From Pseudobythopirellula maris (lineage in GTDB: Bacteria; Planctomycetota; Planctomycetia; Pirellulales; Lacipirellulaceae): a stretch of DNA of 64,000 nt. Positions 1 through 64,000 of this stretch are shown here, piece after piece. The stretch lies in contig NZ_SJPQ01000001.1 in assembly GCF_007859945.1 (NCBI RefSeq), positions 1,054,001-1,118,000 on the forward strand, given 5' to 3'. The position numbers and the translations under genes were made by a program. The notes under the pieces were generated by a model. The model worked only from the letters and a program-made list of their open reading frames with translations, made no database searches and had not been told where the DNA came from. Position 1 is the first letter of the stretch, and every line of letters begins with the position of its first letter.

Positions 1-3000
1 CGTTGGCCCACTCGAGCCGCACCGCGGTCCCCACCGTGGTTGGCCTCATCAAACCGACGATCCTGCTGCCGACCTCCGCCCTGACGGGGCTGTCGACCGA
101 AGAGCTGGAGATGATCATCGCCCACGAGCTGGCGCACGTCCGCCGGCACGACGTGTGGGTCAACCTCGTTCAGCGGCTGGCCGAGGCGTTGCTCTTCTTC
201 AACCCGGCCGCCTGGTGGTTGAGCCGCCGCGTCAGCACGCTGCGCGAGTACTGCTGCGACGAGGAGGCGTGCGCCGCCATCGCCCGCCGCGGCAGCGAGC
301 CGCAACTGCGTTACGCCGCGGCGCTCTTGCGTGTCGTCGAGATGAGCCGGGGCGCCGCGGGCGAGAAGCAAGCCGCCGCCCTGGCCGCCACGGGACGCTC
401 GCCCTCCGAGCTCCGCCGACGCGTGGCGCGGCTGTTCGGCGAGCCGCTCCCCGAGCCGCTGCGGCTGACCCGCGGCGGCGTGCTGGTCGCGGCGATCGGC
501 GCGGCGCTGATCCTCGGGCTGCCGCCGCTGGCCGAATCGGAAACATCGACGGAAACATCGACGGAAACGTCAACGGAAACGTCAATAGTCTCGGCTAATG
601 GGGAAAGTGAACCCGAAAGGGGGACCGCCAAGATCTCGGGGACCGTCGTGCTAGCGGACGGCCAGCCGTCGCCCGCTACGGGATGGATCTACTCCGATTC
701 GGTCACCGTCAATTCCAGCAGTTACGCCACGGAAGGCCGCTTCAAGAGCGACTTCGAATGCGAAGTTGAATCGGGAACGGTCAACCTGCGGTTTTTCACC
801 GACATGGGTTACGCCCCCGCTGTGGCAGGCCCGTTCGAGCTGCGCGACGGCGACGATTTGCGTGACGTGGTCGTCCGGCTCGTGCCGGGGTACTCCACTC
901 CGCTGATTCTGCAGGACGAGAAGAACCAACCGGTCGCGGGCGCCACGGTGATGGTGCATCCTCTGCTGAACGGCAGCACAAACGGCCCCAACCACGAGCA
1001 GAAGACCGACGCAAAGGGACGGCTCCTGCTGGAGCACTTGGCTCCTGGGGTGCGCTACGAGTTCCGAGTCGAGGCCCCCGGCTTCCAGCCTCTGCGCACC
1101 GAACCCTTGAGGATGTACGACGGCGTGAGCCCCGTGCGTCTCTGGATGGCAAGGGCACAACCCGCCACGGGCCTGGTGCGCTTTCCTGATGGGTCGGCAT
1201 CACCGGGGGCTAGCCTGAACGTCCTCGCAGATGTGGAGCCTACGGGGTTCGTGAACAGTTACTCCTCGCCCGAGGAACTAACAACCACCTCGTCGGAGGG
1301 CCGCTACAAGCTCGATTCGTTAGGCGACGGCCACCACTATCTCATCTTGGTGGAAGCGGAGGACCACAACCGCGTGGTTGTCACGGACATCGAGTCCGGT
1401 CAACAAGACTCGCCGATTACTCTGCCTCAGCGGCACGACCTGGTGGTTCGCGTTCGAGGCGATCTTGATCAATTAAAAAAGCGCCACGGCAAACCTTACA
1501 TCAAGATTCAACAACGCTTCAAAGAGACATATGACCTTGGGACTGAACGCCGAGGCTATAGCCATCTGTTTACATCGAAGGCTCAAATCGAGCCCGTCGA
1601 AGGGGGAGGGCAGGCGATCTTCCGCGGCCTGGCGATCGACCTCCGCCCCGACGTCGCGCCGCAGACGGTAGAGGTCACGCTCGGCGAAAATGCCGAGACG
1701 AAGAAGACGGTCGAGATCCAACGCGATTCGGACCGCGCCACGTTCGTCGAGTACGACCTACGCCCGGCGGGAAGCGACAGCGACGAAGCCGTTGTTGCCA
1801 CCTCAGCCCCTCCCGCCCGCGAAGAGATTAACGTCGTGATCGCCAAACACGTGATCCTGCTCGAAGGGCAAGCGATCGCCACGCTCGACGACGTAGAGCA
1901 GCGGGTCAAGCAGCTGCGTGATCCGGGCAGCGCCATTATCAAATTCAGCAGCACGCCGGGCAGCCAGTATCACGGCGACATGTCGGATTTTTGGAAGCGG
2001 ATGAACAAACAATACGGCCTCACGACCGCCAGTTTTAGCGGCGTCAATCAGACACAGGGCGCCCGTTACGACCGCATCGAGACGGCCAAGGACCTGCTGA
2101 GTGACCCCGCTCTCGCGATTTCCGGCACGGTGGTCGACGCCGACGGCAAACCGGTCGCCGGCGCCCAGGTGCTGCTCGTCACGCCGCTCGACCCGTCGGA
2201 TCGCTACGGCTCGCACCCGCTGTTCCTGGTCGGGGGAAGGGTCTCCAACCCGATGGGTCAAATCCTTGCCGAAACGGACGAAGACGGCAAGTTCGTGCTA
2301 AATCGCCCAGACGATCAGCCGTACAAACTTGTCGCCCTGCATCCAGCCCAAGGCTTCGGGTTCTCGACCCAGCAATGGTTCGAGCAGTCGTCCCAAGTCC
2401 AAGTCGACCCTTGGGCCCGCCTAGAGATCCGCGCCGAGCCGATCGACGACGAGCCGCACTTTGTTTCGGTGAAAACGCGCCTGCAAGGCTTCGACCCGCT
2501 GCCGCACCTCGACATCAGCCTCCCGGAGATCGAGATCGCGGCGGCCGGGCCGTATGAGGCTGGCCCTCGTCCGGCGTCGGTGGTGCGTGTGCCGGCCGGG
2601 CCGTTCTGCGAGACGAGCCTCGCGCGCGGCTTCGCCGTCGACCGGTCGGTTGACATGCTGGCGAGCACTTATGTCGTGATGCCAGAAATGGACCTGCGCC
2701 CCTTGGCCGGCGATGAGCGCGACGTGACTTTGGGCGGCTTCTCCGCAGCGCAGCGGAAGGAACTTGAGCGGCGCCGCGACGAGTCGAAGGGGCGGCATCA
2801 AGGGATGCGGGGCAGGATCGAGACGCCCGAAGGCGGTGCCGGCGCCGAACCTGCCGGCGCGGGATCCCCCGACGCGGCGCCCAATGCCGACGGAAAGGCG
2901 ACCGCCGATCCTGCGTCAGCCGCCCCCAAGCCCTCGGAGCCTTCCGCGAGCGACGACCTCCACGAGATGCGTATCCGCATTCTCGACGACGACGGCCGGC

Positions 3001-5849
3001 CGCTTGCGGGCGCAAAACTCCATAGCAACCGCGTGCGTCCCCAAGGCGCCCAGGGCAAAAGGATCGTAAACACCCATTTGGTCGCCGATGACGAGGGCGC
3101 CGTCGTCCTGCCGATCGACCGCCCGGACGACACGGTGAAGCTGTGGGCGTGGGCGCCGGGCAAAGTTTCGGAGTTCGTTTGGCTCGATCGGCGGCCTGAT
3201 CAACAAGGCGATTTACTGCCGAGTGAATACGAATTTCGTCTTGCGGAGGGAACCGTGGTCGGAGGCGCCGTCGTGGACGACAACGGCGATCCTATCCGGG
3301 ACGTGCATGTCCGCGTGCGAATAGACACACCGGAACCGCCCTGGGGCGTCGACGCGAATCCCATGGCCAGCGATTGGCTGACCGATGAATTCTACCAGCC
3401 CGGGGTTAAAACCAACGCCGAGGGCCGGTGGAGCCTGGACAACGCCCCGGCGCCGGCCGATGACGGCGACACCGAGTTCACGGTCAAGCTCGATCACCCC
3501 GATTACACGAGCGATTCCCGGTGGGGCGGGCTGCAGCGGGCTCAGGGCGTGACGACTGCAAGCCTGCGCAGCGGCGAAGCCAAGATCGTGATGACTCAGG
3601 GCGTTCGCATCTCGGGCACGGTCGTCGGCCCCGATGGTGAGCCCATCACGAAAGGCTGGGTTGTCTGGCACGACGAGCCGTATTTCACCGACGGTGTTTG
3701 GGAGTCGGAGATCGACGGCGATGGGCGTTTCGAGACGCCGCTGCTTGAGTCCGGCGAGCATCCGATCACGATCGTCGCCCCCGGCTACGCCGCCCAGCGG
3801 CGAGTCGTCCTGGTGGAGCCAGGCCTTGGGCCGCTGCGGTTCGAGCTGAAGCCCGGCAAGCGGATCGAGATCCACGTGGTCGATTCCGACGGCGAACCGG
3901 TCCCCGGGGCAAGGTTCTATCTCGCCAACACGAGCACGCCCAACACCTGGCAGGGCTCGAACGCCTTGCACAACCACCAACGCTCGAACGTGCCCAAGTA
4001 CGGCGTGCCGCGCAAGGCGGACGACCGGGGCGTCTATGTTTGGGAGTGGGCGCCGGAAGAAGCGGTCACCTATTCGGTGGGCTCCAAGGGCTATGCCAGG
4101 CAAGACACGTCGCTTGTGGCGAAGAGCGAGCCGCACGTGGTCACGCTGGCCGACGCGTTGGTGGCCGACGGCTCGGTCACCGACGCCGCAACGGGCGAGC
4201 CGATCGACAAGTTTCTATGCATGCCAGTGATCGTCTTCCGGCCGGGCTTTTACAGCACGAGAGTCCAAGACGCCAAAGCCGGTCGCGCAGGTCGGTACGA
4301 GCTGCCACTGACGGGGAGCGCCGACGACAACGCTCGCTACCGGGTGCGGATCGAAGCCGAGGGCTACCGCTCGGTCGTGAGTGAAGAGTCCTTTGGGCCG
4401 CGCGACGGCCGTTCGACCCTCGACTTTGCTCTTAAGCCCGCTCCGGCCCTGCAGGGCCACGTGGTCGATGCGGCGGGCGCCCCGGTCGCCGACGCGGCGG
4501 TGATCGTTGGCACGCCCACCGAAGTCCCGCACACGCACAATGGCGAGCCAGAGTCGTTCGGCGAGAGGCCCCTTCGCTCCGACGACCGGGGCGCCTTCGA
4601 ACTGCTCGCCACGAGCGAGCCGGTTCGCGTTCGTGTCGTTCACCAACTCGGGATCGCCGAGAAGTATGTCGCGCCCGGGGACGAGTCGGTTGGCGAGATG
4701 CGTCTCGCCCCGTGGGCGACGGTTTCGGGCCGCTTGGTGCAAGAGGGCCGGCCCGTTGGAGGCCAGTCGATCTTCTTCAGCCCGTTGGTTCAGCGTGAGC
4801 TAGGCGAAGCGCGGTTCCAAGACTCGTACCAAACGAGAACCGCCCCGGACGGAACGTTCCGGTTCAAACGCCTGCCGCCGGGCGCCGGCAGCCTGAGAGT
4901 CTCGCTGGGCCCGTGGCAGGACTCGCCGCTCACCTCCGGCGAGAGCGTGGCGATCGAATTGAAACCGGGCGAGCACCGCGAGGTGGTGCTCGGCGGCGAG
5001 GGGGCGGTGCTCACCGGCCAAGTCGTCGCGACCGGCCGCGACGAGGCGCCGCTCAACCGCAAGTGGTCGCTCAATTACTTGGTGAGCCGCGACCGCGGCG
5101 TCGGGCCGCCGCTGCCGGAAGGTTTCCCCGAACTGAGCTTCAACCCGGCGGGGCCGATGCAACCCGCTTGGATGCTCGACCCCCACTATAACGACTGGCT
5201 CGCGACGCGCGAGAACCACTTCGTGAAGCTCACGCCCGAGGGGCGGCTGCGTGTGACCGGCGTCGCCCCGGGCGAATACGACCTCGTTGTGCGTCTTTAC
5301 GAGCGACCGGCTGGCTGCCTGGTGGAGACCGTGGGCGAGAAGATCGTGCCGGTCCGGGTCGAGGGCGACGGGGAGCTCGACCTTGGCGAGATCGAGGTCC
5401 CGTGCCGTGCCGGGCCGCGTGTCGGTAGCGACATGCACGCCTACGGCTTCATCGACGCCACCGGCCGCAAGCGATTGGTGGCCGACCTGGAGGGTCGGCA
5501 CGTGGTGATGCACGTCTGGGCGAGTTGGTGCGCGCCGTGCTTGGCGAGCATGCCGCAGCTGGCGGCGGCGGCCGACCGACTGGCCGACCAACCGGTGACG
5601 TTCGTCGGGCTGAACATCGACGCCGATCAGCAGCAGGCCCGCGCACTGGCGCAAGCACGCGGATGGCGTTGGGCGCAAAACTACCTGGGGAAAAGCTCTG
5701 ATCTCGCCAAGCAACTGGGCGTCAGTACCGTGCCGAGCTATTACCTCATCGGGCCCGATGGCCGTTTGGTAATCTCCAGCGCCGAGTGGGCGGTGATTGA
5801 GCAATCGCTCGAAGCCGCCGTGGGGGCGCCGCGGGTCGGCTTGCGGTAA
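1..5849 (+). CDS. M56 family peptidase with carboxypeptidase-regulatory-like repeats and C-terminal thioredoxin domain (5' partial)
   Basis: The reading frame is already open at the left edge, so the true start lies outside the window; the TTG at 3 is unlikely to be it. About 1,948 residues are visible. A BlaR1/M56-type metalloprotease segment comes first, with the zinc motif HELAH at residues 41-45 (numbered from base 3) and a membrane segment near 160-180. A Ser/Thr/Glu linker and a long series of predicted Ig-like carboxypeptidase-regulatory-like modules follow (for example ISGTVVDADGKPVAGA). The last ~115 residues form a thioredoxin-like domain with ASWCAPC (Cys near 1843 and 1846) and a Val-Pro cis-proline site. 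M56 proteins usually act as membrane sensors that cleave a BlaI-type repressor; I infer a similar envelope sensor here, with a redox-active extracytoplasmic tip. No substrate can be named from the sequence. Confidence 0.85.
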   Translation, partial: LAHSSRTAVPTVVGLIKPTILLPTSALTGLSTEELEMIIAHELAHVRRHDVWVNLVQRLAEALLFFNPAAWWLSRRVSTLREYCCDEEACAAIARRGSEPQLRYAAALLRVVEMSRGAAGEKQAAALAATGRSPSELRRRVARLFGEPLPEPLRLTRGGVLVAAIGAALILGLPPLAESETSTETSTETSTETSIVSANGESEPERGTAKISGTVVLADGQPSPATGWIYSDSVTVNSSSYATEGRFKSDFECEVESGTVNLRFFTDMGYAPAVAGPFELRDGDDLRDVVVRLVPGYSTPLILQDEKNQPVAGATVMVHPLLNGSTNGPNHEQKTDAKGRLLLEHLAPGVRYEFRVEAPGFQPLRTEPLRMYDGVSPVRLWMARAQPATGLVRFPDGSASPGASLNVLADVEPTGFVNSYSSPEELTTTSSEGRYKLDSLGDGHHYLILVEAEDHNRVVVTDIESGQQDSPITLPQRHDLVVRVRGDLDQLKKRHGKPYIKIQQRFKETYDLGTERRGYSHLFTSKAQIEPVEGGGQAIFRGLAIDLRPDVAPQTVEVTLGENAETKKTVEIQRDSDRATFVEYDLRPAGSDSDEAVVATSAPPAREEINVVIAKHVILLEGQAIATLDDVEQRVKQLRDPGSAIIKFSSTPGSQYHGDMSDFWKRMNKQYGLTTASFSGVNQTQGARYDRIETAKDLLSDPALAISGTVVDADGKPVAGAQVLLVTPLDPSDRYGSHPLFLVGGRVSNPMGQILAETDEDGKFVLNRPDDQPYKLVALHPAQGFGFSTQQWFEQSSQVQVDPWARLEIRAEPIDDEPHFVSVKTRLQGFDPLPHLDISLPEIEIAAAGPYEAGPRPASVVRVPAGPFCETSLARGFAVDRSVDMLASTYVVMPEMDLRPLAGDERDVTLGGFSAAQRKELERRRDESKGRHQGMRGRIETPEGGAGAEPAGAGSPDAAPNADGKATADPASAAPKPSEPSASDDLHEMRIRILDDDGRPLAGAKLHSNRVRPQGAQGKRIVNTHLVADDEGAVVLPIDRPDDTVKLWAWAPGKVSEFVWLDRRPDQQGDLLPSEYEFRLAEGTVVGGAVVDDNGDPIRDVHVRVRIDTPEPPWGVDANPMASDWLTDEFYQPGVKTNAEGRWSLDNAPAPADDGDTEFTVKLDHPDYTSDSRWGGLQRAQGVTTASLRSGEAKIVMTQGVRISGTVVGPDGEPITKGWVVWHDEPYFTDGVWESEIDGDGRFETPLLESGEHPITIVAPGYAAQRRVVLVEPGLGPLRFELKPGKRIEIHVVDSDGEPVPGARFYLANTSTPNTWQGSNALHNHQRSNVPKYGVPRKADDRGVYVWEWAPEEAVTYSVGSKGYARQDTSLVAKSEPHVVTLADALVADGSVTDAATGEPIDKFLCMPVIVFRPGFYSTRVQDAKAGRAGRYELPLTGSADDNARYRVRIEAEGYRSVVSEESFGPRDGRSTLDFALKPAPALQGHVVDAAGAPVADAAVIVGTPTEVPHTHNGEPESFGERPLRSDDRGAFELLATSEPVRVRVVHQLGIAEKYVAPGDESVGEMRLAPWATVSGRLVQEGRPVGGQSIFFSPLVQRELGEARFQDSYQTRTAPDGTFRFKRLPPGAGSLRVSLGPWQDSPLTSGESVAIELKPGEHREVVLGGEGAVLTGQVVATGRDEAPLNRKWSLNYLVSRDRGVGPPLPEGFPELSFNPAGPMQPAWMLDPHYNDWLATRENHFVKLTPEGRLRVTGVAPGEYDLVVRLYERPAGCLVETVGEKIVPVRVEGDGELDLGEIEVPCRAGPRVGSDMHAYGFIDATGRKRLVADLEGRHVVMHVWASWCAPCLASMPQLAAAADRLADQPVTFVGLNIDADQQQARALAQARGWRWAQNYLGKSSDLAKQLGVSTVPSYYLIGPDGRLVISSAEWAVIEQSLEAAVGAPRVGLR
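540..587 (+). repeat. Four tandem 12-bp units inside the M56 gene
   Basis: Four head-to-tail units, two reading gaaacatcgacg and two diverged ones starting gaaacgtcaa, encode a Thr-Glu-Thr-Ser spacer just after the membrane segment. The length is a multiple of 12, so copy-number changes keep the frame. This looks like a slippage-prone linker. Confidence 0.85.
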
Positions 5850-6020
5850 CTTTGCCCCCCGCTTGCAACTCCGCCGATTTGCGTCGAGCGACCACGATGC
5901 GGTAGGCTCTATCGCCCCGCTCATTCGTTGCACAGACGCCCCAAGCTCGACCGGGTGGTTGAGACGCAGCCGGCGTTTCGGCTGTTTCCTCTCCGCGATC
6001 CGCCCCACGCCCTGCAGCCC

Positions 6021-7229
6021 ATGACCCCCACGCAGTCGAGCCAGCCGCAGGGGAGTCCGGCTCCAGAGCAAGCCGGCCGTGGACTGTCTCCGGACGAGTG
6101 GCCCGAGTCGGCGCCGGAGATCGTCGACGAGCTGTTGCGCCGCACCTTGGATTGCGGCGCCAGCGACCTGCACCTGTTGCCCACGGCCACGGGCCTCGCA
6201 GCCGAGTGGCGGGTCGACGGCGTGATGCAGCCGATCGTGGTGCTGCCCTCGGGCGTGGGACAAAATGTTGTCGCGCGGCTCAAGGTGCTCGCCGGCCTGC
6301 TCACCTACGAGACGAACAAACCTCAAGAGGGGAGAATCCGCGAGGCGCAGCTCGCTCGGCCCGTGCGGATCAGCACCCTGCCCACGGTGTTCGGCGAGCG
6401 GGTCGTCGCCCGGGTGCTGTCGGAGGACTCCGGGGCGCTGGCCAGCCTCGAGACGATCGGCATGCCGTCCGATGTCGCCGCGGTGCTGGAGCGTTCGCTC
6501 GTCCAGACCAGCGGCGCCGTGCTGATCGTCGGGCCCTCGGGCAGCGGGAAAACGACCACCGCCTACGCCTGCCTGCGGTCGATCCTCGAGCGCAGCGGCG
6601 GCGGGCGGAGCGTCGTCTCGCTCGAAGACCCGGTCGAGGTGATCGTGCCGGGGGTCGCTCAGGCGCAAGTGAACCCGCAAGCCGGGTTCGACTTGCACGC
6701 CGGGCTGCGGGCGATGGTGCGGCAAGACCCCGAGGTGATTTTCGTGGGCGAGATCCGCGACGCCACGACCGCCCACACCGCCTACCAGGCGGCCGTCACC
6801 GGCCAGTTGGTCGTGACCACGTTCCACGCCAGCGACGCGGCCACGGCCATCACCCGCTTGCTCGACATGGGCGCCCCGGCGTACATGATCCGCGCGGCGA
6901 CACGCGCCATTGTCGCGCAGCGACTGCTGCGGAAAGTTTGCACGGCGTGCTCGAAGGGTGAATCTCAAAAGGATTGTGTCGCCTGCCACGGAGTTGGCTA
7001 CCGCGGGCGGGTCGCGGTCGCCGAGGCGGTCGATCTATCCAACTCTGCGCTCGCCGACACGGTCCAAACGGGGTATGATCGCGACCGATTTGTTGACGAG
7101 CTGCGCAGCCACCAGGTCGCCTCACTCCGACGCCAAGCCGATGAACTCGTCGCGGCGGGGGTGACCGATCGACTCGAGGTCGATCGGGTGCTAGGGTGGG
7201 AGCCCTCGTCGAGCGGCGGCGCCGAGTAG
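6021..7229 (+). CDS. GspE/PilB-type secretion ATPase
   Basis: This is the cytoplasmic hexameric ATPase that powers type II secretion or type IV pilus-like pseudopilus assembly. The Walker A motif GPSGSGKTTT is near residue 171, the Walker B/Asp box EVIFVGEIRD near 239, and a C-terminal zinc-binding tetracysteine (CTAC and CVAC, residues ~307-323) is typical of GspE/PilB. I chose the ATG at 6021, giving about 402 residues; a TTG at 5928 would add 31 low-complexity residues with no family support. The N-terminal GspE-N1 domain of classical GspE is short or missing. It is the first gene of a co-directional run of eight genes, with only 31 bases before the first GspF-like gene. Confidence 0.9.
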   Translation: MTPTQSSQPQGSPAPEQAGRGLSPDEWPESAPEIVDELLRRTLDCGASDLHLLPTATGLAAEWRVDGVMQPIVVLPSGVGQNVVARLKVLAGLLTYETNKPQEGRIREAQLARPVRISTLPTVFGERVVARVLSEDSGALASLETIGMPSDVAAVLERSLVQTSGAVLIVGPSGSGKTTTAYACLRSILERSGGGRSVVSLEDPVEVIVPGVAQAQVNPQAGFDLHAGLRAMVRQDPEVIFVGEIRDATTAHTAYQAAVTGQLVVTTFHASDAATAITRLLDMGAPAYMIRAATRAIVAQRLLRKVCTACSKGESQKDCVACHGVGYRGRVAVAEAVDLSNSALADTVQTGYDRDRFVDELRSHQVASLRRQADELVAAGVTDRLEVDRVLGWEPSSSGGAE

Positions 7230-7260
7230 CACTTTTCTCCCAGGCGGCATTAAGGCGACG

Positions 7261-8295
7261 ATGGCAGGCCCCGCTAAGCTCGAAGACCTGATCGCGCTGA
7301 ACGCTGAGATTCTCGCGCTCACCCGGGCGGGTTTGCCGATCGCACCGGAGCTCGGGCGGGCCGCGGCCTCGCTGCCAAGCGGCGGCTGCGATCTCGGCGT
7401 GCGGCTGGCCAAGCGGCTCGAAACGGGCGAGTCGCTGAGCGACGCGGTTGCGGCCCAGAGCGAGTTCCCCAGCTACTACGCCGCCCTCGTCCGTGCCGGC
7501 GAGGCAAGCGGGAACTTGCCCGCCGCGTTGCAAGGCTTGGGCGAGGCGCTCGCTCTTTCGCTGCGGATGCGGCGTACCTGTCGGCTCGCGATTGTTTACC
7601 CGGTGTTCATCGCGCTGGCCGCCTGGGGGCTGCTGCTGTACTCGATCGAGTACCTGTTGCCGCACTACGATTGGATCACCCAAACGTCCAGCGGCAACCG
7701 CTTCTATGCCTCGCGGCTATTTTGGGGACAGGTCGTTCTTTACACGCCGCTCGTGCTGGCGGCTGTCGCGATTGTGCTGTGGCTCCTGCGGCCGCGGGAC
7801 CACGGTCCTCAAGCCAGGGCGTTGGGCGTGCTGCGGCTGATGCCGGGCGTGGCCCGTGTGATGCAAACCACGGCGTCCGCCATGTACTGCCGCTTGCTCT
7901 CGCTGATGCTGCAGCAACGCACCCCGCTGCCCGAGGCGCTCGAGCTCGCCGCCGAGGCGACCGGCTGGCGCGGCTACAGCGAGCCGTCGCAACAGATCGC
8001 CGAGACGATCCGCAGCGGGGGCGACATGAACGACGCCGCCGAGGCGCGCCAACGCCTGCCGCCGCTGGTCCGCCCCGCCATGATGCTGCACGCCGACGCC
8101 GGGCTGCTCGGCCAAGCGGTCGGCTACGCCGCCTCGGTCTACGAGGAGCGCGCCGCCATCCAGGCCGACACCACCGCGATACTGTTGCCGGCCACGGTCA
8201 CCGCGGTGCTCGGCGGCGGCGTCGTGGCGGTTTACGCCGTGCTGATGCTCTCGCCTTACATCCGCTCGCTCGTCGAGATCGCCAACTGGTTCTGA
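7261..8295 (+). CDS. GspF/PilC-like inner-membrane platform protein (first of three)
   Basis: This 344-residue protein has the GspF pattern: two cytoplasmic helical repeats, each with Glu/Gly-rich ALVRAGEASGNLP-like motifs, separated and followed by hydrophobic segments (LAIVYPVFIALAAWGLLLYS; ATVTAVLGGGVVAVYAVLM). GspF proteins form the inner-membrane platform that couples the ATPase to pseudopilin assembly. The ATG at 7261 follows the GspE gene by 31 bases, so co-transcription is likely. It is similar in layout but not identical to the two GspF-like proteins downstream. Confidence 0.85.
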   Translation: MAGPAKLEDLIALNAEILALTRAGLPIAPELGRAAASLPSGGCDLGVRLAKRLETGESLSDAVAAQSEFPSYYAALVRAGEASGNLPAALQGLGEALALSLRMRRTCRLAIVYPVFIALAAWGLLLYSIEYLLPHYDWITQTSSGNRFYASRLFWGQVVLYTPLVLAAVAIVLWLLRPRDHGPQARALGVLRLMPGVARVMQTTASAMYCRLLSLMLQQRTPLPEALELAAEATGWRGYSEPSQQIAETIRSGGDMNDAAEARQRLPPLVRPAMMLHADAGLLGQAVGYAASVYEERAAIQADTTAILLPATVTAVLGGGVVAVYAVLMLSPYIRSLVEIANWF

Positions 8296-8323
8296 TCGAC
8301 AACGCTCCCTCAGATCATTCGCC

Positions 8324-9373
8324 TTGGACCTATCCGCCTCACCCTCCGAACCGACGCCGAGCGGCGCGAGCGCTTCGCTCGCCGCCCAATTGGCGCTGTG
8401 GAGCCAAGCCGGCTTGCCGCTGCACGAGATGCTGCGCGCGTTGGGCGAGGAGCACCGCGGCCGGGCGCGGTCGGCCATCGAGGCATTGGCCCTCGAGGTC
8501 GAGGAGGGGCGCACGCTCCAAGAAGCGCTCCAGCAGACCGCCGCCCGTTTCCCCTATTCACTCCGCCGCACGCTCCGCACGGCGGCCGACGCCGGCGGCG
8601 ACCTCACCGCCGTGCTGCCGGCGCTGTCGACCCAGCTCGCCAGCGAGCGCCGTTTGAGATCGCGGCTGCTGGCCGTGCTGAGCTACCCGGCGTTGGTGTT
8701 CACGGTGCTGACGGCTTTGTCCCTCTTCCTCTGCCAAGTTGTGACGCCGGAATTCGAACGGATGTTTGAGGATTTTGAGTTGAATTTGCCGAGGATGACC
8801 GAGTTCTTCATCGATTTCAGCAAAGCCGCGCCCGCGGCGATCGGACTGGGATTCGCCGCGATCGCCTTGTTTGTCCTGTTGGCGGCGGCGCCCTGGTCGA
8901 GTGTTTTCGCTCACCGACTGCTCGGGGCGTTGCCATTGATCGGCCCGCTCTGGGTGAACGAAGGGCACGCCATGCTGGCGAGGCTTCTGGCGGCGCACAC
9001 CGCGGCGCGAGCGCCCGTGGCCGACGCGTTGCGTTGCTCGGCGGCCGGCCTGATCGACCGCAATCTCGCCGCCGCCACGGTTCGCGCCGCCAGCCGCTGC
9101 CAAGATGGGGCTGGCCTGGGGGACGCGTTGAGCGAATCGGTTCATTTCGACCGCGAGCTGGCCGGCCGCGCTCGCGAGGGCGAGTTGAACGGCGACTTGC
9201 CCGAAGCCATGGAGGAGTTGGCCTCGGCCTACTCGGGACGGGCCCAGCGGCAACTCGATTACCTCGCCCTCACCCTGCCGCCGCTGACGGCCATGATCGT
9301 CTTCGGGTTCTTGTTTCTGTTTGCCGTTTCACTGTTCTTACCGCTGGTAAAGCTGATCGAGGGGCTGACCTGA
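8324..9373 (+). CDS. GspF/PilC-like inner-membrane platform protein (second of three)
   Basis: This 349-residue protein shows the GspF signature in its first cytoplasmic domain (LRTAADAGGDLTAVLPALS), followed by LAVLSYPALVFTVLTALSLF and a C-terminal transmembrane segment ending in LFLPLVKLIEGLT, a classic GspF tail. The start is taken as the TTG at 8324, because the next in-frame ATG is 35 residues in and would remove conserved sequence (ALWSQAGLPLHEML). It sits 28 bases after the first GspF-like gene and 17 before the third. Confidence 0.85.
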   Translation: MDLSASPSEPTPSGASASLAAQLALWSQAGLPLHEMLRALGEEHRGRARSAIEALALEVEEGRTLQEALQQTAARFPYSLRRTLRTAADAGGDLTAVLPALSTQLASERRLRSRLLAVLSYPALVFTVLTALSLFLCQVVTPEFERMFEDFELNLPRMTEFFIDFSKAAPAAIGLGFAAIALFVLLAAAPWSSVFAHRLLGALPLIGPLWVNEGHAMLARLLAAHTAARAPVADALRCSAAGLIDRNLAAATVRAASRCQDGAGLGDALSESVHFDRELAGRAREGELNGDLPEAMEELASAYSGRAQRQLDYLALTLPPLTAMIVFGFLFLFAVSLFLPLVKLIEGLT

Positions 9374-9390
9374 AGGGTCGTTAGATTTCC

Positions 9391-10659
9391 TTGGCTACCA
9401 ATCCCATCACGCTGATGTTGCTGGCGATCGCCCATGGGCTGGCGATCCAGGTCGGGTTGCGCTTCGCCAACGGGGCCCGGGGGGCGCATTCCTGGGGCTT
9501 GATGGGGAGCTTTTTACGATTCATCAGCTGGACACTGCTGTTCTTGGCCGGCTGCGCGATCGTCGGCATGACGTTCTGGGCGGTGTTCCCTTTGGTCATC
9601 ATGGCGATCAGCTCGCTCGAGATGCTGATCGCCCGCCGTGAGCAGCAGCGTCGAGACTCGTGGTCGGTCGTCGCCCACGCGGCGGCGGCGGGACGCCCCG
9701 TCGAAAGCGCGATGCGGGAGAACCTCGGCCGGTACCGAGGCCTGGTCGGCCGCTCGGTGCGGCGTTTTGTCCAATCGCTCGCCGCGGGAACGCCGCTTGC
9801 CGAAGCGATCGGCAAGCACCCAAGAGCCTTCCCGATGAGGGCCCAGGGCTACGCCTCCTTGTCGACCCACGGCGGCTTGCCATTGGCGGCGATGACCGCG
9901 ACCGCGGACCCGCCCGGCAGCGAGGCCTTGGCGTGGAGCCTCTGCCGCCGGTTCGCCTATTTCGCTTGGCTCGCCCTGGTCGTGGTCGCCGTGGTGACGT
10001 TTATCATGGTGGCGATCGTCCCCGCGTTTCGTAAAATCTTTATCGATTTCGATCTCGAACTCCCCGGCGTTAGTCGCACGCTGATTGCGATGAGTGAGCA
10101 AGCTATCGGCTCCTACTTCGCGGCGTTGCTCGGCTGGCTGACGGCTCTGTTCACGTTTATCGGGATCGTGCTGTTCTTTTGCTATCTTTTCGACAACCCG
10201 GTACTAGCCAGGGCGACCGATTGGCTCTTCGCCGCATGGCGCCGGGCCGAAGTGCTGCGGCTGCTCGCCGCGGTGATCGACCACCGCATGCCGTTGCCCG
10301 ATGGGATCGGGCGGCTCGCGTTTGGAGCGCCACGGTTGCCCTACAAGCGTTTCACCAAGCGATTGCAACACTGCTACGCCGCGCTCAACCGGGGGGACGA
10401 CTGGCTCGATGCGATGCTCGAGCAGAAGCTGGTACGAGCGTCGGACGCCGAGGTGCTGCGGGCCGCCGAGAGGGCGGGGAACCTGCCTTGGGCATTGCGG
10501 TCGGTCGCCGACCGTGGCGTGGAGCGGGCGGCCTACCGGTGGGAAGCGAGGCAGCAGGCGGCGCTCGTAATCGCGACGGTGATTTTCGCCCTCTTCGTGG
10601 GCCTGGTGTGCGTGGCGTTGTTCTTGCCGTTGGTCTCGCTAATCGAGGGATTGGTATGA
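9391..10659 (+). CDS. GspF/PilC-like protein with an N-terminal membrane extension (third of three)
   Basis: At 422 residues this is longer than its two neighbours because a hydrophobic hairpin (about residues 1-75) precedes the GspF domains. The second GspF domain reads LRAAERAGNLPWALRSVADR, and the protein ends in CVALFLPLVSLIEGLV like the preceding one. The start is set at the TTG at 9391; an ATG at 9415 is possible. The first GspF domain is weaker than in the other two (YASLSTHGGLPLAAM in place of the usual Gly-Glu-rich motif), so this copy may have a specialised or structural role. Its TGA overlaps the next gene's ATG (ATGA). Confidence 0.8.
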   Translation: MATNPITLMLLAIAHGLAIQVGLRFANGARGAHSWGLMGSFLRFISWTLLFLAGCAIVGMTFWAVFPLVIMAISSLEMLIARREQQRRDSWSVVAHAAAAGRPVESAMRENLGRYRGLVGRSVRRFVQSLAAGTPLAEAIGKHPRAFPMRAQGYASLSTHGGLPLAAMTATADPPGSEALAWSLCRRFAYFAWLALVVVAVVTFIMVAIVPAFRKIFIDFDLELPGVSRTLIAMSEQAIGSYFAALLGWLTALFTFIGIVLFFCYLFDNPVLARATDWLFAAWRRAEVLRLLAAVIDHRMPLPDGIGRLAFGAPRLPYKRFTKRLQHCYAALNRGDDWLDAMLEQKLVRASDAEVLRAAERAGNLPWALRSVADRGVERAAYRWEARQQAALVIATVIFALFVGLVCVALFLPLVSLIEGLV

Positions 10660-11114
10660 ATCCAGCCGCGCGCCGCCGGAGAATCAGCCCGCCCCGTCGT
10701 GGGTCGCTTCTGCTCGAGGTCGTCGCTGGCTTGGCGGCGCTCGGCATGGCTTTGGTGCTCATCAGCAGAGCCGCCACGGCGATCGATCGGCAGTGGCGTC
10801 TGACCGCCCAGGAGCGAGTGGCGACCGAGACCCTCGACAACGCGATCGAGGCGATCACCTCCGCCCCGCCCGACAAGATCACCGCCGAGCGACTCAACGA
10901 GCTCCGCGTGCCCGAACACGCCCGCAAGGCCCTCCACCAAGCCTCGCTCACGGCCGAAGTTCGCGAGCTGACCGAGCCGATCGCGGTCAAACGTTTGCTG
11001 CTCACACTCAGCTGGCGCCCCACTCCAAAAGCCGAACCGCTAAGGCGAAGCCTTGCGGCCTGGGTCTACCCGTCTCCCACGGCACAGCCCACCGAGCAGG
11101 AGACGCAGCCATGA
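10656..11114 (+). CDS. Type II secretion/pilin-like protein with class III signal (GspI-like)
   Basis: This is a 152-residue protein with a basic leader, then RRGSLLLEVVAGLAALG. That is a prepilin-peptidase-type site: Gly before the cut and Glu at position +5 of the mature protein, followed by a hydrophobic helix. Such minor pseudopilins prime or cap the pseudopilus. The rest is helical and polar, with no recognisable catalytic residues. Start ATG at 10656 overlaps the stop of the third GspF-like gene by 4 nt, and its own stop overlaps the next start, which implies translational coupling. GspI is my best guess from gene order; GspH is possible. Confidence 0.75.
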   Translation: MNPAARRRRISPPRRGSLLLEVVAGLAALGMALVLISRAATAIDRQWRLTAQERVATETLDNAIEAITSAPPDKITAERLNELRVPEHARKALHQASLTAEVRELTEPIAVKRLLLTLSWRPTPKAEPLRRSLAAWVYPSPTAQPTEQETQP

Positions 11115-11632
11115 GCAAACATCGACGCCACCAACGAAGAGGAATCGCCTCGCTCGTAGAAGTTCTCGCGGTCGTGTTCATCTCGACGGCGGCCTTCGGC
11201 CTGGTCGGGGCAAGCTTGTCGGGGCTCGTTCGGCTCAACCAGCGATTCAGCCACCAGGCGAGCGGACCCAGCGACCTGGATCTCCTCATGCGGCGGCTGC
11301 GGACCGATGTCCACGCGTCGCAAAGCGTGCGAGTCGACAACGGCGAGCTAAGCCTCGCCACGGCAAGCGGCGAAGTGGTCTATCGCCTGAACGCCGGGGC
11401 TGCCGAACGGAGCTTGGCGGAGGAGACCGTCCGCTTTCGCTTGCCCACCGGCTGCGATTGGGAGATCAACGAGCCCACAACCGATGCCGGCCGTCTGCTG
11501 CGGATCGATTTTCTCGCGGCCGATCACGCCGGTGCGGAGCGGGCCGTGCCGTGCGGTTCGGTCGTCGCAGAGATCGATCGCCGCCGCCGGCTCTTCTCGG
11601 CAGCCGAGAGCGCGCAAGGAGAGGCCCGATGA
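11111..11632 (+). CDS. Pseudopilin-like protein (GspJ-like)
   Basis: This 173-residue protein has a basic leader, then [20 protein letters not shown], a pilin-type hydrophobic helix. The Glu falls at +6 rather than +5 if cleavage follows the Gly, so processing is uncertain. Downstream is a [15 protein letters not shown] segment, a pattern common in GspJ-like minor pseudopilins. Both ends overlap neighbours by 4 nt (ATGA). A GspJ role is inferred from size and order. Confidence 0.7.
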
Positions 11633-12087
11633 CGCCTCGCAACAACCGCCGACGCCGCCCGGCGTTCGTGATGATCGCGGCCCTCGCCTTACTGGTGATC
11701 GCCTCGGCGTTGGCCGTGGGCTGGACGACCGAAGTGATCCGCGGGCGCCGTCAAACCCGCACGCTCCTGATGCAACGCCAGGCGGAACGCCTGACCGAGG
11801 CCGCTCTCGGCCGCGCCGCGGCACGGTTGCGGGCCGACGCCGGTTACGACGGCGAAACCTGGCGGCTGACGAACGCCGACCTCGGCCAGTCTTACGCCGA
11901 CCTCGGCCAGTCTTACGCCGCCGAGGTCTTCGTCCGGATCGACCCCGCCACCGACGCCGCCGAGCGTCGTGTCGTCGCGCAAGCCGTGTTGCCGCCCGGC
12001 GACGCGGCCCGCGTGCGTCACACGGCGACCCTCGATCTCCCCTCCCCCAACGATCCCCCCACCAGCGCAGGAGACTCCGCGCCATGA
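11629..12087 (+). CDS. Pilin-associated membrane protein (GspK/PilX-like)
   Basis: This 152-residue protein has a basic N-terminus and one hydrophobic helix ([20 protein letters not shown]) that lacks the +5 Glu. This is typical of GspK or PilX-type tip proteins. It is much shorter than a full GspK, so it may be a reduced form. An exact 7-residue duplication (ADLGQSY twice) lies in the middle. ATGA overlaps link it to the genes on both sides. Function is inferred from context only. Confidence 0.65.
11878..11919 (+). repeat. Perfect 21-bp tandem duplication in a pseudopilin-like gene
   Basis: Two identical adjacent copies of a 21-base unit (gacctcggccagtcttacgc plus one c) at 11878-11898 and 11899-11919 duplicate seven residues in frame. 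Zero divergence suggests a recent event. Confidence 0.95.
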
Positions 12088-13070
12088 ACGCACAAGCTTT
12101 TCGCCGGCCGCGCACGCCCGGCTTCACGTTGGTCGAGCTCCTGGTGGTGATCGCCATCATCGGCATCTTGGTCGCCTTGCTGCTGCCCGCCGTGCAAGCG
12201 GCGCGCGAGGCCGCCCGCCGCACGAACTGCCAGAACAACATGCGGCAGTTGCTGATCGGGGTCCACAACCACGAGGCGGCGTTCGAACATTTCCCGAGCG
12301 GGTCGGTCAATCCCACCGGTCCGATCCGCAACCTCCCGGAGGGCGATCACAAGAGCTGGATCGTGGCGATCCTCCCCTACATCGGTGAACAAGTGCGGCA
12401 CAAGCACCTCGACCACTCGGTGGGCGCCTACCACAAGAACAACAACACGGTGCGGCAGACGATCATCGAACTGCTGATCTGTCCGAGCTCCTACTCCGAA
12501 GACTATCCCGAGTCTTCCTACGCCGGCGTGCACCACGACGCCGAGGCGCCGATCGACACGACCAACAACGGGGTGCTGTACCTCAACAGCCAACTCCGTT
12601 TCGAGGACCTTGTCGACGGCCCTGGCTACACGCTGTTGCTCGGCGAGAAGCTGCGAAAAGGCGGCGCCGACCTGGGGTGGATGAGCGGCACTCCCGCCAC
12701 GCTGCGCAACGTGGGTACGGCGATCAACGAATCGCTCGCCAACACGTCCCCGTACTCGTACGGCTACAACTCCGCCCCTGAGTGGTACGAACCGGCGGGG
12801 CGGATGAGCGATATCAGAGATGGGTTAGGTGACGCGATGAACGACCAACCCGAAAGCGAAGAGCGGGCGCCTAGCGATGACCCGTTCATCAACCGCGGTG
12901 GCGACCGCGAGACGCCGCTCGCCGTTGGCGGCTTCGGCAGCCCTCATCCCGGGGGCTGTCAATTCGCCAAGGCGGATGGATCGATACGCTTTGTGAGAGA
13001 CTCGATCGACCCCGACTTGTTGCAAAAACTGGCCAACCGCGCCGATAGCCAGATCGCCGAGGGATGGTAG
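12084..13070 (+). CDS. DUF1559 domain protein (planctomycete major pseudopilin-like)
   Basis: This 328-residue protein opens with the hallmark [20 protein letters not shown] prepilin signal (cleavage after Gly, Phe at +1, Glu at +5), followed by [19 protein letters not shown]. It ends with the DUF1559 motif [19 protein letters not shown]. This large family is specific to Planctomycetes and relatives and resembles type IV pilin/GspG subunits fused to a globular domain. As the last gene of the ATGA-coupled run it is probably a main substrate or subunit of the machine encoded upstream. DUF1559 genes are usually present in many copies per genome, so this one may be dedicated to this apparatus. 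Confidence 0.93.
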
Positions 13071-13217
13071 TTGCGGCCTTCTAGAGCGCACTACTGGTAG
13101 CCGTAGCGTCGTTTTCGCCTTGTCGACGCCGAATCACACCGCCACACACGCTACGCATCTGTGCGATTCGCACTAGGGCACTTCAGCGATCCTTGGGTGG
13201 TCGTGTCGGGCCCGTCG

Positions 13218-15608
13218 TCACGGCGCCGACCAGCGGCCGCCCCAGCCCTTACGTAGCTGGTCGATCTCTTTCTCCCACGCCTCGGGGCTGCGGCTCTCGG
13301 GGTACGGCTGGGGGGCGATCGGGGCGGCGCTGCGCCAGACGATCTCGTACTGCCCGGCGGGCGAGACGCGGCCGATCATCGCATACCGGTAGGCGTACTG
13401 CGACTTGGGGTCGAGGCGGATCAAGCCGCTGGGGGCGTCGTACGACTGGTCGAGCATGGCGTCGCGTATGACCAGCGGGTCGGTCCTGGCCGCCTGCTCC
13501 ACGGCCCCGGCCCACAGCTTGATCGCGTCGTAGGCGGTCTCCATCGGGGCCGCCACAACGCGCCGATTGCCGAATTTCTTCTTGAAGGCGGCGACAAACT
13601 CCAGGTTCTCCGGCCGATCGATCGACTGGAAATAGGTGCTCACCGCATAGGCGCCCACGAGGTGGTCGAGGCTCGGACTCCGCAGGTCCTCTTCGCCTAC
13701 TCCGGTCGTGATGTGGGCCGAACCGACGTCGCTCTGGTAGAGTGCGCGGACGAAGGCCGTTTGTGTGTCGCCGCTGATCGTGTTGATGATGATGTCAGGC
13801 TTGGCCGCGGCGATCTTATCGACCACGCCCTGCACGTTGGCCGACCCCAACGAGAGATACTCCTCGCCCACCACGCGGGCGCCCATCGAAGCGAGTTCGT
13901 CCTTGAGGATCTCGTTCGCCATGCGCGGGTAAACGTAGTCCGAACCGACCAGGAAAAAGGTGCGCATCTGGCCGAAGGAGTACGCCCAACGGGCGCACGG
14001 GATGACGGTCTGCGTGGGGTCTCCCCCCAGGTAAACGATGTTGGGGCTCGTTTCGACTCCCTCGTGGTTGACCGAGTAAACGAGTAGGTGATCCTCGCGT
14101 TCGACGACCTCGGCGACCGACTTGCGGCTCGAGGAGGTGCAGCATCCGAAGATGGTGCAGACCTTCTCTTCGCCGATCAGCCGCTCGGCGCCTTCGGAAA
14201 AACCCTCCTCGGTGGAACGGCCGTCGACGACGATCGGCTCAACGCGGCGGCCGAGAACGCCCCCGCCGGCGTTCAGCTCTTCGATGGCCAACAAGTAACC
14301 GTCGACGATAACCTTTTCGCTGTGGGCCATCGTGCCCGAGAGCGAGTGCAGCAGGCCGATGCGGATCGGTTCTTCGGCGAAGGCCGGCGCGGACGAATCG
14401 GTCGGCCCGATGGCGCCACTGGCGCCTCTCGACGAGGCGGTCTGCTCCGGCCAGCGACCGACCCACCAGCCCGCGGCGGCCACGGCGAGCAACGCGGCGC
14501 CAGTGATCAGCGCCCGGCGGGTGGTGCGGCTTTCGACAGGCCTGGGCGACGCGACGACGATCGGGTCGGTGCGTCCCTCCAGGGCGTCGAGCATCGCGTC
14601 GCACGACGGAAAACGGTCGGCGGGCGACTTGGCCATCGCTCGAAAGACGATGTCGCGGCACCTCGTGGGCAAGCCGGCGACCGCCTCACAGGGGTCGGGC
14701 GGCTCGGCGTTGCAGTGGGCGTTGATCACACTCACCAGGCTGCCGCAGTCGTTGTACGGCGCCGCGCCCACGAGCAGGCAGTAGTAGGTGGCGCCGAGCG
14801 AGTAGATGTCGGTACGCGGGTCGACGGCGGCGCCCTCGCACTGCTCGGGGCTCATGAAGTCGGGCGTGCCGACCAACTGGCCGGTGCGTGTGAGCTGCAG
14901 CGAGCTGCGGTTGAGCTGCTTGGCGGCGCCAAAGTCGGAAACCTTGACCACGCCCGCCTCGGTGAGCAGCAGGTTCGCCGGCTTGATGTCGCGGTGCACG
15001 AGTCCCTGGGCGTGGGCGGCGGACAAGCCGCGGCAAGCGTCGGCCGCGATGCGGGTCGCCTCTTCGAGGGGGTAAGGCCCCTTCTCCTTGAGCCGGTCGG
15101 CGGTGCTACCCCCCTCGGCGTACTCCATCACGAGGTAAGCCTCGCCGCCGTCGACCGCCACGTCGTGCACCGTGATCACGTTGGGGTGGTGCAACCCGGC
15201 GGCGGCGCGTGCCTCGGCGAAAAACCGCTCGCGCATCGGTCCGTCGTCCACCAGGTTGTGGTGCAACACCTTGATCGCCACGTGGCGACCGAGGTCGGTG
15301 TCGCGCGCCTCGAGCACCACCCCCATGCCGCCCGAGTCGAGCACACGGCTCACCTCGTACTTGCCGAGCAAGCGTCCGCCCCAGGAGGCGGCCGGCTCGG
15401 CGGTGCGTGCGTGGGGATCGACGCGGGTGGCCGACAATCCGCCTAGCAGCGTCTGCGGCGAATGGTGGGCGAGCAGAGAATTCACCTCGGCCAGCAGCTG
15501 CGAGTCGTCTCGGCAGGCCTCGCCCAAGAACCGGTCGAGGTCGTCGCCTTCCAACTCACAAGCCCGGATGAAGACCTCCTTCACTTGGGCGTGACGCTCA
15601 GGAGTCAT
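13218..15608 (-). CDS. Ser/Thr protein kinase fused to a UrtA/AmiC-type periplasmic binding domain
   Basis: This 796-residue receptor kinase has three parts. Residues ~84-345 are a Hanks-type kinase with catalytic Lys113 (VAIK), HRD at 205-207 in HRDIKPANLL, and DFG at 225-227. The first Gly of the glycine loop is Asp91 (LDSGGMGVV). Residues ~365-385 form one transmembrane helix. Residues ~413 to the end are a type I branched-chain amino acid/urea/amide-binding fold (IRIGLLHSLSGTMAHSEK). The expected topology is cytoplasmic kinase and periplasmic sensor. The ATG at 15608 is favoured by the Shine-Dalgarno AAGGAGG at 15614-15620 and overlaps the ECF sigma gene by 11 bases. I infer that a small amide, urea or amino acid ligand controls the kinase. 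Confidence 0.9.
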   Translation of the reverse strand: MTPERHAQVKEVFIRACELEGDDLDRFLGEACRDDSQLLAEVNSLLAHHSPQTLLGGLSATRVDPHARTAEPAASWGGRLLGKYEVSRVLDSGGMGVVLEARDTDLGRHVAIKVLHHNLVDDGPMRERFFAEARAAAGLHHPNVITVHDVAVDGGEAYLVMEYAEGGSTADRLKEKGPYPLEEATRIAADACRGLSAAHAQGLVHRDIKPANLLLTEAGVVKVSDFGAAKQLNRSSLQLTRTGQLVGTPDFMSPEQCEGAAVDPRTDIYSLGATYYCLLVGAAPYNDCGSLVSVINAHCNAEPPDPCEAVAGLPTRCRDIVFRAMAKSPADRFPSCDAMLDALEGRTDPIVVASPRPVESRTTRRALITGAALLAVAAAGWWVGRWPEQTASSRGASGAIGPTDSSAPAFAEEPIRIGLLHSLSGTMAHSEKVIVDGYLLAIEELNAGGGVLGRRVEPIVVDGRSTEEGFSEGAERLIGEEKVCTIFGCCTSSSRKSVAEVVEREDHLLVYSVNHEGVETSPNIVYLGGDPTQTVIPCARWAYSFGQMRTFFLVGSDYVYPRMANEILKDELASMGARVVGEEYLSLGSANVQGVVDKIAAAKPDIIINTISGDTQTAFVRALYQSDVGSAHITTGVGEEDLRSPSLDHLVGAYAVSTYFQSIDRPENLEFVAAFKKKFGNRRVVAAPMETAYDAIKLWAGAVEQAARTDPLVIRDAMLDQSYDAPSGLIRLDPKSQYAYRYAMIGRVSPAGQYEIVWRSAAPIAPQPYPESRSPEAWEKEIDQLRKGWGGRWSAP

Positions 15609-16389
15609 CCGCCCCTCCTTCGGGCCCGTCTGCTGTCCCGCCTTGAGCCACGTCGGCAGGCCCACCGCTCACAGCCCCCTCGGTCGACGGCTCATCGGTC
15701 TCGTCCCCGAGCTCGCGCCGCAACCACGCACGGATCATCGACCACTCGAGCTCGACGGTGCGCTTCGACACGCCGAGCGCCTCGGCGACCTCACGCACGG
15801 TCATGCCGCCGAAGAACCGCATCTCCACGATCCGAGCCTGTCGCTCGTCGAGTTGGGTGAGTCTGTTGAGCGCCTCGTCGAGCGCGAGGATGTCCTCGTC
15901 GCACCGCTTGGACTCGAGCAGGTCGCCATCAAACTCCACGCGGCGCCATCCGCCCCCCCGCTTCTCTCGGCCCTTCGAGCGGGCGTGGTCGACCAAGATG
16001 CGTCGCATCGCCTGCGCGCTGGCGGCGAAGAAGTGGCTGCGGCTCCGCCAGTCGGCGTCATGCTGCTTGCAGAGCTTCAGGTACGCCTCGTTTACCAAGG
16101 CGGTCGACCTGAGGGTGTGGTCGGTTGGCTGGCGTCGCATGTAGTGCGAAGCCAAATCCCGCATCTGGTTGTAAACCAGGGGCATCAGGCGGTCAGCGGC
16201 GCTCCGGTTGCCCTGGCTGATCGCTTGTAAGACGGCGGTGATTTGGGTCGTTTCGGGCAAGAAAGATCGGCCATCAACACTTGCGCGGGTGATTGAAATC
16301 GCGGTCCCGACGCTGTGGGCAAGATAGCAGGAAACCAGTGCCGCTAAAAGCTTTACGAGTGAGAATGCGCTGTTGCGTTGCGGCAACAT
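15598..16389 (-). CDS. ECF-type RNA polymerase sigma factor linked to kinase
   Basis: The sigma2 region starts near QITAVLQAISQGNRSAADRL and carries PLVYNQMRDLASHYMRR; the sigma4 helix-turn-helix is MTVREVAEALGVSKRTVELE. The family is the planctomycete-expanded ECF group usually found beside Ser/Thr kinases. Where classical ECF factors have an acidic DAED in region 2.2, this one has RSTALVNEAYLKL, with candidate phospho-acceptors Thr92, Ser95 and Thr96 (numbering from 16389). The start is uncertain. The ATG at 16389 has GAGAGG upstream but adds a hydrophobic stretch atypical of the family; a TTG at 16260 would give the usual ~220 residues. No anti-sigma gene is present. I infer that the adjacent kinase controls it. 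Confidence 0.85.
   Translation of the reverse strand: MLPQRNSAFSLVKLLAALVSCYLAHSVGTAISITRASVDGRSFLPETTQITAVLQAISQGNRSAADRLMPLVYNQMRDLASHYMRRQPTDHTLRSTALVNEAYLKLCKQHDADWRSRSHFFAASAQAMRRILVDHARSKGREKRGGGWRRVEFDGDLLESKRCDEDILALDEALNRLTQLDERQARIVEMRFFGGMTVREVAEALGVSKRTVELEWSMIRAWLRRELGDETDEPSTEGAVSGGPADVAQGGTADGPEGGADDS
15614..15620 (-). promoter_or_regulatory. Strong ribosome binding site of the kinase gene
   Basis: AAGGAGG on the minus strand lies 5 bases before the ATG at 15608, inside the end of the sigma gene. It fixes the kinase start and rejects an in-frame start 57 bases upstream. Confidence 0.8.
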
Positions 16390-16491
16390 TCTCGACCTCT
16401 CAAAATTTTTTTGCGCCCTCCCACGCTTTTCGTCGTGGTTACTGATGGAGACCAATTTGTCTGCATCACGCACCAGTGAGAGGAAAATCCG

Positions 16492-17196
16492 ATGGATACA
16501 AAACCTACTGTCTATGTAGTGGATCCTGACCCAAGGGTCCGATCCCGCGTTGCGCTCGAGTCTAAGGCATGGGGCATGGCGTGCGAAGAATTCGCCACGA
16601 TGCAGGACTACGCACTAGAGGCCTCGGGCAACCGGCCAGGTTGTCTGGTCATGGAGAACGCCTTGCCCGTCGGTCAAGACGAGCACCCCTTGCAGCAGCT
16701 CCGTTCGCGTGGCGACACGACGCCGGTGATTGCGATGACCGACGAGATGAACGTTTCGACCGTAATCGAATGTTACGAGCAAGGCGCCTGGTCGGTGCTG
16801 GAGAAGCCGATCGCCTTGGAGAAGCTCCGCCGATACGTTGAGTGCGCTATCGAGTTCGACACGCGTAGCTTGGAATTCGTGCGTCGCCACCAATCGCTGC
16901 TCCAATCCAACGACGCCCTCACCGACCGCGAGAAGGCGGTGCTCGGCATGATCGTCAGCGGCCGGCTGAACAAGTCGATCGCCAACGAGTTGGACGTGTC
17001 GGTCCGCACGGTCGAATCGGTCCGAGCGAGCATCCTGCGCAAGTACGAGGCGGCGACCGCCGCCGAGCTGGCGGCCAAGGCGACCGAGTTCGAGCTGCTG
17101 GACGAGGCGCTGCTGCGGGTGGGCTCGCCGATTTACTTGCAGTACCGCAATCGGGGACGCCTCGAGGCAGGGCAGCGGCTGGGCGTCTGTTGCTGA
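16492..17196 (+). CDS. FixJ/LuxR-type response regulator with degenerate receiver
   Basis: This 234-residue protein has an N-terminal receiver-like domain and a C-terminal LuxR helix-turn-helix (LTDREKAVLGMIVSGRLNKS then VSVRTVESVRASILRKY). The receiver keeps the beta5 Lys (LEKPI), but the usual phospho-acceptor position reads CLVMENALP, so Glu55 replaces Asp. The acidic pocket DPDP also departs from the usual DDD. Glu can mimic phospho-Asp, so this regulator may be locked active or phosphorylation-independent. It is divergent from the ECF/kinase pair across about 100 bases, which makes shared regulation plausible but unproven. No histidine kinase is nearby. Confidence 0.85.
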   Translation: MDTKPTVYVVDPDPRVRSRVALESKAWGMACEEFATMQDYALEASGNRPGCLVMENALPVGQDEHPLQQLRSRGDTTPVIAMTDEMNVSTVIECYEQGAWSVLEKPIALEKLRRYVECAIEFDTRSLEFVRRHQSLLQSNDALTDREKAVLGMIVSGRLNKSIANELDVSVRTVESVRASILRKYEAATAAELAAKATEFELLDEALLRVGSPIYLQYRNRGRLEAGQRLGVCC

Positions 17197-17307
17197 GTTG
17201 AGTCAGGAGGTGCGCAGGGAATGCGTACGCCCTGAAACCCGCGGCGTCGCTCTGCTAGACTGGCGGCTCTGAGCAGAACGCCCCCCGCCCGATCGAGTCG
17301 ACCCGCC

Positions 17308-18177
17308 ATGCCCCGCCCCGACGCCACCGCCCCCAATCGCGCAGCGGCCGACGCCGCCACACCCGACTCTCTCGCCCCGGCGGGCGGCGGCTGGCACTGC
17401 AGCCACCTCTATTACTCCTTCGACCGCGTGCTGCTCCCCTCGATGGACTCGGAGGAGCGTGACGCCGTGGCCGACTCGATTCTCGCTGTGCTCGATCCCG
17501 AGGCGCCCCACGCGCCCATGCGCATGCAGCTCTCGATCACCAGCGGCCACAAGGCCGACTTCGGCTTGATGCTGCTCGACCCCGACCCGCTGAAGATCGA
17601 CGCTCTGCACCAAAGGCTGATGGCCAGCCCGGCCGGCCAGGTGCTTCAGACCGGGTACTCGTTCGTCTCGGTCACCGAGATCTCGGAGTACGTGACCAGC
17701 GTGGAGGATTACGCCGCCCGGCTCGTGACCGAGGGGCTCGAAGAGGGGAGCGGGCCTTACGAAACCAAGGTGAAAGCCTACGCCGACCGGCTGGTGGCGA
17801 TGAACCACCAGCGTCTGACCCCGGACTTCCCCCCCTATCGGGCGGTTTGCTTCTACCCGATGAACAAGAAGCGTAAAACCGGTGAAAACTGGTTTGCGCT
17901 GCCCAAGGAGGAGCGAAACCGCATGATGAGCGAGCACGCTCGCAGCGGGATGGCGTTCGCCGGTCGGGTGAGCCAGCTGATTTCTGTCGGCCTTGGTTTG
18001 GATGATTGGGAGTGGGGAGTTACACTATGGGGTAAGAACCCCGAGTATTTGAAGGACATCGTGTACGCGATGCGGTTCGATGAGGCGAGCGCCCGCTACG
18101 CCGAATTTGGCCCTTTTTTAGTCGGCTACGTCTGCACCGCAGCGGAGCTGATCGACCATTGCCACGTGAGACGCTAA
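17308..18177 (+). CDS. hemQ: Coproheme decarboxylase (HemQ/ChdC, chlorite dismutase family)
   Basis: This 289-residue protein converts coproheme to heme b with hydrogen peroxide, the last step of the coproporphyrin-dependent heme pathway. Family landmarks are GGWHCSHLYYSFDR near the N-terminus, the heme-pocket segment FYPMNKKRKTGENWFALP, and GLDDWEWGVTLWGKNPEY followed by RFDEASARYAEFGPFLVGY. True chlorite dismutases have a different distal Arg context, so HemQ is preferred. The first ~25 residues are low-complexity and not conserved. The gene stands alone, with 111 bases after the response regulator. Confidence 0.93.
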   Translation: MPRPDATAPNRAAADAATPDSLAPAGGGWHCSHLYYSFDRVLLPSMDSEERDAVADSILAVLDPEAPHAPMRMQLSITSGHKADFGLMLLDPDPLKIDALHQRLMASPAGQVLQTGYSFVSVTEISEYVTSVEDYAARLVTEGLEEGSGPYETKVKAYADRLVAMNHQRLTPDFPPYRAVCFYPMNKKRKTGENWFALPKEERNRMMSEHARSGMAFAGRVSQLISVGLGLDDWEWGVTLWGKNPEYLKDIVYAMRFDEASARYAEFGPFLVGYVCTAAELIDHCHVRR

Positions 18178-18474
18178 TCGTTTGATCGATCCCCAGGACC
18201 GCCGGCTCGCCGGCCGCTCGTGGGGGGCATAGCGCTCCAATCTATCCGGCAATCTCTCGCGCCCCATCGGGCCCCATTCTGTGACGGCCCCGGTTATTTC
18301 CCCTAGGGGACGCAGCTTTGCGCGCCTGAAGAAATGGTCTGGAGCAATACCGCCATCGGTTCGATCGAACAGAAATAAGAAGGCGCCGCAAGGAAACGCG
18401 GCATGACGGACATCATTGATAGCACCACAACATGTTCCAACACCTGTTGAATTCACCTAGGACCAGCACTCGCC
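18178..18474. other. Intergenic region upstream of the haloperoxidase
   Basis: These 297 bases hold no credible gene. A GC-rich imperfect dyad (gccggctcgccggc) lies near the start. The promoter of the haloperoxidase gene presumably lies here, but no box pair stands out. Confidence 0.4.
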
Positions 18475-19863
18475 ATGAAGCTCCTCCGAATCGCAGCAGG
18501 CCGGGTCGCCGCTAAAGCTTTGCTGACGCTGGCCGTGGCCGCCCTCTCGGCGGGCGGCGCGGCGGCCGACGTGGTTCTCGACTGGAACCGCGTGGCGTCG
18601 GACGTTCTCGCCGCCAACGAGTCGCTCCAGAACCCGGGCGCCGCCTCGCGTTCGATGGCGATGATGAACCTCGCCATCTACGACGCCTTGGCCATGACCA
18701 AGCCGGGCGGCACGATGTTCTACGACTACGGCTCGGGCCACGACTCGCCCGCGCTCACCGCGTCGGACAAGGCCGCCGCCGCGCAGGCAGCCTACACGGT
18801 GCTCAGCTCGATTTACGGCGACCAGCAGACGTTGCTCGACGCGGGCCTGACGCAGAGCCTCTCGCACCTGCCCAACAACGCGGCCAAGCAGCATGGACTG
18901 GACCTGGGCACGATGATCGGCCAATCGATCATCGACCGCCGCGCGAACGATGGCTGGATGGGAGGCACATCGCAGTACCAGCCCACCAATGAGGTCGGCC
19001 ACTGGCAGCCCGACCCGCTGCACCCGGGCCAACAGGCCTGGGGCCCCGACTGGGGCGACGTCCAACTCTTCTCGCTCGGCTCGAACGCGCAGTTCATGCC
19101 GCCGCCGATGCCCGATCTCACCAGCCAAGAGTACGCCGACGCCTACAACGAGGTGAAGGACCTGGGGGCGGTCGACAGCCCCTCGCGGACGGCTGAGCAA
19201 ACCGAGATAGGGAACTTCTGGGCTTACGACCGGCTCGGCATGGGCACGCCGATGCGGCTGTTCAACGACGTGCTCCAAACCGTCGCCGTGCAAGAAGGCA
19301 ACACCGTCAAGGAGAACGCCGAGCTGTTCGCCAAGGCCACGGTGGCGATGGCAGACGCGGGCGTGGTGGCCTGGAACTCGAAATTCGAGCACGACTTCTG
19401 GCGCCCGGTGACCGGCATCCGCCAAGGCGACCTCGACGGCAACGACCTCACGGAGGGGGACGAAGACTGGACCCCTCTCGGCGCCCCCGGCGACAACGGC
19501 GACAACTTCACCCCGCCGTTCCCGACCTACCTCTCGGGCCACGCCACGTTCGGCGGCGCGCTGTTCGGCTCGCTGATCGAGTTCTACGACGAGGACGGCA
19601 TCACGTTCACGGTCGGCTCCGAGGAGCTGCCCGGCATCGAGCGCACGTTCGACTCCTTCACCGAAGCGATGGCCGAGAACGGCCGCAGCCGCGTTTACCT
19701 CGGCATCCACTGGAACTTCGACGACACGCTCGGCCAGCAGGCGGGCATGGCGATCGCTCAGAACATCATGTCGCGACCGTTCGTCTCCGCGGTCCCCGAG
19801 CCGGCAACCCTGCTGCTCGCGCTGCTTACGCTCGCCTCGCTAACGGGCAAGCGACGGCGGTAG
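18475..19863 (+). CDS. Secreted vanadium-dependent haloperoxidase/PAP2-type protein with PEP-CTERM tail
   Basis: This 462-residue protein has a Sec signal peptide (cleavage near AAA-DVVLDW). The active-site elements of the haloperoxidase/PAP2 superfamily appear in order: Lys and Arg in NSKFEHDFWRPVTGIR, the YLSGHATFGGA motif with catalytic His, and SRVYLGIHWNFDD with the second Arg and the vanadate-ligand His. The protein ends in VPEPATLLLALLTLASL plus basic residues, a PEP-CTERM exosortase sorting tail, so it is exported and processed at the envelope. Halogenation is the likely activity, but phosphatase activity cannot be ruled out by sequence reading. Confidence 0.9.
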   Translation: MKLLRIAAGRVAAKALLTLAVAALSAGGAAADVVLDWNRVASDVLAANESLQNPGAASRSMAMMNLAIYDALAMTKPGGTMFYDYGSGHDSPALTASDKAAAAQAAYTVLSSIYGDQQTLLDAGLTQSLSHLPNNAAKQHGLDLGTMIGQSIIDRRANDGWMGGTSQYQPTNEVGHWQPDPLHPGQQAWGPDWGDVQLFSLGSNAQFMPPPMPDLTSQEYADAYNEVKDLGAVDSPSRTAEQTEIGNFWAYDRLGMGTPMRLFNDVLQTVAVQEGNTVKENAELFAKATVAMADAGVVAWNSKFEHDFWRPVTGIRQGDLDGNDLTEGDEDWTPLGAPGDNGDNFTPPFPTYLSGHATFGGALFGSLIEFYDEDGITFTVGSEELPGIERTFDSFTEAMAENGRSRVYLGIHWNFDDTLGQQAGMAIAQNIMSRPFVSAVPEPATLLLALLTLASLTGKRRR

Positions 19864-19885
19864 CCATCGGTATTGGCAAAGAGGC

Positions 19886-19978
19886 AACCGCCAAGACGCC
19901 AAGTGCGCTTTGATCGTGCCGGCTGAAATTATGATTGCGTGAGACTTGATTGCGGGAAGCTTTGGCCGCTTGGCGGTT
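19886..19978. repeat. Intergenic inverted repeat, AACCGCCAAG outer word
   Basis: The left arm 19886-19903 (aaccgccaagacgccaag) pairs with the right arm 19960-19978 (ctttggccgcttggcggtt). The outer 10 bases are perfect and the rest degenerate. It lies between two convergent genes, and its right end abuts the stop codon of the minus-strand gene. It belongs to the same word family as the elements at 36993, 42403, 58429 and 59250, so it may be a repeat-derived bidirectional terminator. Confidence 0.8.
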
Positions 19979-21216
19979 CAGTTCCCCCCTGGCCTGGCAC
20001 CGGTCACCAGGTCGACCCACACCAGGCGGTGATCGGTGGCGGTGATCGCCTCGTCGCCAGCCTCGCCCGGCTCCGGCCAGAACACGCCCGCGCCGACCAC
20101 CTTGAACCGGCGCGACGGCAGCACGTAGTCGACACGCAGGTTGCCGTGGCCGTCGCCGCCGAAGTCGGCCGTGTCCTCGGCGGAGTCGCCGCGGTGGTCG
20201 CGGTTGAGTTCTTCCTGCCGGCGCGCGCTCTCGGCGGCCCCCTCGCTCCGTGGGACCAGCTCGGCGCTGACAGCCGGGTGCTTCAGCAACGGGTCCATCG
20301 CCCCCCGGATCCCGCCGCCGTCCAGCGGGTCGGCGTTCAGGTCGCCCGCCACGACGAAGTACGCGTGCTCGGCCAGCCCACCGAGCCGGCCACGGTCGTC
20401 GGCGATGTAGCCCGAGGCGAGCGGCGAGAGATAGTCGGCCAGCAGGCGGATCTCGTCCGCGTTGCGGCGCCCGTTGCGGTCCTCGGGGCCGTCGAACACC
20501 GGCGGCGTGGGGTGCGAGCAAACGAAGTGCATCGTTGCCCCGGGCGACAGCCGCACGACCACGTCCCACATGCTCTTAGACGGCAGCCGGTAGGCCCGCC
20601 ACTCCTCCTCGCTGTCGAACGGCTCGCCCGTGGTGGGGTCCATCGGCCGCCGCGCGTCGGGCATGGTGCGCCAGCGCAGCTTCTGGAACGTGCGGGTCGA
20701 CTCGTGCTCGATCGGCAACCGCGACAGCACCGCCATGCCGTACTGGCCCGGGTAGCGGCCGAAACCGTAGCAGTCGGCCGGCCCGTCCGTGCGACCGTCG
20801 TTGTCGAGGTCCGCGCCGGTCGGCTCGCCGGTGTTCGTGGGGGCGACGAACCGGTGCGGGTAGGCGATCGGATCGAGCCCGGCCTGCGAACGCCCCAGGT
20901 AGTTCTCCAAGAACTTTGCGAGCGGTTTGCCCTCGGGGTCGTGATCGAACTCGTTGAGCAAGATCACATCGGGCCGCACGCGCTGGATCACCTCGGCGAG
21001 CTTCTTGCCGCGCTCGTCGTCGGGCGTCGAGAAGTCCGCGGCCAGTTGGCCGTGGCTCTGTCGGTAGCAGGAGACGTTGTAGGTCGCCACGCGCAGAGAG
21101 GCTTCATCCGGCTTGGCCGGGGTCTGAGCCAACAGGCTGCTGGCCGAGAGCTGAATCGCGGCGAGCAGACAAAGGCCCCGAATCGGGCTCGTCTCGTTCA
21201 TCTTGCGAGGGGGCAT
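19978..21216 (-). CDS. Secreted endonuclease/exonuclease/phosphatase family protein
   Basis: This 412-residue protein has an N-terminal signal peptide (GLCLLAAIQLSASSLLAQ). It carries the EEP fold motifs: LRVATYNVSCY, the metal-binding Glu in ILLNEFD, VVAGDLNADP with catalytic Asp/Asn, and the terminal TATDHRLVW with the catalytic Asp-His pair. These Mg-dependent enzymes cleave nucleic acid or phosphodiester bonds. Export suggests extracellular nuclease or phosphodiesterase activity, perhaps for phosphate scavenging. The start is the ATG at 21216; 21201 is also possible. It is convergent with the haloperoxidase gene and divergent from upp. Confidence 0.87.
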   Translation of the reverse strand: MPPRKMNETSPIRGLCLLAAIQLSASSLLAQTPAKPDEASLRVATYNVSCYRQSHGQLAADFSTPDDERGKKLAEVIQRVRPDVILLNEFDHDPEGKPLAKFLENYLGRSQAGLDPIAYPHRFVAPTNTGEPTGADLDNDGRTDGPADCYGFGRYPGQYGMAVLSRLPIEHESTRTFQKLRWRTMPDARRPMDPTTGEPFDSEEEWRAYRLPSKSMWDVVVRLSPGATMHFVCSHPTPPVFDGPEDRNGRRNADEIRLLADYLSPLASGYIADDRGRLGGLAEHAYFVVAGDLNADPLDGGGIRGAMDPLLKHPAVSAELVPRSEGAAESARRQEELNRDHRGDSAEDTADFGGDGHGNLRVDYVLPSRRFKVVGAGVFWPEPGEAGDEAITATDHRLVWVDLVTGARPGGN

Positions 21217-21578
21217 CTTTTTCAGAGCCTCTCCGGTGAGGGTTGGTGGGAACCAGCAATCGGACCCCGGTGTGTGGCAATCCGCCCGCATTGTAGCGAC
21301 TGGGCGCGGCTCCACGCCCAGCCGGGCGTGCGCCGGGGGCGCCGTTTTCCGCGTGCTGCTTTCAATCCGCTGGCGCCCTCATTACGATGGCGAGGCGTGC
21401 CGCGGCCCCGCCTTGTTTTTTTAAGGCCCCGCCCCCCGTGATACGGTCGCGTGCCGCTGACCGGCGGCCCCCGTCGGGTGGCGCGCCTCGGCTTGCCGAC
21501 GCGACCCGCCTACCCACGACGCCCCCCGCAGTGGCGGGCGCGAATAAACGACCTCACCGAACCGGAGTGGAGGGCATC
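21217..21578. other. Divergent intergenic region between the nuclease gene and upp
   Basis: In 362 GC-rich bases I see no gene. A run of seven T at 21417-21423 sits between two copies of ggccccgcc. Promoters for both flanking genes should lie here but are not obvious. Confidence 0.4.
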
Positions 21579-22223
21579 TTGCCAGGCGTCTTCGAAGTCG
21601 ACCACCCGCTGATCGCCTGCCACCTCAGCCGGCTCAGAGACAAATCCACCTCGCCCGAGGAGTTTCGAGCCCTCGTGCGGCGCCTCGCCACGCTGCTCGC
21701 CTACGAGGCGACCCAAGACCTCGACACCGTCGAGACGAGCGTCGAGACCCCGCTCACCACAACCCCCGGCTCCAAGCTCGCCCCACGCATCGGCTTGGTG
21801 CCGATCCTGCGTGCCGGTTTGGGCATGGTCGATCCGGTGCTCGACCTGATCCCCACCGCCGAGGTGTGGCACCTCGGCCTGTACCGCGACGAGGAGACCG
21901 CCCAGCCGGTCGAGTACTACAGCAAGCTGCCGCCGCAGCGGCCGGTCGATGTGGCGCTCGTGGTCGACCCGATGCTGGCGACCGGCGGTTCGGTGATGGC
22001 GGCGCTCGACACCCTCAAGCAATGGGGCGTCGGCCAGGTGAAGATCCTCTCGATCATCGCCTCGGAAGAGGGGATCAAGAACGTCGAGGCCCAGTTGCAA
22101 GACAACCAGTTCCCCAACGCCCAGGTCTACGTCTGCAAGATCGACCCGGTGCTGAACGACCAGAAGTTCATCGTCCCCGGTCTTGGCGACGCCGGCGACC
22201 GCATTTTTCATACGACGGGCTGA
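21579..22223 (+). CDS. upp: Uracil phosphoribosyltransferase
   Basis: This enzyme converts uracil and PRPP to UMP in pyrimidine salvage. The TTG at 21579, preceded by a GGAGTGGAGGG ribosome-binding stretch, gives 214 residues, the usual size for this enzyme; the open frame further upstream is unrelated low-complexity sequence. Landmarks are PILRAGLGMVD, the PRPP loop VVDPMLATGGSV, and the C-terminal uracil-binding PGLGDAGDRIFHT. The nucleoside transporter and hpt follow, so these genes form a nucleobase salvage group. Confidence 0.94.
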   Translation: MPGVFEVDHPLIACHLSRLRDKSTSPEEFRALVRRLATLLAYEATQDLDTVETSVETPLTTTPGSKLAPRIGLVPILRAGLGMVDPVLDLIPTAEVWHLGLYRDEETAQPVEYYSKLPPQRPVDVALVVDPMLATGGSVMAALDTLKQWGVGQVKILSIIASEEGIKNVEAQLQDNQFPNAQVYVCKIDPVLNDQKFIVPGLGDAGDRIFHTTG

Positions 22224-22239
22224 CGCCCGCCAAGCTGTC

Positions 22240-22313
22240 AGCACTCAGCGATCAGCTGTCAGCCCTTCCCTTCCTCTGCAAAGCTGACCGCTGACAGCTA
22301 ACAGCTGAGTGCT
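22240..22313. repeat. Large intergenic hairpin between upp and nupC
   Basis: The 24-base arms 22240-22263 (starting agcactcagc) and 22290-22313 are inverted with 21 matches and a 26-base loop. Sub-words of the ctgtcagc type recur inside the arms and near 23595. It ends 5 bases before the nupC start, so its RNA form would sit against the ribosome-binding site. Confidence 0.85.
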
Positions 22314-22318
22314 CGCCC

Positions 22319-23566
22319 ATGGAACGCCTGATAAGCCTTTTCGGCCTCTTCGTGATGATCGGCCTCGCTTGGCTGATGAGTTCGCACAAGGGGCGTGTGA
22401 ACTGGCGGATCGTTGGGGGCGGGCTCGCGCTGCAGTTCCTGTTCGCCTGGTTCGTGATGCGCACGCCGTGGGGCGCCCAGTTGTTCGAGACCGCCGACGA
22501 CGCCTTCATGGCGCTCTTGGGATGCAGCGACGCCGGCTGCGAGTTGGTCTTCGGCTCTGACTTCCGCGAGCACTTCCTGGCTTTCAAGGTGCTGCCGACC
22601 ATCATCTTCTTCTCGGCCTTCATGTCGATCTTCTACCACCTAGGCGTCATGCAGTGGGTCGTCGGCCAGTTCGCCTGGATCATGCAGAGGACGCTCGGCA
22701 CCTCGGGCGCCGAGACCCTGTCGGCCGCCGCCAACGTGTTCGTCGGCCAGACCGAGGCGCCGCTCGTGATCCGGCCCTACATCGCCTCGATGACCATGAG
22801 CGAGCTGAACGCCGTGATGGTCGGCGGCTTCGCCACGATCGCCGGCGGCGTGCTGGCCGCCTACGCCGACATGGGCATTGCGGCCAAGGACCTGCTCGCC
22901 GCGTCGGTCATCTCGGCGCCCGCCGCGCTGCTCGTCGCCAAGGTCATGCAGCCCGAGGTCGAAGAGCCCAAAACCCTCGGCAAGGTCGCCATCAAGGTCG
23001 AGAGCGAGAGCGTCAACGTGCTCGACGCCGTGGCGGCCGGAACGACCGGCGGGCTGAAGCTCGCGCTCAACGTGGGCGCCATGCTGCTCGTGTTCACCGC
23101 CCTGATCGCCGTAGCCAACGGCCTGTTGGGCTGGAGCGGCGGCGTGCTGCACGGAGCGGGCATCGTCCCCGGCGAAGCCCCCCCCGTATGGACCCTGGAA
23201 AAACTTTTCGGCTACGGCTTCGCACCGCTGGCGTGGATCATGGGGATCGAGTGGAAGGACTGCATGGCCGCCGGCGAGCTGCTGGGCGTCAAATGGTTCG
23301 CCACCGAGTTTATCGCCTACCAGCGCCTCGGCGAGTGGGTTGCCGGCGCCGAGGGATCACCCGAACTCAGCCCACGCAGCATCACGATCCTGACCTACGC
23401 CCTTTGCGGTTTCGCGAATTTTGCCTCGATCGGCATCCAGCTCGGCGGCATCGGCGGCATCGCCCCCGAGCGCCGCGGCGACTTGGCGAAATTGGGCCTG
23501 CGGGCGATGATAGGGGGCAGCCTGGCGGCGTTCATGACCGCGTGCGTGGCCGGCGTACTGCTCTAG
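22319..23566 (+). CDS. nupC: Concentrative nucleoside transporter (CNT/NupC family)
   Basis: This 415-residue inner-membrane protein has about ten hydrophobic segments and CNT-family motifs: VFVGQTEAPLVIRPY (nucleoside- and cation-binding hairpin), ATIAGGVLAAYADMG, ATEFIAYQRL, and YALCGFANFASIGIQLGGIG near the end. CNT proteins import nucleosides with sodium or protons. It is flanked by upp and hpt, which handle the resulting bases. Start ATG at 22319, 5 bases after a large hairpin that may modulate translation. Confidence 0.93.
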   Translation: MERLISLFGLFVMIGLAWLMSSHKGRVNWRIVGGGLALQFLFAWFVMRTPWGAQLFETADDAFMALLGCSDAGCELVFGSDFREHFLAFKVLPTIIFFSAFMSIFYHLGVMQWVVGQFAWIMQRTLGTSGAETLSAAANVFVGQTEAPLVIRPYIASMTMSELNAVMVGGFATIAGGVLAAYADMGIAAKDLLAASVISAPAALLVAKVMQPEVEEPKTLGKVAIKVESESVNVLDAVAAGTTGGLKLALNVGAMLLVFTALIAVANGLLGWSGGVLHGAGIVPGEAPPVWTLEKLFGYGFAPLAWIMGIEWKDCMAAGELLGVKWFATEFIAYQRLGEWVAGAEGSPELSPRSITILTYALCGFANFASIGIQLGGIGGIAPERRGDLAKLGLRAMIGGSLAAFMTACVAGVLL

Positions 23567-23610
23567 ATATTCTGCGTAAACGATTGAACAGCTCAGCTGA
23601 CAGATGCTCC

Positions 23611-23632
23611 GTTCCCCCTTGTGGGGAGGGGA
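23611..23632. repeat. Short GC hairpin upstream of hpt
   Basis: The bases gttccccctt followed by gtggggaggg can fold into a 4-5 bp stem. A similar word (ccctcccactgtgggggagg) occurs at 57781. It lies in the 143-base gap between nupC and hpt. Confidence 0.4.
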
Positions 23633-23709
23633 GATACTTTGACGATCCCTATTCGTTGCGTCATCCCGACTTTGCTTTCAACTACCGAACAACGACCACG
23701 GCGGGCGAC

Positions 23710-24267
23710 ATGAAGATCCTTTACAGCGAACAAGACCTCAAGCAGGGCGTCGCCCGTGTGGCCGACGAGATCGCCGGCACGTACAACGGCGGTCCGCTGA
23801 CGATCGTCAGCGTGCTCACGGGCAGCTTGGTGGTGGTCTCTGACCTGATCCGCATGATCGACTTGCCGATCCGCGTCGGCGTGATCGAGGCCTCCAGTTA
23901 CGCCGGCGCCACGACCACCCGCGGCGAGCTCACGGTGAACGCCGAGCTGATGCTCGACATCGCCGGCCGCGACGTGCTCTTGGTGGACGACATCTTCGAC
24001 ACCGGCCACACGCTGGTCAAAGTGATGGACAAGATGCGCGAGTTCAATCCCAAGTCGCTCCGCTCGGCGGTGCTGCTCCGCAAGCACGGCCGCCAAGAGG
24101 TCGAGCAGCAGCCCGACTTCGTGGCGTTCGACATCCCGGACGAGTTCGTCGTCGGCTACGGCCTCGACTACGACGACCTGTACCGCAACCTCCCCTACCT
24201 GGCGGCGATGGAGTCGGAAGACCTCGAGCGCCACAAGGAGCTCGTAGCGCACGCCCACCAGGCGTGA
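23710..24267 (+). CDS. hpt: Hypoxanthine(-guanine) phosphoribosyltransferase
   Basis: This 185-residue purine salvage enzyme joins hypoxanthine or guanine to PRPP, forming IMP or GMP. The PRPP-binding motif is VLLVDDIFDTGHT (residues ~89-101), preceded by VSVLTGSLVVVSDL. The substrate-closing region is FVVGYGLDYDDLYRNLPY. The ATG at 23710 gives the standard family length. It is the third gene of the upp-nupC-hpt salvage cluster. Confidence 0.94.
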   Translation: MKILYSEQDLKQGVARVADEIAGTYNGGPLTIVSVLTGSLVVVSDLIRMIDLPIRVGVIEASSYAGATTTRGELTVNAELMLDIAGRDVLLVDDIFDTGHTLVKVMDKMREFNPKSLRSAVLLRKHGRQEVEQQPDFVAFDIPDEFVVGYGLDYDDLYRNLPYLAAMESEDLERHKELVAHAHQA

Positions 24268-24331
24268 GCGGCGAGCCGGCGACGTAAGTCGCCGGATTCT
24301 CAGCGCCATATCAACGAGCCAGGCCGCCCCA

Positions 24332-25471
24332 ATGATTCGCCTCGATTCGCTGCGTCGTGGTTGTGTGCTCGCGGCGGCGCTGTTCGCGCTCGCCCCTGTC
24401 GCCGCCGCCGGCCCCTACTCCGACTTGATCGTGTTCGGTGACAGTCTCTCGGACGTCGGCAACACCGCCTACTGGACGGCGGGCGTGTTCCCCGGCGCCG
24501 ACTACTACCAAGGCCGCTTCAGCAACGGGCCGGTCTATTCGGAGCATCTCTCCGCGGGGCTCGGCCTCGGCGTTCTCACCCGCGACGGCGTGGGGGGCGA
24601 CGACTTCGCCTACGGCGGAGCCGAGACCGACGGCCCCGGCGGGTTCAGCGGGTTGTTTCTCAACTCGCTCGTCGAGCAGGTCGACGCCTATCTCGATCGG
24701 CTCGGCGGCTCGGAGGCCGATCCCAACGCGTTGTTCGTCGTCTTTATCGGCGCCAACGATTTGCTCGGCGGCCAGACCAACGTCGCCACGCCGGCCGGAG
24801 TGGTGCAATCGCAGATCGAGCGGCTCGTCGGCGTCGGCGCCCGGCAGTTGCTCGGCATCAACCTCCCGCTGCTCGGTCTGACGCCCGACTACCTGGGAGG
24901 CTCGTCGGCCGCGGCGATCTCGGCCACCACACGTGACTACAACAACGCCCTCAGCGGCGTGTACGACACGATCGAGACGGCCCACACGGGCGTGACCTTC
25001 CACCGGCTCGACCTCGCACAGACCTTCAGCGAGATGATCGACCAAGCCGCGTCACTCGGCTTTACCAACACGACCGACAAGGGGCAGCAGGCGGCCGGCG
25101 GCGACCTCGACGGCGCGCCCGGCTACGTCTTCTGGGACGGCGTGCACCCCACGCGCGAAGCGCACGCCCTGCTCGGCGAGGCGGCCCTGCGGGCGGTGCT
25201 CCCCGCGGGCGACTACAACCGCAACGGCGAGGTCGACCAGGGCGACTACGCCGTGTGGCGTGACTCGTACGGCGCCCGGTTCGACGCCTCGCTAGGTCTG
25301 ACGACGGGCCTGCAAGCGGACGGCAACGGCGACGGCCGCGTCGACGCCGCCGACTTCACCGTTTGGCGCGACGCCTGGCAAGCGGCCTCGGCGGCCATCC
25401 CCGAACCGGCCACGGGCGCCGCTCTCACGGCCTTGCTCTTCGGCTACGTCTGCGGGCGTCGCCGCTCGTAG
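24332..25471 (+). CDS. Secreted GDSL/SGNH esterase with dockerin-like repeats and PEP-CTERM tail
   Basis: This 379-residue protein begins with a signal peptide. It has the SGNH hydrolase blocks: IVFGDSLSDVGNT (catalytic Ser), IGANDLL, and FWDGVHPTREAH (catalytic Asp and His). Two calcium-loop repeats follow (GDYNRNGEVDQGDYAVWRDS and DGNGDGRVDAADFTVWRDAW), typical of dockerin-like modules in this bacterial group. The C-terminus AIPEPATGAALTALLFGYV plus Arg-rich end is a PEP-CTERM tail. It is likely an exported lipase or carbohydrate esterase displayed at the envelope. Confidence 0.92.
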   Translation: MIRLDSLRRGCVLAAALFALAPVAAAGPYSDLIVFGDSLSDVGNTAYWTAGVFPGADYYQGRFSNGPVYSEHLSAGLGLGVLTRDGVGGDDFAYGGAETDGPGGFSGLFLNSLVEQVDAYLDRLGGSEADPNALFVVFIGANDLLGGQTNVATPAGVVQSQIERLVGVGARQLLGINLPLLGLTPDYLGGSSAAAISATTRDYNNALSGVYDTIETAHTGVTFHRLDLAQTFSEMIDQAASLGFTNTTDKGQQAAGGDLDGAPGYVFWDGVHPTREAHALLGEAALRAVLPAGDYNRNGEVDQGDYAVWRDSYGARFDASLGLTTGLQADGNGDGRVDAADFTVWRDAWQAASAAIPEPATGAALTALLFGYVCGRRRS

Positions 25472-25606
25472 GCCACCGTACTCGGCCGACGCGGGCGTGA
25501 TCTCGGGCGATGGTGAAATTTCTGGTCACGACGGGGCGAGCTCCTAAGGTATGTCTGTCGCCACGCGGGCGACGCACCCCTTGCACCCAACCCAAGGAGC
25601 CCCGCC

Positions 25607-25819
25607 ATGCCCTCCAACGACCACACCACCAACTGGCCCGAATTGGCCATCGGCCTGTACGACCGGCTGACCGGCCGCGGCGCCGAGATCGCCTACGAGT
25701 TCGACGACATGGACCTCAAGATCCCCAGCGGTGTGGGCGACAACGCCGAGCACGCCCACTGGAACCTGAGTGGGACGATCAAGGTTCGGACCAAGGACAA
25801 CGCAACAGCCCCAAACTGA
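25607..25819 (+). CDS. Small conserved-looking hypothetical protein (70 aa)
   Basis: This short acidic protein has no signal peptide or membrane segment. Its most ordered part reads IGLYDRLTGRGAEIAYEFDD, followed by a beta-rich segment (LSGTIKVRTKDN). A ribosome-binding-like AAGGAG precedes the ATG at 25607. I believe similar small proteins occur in other planctomycetes, but I cannot check. No function is assigned. An 8-bp-stem hairpin downstream (25875-25895) may be its terminator. Confidence 0.65.
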   Translation: MPSNDHTTNWPELAIGLYDRLTGRGAEIAYEFDDMDLKIPSGVGDNAEHAHWNLSGTIKVRTKDNATAPN

Positions 25820-25874
25820 CGCTCGCCGGCCGTCTTCAGGGGACCCTCGACGGCCGGCCTATCCGGATCGAAGC

Positions 25875-25895
25875 AGGCGGACAAACCGTCCGCCT
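25875..25895. terminator. Candidate hairpin downstream of the 70-aa gene
   Basis: The 8-bp perfect stem aggcggac/gtccgcct has a 5-base loop and no clear T tract after it. It is a weak terminator candidate in the 268-base gap before the SDR gene. Confidence 0.4.
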
Positions 25896-26087
25896 TCACT
25901 TCCGGTCCGTTCGATCCGCGTGGTATGCTCGCAGCGCCCTGCGGCGCCTTTGGGCGTTGGCCGATCCGGCGGTCCGATCCAGCGGTTTGGCGTTCGAGTT
26001 CGGCGTGGGGGATAAGATGGTATTCCAGGTTTTCCCAGAACCGCATTGGGCCCTGGTTCCTTTCTTGCGAACTCCCGGCGCGACGCC

Positions 26088-27611
26088 ATGACCGAAGCCT
26101 CCACTCAGCACAACGCCGAGACGGGCCAGTGCATCGCCGTGACCGGAGCCACGGGCTACGTGGGCGGGCGACTGGCGCCGCGTCTCTTGGAGCGCGGCTA
26201 CGCGATCCGCTGCCTGGTCCGCGACCCGAAGAAACTCGACGATCGGCCCTGGCGCAACGAACCGGGGGTCGAGGTCGTCAAGAGCGACCTCTCCGACGCC
26301 AAGGAACTGGCCGAGCAGCTCAAAGGCTGCGCGGCAGCGTACTACCTGATCCACTCGATGGAGGCGGCCGGCGAGGAATACGCCAACCGCGACCGCCGGC
26401 TCGCAGAAAACTTCGCCAACGGCTGCGCCGCCGCAGGCGTGGGTCGCATCGTCTACCTCGGCGGGCTCGGCGAGGTAGACGACACGCTGAGCGAGCACCT
26501 CCGATCGCGTCGCGAGGTCGAAGAGGTGCTCGGCTCGGCGGGCGTGCCGGTCACCGTGTTCCGGGCGGCGATCATCATCGGCTCGGGGAGCGCCTCGTTC
26601 GAGATCCTCCGCTACCTGGTCGACCGACTGCCGGTGATGATCACTCCGCGCTGGGTGCAGTCCGAGTGTCAGCCGATCGCCATCGCCGACGTGCTGCACT
26701 GGTTGGTCGCCTGCCTCGACGCGCCCGACACCGCCGGCCGTGTGCTGGAGATCGGCGGGCCCGACGTGCTGACTTACAACGAGTTGATGCAGACCGCCGC
26801 CAAGTCGATCGGTCTGCCGCGGCGGTGGATCATTCCCGTGCCGGTCCTCACCCCGCGACTCAGCTCGGCCTGGATCAGCCTTGTCACGCCGGTCACGTAC
26901 CGCATCGCCCGCCCGCTGGCCGACGGCCTGCGCAACCGGGTGGTCGTGACCAACGACGACGTGCAGCGGCTCATGCCGCACGAGGCCCTGGGGGTCAGCG
27001 AGGCGATCGATCGCGCGCTGACCCGCGCCCGCGACGACCAGGTCGACACCCACTGGGCGGTCGCCGGGCCGATGCCGGGCGACCCCGAATGGGCTGGCGG
27101 CAAGGAGTTCCGCGACGCCCGCTCGATCCGCATCGACGCCGACCCGGAGCACGTGTTCCGGGCGGTCTGCCGCGTGGGCGGCGGCCACGGCTGGTACTGG
27201 GGCGACGTGCTCTGGCGGCTGCGCGGCTGGATGGACCAGTTTGTCGGCGGCCCCGGCTTGCGTCGCGGCCGACGCCACCGAGAAGAAATACGCTATGGCG
27301 AGGCGCTCGACTTCTGGCGGGTGGTGGGCGTCGAGCGGCCCCGCTTGCTGCAACTGCACGCCGAGATGAAGCTGCCGGGCGTCGCGCGGCTGGAGTTCGA
27401 GATCGACCCCACCGACACGCCCGACGAATCGCTCTTGCGGATGACGGCCCGCTTCTGGCCGCGGGGCCTGCTGGGCCTGGCCTACTGGTACGCCGTGGCG
27501 CCGCTGCACCACTTCGTCTTCGGGGGCATGCTGCGAGGCATCAAGCGTGCGGCGGAAAAGCCGCCGGCCGAACAGACGCCGGCCGACGCGCCGTCGCCCG
27601 AGAGCCAGTAG
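26088..27611 (+). CDS. SDR family NAD(P)-binding protein with DUF2867 domain
   Basis: This 507-residue protein has an atypical/extended SDR Rossmann domain first (VTGATGYVGGRLAP at residues ~18-31; YYLIHSM and RIVYLGGLGE further on). From about residue 340 a DUF2867 domain follows (SIRIDADPEHVFRAVCRVGG, then the conserved GWYWGDVLWRLRGWMDQ). Such fusions are widespread in bacteria and are annotated only as oxidoreductase-like; the substrate is unknown. The C-terminal half resembles START/polyketide-cyclase-like lipid-binding folds. No clear operon partner is present. Confidence 0.88.
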   Translation: MTEASTQHNAETGQCIAVTGATGYVGGRLAPRLLERGYAIRCLVRDPKKLDDRPWRNEPGVEVVKSDLSDAKELAEQLKGCAAAYYLIHSMEAAGEEYANRDRRLAENFANGCAAAGVGRIVYLGGLGEVDDTLSEHLRSRREVEEVLGSAGVPVTVFRAAIIIGSGSASFEILRYLVDRLPVMITPRWVQSECQPIAIADVLHWLVACLDAPDTAGRVLEIGGPDVLTYNELMQTAAKSIGLPRRWIIPVPVLTPRLSSAWISLVTPVTYRIARPLADGLRNRVVVTNDDVQRLMPHEALGVSEAIDRALTRARDDQVDTHWAVAGPMPGDPEWAGGKEFRDARSIRIDADPEHVFRAVCRVGGGHGWYWGDVLWRLRGWMDQFVGGPGLRRGRRHREEIRYGEALDFWRVVGVERPRLLQLHAEMKLPGVARLEFEIDPTDTPDESLLRMTARFWPRGLLGLAYWYAVAPLHHFVFGGMLRGIKRAAEKPPAEQTPADAPSPESQ

Positions 27612-27691
27612 TCGTCACGCCGGGCGCAAGTGGAATTATTCGCACGCGTAAATGGCGTGTCGAACAGGCGTGGGCCACCCCGAGAAGCCTG

Positions 27692-28090
27692 CTAACTCGA
27701 GAGCCGGAACCCGCCCGGCAGCAGATCGCCGAGCGTGAGACGGTGGGCGACCTCGCCCGTCGCCGAGTCGACGAGCAAGACCGGCGTGGTCTCTTCGGCG
27801 AGTTCGTAAAGGAACTGCCGGCAGGCGCCGCACGGCCGGTGGGCGCCCTCGGTCGCCACGGCGACGCCCGCGAGCCGCTTGGCCCCGCCGGTGACCGCGG
27901 CCCCGGCGGCGATGCGCTCGGCGCAGATCGTCAGGCCGTACGAGCTGTTCTCGACGTTCACGCCCGAGTAGACCTTGCCGTCGTCGCCCAGCACCGCGGC
28001 GCCGACGTAGAACTGGGAGAACGGCGCGTACGCCTTGTCGCGGACCCCGAGGGCCGCGGCGACGAGTCCGGCTTGGGTCTTGGCTTCCAT
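27692..28090 (-). CDS. cdd: Cytidine deaminase
   Basis: This 132-residue zinc enzyme deaminates cytidine and deoxycytidine to uridine and deoxyuridine. Zinc ligands are Cys56 (with catalytic Glu58 in CAER), Cys87 and Cys90 (PCGACRQ). The substrate motif is GVNVENSSYG. Size matches the tetrameric short form. It lies 5 bases downstream of deoA, so it is the last gene of the nucleoside catabolic cluster deoC-PNP-PNP-deoA-cdd. Confidence 0.95.
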   Translation of the reverse strand: MEAKTQAGLVAAALGVRDKAYAPFSQFYVGAAVLGDDGKVYSGVNVENSSYGLTICAERIAAGAAVTGGAKRLAGVAVATEGAHRPCGACRQFLYELAEETTPVLLVDSATGEVAHRLTLGDLLPGGFRLSS

Positions 28091-28095
28091 GTGAT

Positions 28096-29385
28096 TCAGT
28101 CGATCCTCTCGATGACGAGCGGCGGCTCAGGGGCCGCATCATCCCCGATCGTAACCGCCGCGGCCACAAGTCGCTGCGCCGCTTCGCGACCGGCGGAGTT
28201 GGCGAACAGCGTCACGAGCGGCTGGCCGGCGTCGACTTGGTCGCCGATCCGCACGAGCATCTCCAGGCCGACCGAGTGGTCGAGCTCATCGCCAAGCTGC
28301 TTGCGGCCGCCGCCCAGCTCGATCACCGCCCAGCCGAGCGCCTCGGTGTCGACCGCCGTGACAACGCCCGCACGCTCGGCCGCGACCTCGCTCGCCGCGG
28401 CCCGCGGGCGGGGGGCGTCGAGGTCGCCCCCTTGGGCGTGGACCATCTCGGCCAGCTTCTCGCGGGCCGTGCCGTCGTCGAGCGTGGCGGTGAGCTTGGT
28501 GCGGCCTTCGGCGTCGTCCTTCGCCAGACCGGCCAAAGCGAGCAGCTCGCCACCCAAGGCGACGGTCAAGTCGCGCAGGTCCGCCGGGCCGGCGCCTTCG
28601 ATGCACGCGACCGACTCGTCGATCTCCACGGCGTTGCCCGCCAGCCGGCCGAGCGGCTGGTTCATGTCCGTCACTAGCGCCGCTGTCTTCACACCCATCC
28701 GCTTGCCGGTCTCCACCAGCGACACGGCCAAGGCGTGGGCCGCCTCGCGGGTCTTCATGAAAGCGCCGCTGCCGCACTTCACGTCGAGCACCAACGCATC
28801 GAGCCCCTCGGCGAGCTTCTTGCTCATGATGCTGGCCGTGATCAGCGGGATCGATGGCACCGTGCCCGTCACGTCGCGCAGCGCGTAGAGCTTGCGGTCG
28901 GCCGGCACGAGCTTGGGCGACGCGCTACAGATGACGCAGCCCAGCTCGCGGGCGAGCCGCTGCGTCTCGGCGATGTCGAAGTCGACATTGAAGCCGGGGA
29001 TCGACTCGAGCTTGTCGAGCGTGCCGCCGGTGGCGCCCAAGCCGCGGCCCGAGATCATCGGCACCCACAGCCCGCAGCAAGCGAGCGCCGGCGCCAGCGG
29101 GATCGAAACCTTGTCGCCCACACCGCCCGAGGAGTGCTTGTCGCCCGTCGGCGGCCGATCCGTTTGCGGTTCCCACTGGAAAGTCTCGCCCGAGCGGAGC
29201 ATCGCGTCGGTGAGCGCCGCTGTCTCGGCCGTGGTCATCCCCTGGAGGAACACCGCCATCGCCCACGCGCTCATCTGGCACTCGGCCACCGAGCCATCGA
29301 CGTAACCGTCGACCAGCGAGCCGATCTCCTCGGCCGAGAGCTCAGCGCCGTCGCGTTTCTTCGAGATCAGGGCTGCGGGAGTCAT
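28096..29385 (-). CDS. deoA: Thymidine/pyrimidine-nucleoside phosphorylase
   Basis: This 429-residue enzyme splits thymidine or uridine with phosphate to base and (deoxy)ribose-1-phosphate. The phosphate-binding segment KHSSGGVGDKVSIPLAP is characteristic, as are the N-terminal helical domain (LVDGYVDGSVAECQMSAWAM) and the central ISGRGLGATGGTLDKLESIP. ATG at 29385 is preferred over an upstream frame extension. Sequence reading cannot separate thymidine phosphorylase (deoA) from pyrimidine-nucleoside phosphorylase (pdp). Confidence 0.93.
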   Translation of the reverse strand: MTPAALISKKRDGAELSAEEIGSLVDGYVDGSVAECQMSAWAMAVFLQGMTTAETAALTDAMLRSGETFQWEPQTDRPPTGDKHSSGGVGDKVSIPLAPALACCGLWVPMISGRGLGATGGTLDKLESIPGFNVDFDIAETQRLARELGCVICSASPKLVPADRKLYALRDVTGTVPSIPLITASIMSKKLAEGLDALVLDVKCGSGAFMKTREAAHALAVSLVETGKRMGVKTAALVTDMNQPLGRLAGNAVEIDESVACIEGAGPADLRDLTVALGGELLALAGLAKDDAEGRTKLTATLDDGTAREKLAEMVHAQGGDLDAPRPRAAASEVAAERAGVVTAVDTEALGWAVIELGGGRKQLGDELDHSVGLEMLVRIGDQVDAGQPLVTLFANSAGREAAQRLVAAAVTIGDDAAPEPPLVIERID

Positions 29386-29439
29386 TGAGAGAGGCCGGAG
29401 GTCAGAGGTGAGAGGTCGGAACACAAAAGCGCTGGCGAG

Positions 29440-29460
29440 CCCCGGGCCGTAAGGCCGGGG
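29440..29460. repeat. Intergenic hairpin between deoA and the first PNP gene
   Basis: An imperfect palindrome (ccccgggcc and ggccgggg around gtaa) lies in the 94-base gap. Next to it are short tandem-like words of the aggtcagaggtgagaggtc type (29399-29417). This gap is repeat-like, as are the gaps around the PNP genes. Confidence 0.5.
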
Positions 29461-29479
29461 AGTGGCTTAGAGCACGGAA

Positions 29480-30304
29480 CTACCCAACCGCCGCGAGCAC
29501 CGCCCGCACCATCGCACGAACCTTGCCGCTAGCGGCGTCGGCGGCGTGGACGACCTCGTCGCCGCTGGTCTCGCCCAGCTTGTCCGGAGAGCACTCGTTG
29601 GTGATCGTTGAGATCGCGACGCAAGGCAACGCGGCGTGCTGGGCGGCGATCGCCTCGGGCACGGTCGACATGCCGGCGGCGTCGGCGCCGAGGCGGCGGA
29701 GCATGCGGTACTCGGCCCGCGTCTCGTAGGTCGGCCCCAGCATGCCGGCGTAAACGCCACGGTGGCAGACGAAGTTCTCGCGCCGGGCGGCGGCCAGGGC
29801 CGCCTCGCCGAGCCGAACATCGTACGGGGCCGACATGTCAGGAAAGCGGGGTCCCAGCTCGTCGTCGTTCACGCCGACGAGCGGGTTGCGAAACATCAGG
29901 TTGATGTGGTCGTCCAGGAGCATCGGGTCGCCGACGCGGTACTGCGGGTTGATGCCGCCGGCGGCGTTGGTGACCACCAGCGTCCGCACGCCGAGCGCTT
30001 TCATGACGTAGACCATCATCGCCGACTGGCTCGCCGAGCGGCCCTCGTACAGATGGAACCGGCCCTGCATGGCGACCACGGGCATGCCGTCCAGTTCGCC
30101 CAACACCAGCCGCCCGGCGTGGCCCACCGCGGTCGATTGCGGCAGGTGGGGCAGTTCGCCGTAAGGGATCGCCGTGGCGCCCTCGATCTCGTCGGCCAAG
30201 CCGCCGAGGCCCGAGCCGAGGATAATCCCGACGCGCGGCGCCAGATCCGTCCGCTGGCGCACGGCGGCGGCGACCTCTTCGATCTGCTGGCGGAGTCCTT
30301 GCAA
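29480..30304 (-). CDS. Purine nucleoside phosphorylase, copy 1
   Basis: This is a trimeric-type PNP of about 274 residues that cleaves inosine or guanosine with phosphate. Motifs are GIILGSGLGGLADEI (phosphate loop), VVAMQGRFHLYEG, the base-binding VTNAAGGINPQY, and GPTYETRAEYRMLRRLGADA. I place the start at the TTG at 30304, which has AAGGA 7 bases upstream and aligns exactly with the start of copy 2 (both continue with x-x-L-x-x-QIEE). An open-frame ATG at 30361 would run into the repeat. It shares a tandem arrangement with copy 2, separated only by a nested palindrome. Confidence 0.93.
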   Translation of the reverse strand: MQGLRQQIEEVAAAVRQRTDLAPRVGIILGSGLGGLADEIEGATAIPYGELPHLPQSTAVGHAGRLVLGELDGMPVVAMQGRFHLYEGRSASQSAMMVYVMKALGVRTLVVTNAAGGINPQYRVGDPMLLDDHINLMFRNPLVGVNDDELGPRFPDMSAPYDVRLGEAALAAARRENFVCHRGVYAGMLGPTYETRAEYRMLRRLGADAAGMSTVPEAIAAQHAALPCVAISTITNECSPDKLGETSGDEVVHAADAASGKVRAMVRAVLAAVG

Positions 30305-30323
30305 CGGGTGTCCTTTTGGAGTG

Positions 30324-30467
30324 AACCACGAAGAAACTAAGTAACGACGGAAGCTGCCCACGAATACACGCCAATAAGAACGAATAAGCGTTCTCTATTG
30401 AACCATTATTCGCGCGTATTCGTGGGCAACTTATCTTCTTTCGTTGTTCCTTAGTTCCTTCGTGGTT
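30324..30467. repeat. Nested inverted repeat between the two PNP genes (ACCACGAAG outer, CCCACGAATA inner)
   Basis: Outer arms are 30324-30347 (aaccacgaagaaactaagta...) and 30441-30467. Inner arms are 30356-30390 (gcccacgaatacacgccaat...) and 30405-30427. Outer and inner arms are different words, each inverted, so the transcript could form one long two-part hairpin. The element fills nearly the whole gap between the genes and is more AT-rich than the flanks. A second copy lies at 31326-31470. Confidence 0.93.
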
Positions 30468-30469
30468 AG

Positions 30470-31303
30470 CTATTTCTTAGCGGCTTCGTGGGCGAGCACG
30501 CCCTCGACCAGGGCCCGCAGCTTCGGCTCGGCCGAGTTGGCGGTGGCGATGATCTCGTCGACTTGAGCCACCTCGAGGGCGTCCGGCAGGCACATGTCGG
30601 TAATGACCGACATGCCGAACACCCGCAGGCCGGCGTGCACGGCGACGATCGTCTCGGGCACGGTCGACATGCCGACCACGTCGGCGCCGATCATACGCAG
30701 GAAGCGGTACTCGGCGCGGGTCTCGAGGCAGGGGCCCGTGACGGCGACCGACACGCCTTTGTGCGCGACGAAGTCCTCTTTACGAGCGACGCCCAGCGCC
30801 ACGTCGATCAGCTCCGGGTCGTACGGCGCCGACATGTCGGGGAAGCGGGGGCCGAGGCGGTCGTCGTTCACGCCCACGAGCGGGTTGTCGCCCATCAGGT
30901 TGATGTGGTCGTCGATCACCATCACGTCGCCCGGCTTGTACTGCGGGTTCATCCCGCCCACGGCCTGCGAGATGATCATCAGCTCGGCGCCCAAGGCCTT
31001 GATCACCCGCACCGGCAGGGTGATCTGCTGCAGCGGATAGCCCTCGTACTGGTGGATGCGGCCCTCCATCGCCACAACCGGCACGCCGGCAAGCGTGCCG
31101 CAAACCAGCCGGCCGCGGTGGCTCGTGGCCGTGGAGACGGCGAAGTGGGGTACCTCCGAGTAGTCGATCGTCGCCTCCACCTCGATCTGATCGGCCAACC
31201 CGCCCAAGCCGGTGCCAAGGATGATGCCGGCGTGCGGCGTGCGATCCCAATGCTTGCGGATGGCGGCGGACGCCTCTTCGATCTGTGCGTAGAGTTCTTG
31301 CAT
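30470..31303 (-). CDS. Purine nucleoside phosphorylase, copy 2
   Basis: This 277-residue trimeric-type PNP, clearly paralogous to copy 1, has GIILGTGLGGLADQIEVEAT, VVAMEGRIHQYEGYPLQQ, SQAVGGMNPQYKPGD and GPCLETRAEYRFLRMIGADV. Copy 2 differs at the purine-site segment (SQAVGGMN against TNAAGGIN in copy 1), which suggests different base preference. ATG at 31303. It is flanked on both sides by nested palindromes of the same type, and deoC lies upstream on the same strand. Confidence 0.93.
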   Translation of the reverse strand: MQELYAQIEEASAAIRKHWDRTPHAGIILGTGLGGLADQIEVEATIDYSEVPHFAVSTATSHRGRLVCGTLAGVPVVAMEGRIHQYEGYPLQQITLPVRVIKALGAELMIISQAVGGMNPQYKPGDVMVIDDHINLMGDNPLVGVNDDRLGPRFPDMSAPYDPELIDVALGVARKEDFVAHKGVSVAVTGPCLETRAEYRFLRMIGADVVGMSTVPETIVAVHAGLRVFGMSVITDMCLPDALEVAQVDEIIATANSAEPKLRALVEGVLAHEAAKK

Positions 31304-31325
31304 TGTTTCTTGGTCGTTAGGGGTG

Positions 31326-31470
31326 AACCACGAAGGAACTAAGGAACGATGTGATGCCGCCCACGAATACGCGCAAATAAGAGCGAATGAAAAAGCAGGG
31401 GAACTCGCTTCTTATTCACGTGTATTCGTGGGCGCTTTTCCTTCCGTTGTTCCTTTGTTCCGTCGTGGTT
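31326..31470. repeat. Nested inverted repeat between deoC and PNP copy 2
   Basis: Outer arms are 31326-31349 (aaccacgaaggaactaagga...) and 31442-31470. Inner arms are 31359-31389 (gcccacgaatacgcgcaaat...) and 31411-31433. The layout matches the element at 30324-30467, which makes PNP copy 2 flanked by two copies about 1.0 kb apart. Confidence 0.93.
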
Positions 31471-31477
31471 AATTGAT

Positions 31478-32197
31478 TCAGTAGGAGCCGGAGCTGGCGG
31501 CGGTTTCGCCGCGTTGGCCGGCGGCGATCGCCTCGGTGCCGCTCGTGCCGAGCCGCTCGGCGCCCAAGGCGACGAGCTTCACGGCGTCTTCGTAGCTGCG
31601 CACGCCGCCCGAGGCTTTGACTTTCACGCCCGGGCCGCAGCTCGCTCGCATCAGGGCGATGTCGTGCTCGGTGGCGCCGGTCGACTTGAGCGAGCCGTCG
31701 TCCGCTTTGACGAAGCCGAAGCCGGTGGAGGTTTTCACGTAGGCGGCGCCGGCCGCCTCGCTGAGCTCGCAGAGCTTGACCTTCGTGGCGTCGTCCGGGA
31801 GCAGGCCGGTCTCGAAGATCACCTTCGTGACGGCGCCCTTGGACTTGGCGGCGTCGACCACCGCGCGGATGTCGGCGGCGACCGCGTCCCACTCGCCGGC
31901 GAGCGTCTGGCCGATGTTCACCACCATGTCGACTTCGACAGCGCCGTCGTCGCAGGCCTGCAGGGTCTCGGCCGCCTTGGCGGCGGTGCTCGTGCCGCCG
32001 TGCGGGAAGCCGATCACGGTGCTCGGCACGGTCTTCGACCCGCGGAGCGCCTCGGCCGCTACGGCGACGTGCGACGGCTTGACACAAACGCTCGCTGCGC
32101 CGAGCTCGGCGCACATGGCGCACGCCTTGCGCACGTCGTCGGCCGTTTGGGTGGGGTGCAAGACCGCGTGGTCGATCAGGGCGACGATGTCCGGCAT
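31478..32197 (-). CDS. deoC: Deoxyribose-phosphate aldolase
   Basis: This 239-residue enzyme cleaves deoxyribose-5-phosphate to glyceraldehyde-3-phosphate and acetaldehyde. Catalytic residues are visible: Schiff-base Lys155 in YVKTSTGFGF, Asp90 in VEVDMVVNIG, and the second Lys in VKVKASGGVR. The family signature VIGFPHGGTSTAAK is present. The ATG at 32197 is preferred. It takes the deoxyribose phosphate released by the phosphorylases downstream. No deoB phosphopentomutase gene is seen in the window. Confidence 0.95.
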   Translation of the reverse strand: MPDIVALIDHAVLHPTQTADDVRKACAMCAELGAASVCVKPSHVAVAAEALRGSKTVPSTVIGFPHGGTSTAAKAAETLQACDDGAVEVDMVVNIGQTLAGEWDAVAADIRAVVDAAKSKGAVTKVIFETGLLPDDATKVKLCELSEAAGAAYVKTSTGFGFVKADDGSLKSTGATEHDIALMRASCGPGVKVKASGGVRSYEDAVKLVALGAERLGTSGTEAIAAGQRGETAASSGSY

Positions 32198-32278
32198 GGC
32201 GCGGGCTCCCAGGGGGGTGGGGGGAAGCACACGATGCTAACGCAGTGGCGGCGGGAGCGAAAGTTGCCGCTGCTCGTC

Positions 32279-33676
32279 TTATTTGCCGATGCAGAATTTT
32301 CCGAAGATCTGGTCCAGAACGTCGTCGGTGACCACCTCCCCGGTCACGGCCCCCAGGGCGTCGAGCGCGGCGCGAAGCTCCAAGGCGACAAGCTCCTCGC
32401 CCTCCCCTGCCGCCGCCAGATCGCGGGCGCCGGCGAGCCCCTCGGCGGCGCGGATGAGGCTTTCGCGGCAGCGGGCCGCGGTGTGCGAAACGACGGCCGA
32501 CGAGTCGTCGTCCTCCCCGCTCGCCAAGCGGTGGGCGATCGCCTGGGCGAGCTCTTCGAGCCCGGCGCCGGTGGCGGCGCTGGTCGCCCAACGGCCTCCT
32601 GCAGCGGGATTGCCGCACAAGGGACTGTTGTTCTCGTCGCCGAGGTCGCACTTGGTGCTAACGCGCAGCCGCCGCTCGGCGGCAACGCTCACGACCGTTC
32701 GGGCGCCGGGAGGCTCGCACCACAGCACGAGATCGGCGTCTTGGCGGAGACGATCGGCCGAGCGTCGGGCTCGGCCGTCGATCGGGTCGATCGGCCCGTC
32801 GCCATCGACGCCGGCGGTGTCGACCAACTCACAAGCCACGCCGCCCATGTCGAGCGTGGCGGTCACCGCGTCGCGGGTCGTGCCGCGAACCGGGGAGACC
32901 AGCGCCTCGGCAGGCGGCGGCTCCACACCGTATCGCTGACGCAGAGCGTTGAAGAGGCTGCTCTTGCCGGCGTTCGGCTCGCCCGCGAGCACCACTCGCG
33001 GCGCGCGGGTCGAGTCGCCGCGCTGGCCCGCTTGATTGCTAACGACTTGCAGCGTGGCGGCCGCCTCGGTGAGCCGGTGCAACAAGACCTCGGGTTCGAT
33101 GAAACGGACGTCTTCCTCGTCGACGAAGTCGAGCCCCGCCTCGAGTTCGGCCAGCAGCCCCAAGAGCGTCGCGCGGAGTTCGCCCAGCGGGGCCGACAAG
33201 CCGCCGGCGAGTTGCTCGAGCGCGGCGCGCAGGGCCGTGTCGCCGCGGGCGTCGATCACGCCGAGCACCGCCTCGGCCTGCGTCAGGTCGAGCCGCCCGG
33301 CGAGGAACGCCCGCAGCGTGAACTCGCCCGGCTCGGCGAGCCGGGCGCCCGCCGCGCAGGCGGCGGCGACCAGGGCGTCTAAGACCGGCGGCGAGCCGAC
33401 CGTGTGCAGCTCGGCGCTCGGCTGGCCGGTGTAGCTGCGCGTGTCGGGCCAAACGAACAGGTCGCAAGGCAGCGAGCGTTCGGCGCCACTGAGCAGCAAT
33501 CGCACACGCTGCTGCGGCAGGACCGATGGCGATTCTGGCGGCGCCCAGACTTCGACTAGGCGGCCGACAACTCCCAACGCGTCGGGACCCGAGAGCCGCA
33601 CGATCCCGCGCTCCGCGGCGCCGCGGGCCGAGGCGATGGCGACCACCGTGTCTTGAGTGTCGTAGGAGTTTCGCAC
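32279..33676 (-). CDS. mnmE: tRNA uridine-5-carboxymethylaminomethyl modification GTPase MnmE
   Basis: This 465-residue protein modifies wobble U34 of certain tRNAs together with MnmG. The N-terminal formyl-THF-binding domain begins with DTVVAIASARGAAERGIVRL. The G domain has G1 GEPNAGKSS (232-240), G2 TTRD and G3 DTAG. The C-terminus ends in the diagnostic FGKFCIGK with the essential Cys. The G4 motif reads TKCD rather than NKxD, a mild variant. Start is the GTG at 33676, four bases after the RND pump stop, so it is probably co-transcribed with the efflux genes. Confidence 0.95.
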   Translation of the reverse strand: MRNSYDTQDTVVAIASARGAAERGIVRLSGPDALGVVGRLVEVWAPPESPSVLPQQRVRLLLSGAERSLPCDLFVWPDTRSYTGQPSAELHTVGSPPVLDALVAAACAAGARLAEPGEFTLRAFLAGRLDLTQAEAVLGVIDARGDTALRAALEQLAGGLSAPLGELRATLLGLLAELEAGLDFVDEEDVRFIEPEVLLHRLTEAAATLQVVSNQAGQRGDSTRAPRVVLAGEPNAGKSSLFNALRQRYGVEPPPAEALVSPVRGTTRDAVTATLDMGGVACELVDTAGVDGDGPIDPIDGRARRSADRLRQDADLVLWCEPPGARTVVSVAAERRLRVSTKCDLGDENNSPLCGNPAAGGRWATSAATGAGLEELAQAIAHRLASGEDDDSSAVVSHTAARCRESLIRAAEGLAGARDLAAAGEGEELVALELRAALDALGAVTGEVVTDDVLDQIFGKFCIGK

Positions 33677-33680
33677 CCGC

Positions 33681-36600
33681 CTAGGATAGCAGAGCGGCGT
33701 TGTCGATAAAGACGCGGATGCTCTCGTAAAACGCAGACAGCATCGGCAGGATCACGAACAGCAGCACCGCGAAGCCCGTGAACGTACCAAGCTCGGTGAG
33801 TGTCGGTCGGCGGTAGGCCATGCTGTACATGCAGGGGATCACCACCAGCGTGAGCACCGTGGAAAACGCCAGGCCGAACACCACCGCGCCGGTGAGCGGC
33901 TGCCAGAACTCGGCGCCGCCGGAGATGTTGAGCATCAGCGGCAGCAGGCCGCCGCAGGTCGTCACGGTGGTGAGCAGCACCGGTCGCAGGCGGTGGACGC
34001 CGGCCTGCATGAGCGCCTCGCGCACGTCGAGGCCGTCGCGGCGGGCCTGGTTCGTGAAGTCGACCAGCACGATCGCGTCGTTCACGACGATGCCGGTGAG
34101 GCTCACCAGGCCGATGAACGTGGCCAGGCTGAACGGGAAGCCGGTGGCCCACATGCCCAAGACCACGCCGATGAACGAGAGCGGCACGGCGCCCATGACC
34201 ACGGCGCTTTGGCGGAGGCTGTTGAACTGGATCGCGAGGATCGCGGCGATCAGGACCACGGCGATGATCATGCTCCAGAGCAGGTAGCCGAAGTTCTTGT
34301 CGCGTTCGTCGTTCTCGCCCGTGAACTCGGCCTGCACCCCCTCGGCCTGGGTGGCGACCGCCCCGACATACGCCTTAGGAAAGCCCTCGAGCATCATCTC
34401 GCCCGACTTGAGCCCCTCGAAGCCGAGCTCGGGGAGGATTTCGCTCGACAGGATCTCGAAGACTTGGGCCGCGGTGAGCGGCTCGTTCACGTTGCACTTG
34501 GCCACGACGGCTCGGTTGCGGTCGTAGCGGTTGATGCTGTACAGCCCGGTGTCGCGCCGCAGCTCGGCGACCGAGCCGATCGACGCCTTGCGGCCGTCGG
34601 GGCCGGTGAGCATCAGCCGCTCGATGTCGTGCGGGCTGCTGCGGAACTCGCCGGCGAGTTGGATGCGCAGGTCGACGTCTTCGTCGTCGAGTGTGATCTG
34701 GATGCGGTTGTCGCCGGCGATGGCGATCTGCACCGCCGCGGCGATCTGGGCCTCGGTCATGCCGAACAGGCCGACGACCTCGGGCTTGGGCTCGATGATC
34801 AGCTCGGGGCTGTCGGGGCGGTAGTCGGTCGTCACGTCGACCGCTCCGCGGATTCCTTTCATGCGCTCGGTGATGCGCTCGGCGACGGCGCCCATCTGAT
34901 CGAGGTTGTCGCCGGTGAGCCGCACGGACACCTCGGCCCCGCCGGGGGGGCCGTCTTGCACTTCCTCGATGGTGAACGTCATGCCGGGCAGCGGCTTGAT
35001 GTTCTCACGCAGGTAGCGGATGACGTCGGCCTGTTCGACCGAGCGGTCCATCGGCGGGAGCATCTCGACCTGCACCTGGCCGAACTCCGGTCCGGAGGCG
35101 GGGTCGTCGTCGACGCGCATCGCCAGCCCGCCGGACGAGCCGACCGACGTGACGTAATGCTTCAGCGCCCCCGTGTCGCGCCAACGCTCCAGGGGCTTGG
35201 TGATCACGCGCGACGCCTCGAGCGTCTCCTCGATGCTGTAGCCCAGCGGCAGCTCGTAGCGGACGATGAACTGTCCGCGGTCGCTGGTGGGGAAGAAGTT
35301 GAATCCCAAGTGGCCGATCAGGATCTTGGCGCCCCACAACGCCAGGATGCACCACACGATCACCATGCCGCGGTGGTCCAGTGCGAACCGCAGCGAGCGG
35401 GCGTAGGTGCGGGTGAAGAAACCGAAGTGGTGGAAGTCGCTGTGGCTGAGGTCCTCGCCGCCGCCGGCGGGGTCGGCCGCCTTGGGCTGCTTGCCGTACC
35501 AGCGCGCCGCCAGGGTGGGGATCACGAAGTGGTCGACCAAGATCGAGCCAATGAGCGCGACGCTCACCACCTTGGGCATCACCGACATGAAGTCGCCCAT
35601 GATGCCGGGCACCAGCAGCATCGGCAGGAAGGCGGCCACGGTGGTGAGGTCGGCGGCGATGACCGGCACGCCGACCTCCTCGATGCCGTCCTTGGCCGCC
35701 CGGTCGGGGTCTTTGCCCATCTCGATGTGGCGGTGGATGTTCTCGGCGACGATGATCGCCCCGTCGACGACCATGCCGAGCACGAGGATGAAGCTGAAGA
35801 TCACCATGTTCGACACCGGGATGCCGGCGAAGAACAGGAAGATGAGGGCCACCGCCATGCTGAACGGGATGGCGATCAGCACCAGCACCGAGATCCTCAG
35901 GCCCATGGTCCAGGCCAAGATCACCAGCACCAAAAGGGCCCCGAAGATCGCGCTCGAGCCGAGCACGCGGAACATCACCCAGATCTCCTGCGAGGCGTCG
36001 CGGGTGATCGAGAACGTGAGGTCGGGGTAACGCTCGCGGAGGCTGTCGACCATCTCACGCACCGCCACGGCGGCGCCGAGCGAGTTGATGTCGGCCTCCT
36101 TGTTGACGATGATCGTCGCCCCGGCGTGGCCGTCGAACTCGGCGAGGTTCTTCACCCGGCGGTAGCCGTCGACCACCGTGGCCACGTCCGAGACCCGCAC
36201 CACGCGGTCGGCGTGGCGGGTGACGACCGCGCTACGGATGTCGTCGACGCCGCGGAGCTTGGTCTCGTTGCGGATGCTGCGGTCGAAGCTGCCGGTCTCG
36301 AAGGCGCCGGCGGGGAGCTCGGCGTGGAAGTCGGCCAGCGACTGACGCAGCTGGGCGAGCGACACGCCGTACTCGGCCGCCAAGTCGGGGTGGATGTCGA
36401 CCTGGATCTCGCGTTCTTTGCCGCCGAACAGCTGGGTGTTGGCCACGCCGTCGACCGTCTCGATCTGGTCCTGCACGTCCTCGGCGATCTGCTTGAGCGC
36501 CCGGTCGTCGAACCCCGCCGGCGGGGTGATGTTGACCAGCATCAGCGGCATGTTCTCGAAGTCCATGTCGGTGACCACCGGCTGCACCTCGCGGCCGGCG

Positions 36601-36959
36601 GGCAGCTCGTTGCGGATGCGGTCGACGAGGTCTTTGACTTCGCGGCGGGCGTCGTCGGGGTCGACGCCGTCGAGGAACACGACCTGCGTGACCGAGGAGC
36701 CGCGCATGCTGGTCGAAGCCATGAAGTCGACCGCTTGCAGCTCGGTGAGCGCGTCTTCGATCTTGCGGGCGATCTCGTTCTCGGCCTCGCTCGGCTGCGA
36801 GTCGGGGTACGGCACGGCGACCAGGATCACCGCCTTGGTGATCGCCGGCGAGAGCTGCACGGGGGTCTGCACCGCGGCGAAGACCGCTAGCAGCACGACC
36901 ATGAGCGTCATCACGCCCACCATGCGCGGCCGGTCGATGGCGGCTTCGCTGATCTTCAT
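33681..36959 (-). CDS. RND family efflux pump, inner-membrane permease
   Basis: This ~1,092-residue protein has AcrB/HAE-1-type architecture: a first membrane helix ([20 protein letters not shown]), a large porter loop, the membrane block with [19 protein letters not shown] (proton-relay segment), and a second repeat ending in [20 protein letters not shown]. It uses proton motive force to export drugs, lipids or other small molecules with the adaptor encoded upstream. No TolC-like outer-membrane gene is adjacent. Start ATG 36959; an upstream in-frame extension of 14 residues is not supported. A nested palindrome separates it from the adaptor gene. Confidence 0.93.
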
Positions 36960-36992
36960 GGGCGGGCTAATGACGTTGGGAAAAAAGGAGAG

Positions 36993-37134
36993 AACCGCCA
37001 AGACGCTAAGGAGAAATCTTGACAGGATCGACAGGGTTCACGGGATCAAGTTCGCCCCGGCAACTTCTTGCCCCGTCGATCTTGTTGATCCTGTCGGAGC
37101 ATGCTTTCTGGGCGTCCTTGGCGACTCGGCGGTT
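36993..37134. repeat. Nested inverted repeat between adaptor and RND genes (AACCGCCAAG outer, GACAGGAT inner)
   Basis: Outer arms are 36993-37010 (aaccgccaagacgctaag) and 37112-37134 (ending actcggcggtt). Inner arms are 37019-37050 (ttgacaggatcgacagggtt...) and 37075-37095 (gtcgatcttgttgatcctgt...). It fills the gap between two genes that should be expressed together, so it may act as a partial terminator or an mRNA stabiliser. Confidence 0.92.
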
Positions 37135-37135
37135 A

Positions 37136-38416
37136 CTACAGTCGGCCGGCGGTGAAATTGGATTCGGTGGGCTCTTCCTCGCTGTCGATCAGCCGCACCA
37201 GTTGGCCGTCGGCCAGTCGCTGGTGGCCGCGGACCACGAGGTTGCTCAGTTCGACCTCGCCCGCCGGCACGAGCACCTCCTGGCCGAGATCGACGAGCCG
37301 CGCGAGGTCGACGCGGCGGGCCCGCCAGACGTCGGTCGGTTGGCTGTCCCAGAACATCACCTGCATCGGCTCGGTCTGGCGATCGACGGTGAACAGGTAC
37401 GACTTACCCGAGCGGAACAGCACCGCCGTTTCCGGCAGCCGGTAGGCGAGCAGGCGATCGGTGACGATCTCGGCCGTGGCGATCATGCCGGCCCGCAGGC
37501 GGTTCTCTTCGTTGGGGATGCGGATCTCGATGTCGAACAACCCGGTCGTTTCGTGGGCCGTTTGCGCGATGCGGTAAACCTCGGCGTCGATTCTGTCGTA
37601 GCGGGCGCCGTACACGTCGCGGCCCTCGAGCTGCACGCGGGCCCGGAACACGCCGTCCTCGGGGTCACGGAGCGGGCCGCGGCGCGCCTCGGCGACCGCC
37701 CGCAGGCGGGACTGAAGCTCCAAGACTCGCGACTCGGGAACACCGACCACGAGGAGCAGGTCGCGGTTCTCGATGACCTCGAACACCGCGTCGTTGGCGC
37801 CGACCGACTCGCCCGCTTCGACCATCCGCCGCGAGATCACGCCGTCGACCGGGGAGACGATCGCCGAATCCTCGAGGTTCTTGACCGCCATCTCCTGACC
37901 CGCTTTGGCCAGGGCGAGCGTGGTGAGATACTCTTGGTACTCCGAATCGGTCAACGCCCCGCTGTTGAGCTCCCTGAGCCGACGGGCCCGCTGCATGTCG
38001 CTGGCCGCTTGCTCGTACTGGGCCACCGCCTCACTCTGGCGGGCGCGGAGCACGCGGTCGTCGAGCCGCGCCAGCACTTGGCCGGCGGAGACCCGGTCGC
38101 CATCGTCGAGCGGCGCCCCGGCTTCGTTGACGCCCAACTCCAGCACCCGGCCGCCGATCTCGAAGCCCAGCGTGTAAGTCTCCCACGGTTCGATGCGGCC
38201 GCTGAACTTGACCGTGACGTCGCAGAGCCGTGGCTCCGCGTCGATGGCCACGACCGGCGTCTTGGACGCCACGGTGGGCGAGGGCGCCGCCACCTCCGAG
38301 CCGGAGACCGTCGTCCCGTCGCTCTTGGAGCTGACCCACCACATCGCCGCAAAGGCGGCGACCGTGAGCAGCACCAAAAAACCGAAGCGACCGAAGCGGG
38401 CGAGCGACTTACGCAT
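37136..38416 (-). CDS. RND efflux periplasmic adaptor (membrane fusion protein)
   Basis: This 426-residue protein is anchored by one N-terminal helix (FGFLVLLTVAAFAAMWWV). It has the HlyD/AcrA plan: a first lipoyl half (FEIGGRVLELGVNEAGAPL), a coiled-coil hairpin (about residues 125-175), a second lipoyl half (IVSPVDGVISRRMVEAGE), and beta-barrel/membrane-proximal domains. It links the RND pump to an outer-membrane channel. It is the first gene of the minus-strand group adaptor-RND-mnmE, with a candidate promoter at 38513-38542. Confidence 0.92.
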   Translation of the reverse strand: MRKSLARFGRFGFLVLLTVAAFAAMWWVSSKSDGTTVSGSEVAAPSPTVASKTPVVAIDAEPRLCDVTVKFSGRIEPWETYTLGFEIGGRVLELGVNEAGAPLDDGDRVSAGQVLARLDDRVLRARQSEAVAQYEQAASDMQRARRLRELNSGALTDSEYQEYLTTLALAKAGQEMAVKNLEDSAIVSPVDGVISRRMVEAGESVGANDAVFEVIENRDLLLVVGVPESRVLELQSRLRAVAEARRGPLRDPEDGVFRARVQLEGRDVYGARYDRIDAEVYRIAQTAHETTGLFDIEIRIPNEENRLRAGMIATAEIVTDRLLAYRLPETAVLFRSGKSYLFTVDRQTEPMQVMFWDSQPTDVWRARRVDLARLVDLGQEVLVPAGEVELSNLVVRGHQRLADGQLVRLIDSEEEPTESNFTAGRL

Positions 38417-38512
38417 GGAATATTGAAAACGCGGGAGGGCAAGGCGAGGGCGGCGGCGGCGGCGCTAATCCGTCAGACGCTAGCGGCCTAAGGCGCCGGT
38501 GGGCAGGCTTTT

Positions 38513-38542
38513 ATAATACGCATTCAACCACCGATCGAACAA
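38513..38542 (-). promoter_or_regulatory. Candidate sigma-70 promoter of the efflux operon
   Basis: On the minus strand, TTGTTC (38537-38542) is 18 bases from TATTAT (38513-38518). The -10 box matches 5 of 6 and the -35 box only 3 of 6. It lies about 95 bases before the adaptor ATG in a locally AT-rich patch. Confidence 0.4.
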
Positions 38543-38642
38543 CGGGACATTCTGTCGCGGATCGCCGCCGGATCGCGTCGAGCCATTGCTTGCCGTGAAG
38601 AAGATGGGACTCAAGAGGCGTATATGAGTTCGAAAGAACGAG

Positions 38643-38720
38643 ACCACGGATCACACGGATGGGCACGGATGAATCGAGGCAGCCCTCACCCGAGTTATCC
38701 GATCCGTGGAATCCGCGGTT
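38643..38720. repeat. Intergenic inverted repeat with ACCACGGAT word
   Basis: The left arm 38643-38670 (accacggatcacacggatgg...) pairs with the right arm 38697-38720 (ending ccgcggtt), followed by six T on the plus strand. It lies in the 336-base gap between the efflux adaptor and the DUF167 gene. No gene is seen elsewhere in that gap. Confidence 0.8.
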
Positions 38721-38752
38721 TTTTATCTTCGTGCCCTTTCATGGCCATCCCT

Positions 38753-39061
38753 TCAAAATTTCGCTGCGATCGCCTCGCGCGCTGCGTCGCGTTCCAGCCC
38801 CCGGACAAGCAACCGCTTCTGCGGGTTCGTGGCGCCGGCCGCCAGCTCCACTCGGCTCGCGGCGACGCCGAAGAAATCGGCGAGCACCGCGGCGATAGCT
38901 TTGTTCGCCTTGCCCTTTTCGGGGGCCGCCGAGACGGCGACCCTCAGCCTCCCCTGCCGCACGCCGAGCACCCCCTCGCGCCGCGCGCCGGCGTGGGCCA
39001 GCACGGGAACGACGACCCCCTCGTCGTGCTCACGCAGGTCGACTTGCTCGCCGTCGCTCAT
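38753..39061 (-). CDS. DUF167 family protein (YggU-like)
   Basis: This 102-residue protein carries the family signature RLRVAVSAAPEKGKANKAIA and ends with VELAAGATNPQKRLLVRGL. The fold of E. coli YggU is known, but its function is not. The ATG at 39061 overlaps the stop of the CPBP protease gene (ATGA). The same open frame continues far upstream, but that part is only the alternate frame of the CPBP gene. Confidence 0.88.
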   Translation of the reverse strand: MSDGEQVDLREHDEGVVVPVLAHAGARREGVLGVRQGRLRVAVSAAPEKGKANKAIAAVLADFFGVAASRVELAAGATNPQKRLLVRGLERDAAREAIAAKF

Positions 39062-40083
39062 GGCGCTACGGGTACAAGATCGAGGTCGAGGTCCTGCGAT
39101 TTGAGCAGCGCCCACGCCATCGTCAGCGACAGAGCGTTGAACACCGCGTGCAGGACCAAACACGGGAGCACACGGTGGGTGCGTTGGTAGATATAGCCGA
39201 GCACCAAACCGAGCACGAACAACGGCGCCGGCGCCGAGCCTTGGCCCTGGTGGGTGAGCGCCCACAAGAGCGAAGAAATCACGATCGGCGCCCACGCCGT
39301 GCGTGGCGTGGAGATCGGCGCTAGCGGCACGAAGTCGTCGCCCCACCCCGCCTCGTCGTCGAGCGGCTCGTCGGAGCCCTCCTCCAACGGTTCGGCGTGT
39401 TGCCCTGCTCGCTCTTCTTCCGATTGCTCGGCGAGCGGTTCTTCTTCCAGCCGGCGGCCGAGAACGTCGGGCCGCTCCAGATAGCCCTGCATCAGCACGC
39501 GGAAGATATACTCTTCGACGATCGGCGCCATCACGACCGCCGCAAATGCGATCACCGACCAAACGCTCAACCCGGGACGATCGAGCAACTTTTCGAGAAG
39601 CGAGTGCTTCGGCGGCTCGACGTACTGGGCCAGCACGGTCGACACGAGGTAGACCGGCACGAGCGACGCGAAGACGCCCATAACGCCCAGTCGCACGTCG
39701 CCCGCCACGCGCCGCAGGCCGCCGGCCAGACCGAGGTCGCTCGCCTTGGCGCCCGACTCTTGCCAGACCCAGCCGAGAGCGCCGAGCAGCACGACGAAAG
39801 AGAACACGATCGCCGCCGCCAGGTTGCCGATGAAGGCAAGATCGTCGAGCGTCTCGGCGGGCTCGCCCCCGCCCGCCAGGGTGCCGAGCGTCGCGAGCAC
39901 CAGCAGCAGGAGCCCGGGCGCCATGCCGACCGCGTTCCACGGGACCGGCCGACGCGGCTCGAAAGGGAGCACGCAGCCGTCGCGCATCCGGTTGACGAAC
40001 GCCGATGTCCAGACCATGAAGCCGGCCACGGCCACAAGCGCCGCGTAGACCGGCAACCAAACAGGCTGGGGGAGATCGTTCAC
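39058..40083 (-). CDS. CPBP family intramembrane glutamic endopeptidase
   Basis: This 341-residue membrane protein has about eight hydrophobic segments. Protease motif 1 is IVEEYIFR (Glu190, Glu191, Arg195), motif 2 is ALTHQGQG (His278), and motif 3 is LHAVFNALS. An unusual acidic insert of about 45 residues (roughly 205-250, rich in Glu/Asp) lies between motifs 1 and 2. Bacterial members act in protein maturation or bacteriocin self-immunity; the substrate here is unknown. Start GTG at 40083 overlaps the pgsA stop (GTGA), and the stop overlaps DUF167, so three genes are translationally coupled. Confidence 0.9.
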   Translation of the reverse strand: MNDLPQPVWLPVYAALVAVAGFMVWTSAFVNRMRDGCVLPFEPRRPVPWNAVGMAPGLLLLVLATLGTLAGGGEPAETLDDLAFIGNLAAAIVFSFVVLLGALGWVWQESGAKASDLGLAGGLRRVAGDVRLGVMGVFASLVPVYLVSTVLAQYVEPPKHSLLEKLLDRPGLSVWSVIAFAAVVMAPIVEEYIFRVLMQGYLERPDVLGRRLEEEPLAEQSEEERAGQHAEPLEEGSDEPLDDEAGWGDDFVPLAPISTPRTAWAPIVISSLLWALTHQGQGSAPAPLFVLGLVLGYIYQRTHRVLPCLVLHAVFNALSLTMAWALLKSQDLDLDLVPVAP

Positions 40084-40700
40084 GGCGCCTCATTGTCGGT
40101 AGCGGCCGAGCGAGTCATCCGCAGCGCGGCGGCCACGTAGCCCCAGCCGGAGTAGATCGTCAGCGCGAGGGCGATCCACACCAACACGTCGGTCGTCAGA
40201 CCGAAGGGGCGGAGCGATTCGGCCGGCCGGCCGGCCGCCGCCAGCCAGAGCGTCAGCAGGCTAAAACCCGCGGCCGCGCATTGGAACACCATCTTCCACT
40301 TGCCGACCCACTGGGCCGAGAAGTCGCCGCCGGCGGCCTCGATGAAGCTCCGCAGCGCTGTGACGAGCATCTCGCGGGCGGTCACCACGACCGCGACCCA
40401 CGCGGGCACGTGCGAGCCGGGCTGGGCGGCGAGCATGATGAACACGCCGCAAATGATGATCTTGTCGGCGAACGGGTCGAGCACCCGACCGATCTTGGTG
40501 ATCTGGTTGAAGCGGCGGGCCCAGTAGCCATCGAGCCAGTCGGTGCCGGCCGCCACGACAAACAGCACGAGCGCCGTGAAGTACCAGCCCACGTGGATCG
40601 CCGCGAAGCAGACGCCCGACAGCACGAGCCGGGCGATCGTCAGCTGGTTCGGCACGTTCCGCAGGCTGCCGAGCGGCACGTTATCGGGAGTTCCGTTCAT
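40080..40700 (-). CDS. pgsA: CDP-diacylglycerol-glycerol-3-phosphate 3-phosphatidyltransferase
   Basis: This 206-residue membrane enzyme makes phosphatidylglycerol-phosphate, the committed step to phosphatidylglycerol. The CDP-alcohol phosphotransferase motif is intact: DWLDGYWARRF, then GRVLDPFADK, with the four Asp residues in place. It opens with SLRNVPNQLTIARLVLS, typical of PgsA. Start ATG at 40700. It heads the pgsA-CPBP-DUF167 group. Confidence 0.92.
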   Translation of the reverse strand: MNGTPDNVPLGSLRNVPNQLTIARLVLSGVCFAAIHVGWYFTALVLFVVAAGTDWLDGYWARRFNQITKIGRVLDPFADKIIICGVFIMLAAQPGSHVPAWVAVVVTAREMLVTALRSFIEAAGGDFSAQWVGKWKMVFQCAAAGFSLLTLWLAAAGRPAESLRPFGLTTDVLVWIALALTIYSGWGYVAAALRMTRSAATDNEAP

Positions 40701-40724
40701 GGCCTCAAGCTTATACGGAAGACA

Positions 40725-40857
40725 GCCCACGAATAAGCGCGGATGGGGACGAATGCTGAGAAGGGAGAATGAGCAGCGACAAGCTCTTCCTCTGCTGGGA
40801 GACGAAGCGGCGGGCGATCAATCAGGCGATTCGCTTCCATTCACACGTACCCGTGAC
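40725..40857. repeat. Degenerate inverted repeat with CCCACGAATA word
   Basis: The left part 40725-40755 (gcccacgaataagcgcggat...) and right part 40828-40857 (gattcgcttccattcacacg...) resemble the inner arms of the elements at 30324 and 31326 but pair poorly. It fills the gap between pgsA and rimO and looks like a decayed copy. Confidence 0.6.
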
Positions 40858-40863
40858 CAGCCT

Positions 40864-42252
40864 TCACCGCGCATCGCCAACCGCCACGGCGACCAAGTCG
40901 TAACCGCTGCGAGCGACGATCTCGCACGGCACGATCTGCCCCGGCTTGAGGCCTTCGCCGGTGACGAACGTTGCGCAGTCGACGTCCGGGGCGTCGGCCG
41001 CGGTGCGGCCGATCCAGGCCGTGGGCTCGTCGGGCACGGGGCCATCGATCAGCACGTCGCACTGGCGGCCGACTTGGGCGTCGCCCCAGTCGAAGGCGAC
41101 CTGCTGCTGGATCGCCATCAGCGTGTCGCGCCGCTCGGCTTTGACCTCTTCTGGCAAGTGATTCGGCAACCGCGCCGCCGGCGTGTCGGGCTCCAGCGAG
41201 TAGGTGAACACGCCGAGGCGCTCGAACCGCGCCTCGGCGATCCATTCGGCCAGTTCGGCGAAGTCCTCGTCGGTCTCGCCCGGGAAGCCGGCGATCAGCG
41301 TCGTGCGCATCACGACGCCCGGGATCCGCTCGCGGAGCTTGGCGACCAGCTCCTTGGTCGGCGCCGCCGACACGCGACGCTGCATCCGCTTGAGCATCCG
41401 GTCGCTGATGTGCTGCAACGGCATGTCGAGATACGGCACGATCCGCTCGCTGCCGGCGATCAGGTCGATCAGCTCGTCGGTGAAGTACATCGGGTAGAGG
41501 TACATCAGCCGGATCCACTCGAGCCCTTCGACCTTCTCCAGCTCGCGGAGCAGCTCGACCAGGCGCGGCTCGCCGTACAGATCCATGCCGTAGTACGTGG
41601 TGTCTTGGGCCACGACAACCAGCTCGCGAACGCCCGCGGCGGCCAACTCCTTGGCCTCGGCCACGACCTCTTCGATCGGTTTGGTGGCGTGCTTGCCGCG
41701 CATCTTGGGGATCGCGCAGAACGTGCAGAGGCGATCACACCCCTCGGAGATCTTCAGGTACGCGAAGTGGTTGGGGGTGATCCGCAGGCGGCCTTGGTCG
41801 GCGAGCGGCTTGGCCGGCGCCGGGCGGAACACCAGCCGCTGCTCTTCGAGCCCGCCAACCAGCCGGTCGGCGATCTTCGTCACCTCGTCGCGGCCGAACA
41901 CGCCGATCAGGTGATCGATCTCCGGGCGGTGCTCCAGGAGCAGCTCCTTCTGCCGCTCGGCCAAACAGCCCGAGACGATCAGCCCGCGCAGCTTGCCCTG
42001 GCGCTTGAGGTCCAGCATCTCGTCGATCGAGGCGAACGACTCCTGGCGGGCCGACTCGATGAAGCCGCAGGTGTTCACCACCGCGAAGTCGGCGCCGACC
42101 GGGTCGTTGACCAACTCGTAGCCCTCCAGCCGCAGCATGCCGAGCATCCGCTCGCTGTCAACGGTGTTCTTGGGGCAGCCCAAGCTGATAAAGGCGTACC
42201 GCCCCTTGGGGCCGGCGGCGCGCTCGAGTTCGTTGGTGAAGGTCTGAGTCAA
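40864..42252 (-). CDS. rimO: Ribosomal protein uS12 methylthiotransferase RimO
   Basis: This is a radical SAM enzyme that adds a methylthio group to the conserved Asp of ribosomal protein S12. It has the N-terminal MTTase domain ([18 protein letters not shown]), the radical SAM cluster motif [17 protein letters not shown], and a C-terminal TRAM-like domain ([20 protein letters not shown]). The start is uncertain. The frame is open to 42597, through repeat sequence, but the TTG at 42252 gives 462 residues, the normal size. The variant [22 protein letters not shown] is characteristic of RimO rather than MiaB. Confidence 0.93.
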
Positions 42253-42372
42253 AGGGCGGGCGTTGGATAGGGGAAGGCGTTGGGCGTCGACCGACCCCTC
42301 ATTGTGCCGTTCGCCGCCCGTTAGTGACAAGCGGTGAAACGACAAATCTGCTTGCAACCGTGGCCACCGAAT

Positions 42373-42378
42373 AGTATA
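42373..42378 (-). promoter_or_regulatory. Candidate -10 box upstream of rimO
   Basis: TATACT on the minus strand lies in a short AT-rich island, 5 of 6 matches to the -10 consensus. No good -35 box is seen at 16-18 bases. If it is real, transcription starts near 42366, which excludes an ATG start at 42381 and favours the TTG at 42252. Confidence 0.3.
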
Positions 42379-42402
42379 CATAACTACACTACCCTGTTTG
42401 AG

Positions 42403-42567
42403 AACCGCCAAGTCGCAAGGACGCCAAGACGAAATAGACAGGATTACAGGATTGGGAAGGGACCGACAGGAAAAGGCGGATGGAAGGGATCCCGTCGATC
42501 CCTTTCTGATCCTGTAATCCTGTCCATTCGTTTCTTTCCCTTCCTGGCGTCCTAGGCGACTTGGCGG
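42403..42567. repeat. Three-level nested inverted repeat between rimO and the IrrE-type gene
   Basis: Outer arms are 42403-42429 (aaccgccaagtcgcaaggac...) and 42544-42567. Middle arms 42437-42452 (gacaggattacaggat) and 42509-42524 are a perfect 16-base inversion. An inner pair of aagggaccgacagg type lies near 42457-42470 and 42490-42504. It sits between divergent genes. Confidence 0.93.
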
Positions 42568-42612
42568 CACCCCCCCCCGCTTCCCCAATCCCTTCAAGCG
42601 AGTTCAGCCGCC

Positions 42613-43395
42613 ATGTTGTCCGAGCTCACGCACGAGGAGCACTCCGCGGCGCTCGACCGCTGTGCCGAAGACCTGCTATGGGAGGCGGCGGTCGACGCCC
42701 CACCGGTCGACGCCTTCCGGCTAGCCAGGCGGCTGGGCATTGTGGTGACGGGCGACGCGTCGTTGGCCGGCCGGGCGCGACGCGTCGGCTACCGCCGTCC
42801 AACAACGGCGGGGCGTTTCGCGGCGCCGCTGGCCGGCGCGATCGCCCTGGCCAACGAGGCGCGGCCCGAGCGGCGGCAGTGGGCCGTGGCCCACGAGGTC
42901 GGCGAGCACGTCGCGCACCGGGTGTTCGACCTGCTGGGGGTCGACCCGCGCGAGGCGTCGCCCACCGCACGCGAGTCGACCGCCAATGGCCTGGCCGGTC
43001 GGCTGCTGCTGCCGCGCCGGTGGTTCCTTGAGGCGGCCGCCCACAGCGGCGCCGACCTGCTGGCAATCAAGGCGGTCTTCACGACCGCGAGCCACGAGCT
43101 CGTCGCCCGCCGGCTGCTGGAGTGCTGGCCGGAGCCGCTCGTCGTGACGGTGTTCGACAACGACGGCGTGACGTGGCGGCGCTCGAACGCCACGCTCGGC
43201 CCGCCCGAGCTGTCGGCCGCCGAGCTGGTCTGCCAGCGCGAGGCGCGGCTCACCGGCGAGCCGTTTGCCTGCGAGGACCGCACGAACGCCTCCGCCGGCG
43301 GCTGCGCCCGCTGCTGGCCGTTGCACGAGCCGGGGTGGCGAAGGGAGATCCTGGTGACCGAGCTGAGCGGCGCCTTTCAGTTCGGAGCGCGGTAG
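42613..43395 (+). CDS. ImmA/IrrE family metallo-endopeptidase
   Basis: This 260-residue protein has the zinc protease motif WAVAHEVGEH (His94, Glu95, His98) and the third-ligand segment ESTANGLAGRLLLP (Glu121). The trailing VFTTASHELVARRLL matches the IrrE/ImmA family. Such proteases cleave a repressor (ImmR in mobile elements, DdrO in Deinococcus). No HTH repressor gene is adjacent. The C-terminal ~80 residues contain Cys-rich CEDRTNASAGGCARCWPLH, which could bind metal. Its 3' end overlaps the convergent gene by 19 bases. Confidence 0.88.
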   Translation: MLSELTHEEHSAALDRCAEDLLWEAAVDAPPVDAFRLARRLGIVVTGDASLAGRARRVGYRRPTTAGRFAAPLAGAIALANEARPERRQWAVAHEVGEHVAHRVFDLLGVDPREASPTARESTANGLAGRLLLPRRWFLEAAAHSGADLLAIKAVFTTASHELVARRLLECWPEPLVVTVFDNDGVTWRRSNATLGPPELSAAELVCQREARLTGEPFACEDRTNASAGGCARCWPLHEPGWRREILVTELSGAFQFGAR

Positions 43396-43943
43396 GGCCT
43401 GACACGGCTCGCCCACTCACTCAACAGCTCGAGTTCCTCAGGGTCGCTCGTCAGAACATTCACGTTGTAGCCGTGTTGCGTGAAGAACAGCCGCTGCCGC
43501 GAGTAGATTTTCTCCCCCGCGTCGTTAGCGTAAGTGATACTAACGACCACCGGCTGAGAGAAATCTGCCTTCTCGATGTCGGGGATCTGTTTCTCGGCGA
43601 TCTTGAAGCCTTGCTTGTGAAGCCCCTCGGCGACGCCGTTCACGTAGCCCTTGGTGGCGGCGACCCGCGCCGGTCGCGTCGTGCGGTCGAAGTTGGTCTC
43701 GGCCTGCATCGTGACCCGCCCCCCCGAGCCGGGCTTGTGCAAGACAACAATAAAACCCAATGACTTCCCCTCGTGGAGCAGAGGCAGCCGCTCGACGACG
43801 AACCCGTGGGGCGGCTCGGGCAAGAGCAACAGTGATGGGTCGTCGATCTCGTTGGCCTCCACGCCCACAACGCCGAGGGCTAAGTGCAAGGCGAACGCGG
43901 CGGCCAGCGCTGGGAAAGCGCGAGTGCGAGCTGAATGGTTCAC
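43377..43943 (-). CDS. Secreted hypothetical protein
   Basis: This 188-residue protein starts with a signal peptide (FPALAAAFALHLALGVVGVEA). The mature part is mixed alpha/beta without Cys or recognisable catalytic motifs; one segment reads RVAATKGYVNGVAEGLHKQG and another QPVVVSITYANDAGEKIYSR. I do not recognise the family. It ends tail-to-tail inside the IrrE-type gene. Confidence 0.75.
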   Translation of the reverse strand: MNHSARTRAFPALAAAFALHLALGVVGVEANEIDDPSLLLLPEPPHGFVVERLPLLHEGKSLGFIVVLHKPGSGGRVTMQAETNFDRTTRPARVAATKGYVNGVAEGLHKQGFKIAEKQIPDIEKADFSQPVVVSITYANDAGEKIYSRQRLFFTQHGYNVNVLTSDPEELELLSEWASRVRPYRAPN

Positions 43944-44045
43944 GGATCAGGTTCCGATGTGAAAAGGGAATTATAGCGCCGAAGGATTATTGGTTCCCCA
44001 TAGTAATCGATGCATCGTGCGTCGTCTCGCAACGACTCCCAGCCC

Positions 44046-46346
44046 TTATTGAGAATCTTGCTTCCGCAGCACCCAGCAGCGGTGGATCCGCTTGTTGCGA
44101 AAGTCCTCCGGCACGGTCTGGCGGCTGATCTCGTGGGCCGACAGGCCGCCGAGGGCGTCTTCGTAAAGTTTGAACCGCCGGAAGTTAGTGGAGAAGTAGA
44201 TCACCCCGCCCGGCGCCATCCTCCGGGCCAGCGACGAGAGCAGCGGCGCGGCGTGCTGCTGCACGTCCCAGTCGTCGTCGAGCCGCTTGCTGTTGGAGAA
44301 CGTCGGGGGGTCGACCACCGCCAGGTCGTAGAGCGGCTCTTCGGGCAACGACTCGACGAACGCCCGGCCGTCCTCGCGGACGAACTTGTGCTGCGGGCCG
44401 GTCAACTTGTTGAGCCTGAGGTTCTCCTGCCCCCAATCGAGATAATTCTGCGACAGGTCGACCGTGGTCGTCTCTGTGGCGCCCCCGGCGGCGGCGTACG
44501 TGGTGAACGAGCCGGTGTAGCCGAACAGGTTCAGGAAGCGTTTGCCGTCGGCCGCGTCGCGGACCATGCCGCGCGTCACGCGGTGGTCGAGGAACAGCCC
44601 GGTGTCCAAGTAGTCCGACAGGTTCACCCGGAACCGCAGCCCCGCCTCGCCGACGAGCTTGACGACGCCCCGCTCGGCGAACTTGGTGTATTGGTCGTCG
44701 CCCCTCTGACGGGCGCGGCGTTTGAGGTAGACCAACTCGCGCGGCGTCTCCAGGGCGTCGGCCGCCGTGCGCACCATGTGGTCGAGCCAGTCGGCGTGCT
44801 CGGCCGGCGTGCGGTCGTGGGGCCGCTCGTACTCGGCAATGTGCAGCGCGTCTTCGTAGCGGTCCACGGCGAGCGGGATCTCGGGCACGTCCCGGTCGTA
44901 GAGCCGGTAGCAGGTGATGCCGCGCTTGGTGGGCCACTTCCTCAGGTGCCGCGCCAATTTGCGAAGCCGGTTGGCAAAGTCTTCCGCCTGCCGGCCCGCG
45001 TCGTCACGTAGCCCGCCGAACGCTTGCTCCTTGGGTTGAGGAGCAAAGGGCTTCTTCGCCGGGGCCTTGGCGGGGAGATCCGTGGTTTCGACAGCACCAA
45101 TCGCCTGCGCATCGTTAGCGGACGGCTCGCTAGCGGGCGGTTGGCCTAGCTCCGCGGCTGGAGCTTCGTCGGCTTCAACCCGCTTCTTCGGCGGCTTCGG
45201 GCCGTGGTACTGGAACAGCGTGCATTCGATGCGGCCGTTGTAGAGCTTGCGACGGCGGTCGGCCTTTTGGCCCACCAGTTCCTCGAAGTCGAGCCGCGCC
45301 GTCAGCACCGAGTGCGACCACGTCTTGAGGCGCCGCAGCACGTCGGGAATGGTGCGGTAGAGCCGCTCGATCTCTTCGCGCTCGCCGAGCCGTTCGCCGT
45401 AAGGCGGGTTGGTGACCAGCACGCCGTAGTCGCGTTTGGACGACAAGTCCGAAAAGTCGCGCTGCTGGAAGTGGATGTCCTCTTCCACGCCGGCGGCGAC
45501 GGCGTTCTGCCTAGCGAGCTTGAGCGCCCCCTCGTCGGCGTCGGTGGCGAGGATCCGCTCGGTGAGCGGCGGCAGCCGGCGGCGCTCGGCCGCTTCGCGC
45601 GCCGCGCGGAACGGCGCCTCGCCCACCGCGGGCCACGCCTCGGCGGCGAACGGGCGGTTGAGCCCCGGGGCGATCTGCCGGCCGAGCATCGCCGCCTCGA
45701 TCGCCACCGTGCCGGCCCCGCAGAACGGGTCCCAGAACGGCCGACCGGGGCGCCAGAAGCTGAGCTGGACCACGCCGGCGGCCAGTGTCTCGCGCAGCGG
45801 CGCCACGCCGTAGCCCGGCCGGTAACCGCGTTTGTGCAGCCCGGCGCCGGTCGTGTCGAGCGTTACGGTCGCTTGGTTCTTCAAGAGCGCGATCTCGATC
45901 TGGTGCTCGGCGCCGGTCTCGGGCAATTCCTCAACGCCGTGCGCCTCGCGCATCGCCTCGACCGCGGCCTTCTTCACGATCTTCTGGCAGGCCGGCACGC
46001 TCGAGAGCTGCGACTTGACGCTGCGGCCTTTGACCGGGAACGCCCCGTCCGCAGGGACCCACTCTTCCCACGGCAATTCGCGGACGCCGTCGAACAGCTG
46101 ACCGAAGTCGGTCGCTTCGAACGCGGCCAAGCGGACCAGCACCCGCTCCGCGGTGCGCAGCCAGAGGTTCGCCTCGGCGATCGCGGCGGCGTCGCCGTGG
46201 AACAGCACCCGGCCGGGCTGGATCGGCTTGGCTTCGTAGCCAAGGGCGGCGAGTTCGCGCACCACCACGGCTTCGAGCCCGAAGGCGACCGTGGCGATCA
46301 ATTCGTAGGGCTGCATCCGTGGCGCCGCTAAAGGGGGAGTAGTCAA
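44046..46346 (-). CDS. rlmL: Bifunctional 23S rRNA methyltransferase RlmKL
   Basis: This protein of about 766 residues methylates G2445 (N2) and G2069 (N7) of 23S rRNA by E. coli numbering. A THUMP domain comes first, then the RlmL methyltransferase (DPFCGAGTVAIEAAM, VTNPPYGERLG), a Pro/Ala/Glu-rich linker of about 60 residues, and the RlmK domain (FGYTGSFTTYAAAGGA, VVDPPTFSNSKR). The fused form is as in E. coli. The TTG at 46346 overlaps the upstream stop as TTGA, matching the 4-nt coupling common in this window; ATG at 46316 is the alternative. Confidence 0.93.
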   Translation of the reverse strand: MTTPPLAAPRMQPYELIATVAFGLEAVVVRELAALGYEAKPIQPGRVLFHGDAAAIAEANLWLRTAERVLVRLAAFEATDFGQLFDGVRELPWEEWVPADGAFPVKGRSVKSQLSSVPACQKIVKKAAVEAMREAHGVEELPETGAEHQIEIALLKNQATVTLDTTGAGLHKRGYRPGYGVAPLRETLAAGVVQLSFWRPGRPFWDPFCGAGTVAIEAAMLGRQIAPGLNRPFAAEAWPAVGEAPFRAAREAAERRRLPPLTERILATDADEGALKLARQNAVAAGVEEDIHFQQRDFSDLSSKRDYGVLVTNPPYGERLGEREEIERLYRTIPDVLRRLKTWSHSVLTARLDFEELVGQKADRRRKLYNGRIECTLFQYHGPKPPKKRVEADEAPAAELGQPPASEPSANDAQAIGAVETTDLPAKAPAKKPFAPQPKEQAFGGLRDDAGRQAEDFANRLRKLARHLRKWPTKRGITCYRLYDRDVPEIPLAVDRYEDALHIAEYERPHDRTPAEHADWLDHMVRTAADALETPRELVYLKRRARQRGDDQYTKFAERGVVKLVGEAGLRFRVNLSDYLDTGLFLDHRVTRGMVRDAADGKRFLNLFGYTGSFTTYAAAGGATETTTVDLSQNYLDWGQENLRLNKLTGPQHKFVREDGRAFVESLPEEPLYDLAVVDPPTFSNSKRLDDDWDVQQHAAPLLSSLARRMAPGGVIYFSTNFRRFKLYEDALGGLSAHEISRQTVPEDFRNKRIHRCWVLRKQDSQ

Positions 46347-47362
46347 CGCGCGGTCGCGGCGCCGGCCGAGGAAGAGGCGGCCGCGGGGCCGAGAGTCGGA
46401 TTCGATGCTTCGGGCGCCTCGAACACCTCGGCGAGCACATCGTGCAAACGCCGCCAGCGGTTCACCACATCGCGCTTGTCGCTGTAGCGGAACCGGGCGA
46501 CACGGTCGTCCTCGTGCTGGTAGTGGAAAGTCGAGACCTCGACGCCCCGCCGCACGAGGGCGTCGTACACCCGCAACACGTGGCGGCCGTGGTCGTCGAC
46601 GAACACGATCGCCTCGGGCTGTTTCTCTAGTTGGTGGAGCATCGTGAGCAGCATCGCCCCCTTGTGCTGGCCGGCGGTCATCAGCACGCCGTCGGCGTAG
46701 CTCACCGGTCGCGGCTGGCCGAGGCCGAATCCCTCGAACTCTTCTTGGGTCAGCCCCGCCGCCATCGGCGCCTTGGGGTCGTACGGCGCGTAAGGCCCCG
46801 CCTTGGGCGTCGCCGGCGTCACGGCGGTCTCGGGGAAGTCGTAGCCGTTGGCCACGAGCTCGCGAATGGTCGCCGCCCGGAAGTCGTCGCCACGCGACGT
46901 GAGCACGAGCGTCCGCACTCCCTGCTCTTGCACCCGCTTGATCAGCGCGGGCTGCGTGCTCTGCGGCGGGCGCATCTTGCCGAGCGTGAACAGCAGCCCC
47001 TGGGCCTCGAGCAGCCCGTCGAAGTCAGTCGCCGCCAGTTCGGGCGAATCCGGCTCGTGCTTGAGCAAGTACGACTGCCACTCGAACCATTGATCACTCC
47101 CCAGGTCCTGGGCCATCGAGAGCATGGTGTTGTCGATGTCGACCACCAGCAGCACGTTATCGGCGCCATGCTCGGCGATGTAGAGCTCGACCTGTTCGAT
47201 CGGCGCCGCGAAGTCCTTGGTCTCGAAGCAGTCGGAGGCCCCGACGGGCGTCGCCAGCAAAGACCAAGCCAACGCAAACACCAAGACGACGCCACGCAAA
47301 GTGCGACGCACCTGCACAGGAGTCGTTTCGGTCCAGGCTTCGGGCCGGGGGGCGGGGGTCAT
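46343..47362 (-). CDS. Exported HAD-like protein (DUF2608)
   Basis: This 339-residue protein has an N-terminal signal (VVLVFALAWSLLATPVGA). The HAD-type nucleophile motif is LLVVDIDNTML and the metal-binding motif IVFVDDHGRHV. DUF2608 proteins are predicted phosphatase-like proteins of unknown role. The start could be a few residues downstream. It is coupled to rlmKL by a 4-nt overlap although one product is exported and the other acts on rRNA, so the link is probably organisational. Confidence 0.85.
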   Translation of the reverse strand: MTPAPRPEAWTETTPVQVRRTLRGVVLVFALAWSLLATPVGASDCFETKDFAAPIEQVELYIAEHGADNVLLVVDIDNTMLSMAQDLGSDQWFEWQSYLLKHEPDSPELAATDFDGLLEAQGLLFTLGKMRPPQSTQPALIKRVQEQGVRTLVLTSRGDDFRAATIRELVANGYDFPETAVTPATPKAGPYAPYDPKAPMAAGLTQEEFEGFGLGQPRPVSYADGVLMTAGQHKGAMLLTMLHQLEKQPEAIVFVDDHGRHVLRVYDALVRRGVEVSTFHYQHEDDRVARFRYSDKRDVVNRWRRLHDVLAEVFEAPEASNPTLGPAAASSSAGAATAR

Positions 47363-47534
47363 CGTGGGGGCGGGGGGCGAGTGGGCGGGGAAGGTGGGGC
47401 CGTGAGGTTGCCTGCGAGGGTAGCCCTCTAGTCTAATTGCCCCGCCCCCGCGGGGCCACTCGCCGGCCTAACCCCTCGGGGCGCGTTTTGGACATCTCGC
47501 CGCCAGCGGCGTCGTTTTTTGCGGAGAAATACGC

Positions 47535-47972
47535 ATGGACCCCTTCCTCGCCGCCGCCCTCGAAGAGGCCCGCCTGGGGTTAGCCGAAGGGGGAATCCCC
47601 ATCGGCTCGGTGCTGGTGATTGACGGCCAGATCGCCGGCCGAGGGCACAACCGCCGCGTGCAGCAAGGCAGCGCCGTGCTGCACGCCGAGATGGACGCCC
47701 TGGAGAACGCCGGCCGGCTCACCGCGGCCGATTACGCGCGATCGACCCTCTACTCCACCCTGTCGCCCTGCGACATGTGCAGCGGCGCCGCCCTGCTCTA
47801 CGGCGTGCCGCGTGTGGTGGTGGGCGAGAACCGCACGTTCCAGGGCCCCGAAGACTACGTCCGCTCGCGCGGCGTGGAGCTCGAGATCGTCGACGACCCG
47901 GAGTGCGTGGAGCTGATGCGCCGATTCATCGCCGAGAAGCCGGAGCTATGGAACGAAGACATCGGGGTTTGA
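47535..47972 (+). CDS. Cytosine deaminase of the fungal Fcy1 type
   Basis: This 145-residue zinc deaminase has ligands His50 (with catalytic Glu52 in HAE), Cys79 and Cys82 (SPCDMC). The close match is to yeast Fcy1 rather than bacterial CodA: GGIPIGSVL, RGHNRR, TLSPCDMCSGA, VVGENRTF, and the C-terminal ELWNEDIG that lines the substrate pocket in yeast. It probably converts cytosine to uracil, feeding upp. Guanine deaminase and tRNA adenosine deaminase relatives lack that tail. ATG at 47535; divergent from the DUF2608 gene. Confidence 0.88.
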   Translation: MDPFLAAALEEARLGLAEGGIPIGSVLVIDGQIAGRGHNRRVQQGSAVLHAEMDALENAGRLTAADYARSTLYSTLSPCDMCSGAALLYGVPRVVVGENRTFQGPEDYVRSRGVELEIVDDPECVELMRRFIAEKPELWNEDIGV

Positions 47973-47980
47973 TGACTCGG

Positions 47981-48115
47981 CCTGTAGAGACCGCCCTCTG
48001 TGGCGGTCCTGCCCCGGCGGGTGGGTTGGAACGCCGATGCTCGTGTCGCCGTGTCGATTCCGAAGGCGGCGCTGGTACCCCGGGCCGGAACGCCGCAGAG
48101 GGCGTTCCCTACAGG
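47981..48115. repeat. Paired-hairpin inverted repeat (CCTGTAG...ACGCCCTCTG type)
   Basis: The arms 47981-48009 and 48087-48115 are inverted with 25 of 29 matches. Each arm is itself a hairpin (gaccgcc-ctctgt-ggcggtc; ggaacgcc-gcagag-ggcgttcc). It lies between convergent genes, and could fold as one cruciform or two stem-loops. Confidence 0.9.
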
Positions 48116-48128
48116 GCATGACCTGAAC

Positions 48129-48599
48129 CTAGATCCGGCAGCCGGCTGTGCAGAACTGGCGGTAGCGGGTGAGGCCGCCGCCGCGGCTCACGCGCAGCTC
48201 GACCAGAGCGCCGCACTTGGGGCAGAAATCGGGCTCTAGCGCGTCGTCGTCGCCGGGCGCCTCGCTCTCGCCCTGGCAGGCGACGCACCGCTTGGCGCCG
48301 GGCAACGCCTCGAGGCGCTCGGGCGGGATCGGCTTGCGGCACCGCTCGCAGAGCACGGCGGCGAGCCAGTCGTCCGCGTCGTCATCGGGCTCGACCTCGG
48401 CGGCCGTGAGCCCGATCTCCTTGCACCGCGGGCAGGTCATCCGGCCGACCGCGTCGGGAAGCAACTCGGCCACGAGCCCCGCGGCCGGCTCCGCCGCACG
48501 GCGCAGCACGCCGACCAGTCGCAGGCGGCTGATGAGGTCGGGCAGGCCACAAACGGTGCGCCAGCCGCACGCCTTGCAGGAGAGTTCACGCGATAGCAT
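48129..48599 (-). CDS. Multi-zinc-finger protein with DksA/TraR-like C4 motif
   Basis: This 156-residue protein has four Cys-pair sites: CKACGWRTVC near the start, CPRCKE, a DksA/TraR-like CERCRKPIPPERLEALPGAK continuing to CVAC, and a final CPKCGAL with a C-terminal CTAGC. The central motif resembles the zinc finger of DksA, but the coiled-coil is missing, so an RNA polymerase role is only possible. ATG at 48599 chosen because the frame upstream is unrelated low-complexity sequence. It is downstream of the inverse autotransporter terminator. Confidence 0.8.
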   Translation of the reverse strand: MLSRELSCKACGWRTVCGLPDLISRLRLVGVLRRAAEPAAGLVAELLPDAVGRMTCPRCKEIGLTAAEVEPDDDADDWLAAVLCERCRKPIPPERLEALPGAKRCVACQGESEAPGDDDALEPDFCPKCGALVELRVSRGGGLTRYRQFCTAGCRI

Positions 48600-48626
48600 G
48601 CCGTCTAGGATAGCCGAGCGGCGCGC

Positions 48627-48677
48627 AAAAAAAGAGGCGGCCGCGGGCGCCAAGAGGGCGCCCACGCCCGCCTCCGG
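48627..48677 (-). terminator. Rho-independent terminator of the inverse-autotransporter gene
   Basis: On the minus strand a GC-rich hairpin (ggaggcgggcg ... cggccgcctc, with gggcgccc/gggcgccc-type inner pairing) is followed by seven T (48627-48633). It lies 50 bases past the stop at 48727. Confidence 0.8.
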
Positions 48678-48693
48678 GGGGGAGTGCGATAGA

Positions 48694-48711
48694 GGCCCGC
48701 CGCGGCGGGCC
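48694..48711. repeat. Perfect 18-bp palindrome
   Basis: The sequence ggcccgccgcggcgggcc is its own reverse complement. It sits between the autotransporter stop and the terminator and may be an upstream stem of the same termination region. Confidence 0.75.
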
Positions 48712-48726
48712 GTGTTGTGCTTGCGA

Positions 48727-51700
48727 TCAGTTCTGCGGGGCGGTGACGTCGAGGTCCGGGTCGAGCAAGAAGTCGGCCACATTGCCCGGGAAGGCGCCCT
48801 CGAAGGTCACGTCGCCGTTGTTGCGGTTGTTCACGTCCACACCGGCATCGTCCTCGGCGAGGATCGAGAAGTCGGCCGGGGTGGCGCTCGTGTTGACCAG
48901 GTCGATCGTGCCGGTTCCCGAGGCGCTGGCGCCGTCGAGGTTGAGCATGATCTCGGATCCGGCCGAGTTGTTGGCGATCTGGAAGGCGGCGGCGCCAACC
49001 CCGCTAAACACGTTCGAGCCGATAACCGTGGCGTCGAGTCGAGCCGTGCTGCTGGTCGCGATCACGCCGATGTCGCCCGCTGCGCCGGCGTTTCTTGTCA
49101 CGTCGGTGTTGGACAGCTCGAAGCGGACGTCCTGGTTCGAGCCCGCAAAGGCGAGGTTGAGCGCCGAGGCGTCGCCCGCGGTGAGGGTCGAGTTGGTGAT
49201 CGAGATGTCGTTCTCGTCCAGCGTGCCCGCCAGCGAGATGTCCAGGGCGGTCGTGGCCAGGGCGTTGTCGCCGATGTCGATGTTGTCGGCGAGGAAGTCG
49301 AACTGACCGCTGCCGACCGCGTCGATGTCGACGTTCATAGCCAGCGAACCGTTCACCAGCTGGACGTTCGACGCCCCGTTGCCGGAACGCGTCATCGTCA
49401 GGCTGCCCGAGGAGGTGACGTTGTTGAGGGTGTAGGTGAGCGCCCCGCCGGTGTGTGCGGCGGTTTGGTTGCCGACCACCGTGCCACCCGTGAGCGAGCT
49501 CGTGTGCCCGCCGTTGCCGCTTTGGGTGGTCGAGTAGGCGGCGCCGAAGTCGGTTCCGGTGCTGGTGGTCGTCAGGGCGCCCGTGCTTGCGGCGTTGGAG
49601 ACCGACGTGCTGAACGCACCGTTGATGTTCGCGTTGGTGAGCAGATTCGACACGTCGCCCCCGCCGGCGCCGCTCTGTTCGGCGGTGTAGGTCCCGCTGA
49701 TCGTGGCGGCGTTGACGGTGTTCGTCAGGTCGCCCGTGCCGGTGTGCTCGGCGTCGAAGTTGCCCGTGATCGTGGTCGTGGCGCCCGTGATCAGGTGCGT
49801 CAGGTCGCCCGACCCGTCGTGCGAGCTCGTGAGGTTGCCGCCGATCGTCGTGTCGTCGATCGCCAGGGTCACGTCGCCCGCTCCGCCTCCGGAGTAGGTG
49901 GTGGTCACGTCGCCGACGATCGCGGTCGAGCCGCCGGTGTTCAGGGTGTAGTCGCCGGCGCCCGAGAGCGTGTTGGTCACCTCGCCGTTGACGTTCACGT
50001 CGTCGAGGTTGACGGTCAGGTTGCCCGTGCCGGTGCGGCTGACAACCAGATCGTTCTCGATCGTCGAGTCGCCCGCGGTGTCTTCGTCGTTGACGGTCAC
50101 CGTCAGGGCGCCCGCCCCGGCGTGGGTGACGGTCATGTCCTCGCCGGCTCCGGTGCGGACCGCGGTGAGCTCGACGTTCGACGAGTCGGCGCCGCCGGTC
50201 ACAGCGATCGCCGTGGCGCCGGTCGTGCTGGCGTCGAAGTTGAGCAGGTCGACGTTCGAGGCGTTCGTCACGCTGATCGCCGCGGCGGTTGAGCTCAGCG
50301 TGCTCGCCGTCGTGTCGTTGCCCAGAGCGATCGCTTCCGTGCCGGTCGTGCCGTTGATCACGACGCCGTTGGCGGCGCCGGTCGAGTCGACCGTGAAGAA
50401 GTTCACGCCGCCCGATCCAACCGCCGAATCGGTCATGCTCAGGGCGGCCGCGTTCGCCGAGGTGATCGTGTTCGCCTCGCCGGCGACCACGACCGAGCCC
50501 GTGCCCTGCGACATGAAGCCGACGCCGTTGGTGCTGTCGATCTCCAGCGGGCTTGTCGAGTCCATCAGGAACTGCGTGGAGTGCGGCCCCGTGTTGTTGA
50601 GGTTCACCGCCGGCGTTGCCGCGGTGGTGGTGAGCGTGGTGGCGCCGCGGAAGATCGTCGTGCCTCCCGTGCCGCCCGAGACATTGATGCCGGCGCCCGT
50701 CCCGGTGGTGTCGTCCACCGAGGCGACGATGTTGATCGTGCCTCCCGCTTGGTCCGTGATGTTGACGACGCGGGCCCCAGCGGCGGTGTTGGTGATCGAC
50801 GAGTCGGAATCGAAGTCGATGTCGCCCTCGTTGTCCGTGATCACGAGGCTGTCGCCCGTCGTGTTCGCGATGTCGACGTTGTTGAAGTCGGCCGTGCTGC
50901 TCGAGCCGAAGTTGGCGATCGAGACGCCGTTGGCCGGCCCCGGGGCCGCCGGGCCGATCGACAGGTTCGTGGCGGCGATGGTCATGTTGTCGGCGTTGGC
51001 GGCCGTGCCGTCGATCCGCAAGCCGGCGCCCGTCGCGCTGTTGACGGTCGAGTCGTTGATGGTCACCGCCATCGCGTCGGTGTTGTCGCTGGTGACCTCG
51101 AAGGCGTTGGTCGCCGAGGAAGTGACGGTCACCCCGTTGAAGGTGGCGTCGGCCACGTTGTGGGCCAGCACGCCGGCCCCGGTGGTCGAACCGATCGTGC
51201 CGCCCTCGGCGCCGGTGGCGTCGTCGGCGCCGATCGCGATGGCGCCGCCGGTCACGTTCCGCAGGCGGATGCCGTTGGCGGCGTTGTTCGCGCTGACCGA
51301 GTCGAAGTTCAGGCCGTTGGTCGCGTCGATCGCCACGGCGTCGTTGACCGCCGCGCCGCCGAGGTCGAGGCCGATGCCCGTCGCGGAGTTGATCGTGTTG
51401 GCGTCGCCCGCCACGCCCACCGTGCCGCCGCCCGTGGCCTGGAAGCCGGTGGCGCCGTTCGTGCGAATGGCCAGCCCGCCGGTGAAGTTGACCGAGGCGG
51501 CGTCGGCGTTCGCCGCGGCGCCGTTGTCGTCCAGGTCGACGCCCACGCCGGTCAGCTGCGTGGTGGCGCCGAGCGACACGTCGCCCGAGAACGCGACGCT
51601 CGCGTTGCGGTTCGTGTGGACGCTAATCCCCTCGCCGCCGTTGTCGCTCACGATGTCACCCGTGAACGAGATGTCCGTGGTGCCGCTATTGAGGTCGCTG

Positions 51701-53733
51701 ATCTCGGCCACGAGGCCGTCGCTGTTCGTGATGTCGGCGCCGACCGTGACGTCGCCCTCGACGACTGTCGACCCGCCGTCGCCGGTGATGGCGAAGGTCG
51801 TGCCATTCAGGTTCGTGATCGAGTTCGTGCCGTCGAAGCTGAAGTTGCCCGCCGAGGAGTTGATCGCCACACCGGTGGCCACGCCGCCCGTGGCGCCGCC
51901 CGTCAGCGTGCTGTTCGTCACGACCACGTTTGTGCTGATAGCGGGCCCGTCGATGTTCGTGAACGCCATGGCGCCCAGGCCGGTCGTCCCGCCGTCGTAC
52001 TCGTAGTTGTCGATCGTTGTGATCGTGTCGTCGTCGGTGTTGCGGATGTCCATGCCCACGCCGGCGCCGCCCGTGATCCCGACGTTCGAGATCGCGATGC
52101 TCTCGTTCCGCAGGATCGAGCCGCTCGTGTCGCCGTCCTCGTTGCCGTTGATGGCGATGCCGATTCCGCCGATGTCGCTCATCTGGATCTCGTCGAGCAG
52201 CACGTTGAACTCGATCGACTGGACCAACGAGTCGGGGTCGGTCCGCAGGAACGAGTTCAGGTCGATGCCGTTGCCGGTCGTGCTCGAAGCGACGAGGTTC
52301 CTGATGGTCGGGTCGCCGCCGCCGCCCGGGTAGGCGGCCGAGCCGACCGCGGTCGTGCCGCCGGTGATGTTGAAATTGTTGACCTCGTTGCCGTCGCCCA
52401 GCGTGATGGCGGTGATCGCCATGCCGGTGTTGTCGACGGTCGGCGCCGCGGTGGCGAAGGCGTTCGTGGCGGTCTCGGGCAAGGTGAAGGTCTCGCCATC
52501 GCCGTCGGTGATGGTGTGCTCCACGTTGGCCTGGACGCCGGCGAGGTTCGTGTAGAGGCCCTCGCCCAGCAGGCGTTGCCCCTCTTGCAGCGTGATCTGG
52601 TCGTTGGCGAAGGCCGAACCGGCGTGCGCCAGGATGATGTCGTCGGACATGCTGCCGGCGTCCGCCTCGGCGAGGCTGCCGTACGGGTTCTCGAACGTGC
52701 CGTCGCCGCCGGCGCCCGCCGTCGAGTCGACGTGGACGATGCGGAACTCCTCGTTGTCGGCGTTCATCAGCAAGCCTTCGACGGCCATGACCCTGTCTTG
52801 GGCCGTGGCCACGTAGTCGTTGCGGATGACCGGTTCGCGGAAGCGGTCCTCGAGCGTGCCGTTGGGCATGTTGTCGGTGCGGGTGCGTCCGATGAACCAG
52901 GTGAGGCTGAACACGGCGTTCGTGTCGAACTCGTCGTCGTTCGTCAGGGCCAGCTGCAACGCGAGGTCGGGCGTGGCGTAGCCGCGTAGGCCGATCTTGC
53001 CGCCCATCGCGTCGTAGTCGCCGCCCGAGAGCCCGTAGCCGCCGGCGAAGCCCCAAGCCTCGAGGTTGCCCACGCGGCGGGCGATCTCGAACTCGCCCAC
53101 GTTGAGCGCGGTGTCGCGGACGCCCATCGTCTCGATGCCGAGGAAGTTGCCCGAGTAGCTCAGCTCACCGGTGGGACTGAAGTCGCGGGTTTGGGTGCGA
53201 GGCCCGACCGGGATGTAGGCGTTTGCGCGGAAATCGAGCTTGTCGCCGAGCAGCTCGGCGGAGAGGCCGATCTGCGGGAAGAAGTTCGAGCCGCCGGTCG
53301 AGGAGCCGTCGGCCCAGATGCTCAGGCCGGCGATCTTGGCGTCGTCCGGGCTGTTGGGGAACATGGGGAGCGTCATCCAGCGGTAGCCGCCGCCGACGTT
53401 GTAACCGACCCGCGACTCGTCGTTGAGCGTCATCTGCCCGTCGAAGAACAGCATGCCGTCGCCGTACTCCCAGGTCCGCATCGTGCCGATGTCGAGGTTG
53501 CCGAGCTCCTGGGCGTAGCTCTGCGTGTTGTACCGGGCGCGGATGTGATCGCCGGTCGAGGGCACGTACGTCATCCCCGACGAGCTGTAACCGCTCGGGC
53601 CGCCGACCACGGCGCCGCTGGCCATCGGGGCGTCTTGCGCCGACGCCGCGGTCGCCAAGGCGATCGTAGCGAGGCAAGCGAAAAGGCGGAGGCTCACGGC
53701 ATGTGGGCGACGTGTACGGACGAGATCGGTCAT
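48727..53733 (-). CDS. Inverse-autotransporter-like giant surface protein
   Basis: This ~1,668-residue protein has a signal peptide (LFACLATIALATAASAQ). An N-terminal beta-barrel-like domain (about residues 30-310) resembles the inverse autotransporter barrel of intimin/invasin: RVGYNVGGGYRWM, GLSAELLGDKLDFRANAYIP, LEAWGFAGGYGLSGGDY. A junction (VDSTAGAGGDGTFENPYGSL) leads into ~1,300 residues of Ser/Thr/Gly/Asn-rich parallel-beta-like repeats (ITNSTLTAG, GDLTNTVN types). Cysteine is absent or nearly so. I infer a type Ve-like secreted passenger or adhesin. Start ATG 53733. A strong terminator follows. Confidence 0.85.
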   Translation of the reverse strand: MTDLVRTRRPHAVSLRLFACLATIALATAASAQDAPMASGAVVGGPSGYSSSGMTYVPSTGDHIRARYNTQSYAQELGNLDIGTMRTWEYGDGMLFFDGQMTLNDESRVGYNVGGGYRWMTLPMFPNSPDDAKIAGLSIWADGSSTGGSNFFPQIGLSAELLGDKLDFRANAYIPVGPRTQTRDFSPTGELSYSGNFLGIETMGVRDTALNVGEFEIARRVGNLEAWGFAGGYGLSGGDYDAMGGKIGLRGYATPDLALQLALTNDDEFDTNAVFSLTWFIGRTRTDNMPNGTLEDRFREPVIRNDYVATAQDRVMAVEGLLMNADNEEFRIVHVDSTAGAGGDGTFENPYGSLAEADAGSMSDDIILAHAGSAFANDQITLQEGQRLLGEGLYTNLAGVQANVEHTITDGDGETFTLPETATNAFATAAPTVDNTGMAITAITLGDGNEVNNFNITGGTTAVGSAAYPGGGGDPTIRNLVASSTTGNGIDLNSFLRTDPDSLVQSIEFNVLLDEIQMSDIGGIGIAINGNEDGDTSGSILRNESIAISNVGITGGAGVGMDIRNTDDDTITTIDNYEYDGGTTGLGAMAFTNIDGPAISTNVVVTNSTLTGGATGGVATGVAINSSAGNFSFDGTNSITNLNGTTFAITGDGGSTVVEGDVTVGADITNSDGLVAEISDLNSGTTDISFTGDIVSDNGGEGISVHTNRNASVAFSGDVSLGATTQLTGVGVDLDDNGAAANADAASVNFTGGLAIRTNGATGFQATGGGTVGVAGDANTINSATGIGLDLGGAAVNDAVAIDATNGLNFDSVSANNAANGIRLRNVTGGAIAIGADDATGAEGGTIGSTTGAGVLAHNVADATFNGVTVTSSATNAFEVTSDNTDAMAVTINDSTVNSATGAGLRIDGTAANADNMTIAATNLSIGPAAPGPANGVSIANFGSSSTADFNNVDIANTTGDSLVITDNEGDIDFDSDSSITNTAAGARVVNITDQAGGTINIVASVDDTTGTGAGINVSGGTGGTTIFRGATTLTTTAATPAVNLNNTGPHSTQFLMDSTSPLEIDSTNGVGFMSQGTGSVVVAGEANTITSANAAALSMTDSAVGSGGVNFFTVDSTGAANGVVINGTTGTEAIALGNDTTASTLSSTAAAISVTNASNVDLLNFDASTTGATAIAVTGGADSSNVELTAVRTGAGEDMTVTHAGAGALTVTVNDEDTAGDSTIENDLVVSRTGTGNLTVNLDDVNVNGEVTNTLSGAGDYTLNTGGSTAIVGDVTTTYSGGGAGDVTLAIDDTTIGGNLTSSHDGSGDLTHLITGATTTITGNFDAEHTGTGDLTNTVNAATISGTYTAEQSGAGGGDVSNLLTNANINGAFSTSVSNAASTGALTTTSTGTDFGAAYSTTQSGNGGHTSSLTGGTVVGNQTAAHTGGALTYTLNNVTSSGSLTMTRSGNGASNVQLVNGSLAMNVDIDAVGSGQFDFLADNIDIGDNALATTALDISLAGTLDENDISITNSTLTAGDASALNLAFAGSNQDVRFELSNTDVTRNAGAAGDIGVIATSSTARLDATVIGSNVFSGVGAAAFQIANNSAGSEIMLNLDGASASGTGTIDLVNTSATPADFSILAEDDAGVDVNNRNNGDVTFEGAFPGNVADFLLDPDLDVTAPQN

Positions 53734-53986
53734 AGGTGAGGGTACCCCGAGGCCGAACGAAGGAGACGCGCCGCGCACACGGGGTGCGGGGCGGCTCTGA
53801 TCGGCTCGATCGATTCGCTTGAGTTGAAATGGGTCTGCGTAGAAGACCGCCCCGGCGCTCACCGAGGCGGCGGGAGAATAGGGGGCGCGTCAGACCGCCG
53901 CAACCCCGGTTTCCCCGGCGTTTGTAGGGATTACAAAAGAATCTCCGGACCGCACCCGCGGCCCGCAACGCCTTTGAAAAATTGAC

Positions 53987-54844
53987 TCAACCGCCGCCGG
54001 CAACGACGCGGTTGAAGTGCAGGCTCACCTCGCGCTCGACCACACGCCGCACGCCCTCGACCAGGCAGCTCGGCTCGTTGTCTTCTTGGCCGCGACGGAC
54101 GATCTCGTCGAGCGGCACGCCCGGCGCCACGGTGAACGCCTGCTGGTTGATGATCTGGTTGCCCGCGTCGAGCTCCGGCACGATGAAATGGCACGTCGCC
54201 CCGTAGGTGAGCATGCGGTTCTGGTGCGCGTCGTGGTAAGGACGGATGCCGGGGAAGCTCGGCAGCAGCCCGTGGTGCAGGTTGATGATGCGGCCGCCGG
54301 CGTAGCTCCAGCAGCTTGCGGCGGGCAACACGCGCATGTAGCGCGCCAGCACGATGTAATCCACACCGAGCTCATCGCAGATCTCGAGCAGCTTGCCGTC
54401 GTCCGGGTCGCCGCTCGCGTCGCCGATCTGCCGCCACGGCACGTCGAACTGCTCGGCCACGCCGCGCAGCTTGCTGCGGTTGCTGATCATCACGGCGGGT
54501 TCCGCCTTGATGTGCCCGTCGCGGATCGCCCGCAGCACGGCGAGCGGCGTCTCCGGGCGGTAGGTCACACAGATCGCGAGCCGGGGCTTGCGGCCCGTGA
54601 TGTCGGGGGTCCAGGTCCTCACCGACAGGCCGGTGTCGTGGCCGACGCGGTCCATCGCCTCGCGGACGACGTCGAGCTTGCCGGGATCGATCTCCACGCG
54701 CGTGAGCATCGAGAACACCGACTCCGCGTCGTGGTCGTACATCTGGATCTCGGCGATGTTGGCGCCGAGACTCGTGACCGAGTGCACGATCGGGTCCGCC
54801 AAACCTCGGTTGTCGGGTCCAACGGCGGTGATGACGATCTGCAT
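53987..54844 (-). CDS. purU: Formyltetrahydrofolate deformylase
   Basis: This 285-residue enzyme hydrolyses 10-formyl-THF to formate and THF, balancing one-carbon pools. An N-terminal ACT domain (VITAVGPDNRGLADPIVHSV) is followed by the formyltransferase fold. Catalytic Asn188 and His190 (NLHH) and Asp226 (PELDAGNQ) are spaced as in GART/PurU, and VLARYMRVL is PurU-specific. ATG at 54844. The alternative, a PurN-like transformylase, lacks the ACT domain. Confidence 0.93.
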   Translation of the reverse strand: MQIVITAVGPDNRGLADPIVHSVTSLGANIAEIQMYDHDAESVFSMLTRVEIDPGKLDVVREAMDRVGHDTGLSVRTWTPDITGRKPRLAICVTYRPETPLAVLRAIRDGHIKAEPAVMISNRSKLRGVAEQFDVPWRQIGDASGDPDDGKLLEICDELGVDYIVLARYMRVLPAASCWSYAGGRIINLHHGLLPSFPGIRPYHDAHQNRMLTYGATCHFIVPELDAGNQIINQQAFTVAPGVPLDEIVRRGQEDNEPSCLVEGVRRVVEREVSLHFNRVVAGGG

Positions 54845-54978
54845 GGGTCGCACGTGAAGGATCAGAGGATCGAGGGGCAAAGCCGCGCGGCGGACGCGAG
54901 AGGCCGTTCAGGCGCCAGAGATAGAGATATCGAATCTATCCCGGGGCCTGAGGAATCGCCAGACTCCGCGGCGGGCGC

Positions 54979-55875
54979 TTAGACCGAGGCCATGTCGAGC
55001 GCTTTCTCGACGGTCGGCTCGGCCTCGGACCAGAGATCGCGGAGCGAGTCGCGGTCTAGGCCGAACCGCTGGAGGTGCTGCGCGTCGGGCGGCGGCAGGC
55101 GGCGATTGGCGATCGAGCCCACACCGAGCCGTGTCGCCAAGTAGTTCGCCAAAGAGATCGTGTCGAGTAACCCGGGGCGCCCGCCGGAGTTGCTGGGCGG
55201 CTGGTGATGGGCGTCGATCGAGTGGACCAACCTGTCGGGGAAGCGGGCGCACCGCGTTAGGTGGGCGCCGAGCTGGGCGTGGTCAAAACCGAGCACGGAC
55301 TGCTCCGCCACGGTGAGCTCTGTGCCGTTCTGCAGTTCGATGAAGACCAGCTCGGTTTCGTTGATGAGGTGTTGGTTCATCACGATCAATCCGATGTCGT
55401 GCAGCAGCCCGGCGAGGAACGCCTCTTCCGGGTCCGCCGTTTGGCATTGCTTGGCGACCGTTTGGCTCAAGGCGGCCACGCAGACCGAGTGCTTCCACAG
55501 CTGGTGCTGGTCGAGGGGCCCGGTCTTGGCGGACTTGCCGAGCACGCTTTTCATCGAGGCGGTGACCGCCAGGTTGCAGACCCGGTCGGAGCCCAGCAGG
55601 GTGACGGCGCCCTTGAGTTCGGCCACACCACGACGCAGGCCGCAGTGGGCCGAGTTGGCCAATCGCAAGACGCTGGTGCAAATGGCGGCGTCCCATTCGA
55701 TCGCCTCGATCAGGTCGTCGGCGCACGAATCGTCGTTGGCGACGATCTCGAGCACCCGGTGCGCGACCCCGGGCAACGGCGCCAGCTTGCCGAGCTTCTC
55801 GAAGAGAGGTTCGAATTTCGGCGCCACGGGCCTTGCGGCTGGCGCCGTGGGAGACTGCGTGGCGGCTTCGAGCAT
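54979..55875 (-). CDS. HDOD domain signalling protein
   Basis: This 298-residue protein is an HDOD domain throughout: LPGVAHRVLEIVANDDSCAD, TSVLRLANSAHCGL, VTLLGSDRVCNLAV, and an HD-like FLAGLLHDIGLIVMN. HDOD domains are degenerate HD phosphohydrolases used as protein scaffolds in signalling and motility. No GGDEF, EAL or receiver domain is attached. It is divergent from the AAA ATPase gene over about 340 bases. Confidence 0.88.
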   Translation of the reverse strand: MLEAATQSPTAPAARPVAPKFEPLFEKLGKLAPLPGVAHRVLEIVANDDSCADDLIEAIEWDAAICTSVLRLANSAHCGLRRGVAELKGAVTLLGSDRVCNLAVTASMKSVLGKSAKTGPLDQHQLWKHSVCVAALSQTVAKQCQTADPEEAFLAGLLHDIGLIVMNQHLINETELVFIELQNGTELTVAEQSVLGFDHAQLGAHLTRCARFPDRLVHSIDAHHQPPSNSGGRPGLLDTISLANYLATRLGVGSIANRRLPPPDAQHLQRFGLDRDSLRDLWSEAEPTVEKALDMASV

Positions 55876-56212
55876 ATTGATAGGGGGGGACGTCTAACGG
55901 GAAAGGTTGTTCTTTGAGACTATTCTCGACGGACTACAGGACAAGCATGTCACACACTCGCCGAGCAGGGCCCGAGAAGCAGCAAACCAACATCTGTTTT
56001 TTCGTATCCCCGCGAGTAGCGGCCGTAGCCAGCCGTCGTCGGCCTCGCCACCCGCACAACCGGTACGACGCGTCGGCGGGCGGATTCGACCCGGGCAAAC
56101 CAACGCACGGCTCCCCGCCGGGGGCGACCTAAGCTTAACCGTGGGCTGCGCCGAGCGGCTCGCCACGCCGCACGAGCCCACGCCTTCACGATCTCACGCC
56201 CCGCGAGCGCCC
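55876..56212. other. Divergent intergenic region between the HDOD and AAA ATPase genes
   Basis: In 337 bases I see no credible gene. A frame open on the plus strand through this region encodes only low-complexity residues and is unlikely to be translated. Promoters for both genes are expected but not evident. Confidence 0.4.
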
Positions 56213-57769
56213 ATGTCTTTTCCAGCACGCACCGCCACGGACAACGACACGGTGATCATGGACGCCGCCGACCGGCAGGCGGGAGAAGGGCCACCGGGCG
56301 ACGGCCGTCTCGAGGCCTTGCTCGACCGCATCCACCAGCTCACCAGCAACTCGGAGATGGAAGGCATCTCCCCCGCCGGCCCAGCGGCCCCCCCCGCCGG
56401 AGAGCCCAGCCCGCAGCCCGCCCCCCAACAACCGCCCGCGGCCACAGCACAACCGGAAGCCATGAAAGCAGCCGCAACGCAAGACGCCGACGCCGTTGTC
56501 GGCGGAGGCGAGACGTGGTTTCCGGTCGAGCCCAACTCGTTCCGCGAGGCGGGCGTCAGCGAGAGCGAGGTGCAGGCGCTGGTGCTCAAGTACCTCGGCG
56601 CCCGCGCCGAGGCCTCGGGCCGCGACCTCTGCGATCAAGTCAAAATGCCCTTCCGCCTCATCGACCCGATGATGCAGGGCATGAAAGACGACCAGCTCGT
56701 GGCGCACAAGAACGCCGCGGTGATGAACGACTACGTTTACACCCTCACCGGCAAGGGCCGCGATCTCGCCAAGAAGTACTCCGAGCACTGCACCTACTTC
56801 GGCTCGGCCCCGGTGCCGCTGAAGGAATACGTCGACAGCGTCAGCAAGCAAACGATCGCCGACCAGCACCCCACCGAGGAGGACCTGCACCGCGCGTTCG
56901 ACGACCTGCTGATCGACAAGAAGATGCTCATGCGGCTCGGCCCGGCGATCAACTCCGGTCGCGGGCTTTTCCTGTTCGGCGCGCCGGGCAACGGCAAGAC
57001 GAGCATCGCCGAGCGGGTGACCAAGGCCTTCGGCGAGTTCATTTGGATACCACGCGCGATCGGCATCGACGGCGAGATCATGCGGTTGTTCGACCCCAGC
57101 ATGCACGAGGAGGCGCCCCCCACCGCTTCGGAGGGCTTGATCGACGACCGCAAGATCGACCACCGCTGGGTCCGCATCCTGCGCCCCACGATCGTCGTGG
57201 GCGGCGAGCTCACGATGGACTCGCTCGAGGTGACGCTCAACACCGTGACCAATGTCTCCGAGTCGCCCGTGCAGATGAAGAGCAACTGCGGCACGCTCGT
57301 GATCGACGACTTCGGACGCCAGCGGATGACGACCGACGAGTTGCTCAACCGCTGGATCGTGCCGCTGGAGAAGCGCTACGACTTCCTCAACCTGTCGAGC
57401 GGCAAGAAGATCCAGGTGCCGTTCGACCAGCTGATCATCTTCTCGACGAACCTCGAGCCGAAGGACCTGGTCGACGACGCGTTCCTGCGACGCATCCCCT
57501 ACAAGATCGAGGTGGTCGACCCCGAGGAGAGCGCCTTCCGCGAGCTGCTGAAGATCATGGCCCGCATCTTGAAGGTCGAGTACAACCAGGAGGCGGTCGA
57601 CTACGTGATCCAGACACACTACCTGGCTGTGAACCGGCCGATGCGTTGCTGCCAGCCGCGCGACTTGTTGTTGCAGATCCGCAACTACTGCCACTACGTG
57701 AAGCAGCCGCCGGTGATGTCGCGCGAGAACTTCGACTTCGCGGTCGAGAACTACTTCGCGGTGATGTAG
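56213..57769 (+). CDS. AAA family ATPase with winged-helix-like N-terminal region
   Basis: This 518-residue protein has a disordered Pro/Ala-rich N-terminus (~100 residues). A helical segment follows that may be a winged helix ([37 protein letters not shown]). The AAA ATPase domain has Walker [10 protein letters not shown] (~256-264), Walker [15 protein letters not shown] (~360) and the sensor segment [11 protein letters not shown] recognise it as a recurrent bacterial predicted ATPase but cannot assign a role. ATG at 56213. Confidence 0.85.
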
Positions 57770-57780
57770 TCAGACATATG

Positions 57781-57801
57781 CCCTCCCACTGTGGGGGAGG
57801 G
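57781..57801. repeat. GC-rich hairpin between convergent genes
   Basis: A 7-bp stem is formed by ccctccc and gggaggg-type arms around actgtg, between the AAA ATPase and dcd stops. There is no T tract, so termination is uncertain. It is similar to the word at 23611. Confidence 0.6.
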
Positions 57802-57814
57802 AGACAAACCGCGT

Positions 57815-58396
57815 TCACGTCGTCGCGCGCGGCCGCTCGATGCCGAAGTTGAGCGGCAACTGGGGGTCGCCTTCTTGCTCGGGGCGGATCTCTTCGAACA
57901 GCAGGCTCGGCTGGATGTCGCGGTTGTGCTGGTACTTGCTGGCGTACTCGGTGATCTCGCCCTTGATCTCGTGGTAGAAGATCTGGCAGATCGGCACGCC
58001 GGGGTAGATCCGCACCGGCTGGACGGCGAACATCTCGAGTGTCCAAAAGCCGCTGAAGCCCACATCGCCAAAGCCCGCCGTCACGTGGACGAAGAGCCCC
58101 AGCCGGCCGACCGACGAACGCCCTTCGATCTGCGGCACGAGGTTGTGCGTGGTGGTCCGCTCCACGGTGCGGCCCAGGTAGAGTTGGTTCGGGCCGAGCA
58201 CCAATCCCTCCTCGGGGATCTCGACCCGCCGCACTCGGTTGGCCTTGGCCATGTCCAGGACCAGCTCCTCGTAGACCATCAGCTCGTTGTGGAGCGTCAA
58301 GTTGTAGCTGTTCGGGTTGAGTCGCTCCTCGGCGTAGGGCTCGATGACGATGTCGCCGCCCATGCGACCGCGGATTTCTTGGCCCGATAAGATCAT
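57815..58396 (-). CDS. dcd: dCTP deaminase
   Basis: This 193-residue homotrimeric enzyme deaminates dCTP to dUTP for dTMP synthesis. The active-site motif QIEGRSSVGRLGL (Ser94, Ser95, Arg98) and catalytic Glu121 (FWTLEMF) are present, as is LNPNSYNLTLHN near the N-terminus. The bifunctional deaminase-dUTPase variant is not clearly indicated. It is separated from nth by a nested palindrome. Confidence 0.94.
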   Translation of the reverse strand: MILSGQEIRGRMGGDIVIEPYAEERLNPNSYNLTLHNELMVYEELVLDMAKANRVRRVEIPEEGLVLGPNQLYLGRTVERTTTHNLVPQIEGRSSVGRLGLFVHVTAGFGDVGFSGFWTLEMFAVQPVRIYPGVPICQIFYHEIKGEITEYASKYQHNRDIQPSLLFEEIRPEQEGDPQLPLNFGIERPRATT

Positions 58397-58428
58397 GGCG
58401 TGTGCCGTTGGTGAGTTGTCAGGATAGA

Positions 58429-58564
58429 AACCGCCGAGTCGCTAAGAACGCCAAGAAGCTATTGTTGGACAGGATCGACGGGATGAGGCTCTTGCTGGAA
58501 TCATGCCCATCCCGTTGATCCTGTCCAATTCTTCTTCCTTGGCGTCCTTGGGGACTTGGCGGTT
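58429..58564. repeat. Nested inverted repeat between dcd and nth (AACCGCC outer, GACAGGAT inner)
   Basis: Outer arms 58429-58455 (aaccgccgagtcgctaagaa...) and 58538-58564 match at 23 of 27 positions. Inner arms 58465-58485 (ttggacaggatcgacgggat...) and 58508-58528 match at 20 of 21. This copy has the best-preserved long inner arm in the window. Confidence 0.95.
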
Positions 58565-58571
58565 CCCAATT

Positions 58572-59228
58572 TCAAACGCCGATCTGGGGGCAGAACTTCC
58601 GCATCGAGCACTCGTCGCACTTCGGGCGGCGGGCGTCGCAAATCTGACGTCCGTGGTAGATCATTCGGTGCGAAAAGTCGACCCACTCTTTGCGCGGGAG
58701 AATCTCCATTAAGCCGCGCTCGACCTTCACCGGGTCTTTTTCGGCCGTCAGACCGGTCCGACGGCTGAGGCGGCCGACGTGCGTGTCGACCACCACGCCC
58801 GTGGCCAAGCCGAACGCCGTGCCTAGCACCACGTTCGCCGTCTTGCGGCCGACCCCAGCCAGGCCGACCAAGGTGTCCATGTCTTGGGGGACCTCGCCGC
58901 CGTGCTTCTCGACGAGTTCGATGCAGCACGCCTTGATGTTCTTCGCCTTGTTGCGGAAGAAACCGGTGCTCTTCACAAACCCCTCGAGCCGGGCGATCGG
59001 CAGCTTGGCAAGGTCGGCCGGCGTGGGGTGCTTGGCGAACAGCTCCTTGGTGACGATGTTCACCCGGGCGTCGGTGCACTGGGCCGAGAGGATCGTGGCC
59101 ACCAGCAATTGCTCGGGCGAGTCGTGCGCCAACGCACACTCGACCTCGGGGTAATCCGCCTTGAGCCGCCGCAGCACGCGCTTCGACTGCGCTTTGCGCT
59201 CGGCGAGATCGGCAAGGGGTTTGGCCAC
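58572..59228 (-). CDS. nth: Endonuclease III
   Basis: This 218-residue base-excision glycosylase/AP lyase removes oxidised pyrimidines. The helix-hairpin-helix is LVGLAGVGRKTANVVLG with catalytic Lys129, followed by catalytic Asp148 in VDTHVGRLS. The iron-sulfur cluster Cys residues are 197, 204, 207 and 213. Start ATG at 59228. Inverted repeats lie on both sides. Confidence 0.95.
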   Translation of the reverse strand: MAKPLADLAERKAQSKRVLRRLKADYPEVECALAHDSPEQLLVATILSAQCTDARVNIVTKELFAKHPTPADLAKLPIARLEGFVKSTGFFRNKAKNIKACCIELVEKHGGEVPQDMDTLVGLAGVGRKTANVVLGTAFGLATGVVVDTHVGRLSRRTGLTAEKDPVKVERGLMEILPRKEWVDFSHRMIYHGRQICDARRPKCDECSMRKFCPQIGV

Positions 59229-59249
59229 GCGGCTGGTGCTTCGTTAAGG

Positions 59250-59370
59250 AACCGCCAAGACGCCAAAAACGCCAAGACGCGCCAATAAATCAAGAGGATG
59301 CAAGAGGGGTCGGAGGCCCCTCCAGCGGTAGTGGCGGTTCAGGCTTGGAGCTCTTGGCGACTTGGCGGTT
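59250..59370. repeat. Inverted repeat between nth and greA (AACCGCCAAG outer word)
   Basis: Arms 59250-59276 (aaccgccaagacgccaaaaa...) and 59344-59370 match at 22 of 27. The inner GACAGGAT word is missing here and is replaced by a short gaggggtcgg-type hairpin near 59303. It fills most of the gap. Confidence 0.9.
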
Positions 59371-59378
59371 CAACCTCG

Positions 59379-59858
59379 TCAGTCCTCGAAAGAGATCTCG
59401 AGGATCTCAAACTTGTTCACGCCGGCCGGCACCTCGATCTCGGCCACCTCGCCCACCTTCTTGCCGACGAGCCCCTTCGCGAGCGGGCTCGTGATGTTGA
59501 TCTTGCCCTCGTCGAAATCCTCCTCGCCGGCGCCGACCATCGTGAACTCTTCGGTGTCGCCGAAGTCGAGGTCCTTCACCTTCACCGTGCAGCCGAACAC
59601 GACCTCGTCCTTGGGCAGTTTGGACATGTCGACAATCGACGCGCGGGAGAGCTTGTCTTTGAGCAGGTTGATCTTCGCCTGCAGCATGCCCTGCGACTCG
59701 CGGGCGCCGTGGTACTCGGTGTTCTCTTTGAGGTCCCCCTCGGCGCGGGCCTCGGCGATGCGAATCGCGACCGCGGGCATCTTCACGTCTTCCAGCTCTT
59801 CGAGCTCGGCCTTCAGTTTGTCGTACCCGGTGCGGGTCATCGGGAGCATGTCGCTCAT
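59379..59858 (-). CDS. greA: Transcription elongation factor GreA
   Basis: This 159-residue factor rescues backtracked RNA polymerase by stimulating transcript cleavage. The N-terminal coiled coil ends in the acidic tip [17 protein letters not shown], and the C-terminal FKBP-like domain ends with [20 protein letters not shown]. Standard size; ATG at 59858. An in-frame ATG at 59843 (residue 6) is possible. Confidence 0.95.
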
Positions 59859-59911
59859 GGTCGTGCCGTGATCGGTTCGCGGTGGGCTTCGTCGGGAAGA
59901 AGCGGTTGGGC

Positions 59912-59952
59912 AAAAAAAGAAGCAGGACCCCCTGGCGTCCGGAGGGTCCCGC
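59912..59952 (-). terminator. Rho-independent terminator downstream of the zinc-ribbon gene
   Basis: On the minus strand a GGACCC...GGGTCC stem is followed by seven T (59912-59918). It lies between the zinc-ribbon gene (stop 60090) and greA, so greA probably has its own promoter. Confidence 0.8.
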
Positions 59953-60089
59953 TCGTGTTACGAAAGGAGATTGTCGCGATTCGGCGTAGCGATGTAAAGA
60001 GCCAAGCGTTGGCTAAAGCGTGTGCAATTAAAATGCCGGCGGATGGGGGATTCCCCCCTCCCCCCTGGCCCCTGGGATCGAGGCCCCGC

Positions 60090-60800
60090 TCATGACGCCG
60101 GCGTGTAGAGCAGGCAGCCGCACGACTTGCAGAATGTCGGCTTGTTGAGCTTCAGATCGCCCTGCATGTTGAGCGTAATCGACTGGCCGCAGCCGCCACA
60201 CACGCCGCCTTCTGACTCGGCCAGCCCGTCGGCGCCTTTGCTGCGGATGACGCGTTCGTAGTCGTCCTTGAACTCCGACGGGAGCGCGCTCTCGGCCGTG
60301 GTGAGCTGGACCTCTAGTCGGCCGATCTCGTCGCGGAGCTTCGCGGCCGTCTCCTTCACTTTGGCGGTGACCTTCTCCAGTTCGTCGCGCCCCGCCTGCA
60401 GGGTCGCTTCCGCCTTGGCGGCGCCGGCGACGTATTGGTCGACCCGGCCGAGCATCTCGAGGATCTCGTCCTCGGCCACGCTGCTGGCCATCTCGGCGGC
60501 TTCGATCTGCTCCTTGAGCGTCTGGAACTCCTTGTTGCTGCTGGCGGTGTTGAGCTTGCCCTTCCACCCCTCGATCCGGGCCTCGTCGGTCTTCAGGTCG
60601 AGCTGCTTCTTGTCGGCCGCCATACGGGTTTGCTTGACCAACTCGTGAGACTCGGCGACCGCGGTCTCGAGCTTGGCGACATTCGCCCGGTGGGCCATCA
60701 CTTGCTTGGGGCCTCGCTCCAGGCGGCCGCGTAGGTCGGCCAGCTGGCTGTGGAGAAAGTGCAGGTCGCGAAGGGCCGCAGCTGAAATAGTCGTCGGCAT
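60090..60800 (-). CDS. Coiled-coil C4-type zinc-ribbon protein
   Basis: This 236-residue protein has two long helical coiled-coil regions (about 5-90 and 105-180) and a C-terminal zinc ribbon CGGCGQ ... CKSCGCLL. This is the COG1579 plan. Relatives include CdsZ-like tethering proteins and other nucleic-acid-associated factors, but no activity is established for this subgroup. It sits downstream of rpoD on the same strand, separated by a strong terminator. Confidence 0.88.
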   Translation of the reverse strand: MPTTISAAALRDLHFLHSQLADLRGRLERGPKQVMAHRANVAKLETAVAESHELVKQTRMAADKKQLDLKTDEARIEGWKGKLNTASSNKEFQTLKEQIEAAEMASSVAEDEILEMLGRVDQYVAGAAKAEATLQAGRDELEKVTAKVKETAAKLRDEIGRLEVQLTTAESALPSEFKDDYERVIRSKGADGLAESEGGVCGGCGQSITLNMQGDLKLNKPTFCKSCGCLLYTPAS

Positions 60801-60944
60801 GGCGTCGATCGCGGTAAAAGGGGCGCGGGGGGAGTAAGCGCTAAGGAGTTGGAAAAGAAGCCAATCGCCTTTATCACGGCTGCGAACGCCACGGGCAAGG
60901 CCCTAGGGCTCGCGTGGCTTGCCGCCTGAACGCCCCCGGCGCGT

Positions 60945-60979
60945 AAAAAACGCGACCGCCGAGCGGATCGGCGGTCGCG
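60945..60979 (-). terminator. Rho-independent terminator of rpoD
   Basis: A perfect 12-bp stem (cgcgaccgccga, 60951-60962, with 60968-60979) has a 5-base loop and is followed on the minus strand by six T (60945-60950). It lies 31 bases past the rpoD stop. This is the clearest terminator in the window. Confidence 0.93.
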
Positions 60980-61010
60980 TGGCGTTTTCTTGCGGTTCGG
61001 CACGCCCCGC

Positions 61011-62699
61011 TCAGGCGGCGGCCGATTCGACCTCGTCGTCCATCACGAGCGGGAACTCCGGCACGAAGCTCGAGAGCATCTGGCTGCGGACCGGGTTCTG
61101 CAGCTTGGCCACGGCCTTGGCCTCGATCTGGCGGACCCGCTCACGCGTGACCTTGAAGATGCGGCCGACCTCTTCGAGCGTGTACGAGTAGCCGTCGGCC
61201 AGGCCGTAGCGGAGTCGCACGATCTCGCGCTCGCGGTAGGTGAGCGTTTTGAGCAACTCGTCGATCCGCTCACGCAACAGGCCGTTGTTGGCCAGCTTGG
61301 TGGGGTTCTCGGTCGAGTGGTCCTCGACGAACTCGCCGAAGCTGCAGTCGTCGCCGTCGCCGATCGGGCGGTCGAGGCTCACCGGGTGGCGGCCGATGTC
61401 GAGCACCCGCTCGGTCTCTTCGAGCGACACGCCCGAGGCGAGCGAGATCTCCTCGACACTCGGCTCGCGGCCGCGTTCCTGCTGGAGCCGCTTGGCCGTG
61501 TTGCGCAGCTTCGTGAGCACGTCGATCATGTGCACGGGGATGCGGATCGTGCGGGCCTGGTCGGCGATCGCGCGGGTGATCGCCTGGCGGATCCACCACG
61601 TGGCGTAAGTGCTGAACTTGAAGCCGCGGCGGTACTCGTACTTGTCGACCGCCCGCATCAGCCCGGTGTTGCCCTCTTGGATCAGGTCGAGGAACGACAG
61701 GCCGCGGTTGCGGTACTTCTTGGCGATCGACACGACGAGCCGCAGGTTGCCGCCCGAGAGCTCGCGTTTGACGTTCTCGAACTCGCGGTGCTGACGCCTC
61801 ACGGCGTCCGCACGGCAGCGGAGGCTGGTGGGCGTTTCGAGCGTGCGGCGGGCGATGGCCCGCAGCTCGGCCCGCACCGGCGCGAAACGGTGGGCCGGGG
61901 CGTCCGAGGCGCGCAGCTCGTCGAGCAGCTTGTGCAGGTGGTCGGCGCGCTCGGAGAACTGCTGGAGCTCCTTGATGAGCGGCTGCAAGCGACGCATCCT
62001 CAGGCTCAGCTCCTCGACCAGCGTGAGCATCTTCTCACGCCGACGCAGGTAGCGGCCGCGCGCCGCGTCCTTCGCCTCGGCCGTGGCGCCGTGGTGCGAC
62101 ATCAACGCGAAGTCGCTGCGCTGCTGCGTCATCAGGCCGCGGAGCGTGGCCAGGTTCGTCGGCATGCGGGCCGACACCTGCTCCTTGGTCAGCCCCTCGG
62201 TGAGCGACACCTTGATCGTGCGGTCGAACGGCAGCTCGCCGGCGTGGACCTGCTCGAGCACCTTCACGGTGGCCTCGAGGGCGTAGAACGAGCGGAGCAA
62301 ATTGCGGCGGAACCGCTTGCGGGTGAGCTCGATCTTCTTGGCCAGGGCGATCTCTTCCTCACGCGTCAGCAGCGGGATCTCCGCCATCTGCGAGAGGTAC
62401 ATCCGGATCGGGTCGCTCGAGCCGCTCGCGATCGGATCGTTGAGCAGGTGGCCGCGGTCGCCGCCATCGGCGGTCTGCGAGGCCTCGCCCGAGGCCTGCC
62501 GCGGGGCGTTCACGAGCTCCACGCCCATCCGCTCGACGGCGCCCAGGAGCGCTTCGATCTTCTCGGTGCCGTGGGTCTCGTCGGGCAGGTAGGCGTAAAC
62601 CTGATCGTAGGTGAGGTAGCCCTGCTTCTTGGCGAGGGCGCAGATCGTCGAAAGATTGCTATCGAGTAGGGTCACGGTTCGACTCCTCGCGTGCTTCAT
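61011..62699 (-). CDS. rpoD: Primary RNA polymerase sigma factor RpoD (sigma-70)
   Basis: This 562-residue housekeeping sigma factor has region 1.1 at the N-terminus ([20 protein letters not shown]-like), region 1.2 ([20 protein letters not shown]), a ~200-residue non-conserved insert, region 2 ([20 protein letters not shown], then [17 protein letters not shown]), region 3 ([18 protein letters not shown]) and region 4.2 HTH ([20 protein letters not shown]). It follows dnaG by 118 bases, as in the classical dnaG-rpoD macromolecular synthesis arrangement. Confidence 0.95.
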
Positions 62700-62817
62700 G
62701 CACGCTGCTGAGGTGGCGATGGGTGAGTCGCTTGGCGACGCCCCGCGTGTAAGGCGGGCGCGGGACGAAGCGCGAGCGGGTGCGACTCGCCGGTCAGGCT
62801 TCCTGTCCGTCCGTGGA

Positions 62818-64000
62818 CTAGGATCCGGCCTGCCGGTTCTTGCGGGTAGCGAACAAGTTTTGGAGGGTTTCGGCTTCTTGCGTCGGGTCGAGGTCTCCTC
62901 TTTTCAAGGCGTTGATGCCGGCCTGGGTGTCGGCGTCGTCGCGGCGACGCTGGCGGCCGATCAGCAAGTCGTGAACGCGGCGGGCCCGGTCGCTCTCGGC
63001 GCGGTCCTGGGCCGATTCGTCGAGCTCGACGAGCAGGCTCTTGAGCCGCTCGTCTTCGCTGGCGAGCATCAGGCGGCTGACCACGGCGCCCTCTTGGCGG
63101 TCCGGGTCGAGCGCGCGAGACGCGAAGTCAAACACCCGCCGGCCTAGCTCCGAGCGGAAGTCGGCCGGCTCGAGCCCGGCCACGAGTTCGTTCGCCGTCG
63201 AGTGGTCGAGCAGCATGAGCTCGAGCGCCTCGCGGTCCCACACCGGGAGCGAAGACGCCTTGAGCCGCGGCGCGGTCTCCTCTAAAGACGGTTCTTCGCG
63301 ACGCACCGTCGCGGGGCGGCCCTCGCCGCGACGCAGTTCGGCGAGCCGGCGGCGGATCGCTTCTTCGGCCAAGCCGAAGCGGCGCGACAAGCGGGCGACC
63401 AGGCCCTGCTCACGCAGCATGACCGCCGAAGTCGCTTCGCCTAGCCCGACGCGCGTTTTGGCGAGCGTGGCGAGCACTTGCTCAACCGCCCGCGTGGCGT
63501 CGTGCGTGTTGTCCGCGGTAAGGACCATTCCTTCGGTCGCCGTGCGCAGTTTGTGTTCCATCGCGTCGGGGGCGGCGGCAAGCAACGCTCGGAATGCGTC
63601 GGCGCCGCGGCCCTCGGTCTGCCCTTCCATGGGCGTACCAATAAAATCACACGGATCGATGTTATCGGGCAAGGTCAGAATACGCAGATCGACCTGATTC
63701 GCCACAAATAATTCGAGGATGTCGTTCGCACGCTTGCGTCCCGCCTCGTCGCCATCGAGCACGAGCGCAATGCTATCGGTGAAGCGGCGGATCAGTCGCA
63801 GGTGACGCTCGCCCAGGGCCGTGCCGCACACCGCCACCACGTTCTCCACGCCGTGCTGGTGGGCCATGATCACGTCCGTGTAGCCCTCCATCACCACGAT
63901 CTGCTCGAGCTTCTGCACCGAGTCCCGGGCCAGGTCCAGGGCGTAGAGCTGATCGCTCTTGGAGTACGTGGGCCCCTCGGGCGAGTTGACGTACTTGGCC
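62818..64000 (-). CDS. dnaG: DNA primase DnaG (C-terminal part; 5' end beyond the window)
   Basis: The frame runs off the right edge. Residues at the edge ([20 protein letters not shown]) belong to the RNA polymerase domain, followed by the TOPRIM motifs [17 protein letters not shown] and [14 protein letters not shown], then a C-terminal helicase-binding-like region rich in Arg/Glu. The zinc-binding N-terminus must lie outside. The GTG at 63918 is internal. rpoD follows on the same strand. Confidence 0.95.

Follow-up and report, generated by a model that had tools for sequence, protein, structure and literature searches.

A gene of the planctomycete Pseudobythopirellula maris encodes, with a probability that we put at about 60%, a receptor kinase that is gated by a ligand and coupled to an ECF sigma factor activated by phosphorylation. 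The gene lies in a stretch of 64,000 nucleotides that was analysed as a whole (hereafter, the window), and the elements of this reading that are seen in the sequence itself are the architecture of the receptor, the catalytic residues of its kinase, a binding pocket that is both altered and conserved, the coupling with the sigma factor gene, and a sigma factor motif that lacks its acidic residues and carries a threonine. From these elements we infer the nature of the ligand, the direction of the switch, the phosphorylation and the regulon, as parts of a single chain of events. A small molecule other than urea would bind the UrtA-type domain outside the membrane and cause this domain to close; closure would be relayed through the single helix and change the activity of the cytoplasmic kinase, which would in turn phosphorylate the overlapping ECF at Thr53, within its region 2.2. 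The phosphothreonine would provide the negative charge absent from the RSTA motif, so that the ECF could join the RNA polymerase and switch on its regulon.

The receptor corresponds to a single ORF of 796 amino acids on the minus strand (13218..15608; ATG at 15608, stop ending at 13218). It starts with a helical domain (residues 3-48; 15465..15602), also present in the related fusions of genomes G002, G019 and G209 and in a kinase of G015 bearing another binding domain, followed by a Hanks-type kinase domain (residues 84-333; 14610..15359; Pfam Pkinase, E 1.2e-47) with the fold of PknB (Z about 36). After a lone membrane helix (residues 366-383; 14460..14513) comes a binding domain of the UrtA/AmiC type (residues 415-773; 13290..14366), which matches PF13433 (Peripla_BP_5) with an E-value of 2.4e-121 and 405.7 bits against a gathering score of 27. 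The ORF, the Pfam domains and the fold comparison agree, then, with the original prediction of a Ser/Thr kinase and a urea/amide-type binding domain joined in one protein. The single membrane helix of that prediction was also recovered: there is only one clear hydrophobic segment (about residues 366-384), located between the kinase and the binding domain, and the model places a helix at this site. Because this lone helix sits behind a basic stretch (TTRR), the kinase should be cytoplasmic and the binding domain should lie outside the membrane. The AlphaFold2 model of the receptor, built with 41 homologues, reached a mean pLDDT of 85.6 and a pTM of 0.54, with both domains confident individually and their relative placement not confident. 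The modelled binding domain superimposes on UrtA (8tg1) with a TM-score of 0.95 and an rmsd of 1.6 Å (Z 54.5), and compares with AmiC at a Z of 51.0. Homologues with the same architecture recur across many genomes, with an identity of about 40-53% for those that are full-length, so an arrangement far beyond chance is indicated by these sequences.

A detailed view of the pocket indicates which ligands are plausible. In the UrtA of Prochlorococcus, the eight residues around urea (W120, S122, Y141, Q144, E146, Y190, N246 and S274) are strictly conserved among UrtAs; the W120A mutant does not bind urea, and mutants of S122, Q144, Y190 and N246 show a strongly reduced or abolished binding (PMC10392092). 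We took the pocket positions from the crystal structure of UrtA with urea and from these mutants, and mapped them onto the receptor by sequence alignment rather than through a ligand-bound model. The equivalent residues in the window are C490, S492, Y511, N514, E516, Y558, S612 and G636, and thus four of the eight urea residues are replaced, in every case by a smaller side chain: Cys490 for Trp120 (14139..14141), Asn514 for Gln144 (14067..14069), Ser612 for Asn246 (13773..13775) and Gly636 for Ser274 (13701..13703, all on the minus strand). Urea is consequently an unlikely ligand of this receptor, as the first three of these residues are needed in UrtA. In the same line, the receptor scores 366.6 bits with the TIGR03407 model of urea ABC substrate-binding proteins, below its cut-off of 492.75. 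We consider, on the basis of these alignments, that the receptor probably detects a small molecule other than urea, which would probably be somewhat larger given that all four replaced side chains became smaller.

The urea/amide label of the original prediction holds therefore for the fold, but not for urea as the ligand, nor does the pattern of AmiC fit. Read off the alignment, the AmiC pocket is Y-S-Y-P-E-Y-Y-V-T, and a large planctomycete group of separate, amide-like binding proteins shows WSYAEYWVA/S; the pocket of the window differs from both. Moreover, the regulator next to the receptor combines a receiver with a LuxR-type HTH and is not an AmiR-type antiterminator. A pocket that has kept the kind of ligand known from UrtA, AmiC or FmdD (urea or short aliphatic amides), with replacements that merely tune the affinity, would fit a fold and an overall sequence that are closest to UrtA and the retention of S122, Y141, E146 and Y190; the loss of W120, Q144 and N246, needed for urea (PMC10392092), together with S274, and the mismatch with both amide-type patterns make this explanation unlikely.

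The replacements are not peculiar to the window. All eight urea residues are intact in 27 of 45 kinase fusions, for example in those of G026 and G034, while the pocket string C-S-Y-N-E-Y-x-S/T-G is common to the window, G002, G019 and G209, with replacements identical in the first three and a Thr for the Ser in G209. The binding domains of these four proteins share 51-62% identity with one another. The urea-type fusions have 119 columns conserved at 90% or more, and all four proteins depart from them at 19, which comprise four of the eight pocket positions and 15 of the 111 columns outside the pocket (Fisher p 0.02). Such data bear on whether ligand binding has simply been lost, leaving a domain with a structural or protein-contact role, for instance in sensing another periplasmic protein. 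That several urea residues are gone together would agree with such a loss, as would the known inputs of ECF43 kinases, polymyxin and amoeba contact, which the sections of the literature considered here do not report as bound ligands (PMC8999054, PMC13147305). Random decay, however, is not expected to yield one common pattern in four proteins so divergent, all of which keep S122, Y141, E146 and Y190, and the UrtA fold is modelled with confidence. We regard the loss of binding as quite improbable, and the retention of one pattern in four divergent proteins favours a different ligand over decay.

The genomic context of the receptor also separates it from a transport function. No ABC ATPase gene occurs within the 64-kb window (45 are found elsewhere in the genome), the receptor gene does not belong to an ABC transporter operon as UrtA genes do, and the genome (5.07 Mb, 96.5% complete) contains no second PF13433 protein and no LivHM-like permease, its two PF02653 permeases being located in sugar-type ABC operons elsewhere. 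The claim that no transporter lies nearby can thus be extended from the window to a genome without a cognate transporter, and neither offers any sign of a receptor domain serving a separate transporter. A RuBisCO-like frame, recognized by eye, adjoins a sugar-type ABC transporter in the same genome (L169:164-2002, minus strand; G000 C1 near 1.9257 Mb). A genome search for urease was also negative. More broadly, neither urease nor allophanate hydrolase occurs in any of the 35 genomes of the order sample that encode fusions; for urease, this depletion (0/35 versus 10/361) is not significant. Because of this absence, feeding on urea is unlikely for the urea-type receptors which, if they do bind urea, more likely treat it as a signal than as food, at least via urease or allophanate hydrolase.

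The kinase domain keeps its complete catalytic set, that is, K113, E132 in helix C, HRD at 205-207 with D207, N212, and DFG at 225-227 with D225, as originally noted for the Lys, HRD and DFG elements. The glycine loop reads D-S-G-G-M-G and departs from a strict GxGxxG, in a domain that scores well above the Pfam cut-off. The alignment with other fusions supports that Asp91 (15336..15338, minus strand) replaces the first Gly of the ATP loop, as predicted, but this is not a one-off: at the equivalent position G002 has Glu, G209 has Tyr and the kinase of G015 has Asp, whereas G019 and 41 other fusions have Gly. A change of this loop glycine therefore recurs in the subfamily of the window. Asp91 could weaken ATP binding and, as a guess, may lower the basal activity of the kinase.

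The ECF sigma factor gene (15598..16260, minus strand; 220 aa) lies upstream of the kinase gene, and its end overlaps the kinase start by 11 bp, as expected from the earlier reading of this locus. Its likely start is TTG 16260 (MPETTQITAVLQ), picked by likeness to MPQQSQITAALQ of G019. The protein scores 202.9 bits with PF07638 (cut-off 21.1) and 212.9 bits with TIGR02999 (cut-off 126.15), a type that we infer to be ECF43. Region 2.2 shows RSTALVNE in place of DAEDxxQE, where RSTA replaces the acidic core-binding DAED with no acid in the first four positions, and the same RSTALVNE is present in all three overlapping ECFs (window, G002 and G019). The third residue of the motif, Thr53 (16102..16104, minus strand), takes the position of the phosphorylated Thr of EcfP and EcfK. 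According to two reports, the acidic motif is missing from ECF43 sigma factors, and their activation is proposed to result from phosphorylation, by an adjoining kinase, of the Thr of STTA or QTTA, the latter being common in ECF43, while in EcfP the second Thr of STTA is phosphorylated by PknT (PMC8999054, PMC13147305). With the acidic DxxD of region 2.2 absent, a Thr in third position and a Hanks-type kinase next to it, the pair of the window is a variant of the already known module of ECF43 and kinase. Upstream of the ECF gene, a weak promoter-like element (TTTAGC-16 nt-TATCTT; 16321..16348, minus strand) was noticed by eye, also in G019 and G002; a scan for consensus sigma-70 promoters returned no site, this element falling under its threshold, and we take the three-genome element as a lead only. 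A search for an intrinsic terminator found none.

A divergent FixJ-like regulator (16492..17196, plus strand), with a receiver and a LuxR-type HTH, carries Glu (LVMEN) at the position of the phospho-acceptor Asp. Its relatives hold the same place in G002, G019 and G021, with 35-43% identity among the four and a phospho-acceptor position occupied by Glu in G002 and by Asp in G019 and G021; in G726, the place is taken by a PAS-like protein (PAS by eye) with a LuxR-type HTH. Further along the window, a gene whose product resembles vanadium chloroperoxidases and weakly matches PEP-CTERM (18475-19863, plus strand) adjoins a HemQ-type gene (17308-18177).

The four proteins with the altered pocket form, together with those of G021 and G726, a clade of six in the tree of binding domains (SH-aLRT 100). 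An ECF gene was detected alongside five of these six members and at none of the 39 other fusions (Fisher p 5e-6, with kinship ignored). Detection relied on a pair of ECF queries and on Pfam annotation of as many as four neighbours at each locus, covering the 25 commonest of 55 families; a single case may have been missed, and a few loci offered less than 1.3 kb upstream. The ECF is directly beside the receptor in four of the six, and in G726 a single gene of the same run separates the two. In G021 and G726 the ECFs are of another type, with the acidic motifs DADD or DIDD, and the kinases begin with a zf-HC2 domain; phosphorylation at the position of Thr53 therefore cannot be what couples the whole clade. 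G209 has kept the altered pocket and the N-terminus, yet no ECF adjoins it; in its genome, the one good relative of the ECF, at 51% identity, lies far off, with no kinase motif in the surrounding 3.5-kb locus. Other arrangements were observed in these loci and genomes. At L150:891-5775 (plus strand), an ECF gene is followed by two kinases in succession, of which the leading one has PAS-like repeats and the other is the UrtA-type receptor; the N-terminus of each is of the HxxxCxxC (zf-HC2-like) kind, and the locus also has a divergent PAS-like/LuxR-type regulator. In G021, at least 18 relatives of the ECF of the window occur in one genome, several of them adjoining kinases.

No ECF was detected at 39 of the 45 fusions, so the architecture as such does not imply coupling to an ECF. 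The two-gene pathway from ligand to transcription that had been proposed survives in that the ECF is genetically coupled and of a phosphorylation-activated type, but it is a property of one clade rather than of the architecture. The fusions without a detected ECF must act otherwise, and the FixJ-like gene is a conserved divergent neighbour, which leads to a further explanation, namely that the main targets of the kinase lie elsewhere, for instance in this regulator or in the kinase itself, with the ECF as a mere neighbour. We find it very unlikely for the window, since the genes of the kinase and of the PF07638 ECF overlap in G000 (the genome of the window), G002 and G019, these three kinases have one N-terminal domain in common, and the ECF is without the acidic motif that would allow it to function unmodified. 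The coupling of the receptor kinase to its overlapping ECF is the reading that we keep for this pair.

A PF13433 protein is carried by 119 of 396 genomes of the order, and reading of the loci verified kinase fusions in 35 of these 119 and in 5 genomes of another family of the class. The count of this architecture across planctomycete genomes, suggested with the original prediction, gave at least 45 distinct fusions in at least 40 genomes, a lower bound among the matches retrieved. In six more loci, the UrtA-type domain is joined to hybrid histidine kinases that show no evident membrane helix (L122:4639-7848, L124:7686-10526, L126:5542-8379, L134:4693-7512, L149:2698-5556 and L151:4286-7249), and all six keep the eight urea residues; these proteins would be intracellular sensors, in the manner of AmiC. 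The UrtA-type domain is therefore a sensor on two kinds of kinases. Our literature search found no fusion of kinase and binding protein in planctomycetes, and the main text of a 2024 survey of planctomycete kinases names no such domain, with its 105 accessory domain groups tabulated in the supplement (PMC11032199).

A single origin for the kinase part of the fusions was rejected (AU test, p 0.0001; 26 fusions and 10 other kinases, for a group that was defined once the first tree was known), whereas their binding domains cluster together (SH-aLRT 80). The nearest kinase to that of the window is the one of G015, with 60% identity over the kinase domain, which carries an SBP_bac_11 domain instead. 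As the fusion kinases are not one group and the closest relative bears a different sensor, binding domains have probably been exchanged between kinases, as far as these trees indicate. The G015 protein (L045:6476-8725, minus strand) has the same N-terminal domain and no ECF was found adjoining its gene.

Several known systems resemble parts of this one. The receptor domain has the fold of UrtA (8tg1, 8hic, 7s6e and 7s6f), with 38-43% identity, but unlike the UrtA of the UrtABCDE transporter it is fused to a kinase and has no transporter genes. AmiC, from the amidase operon of Pseudomonas aeruginosa (1pea), shows the same fold serving as a sensor and not as a transporter part, although with other pocket residues; AmiC is cytoplasmic and acts via AmiR antitermination. 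A binding-protein fold is also paired with a Ser/Thr kinase in the GlnH-GlnX-PknG system of Corynebacterium glutamicum, where a periplasmic binding protein controls the kinase and the target is OdhI (PMC9769921); three proteins are involved there, in contrast with the single protein of the window and its proposed sigma factor target. The closest parallels are EcfP-PknT of Vibrio parahaemolyticus and EcfK-PknS of Xanthomonas citri, both composed of an ECF43 and its cognate Hanks-type kinase, which respond to polymyxin and amoeba contact, respectively, with no bound ligand mentioned in the portions of the reports used here (PMC8999054, PMC13147305). As in those pairs, the ECF of the window is without the full acidic motif, has a conserved Thr and adjoins a Hanks-type kinase; unlike them, its kinase has for its outer part a domain of the solute-binding type whose pocket is defined, so that a small-molecule ligand can be sought directly. 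Since a pocket of well-known chemistry sits on a kinase of the sigma-phosphorylating type, the chain from ligand to RNA polymerase becomes testable with two purified proteins. More tentatively, and with somewhat less than even confidence, we suggest that planctomycetes may use urea-type domains as a general receptor module for kinases, and that the pocket of one clade would have moved from urea to another conserved ligand. The same clade would be coupled to ECFs by two routes, one with an RSTA ECF activated by phosphorylation and another, in G021 and G726, with an ECF that keeps its acidic motif and an anti-sigma-like zf-HC2 N-terminus of the kinase, and the ligand of the receptor in the window would be, among the published cases considered, the first small molecule to stand immediately upstream of sigma factor phosphorylation.
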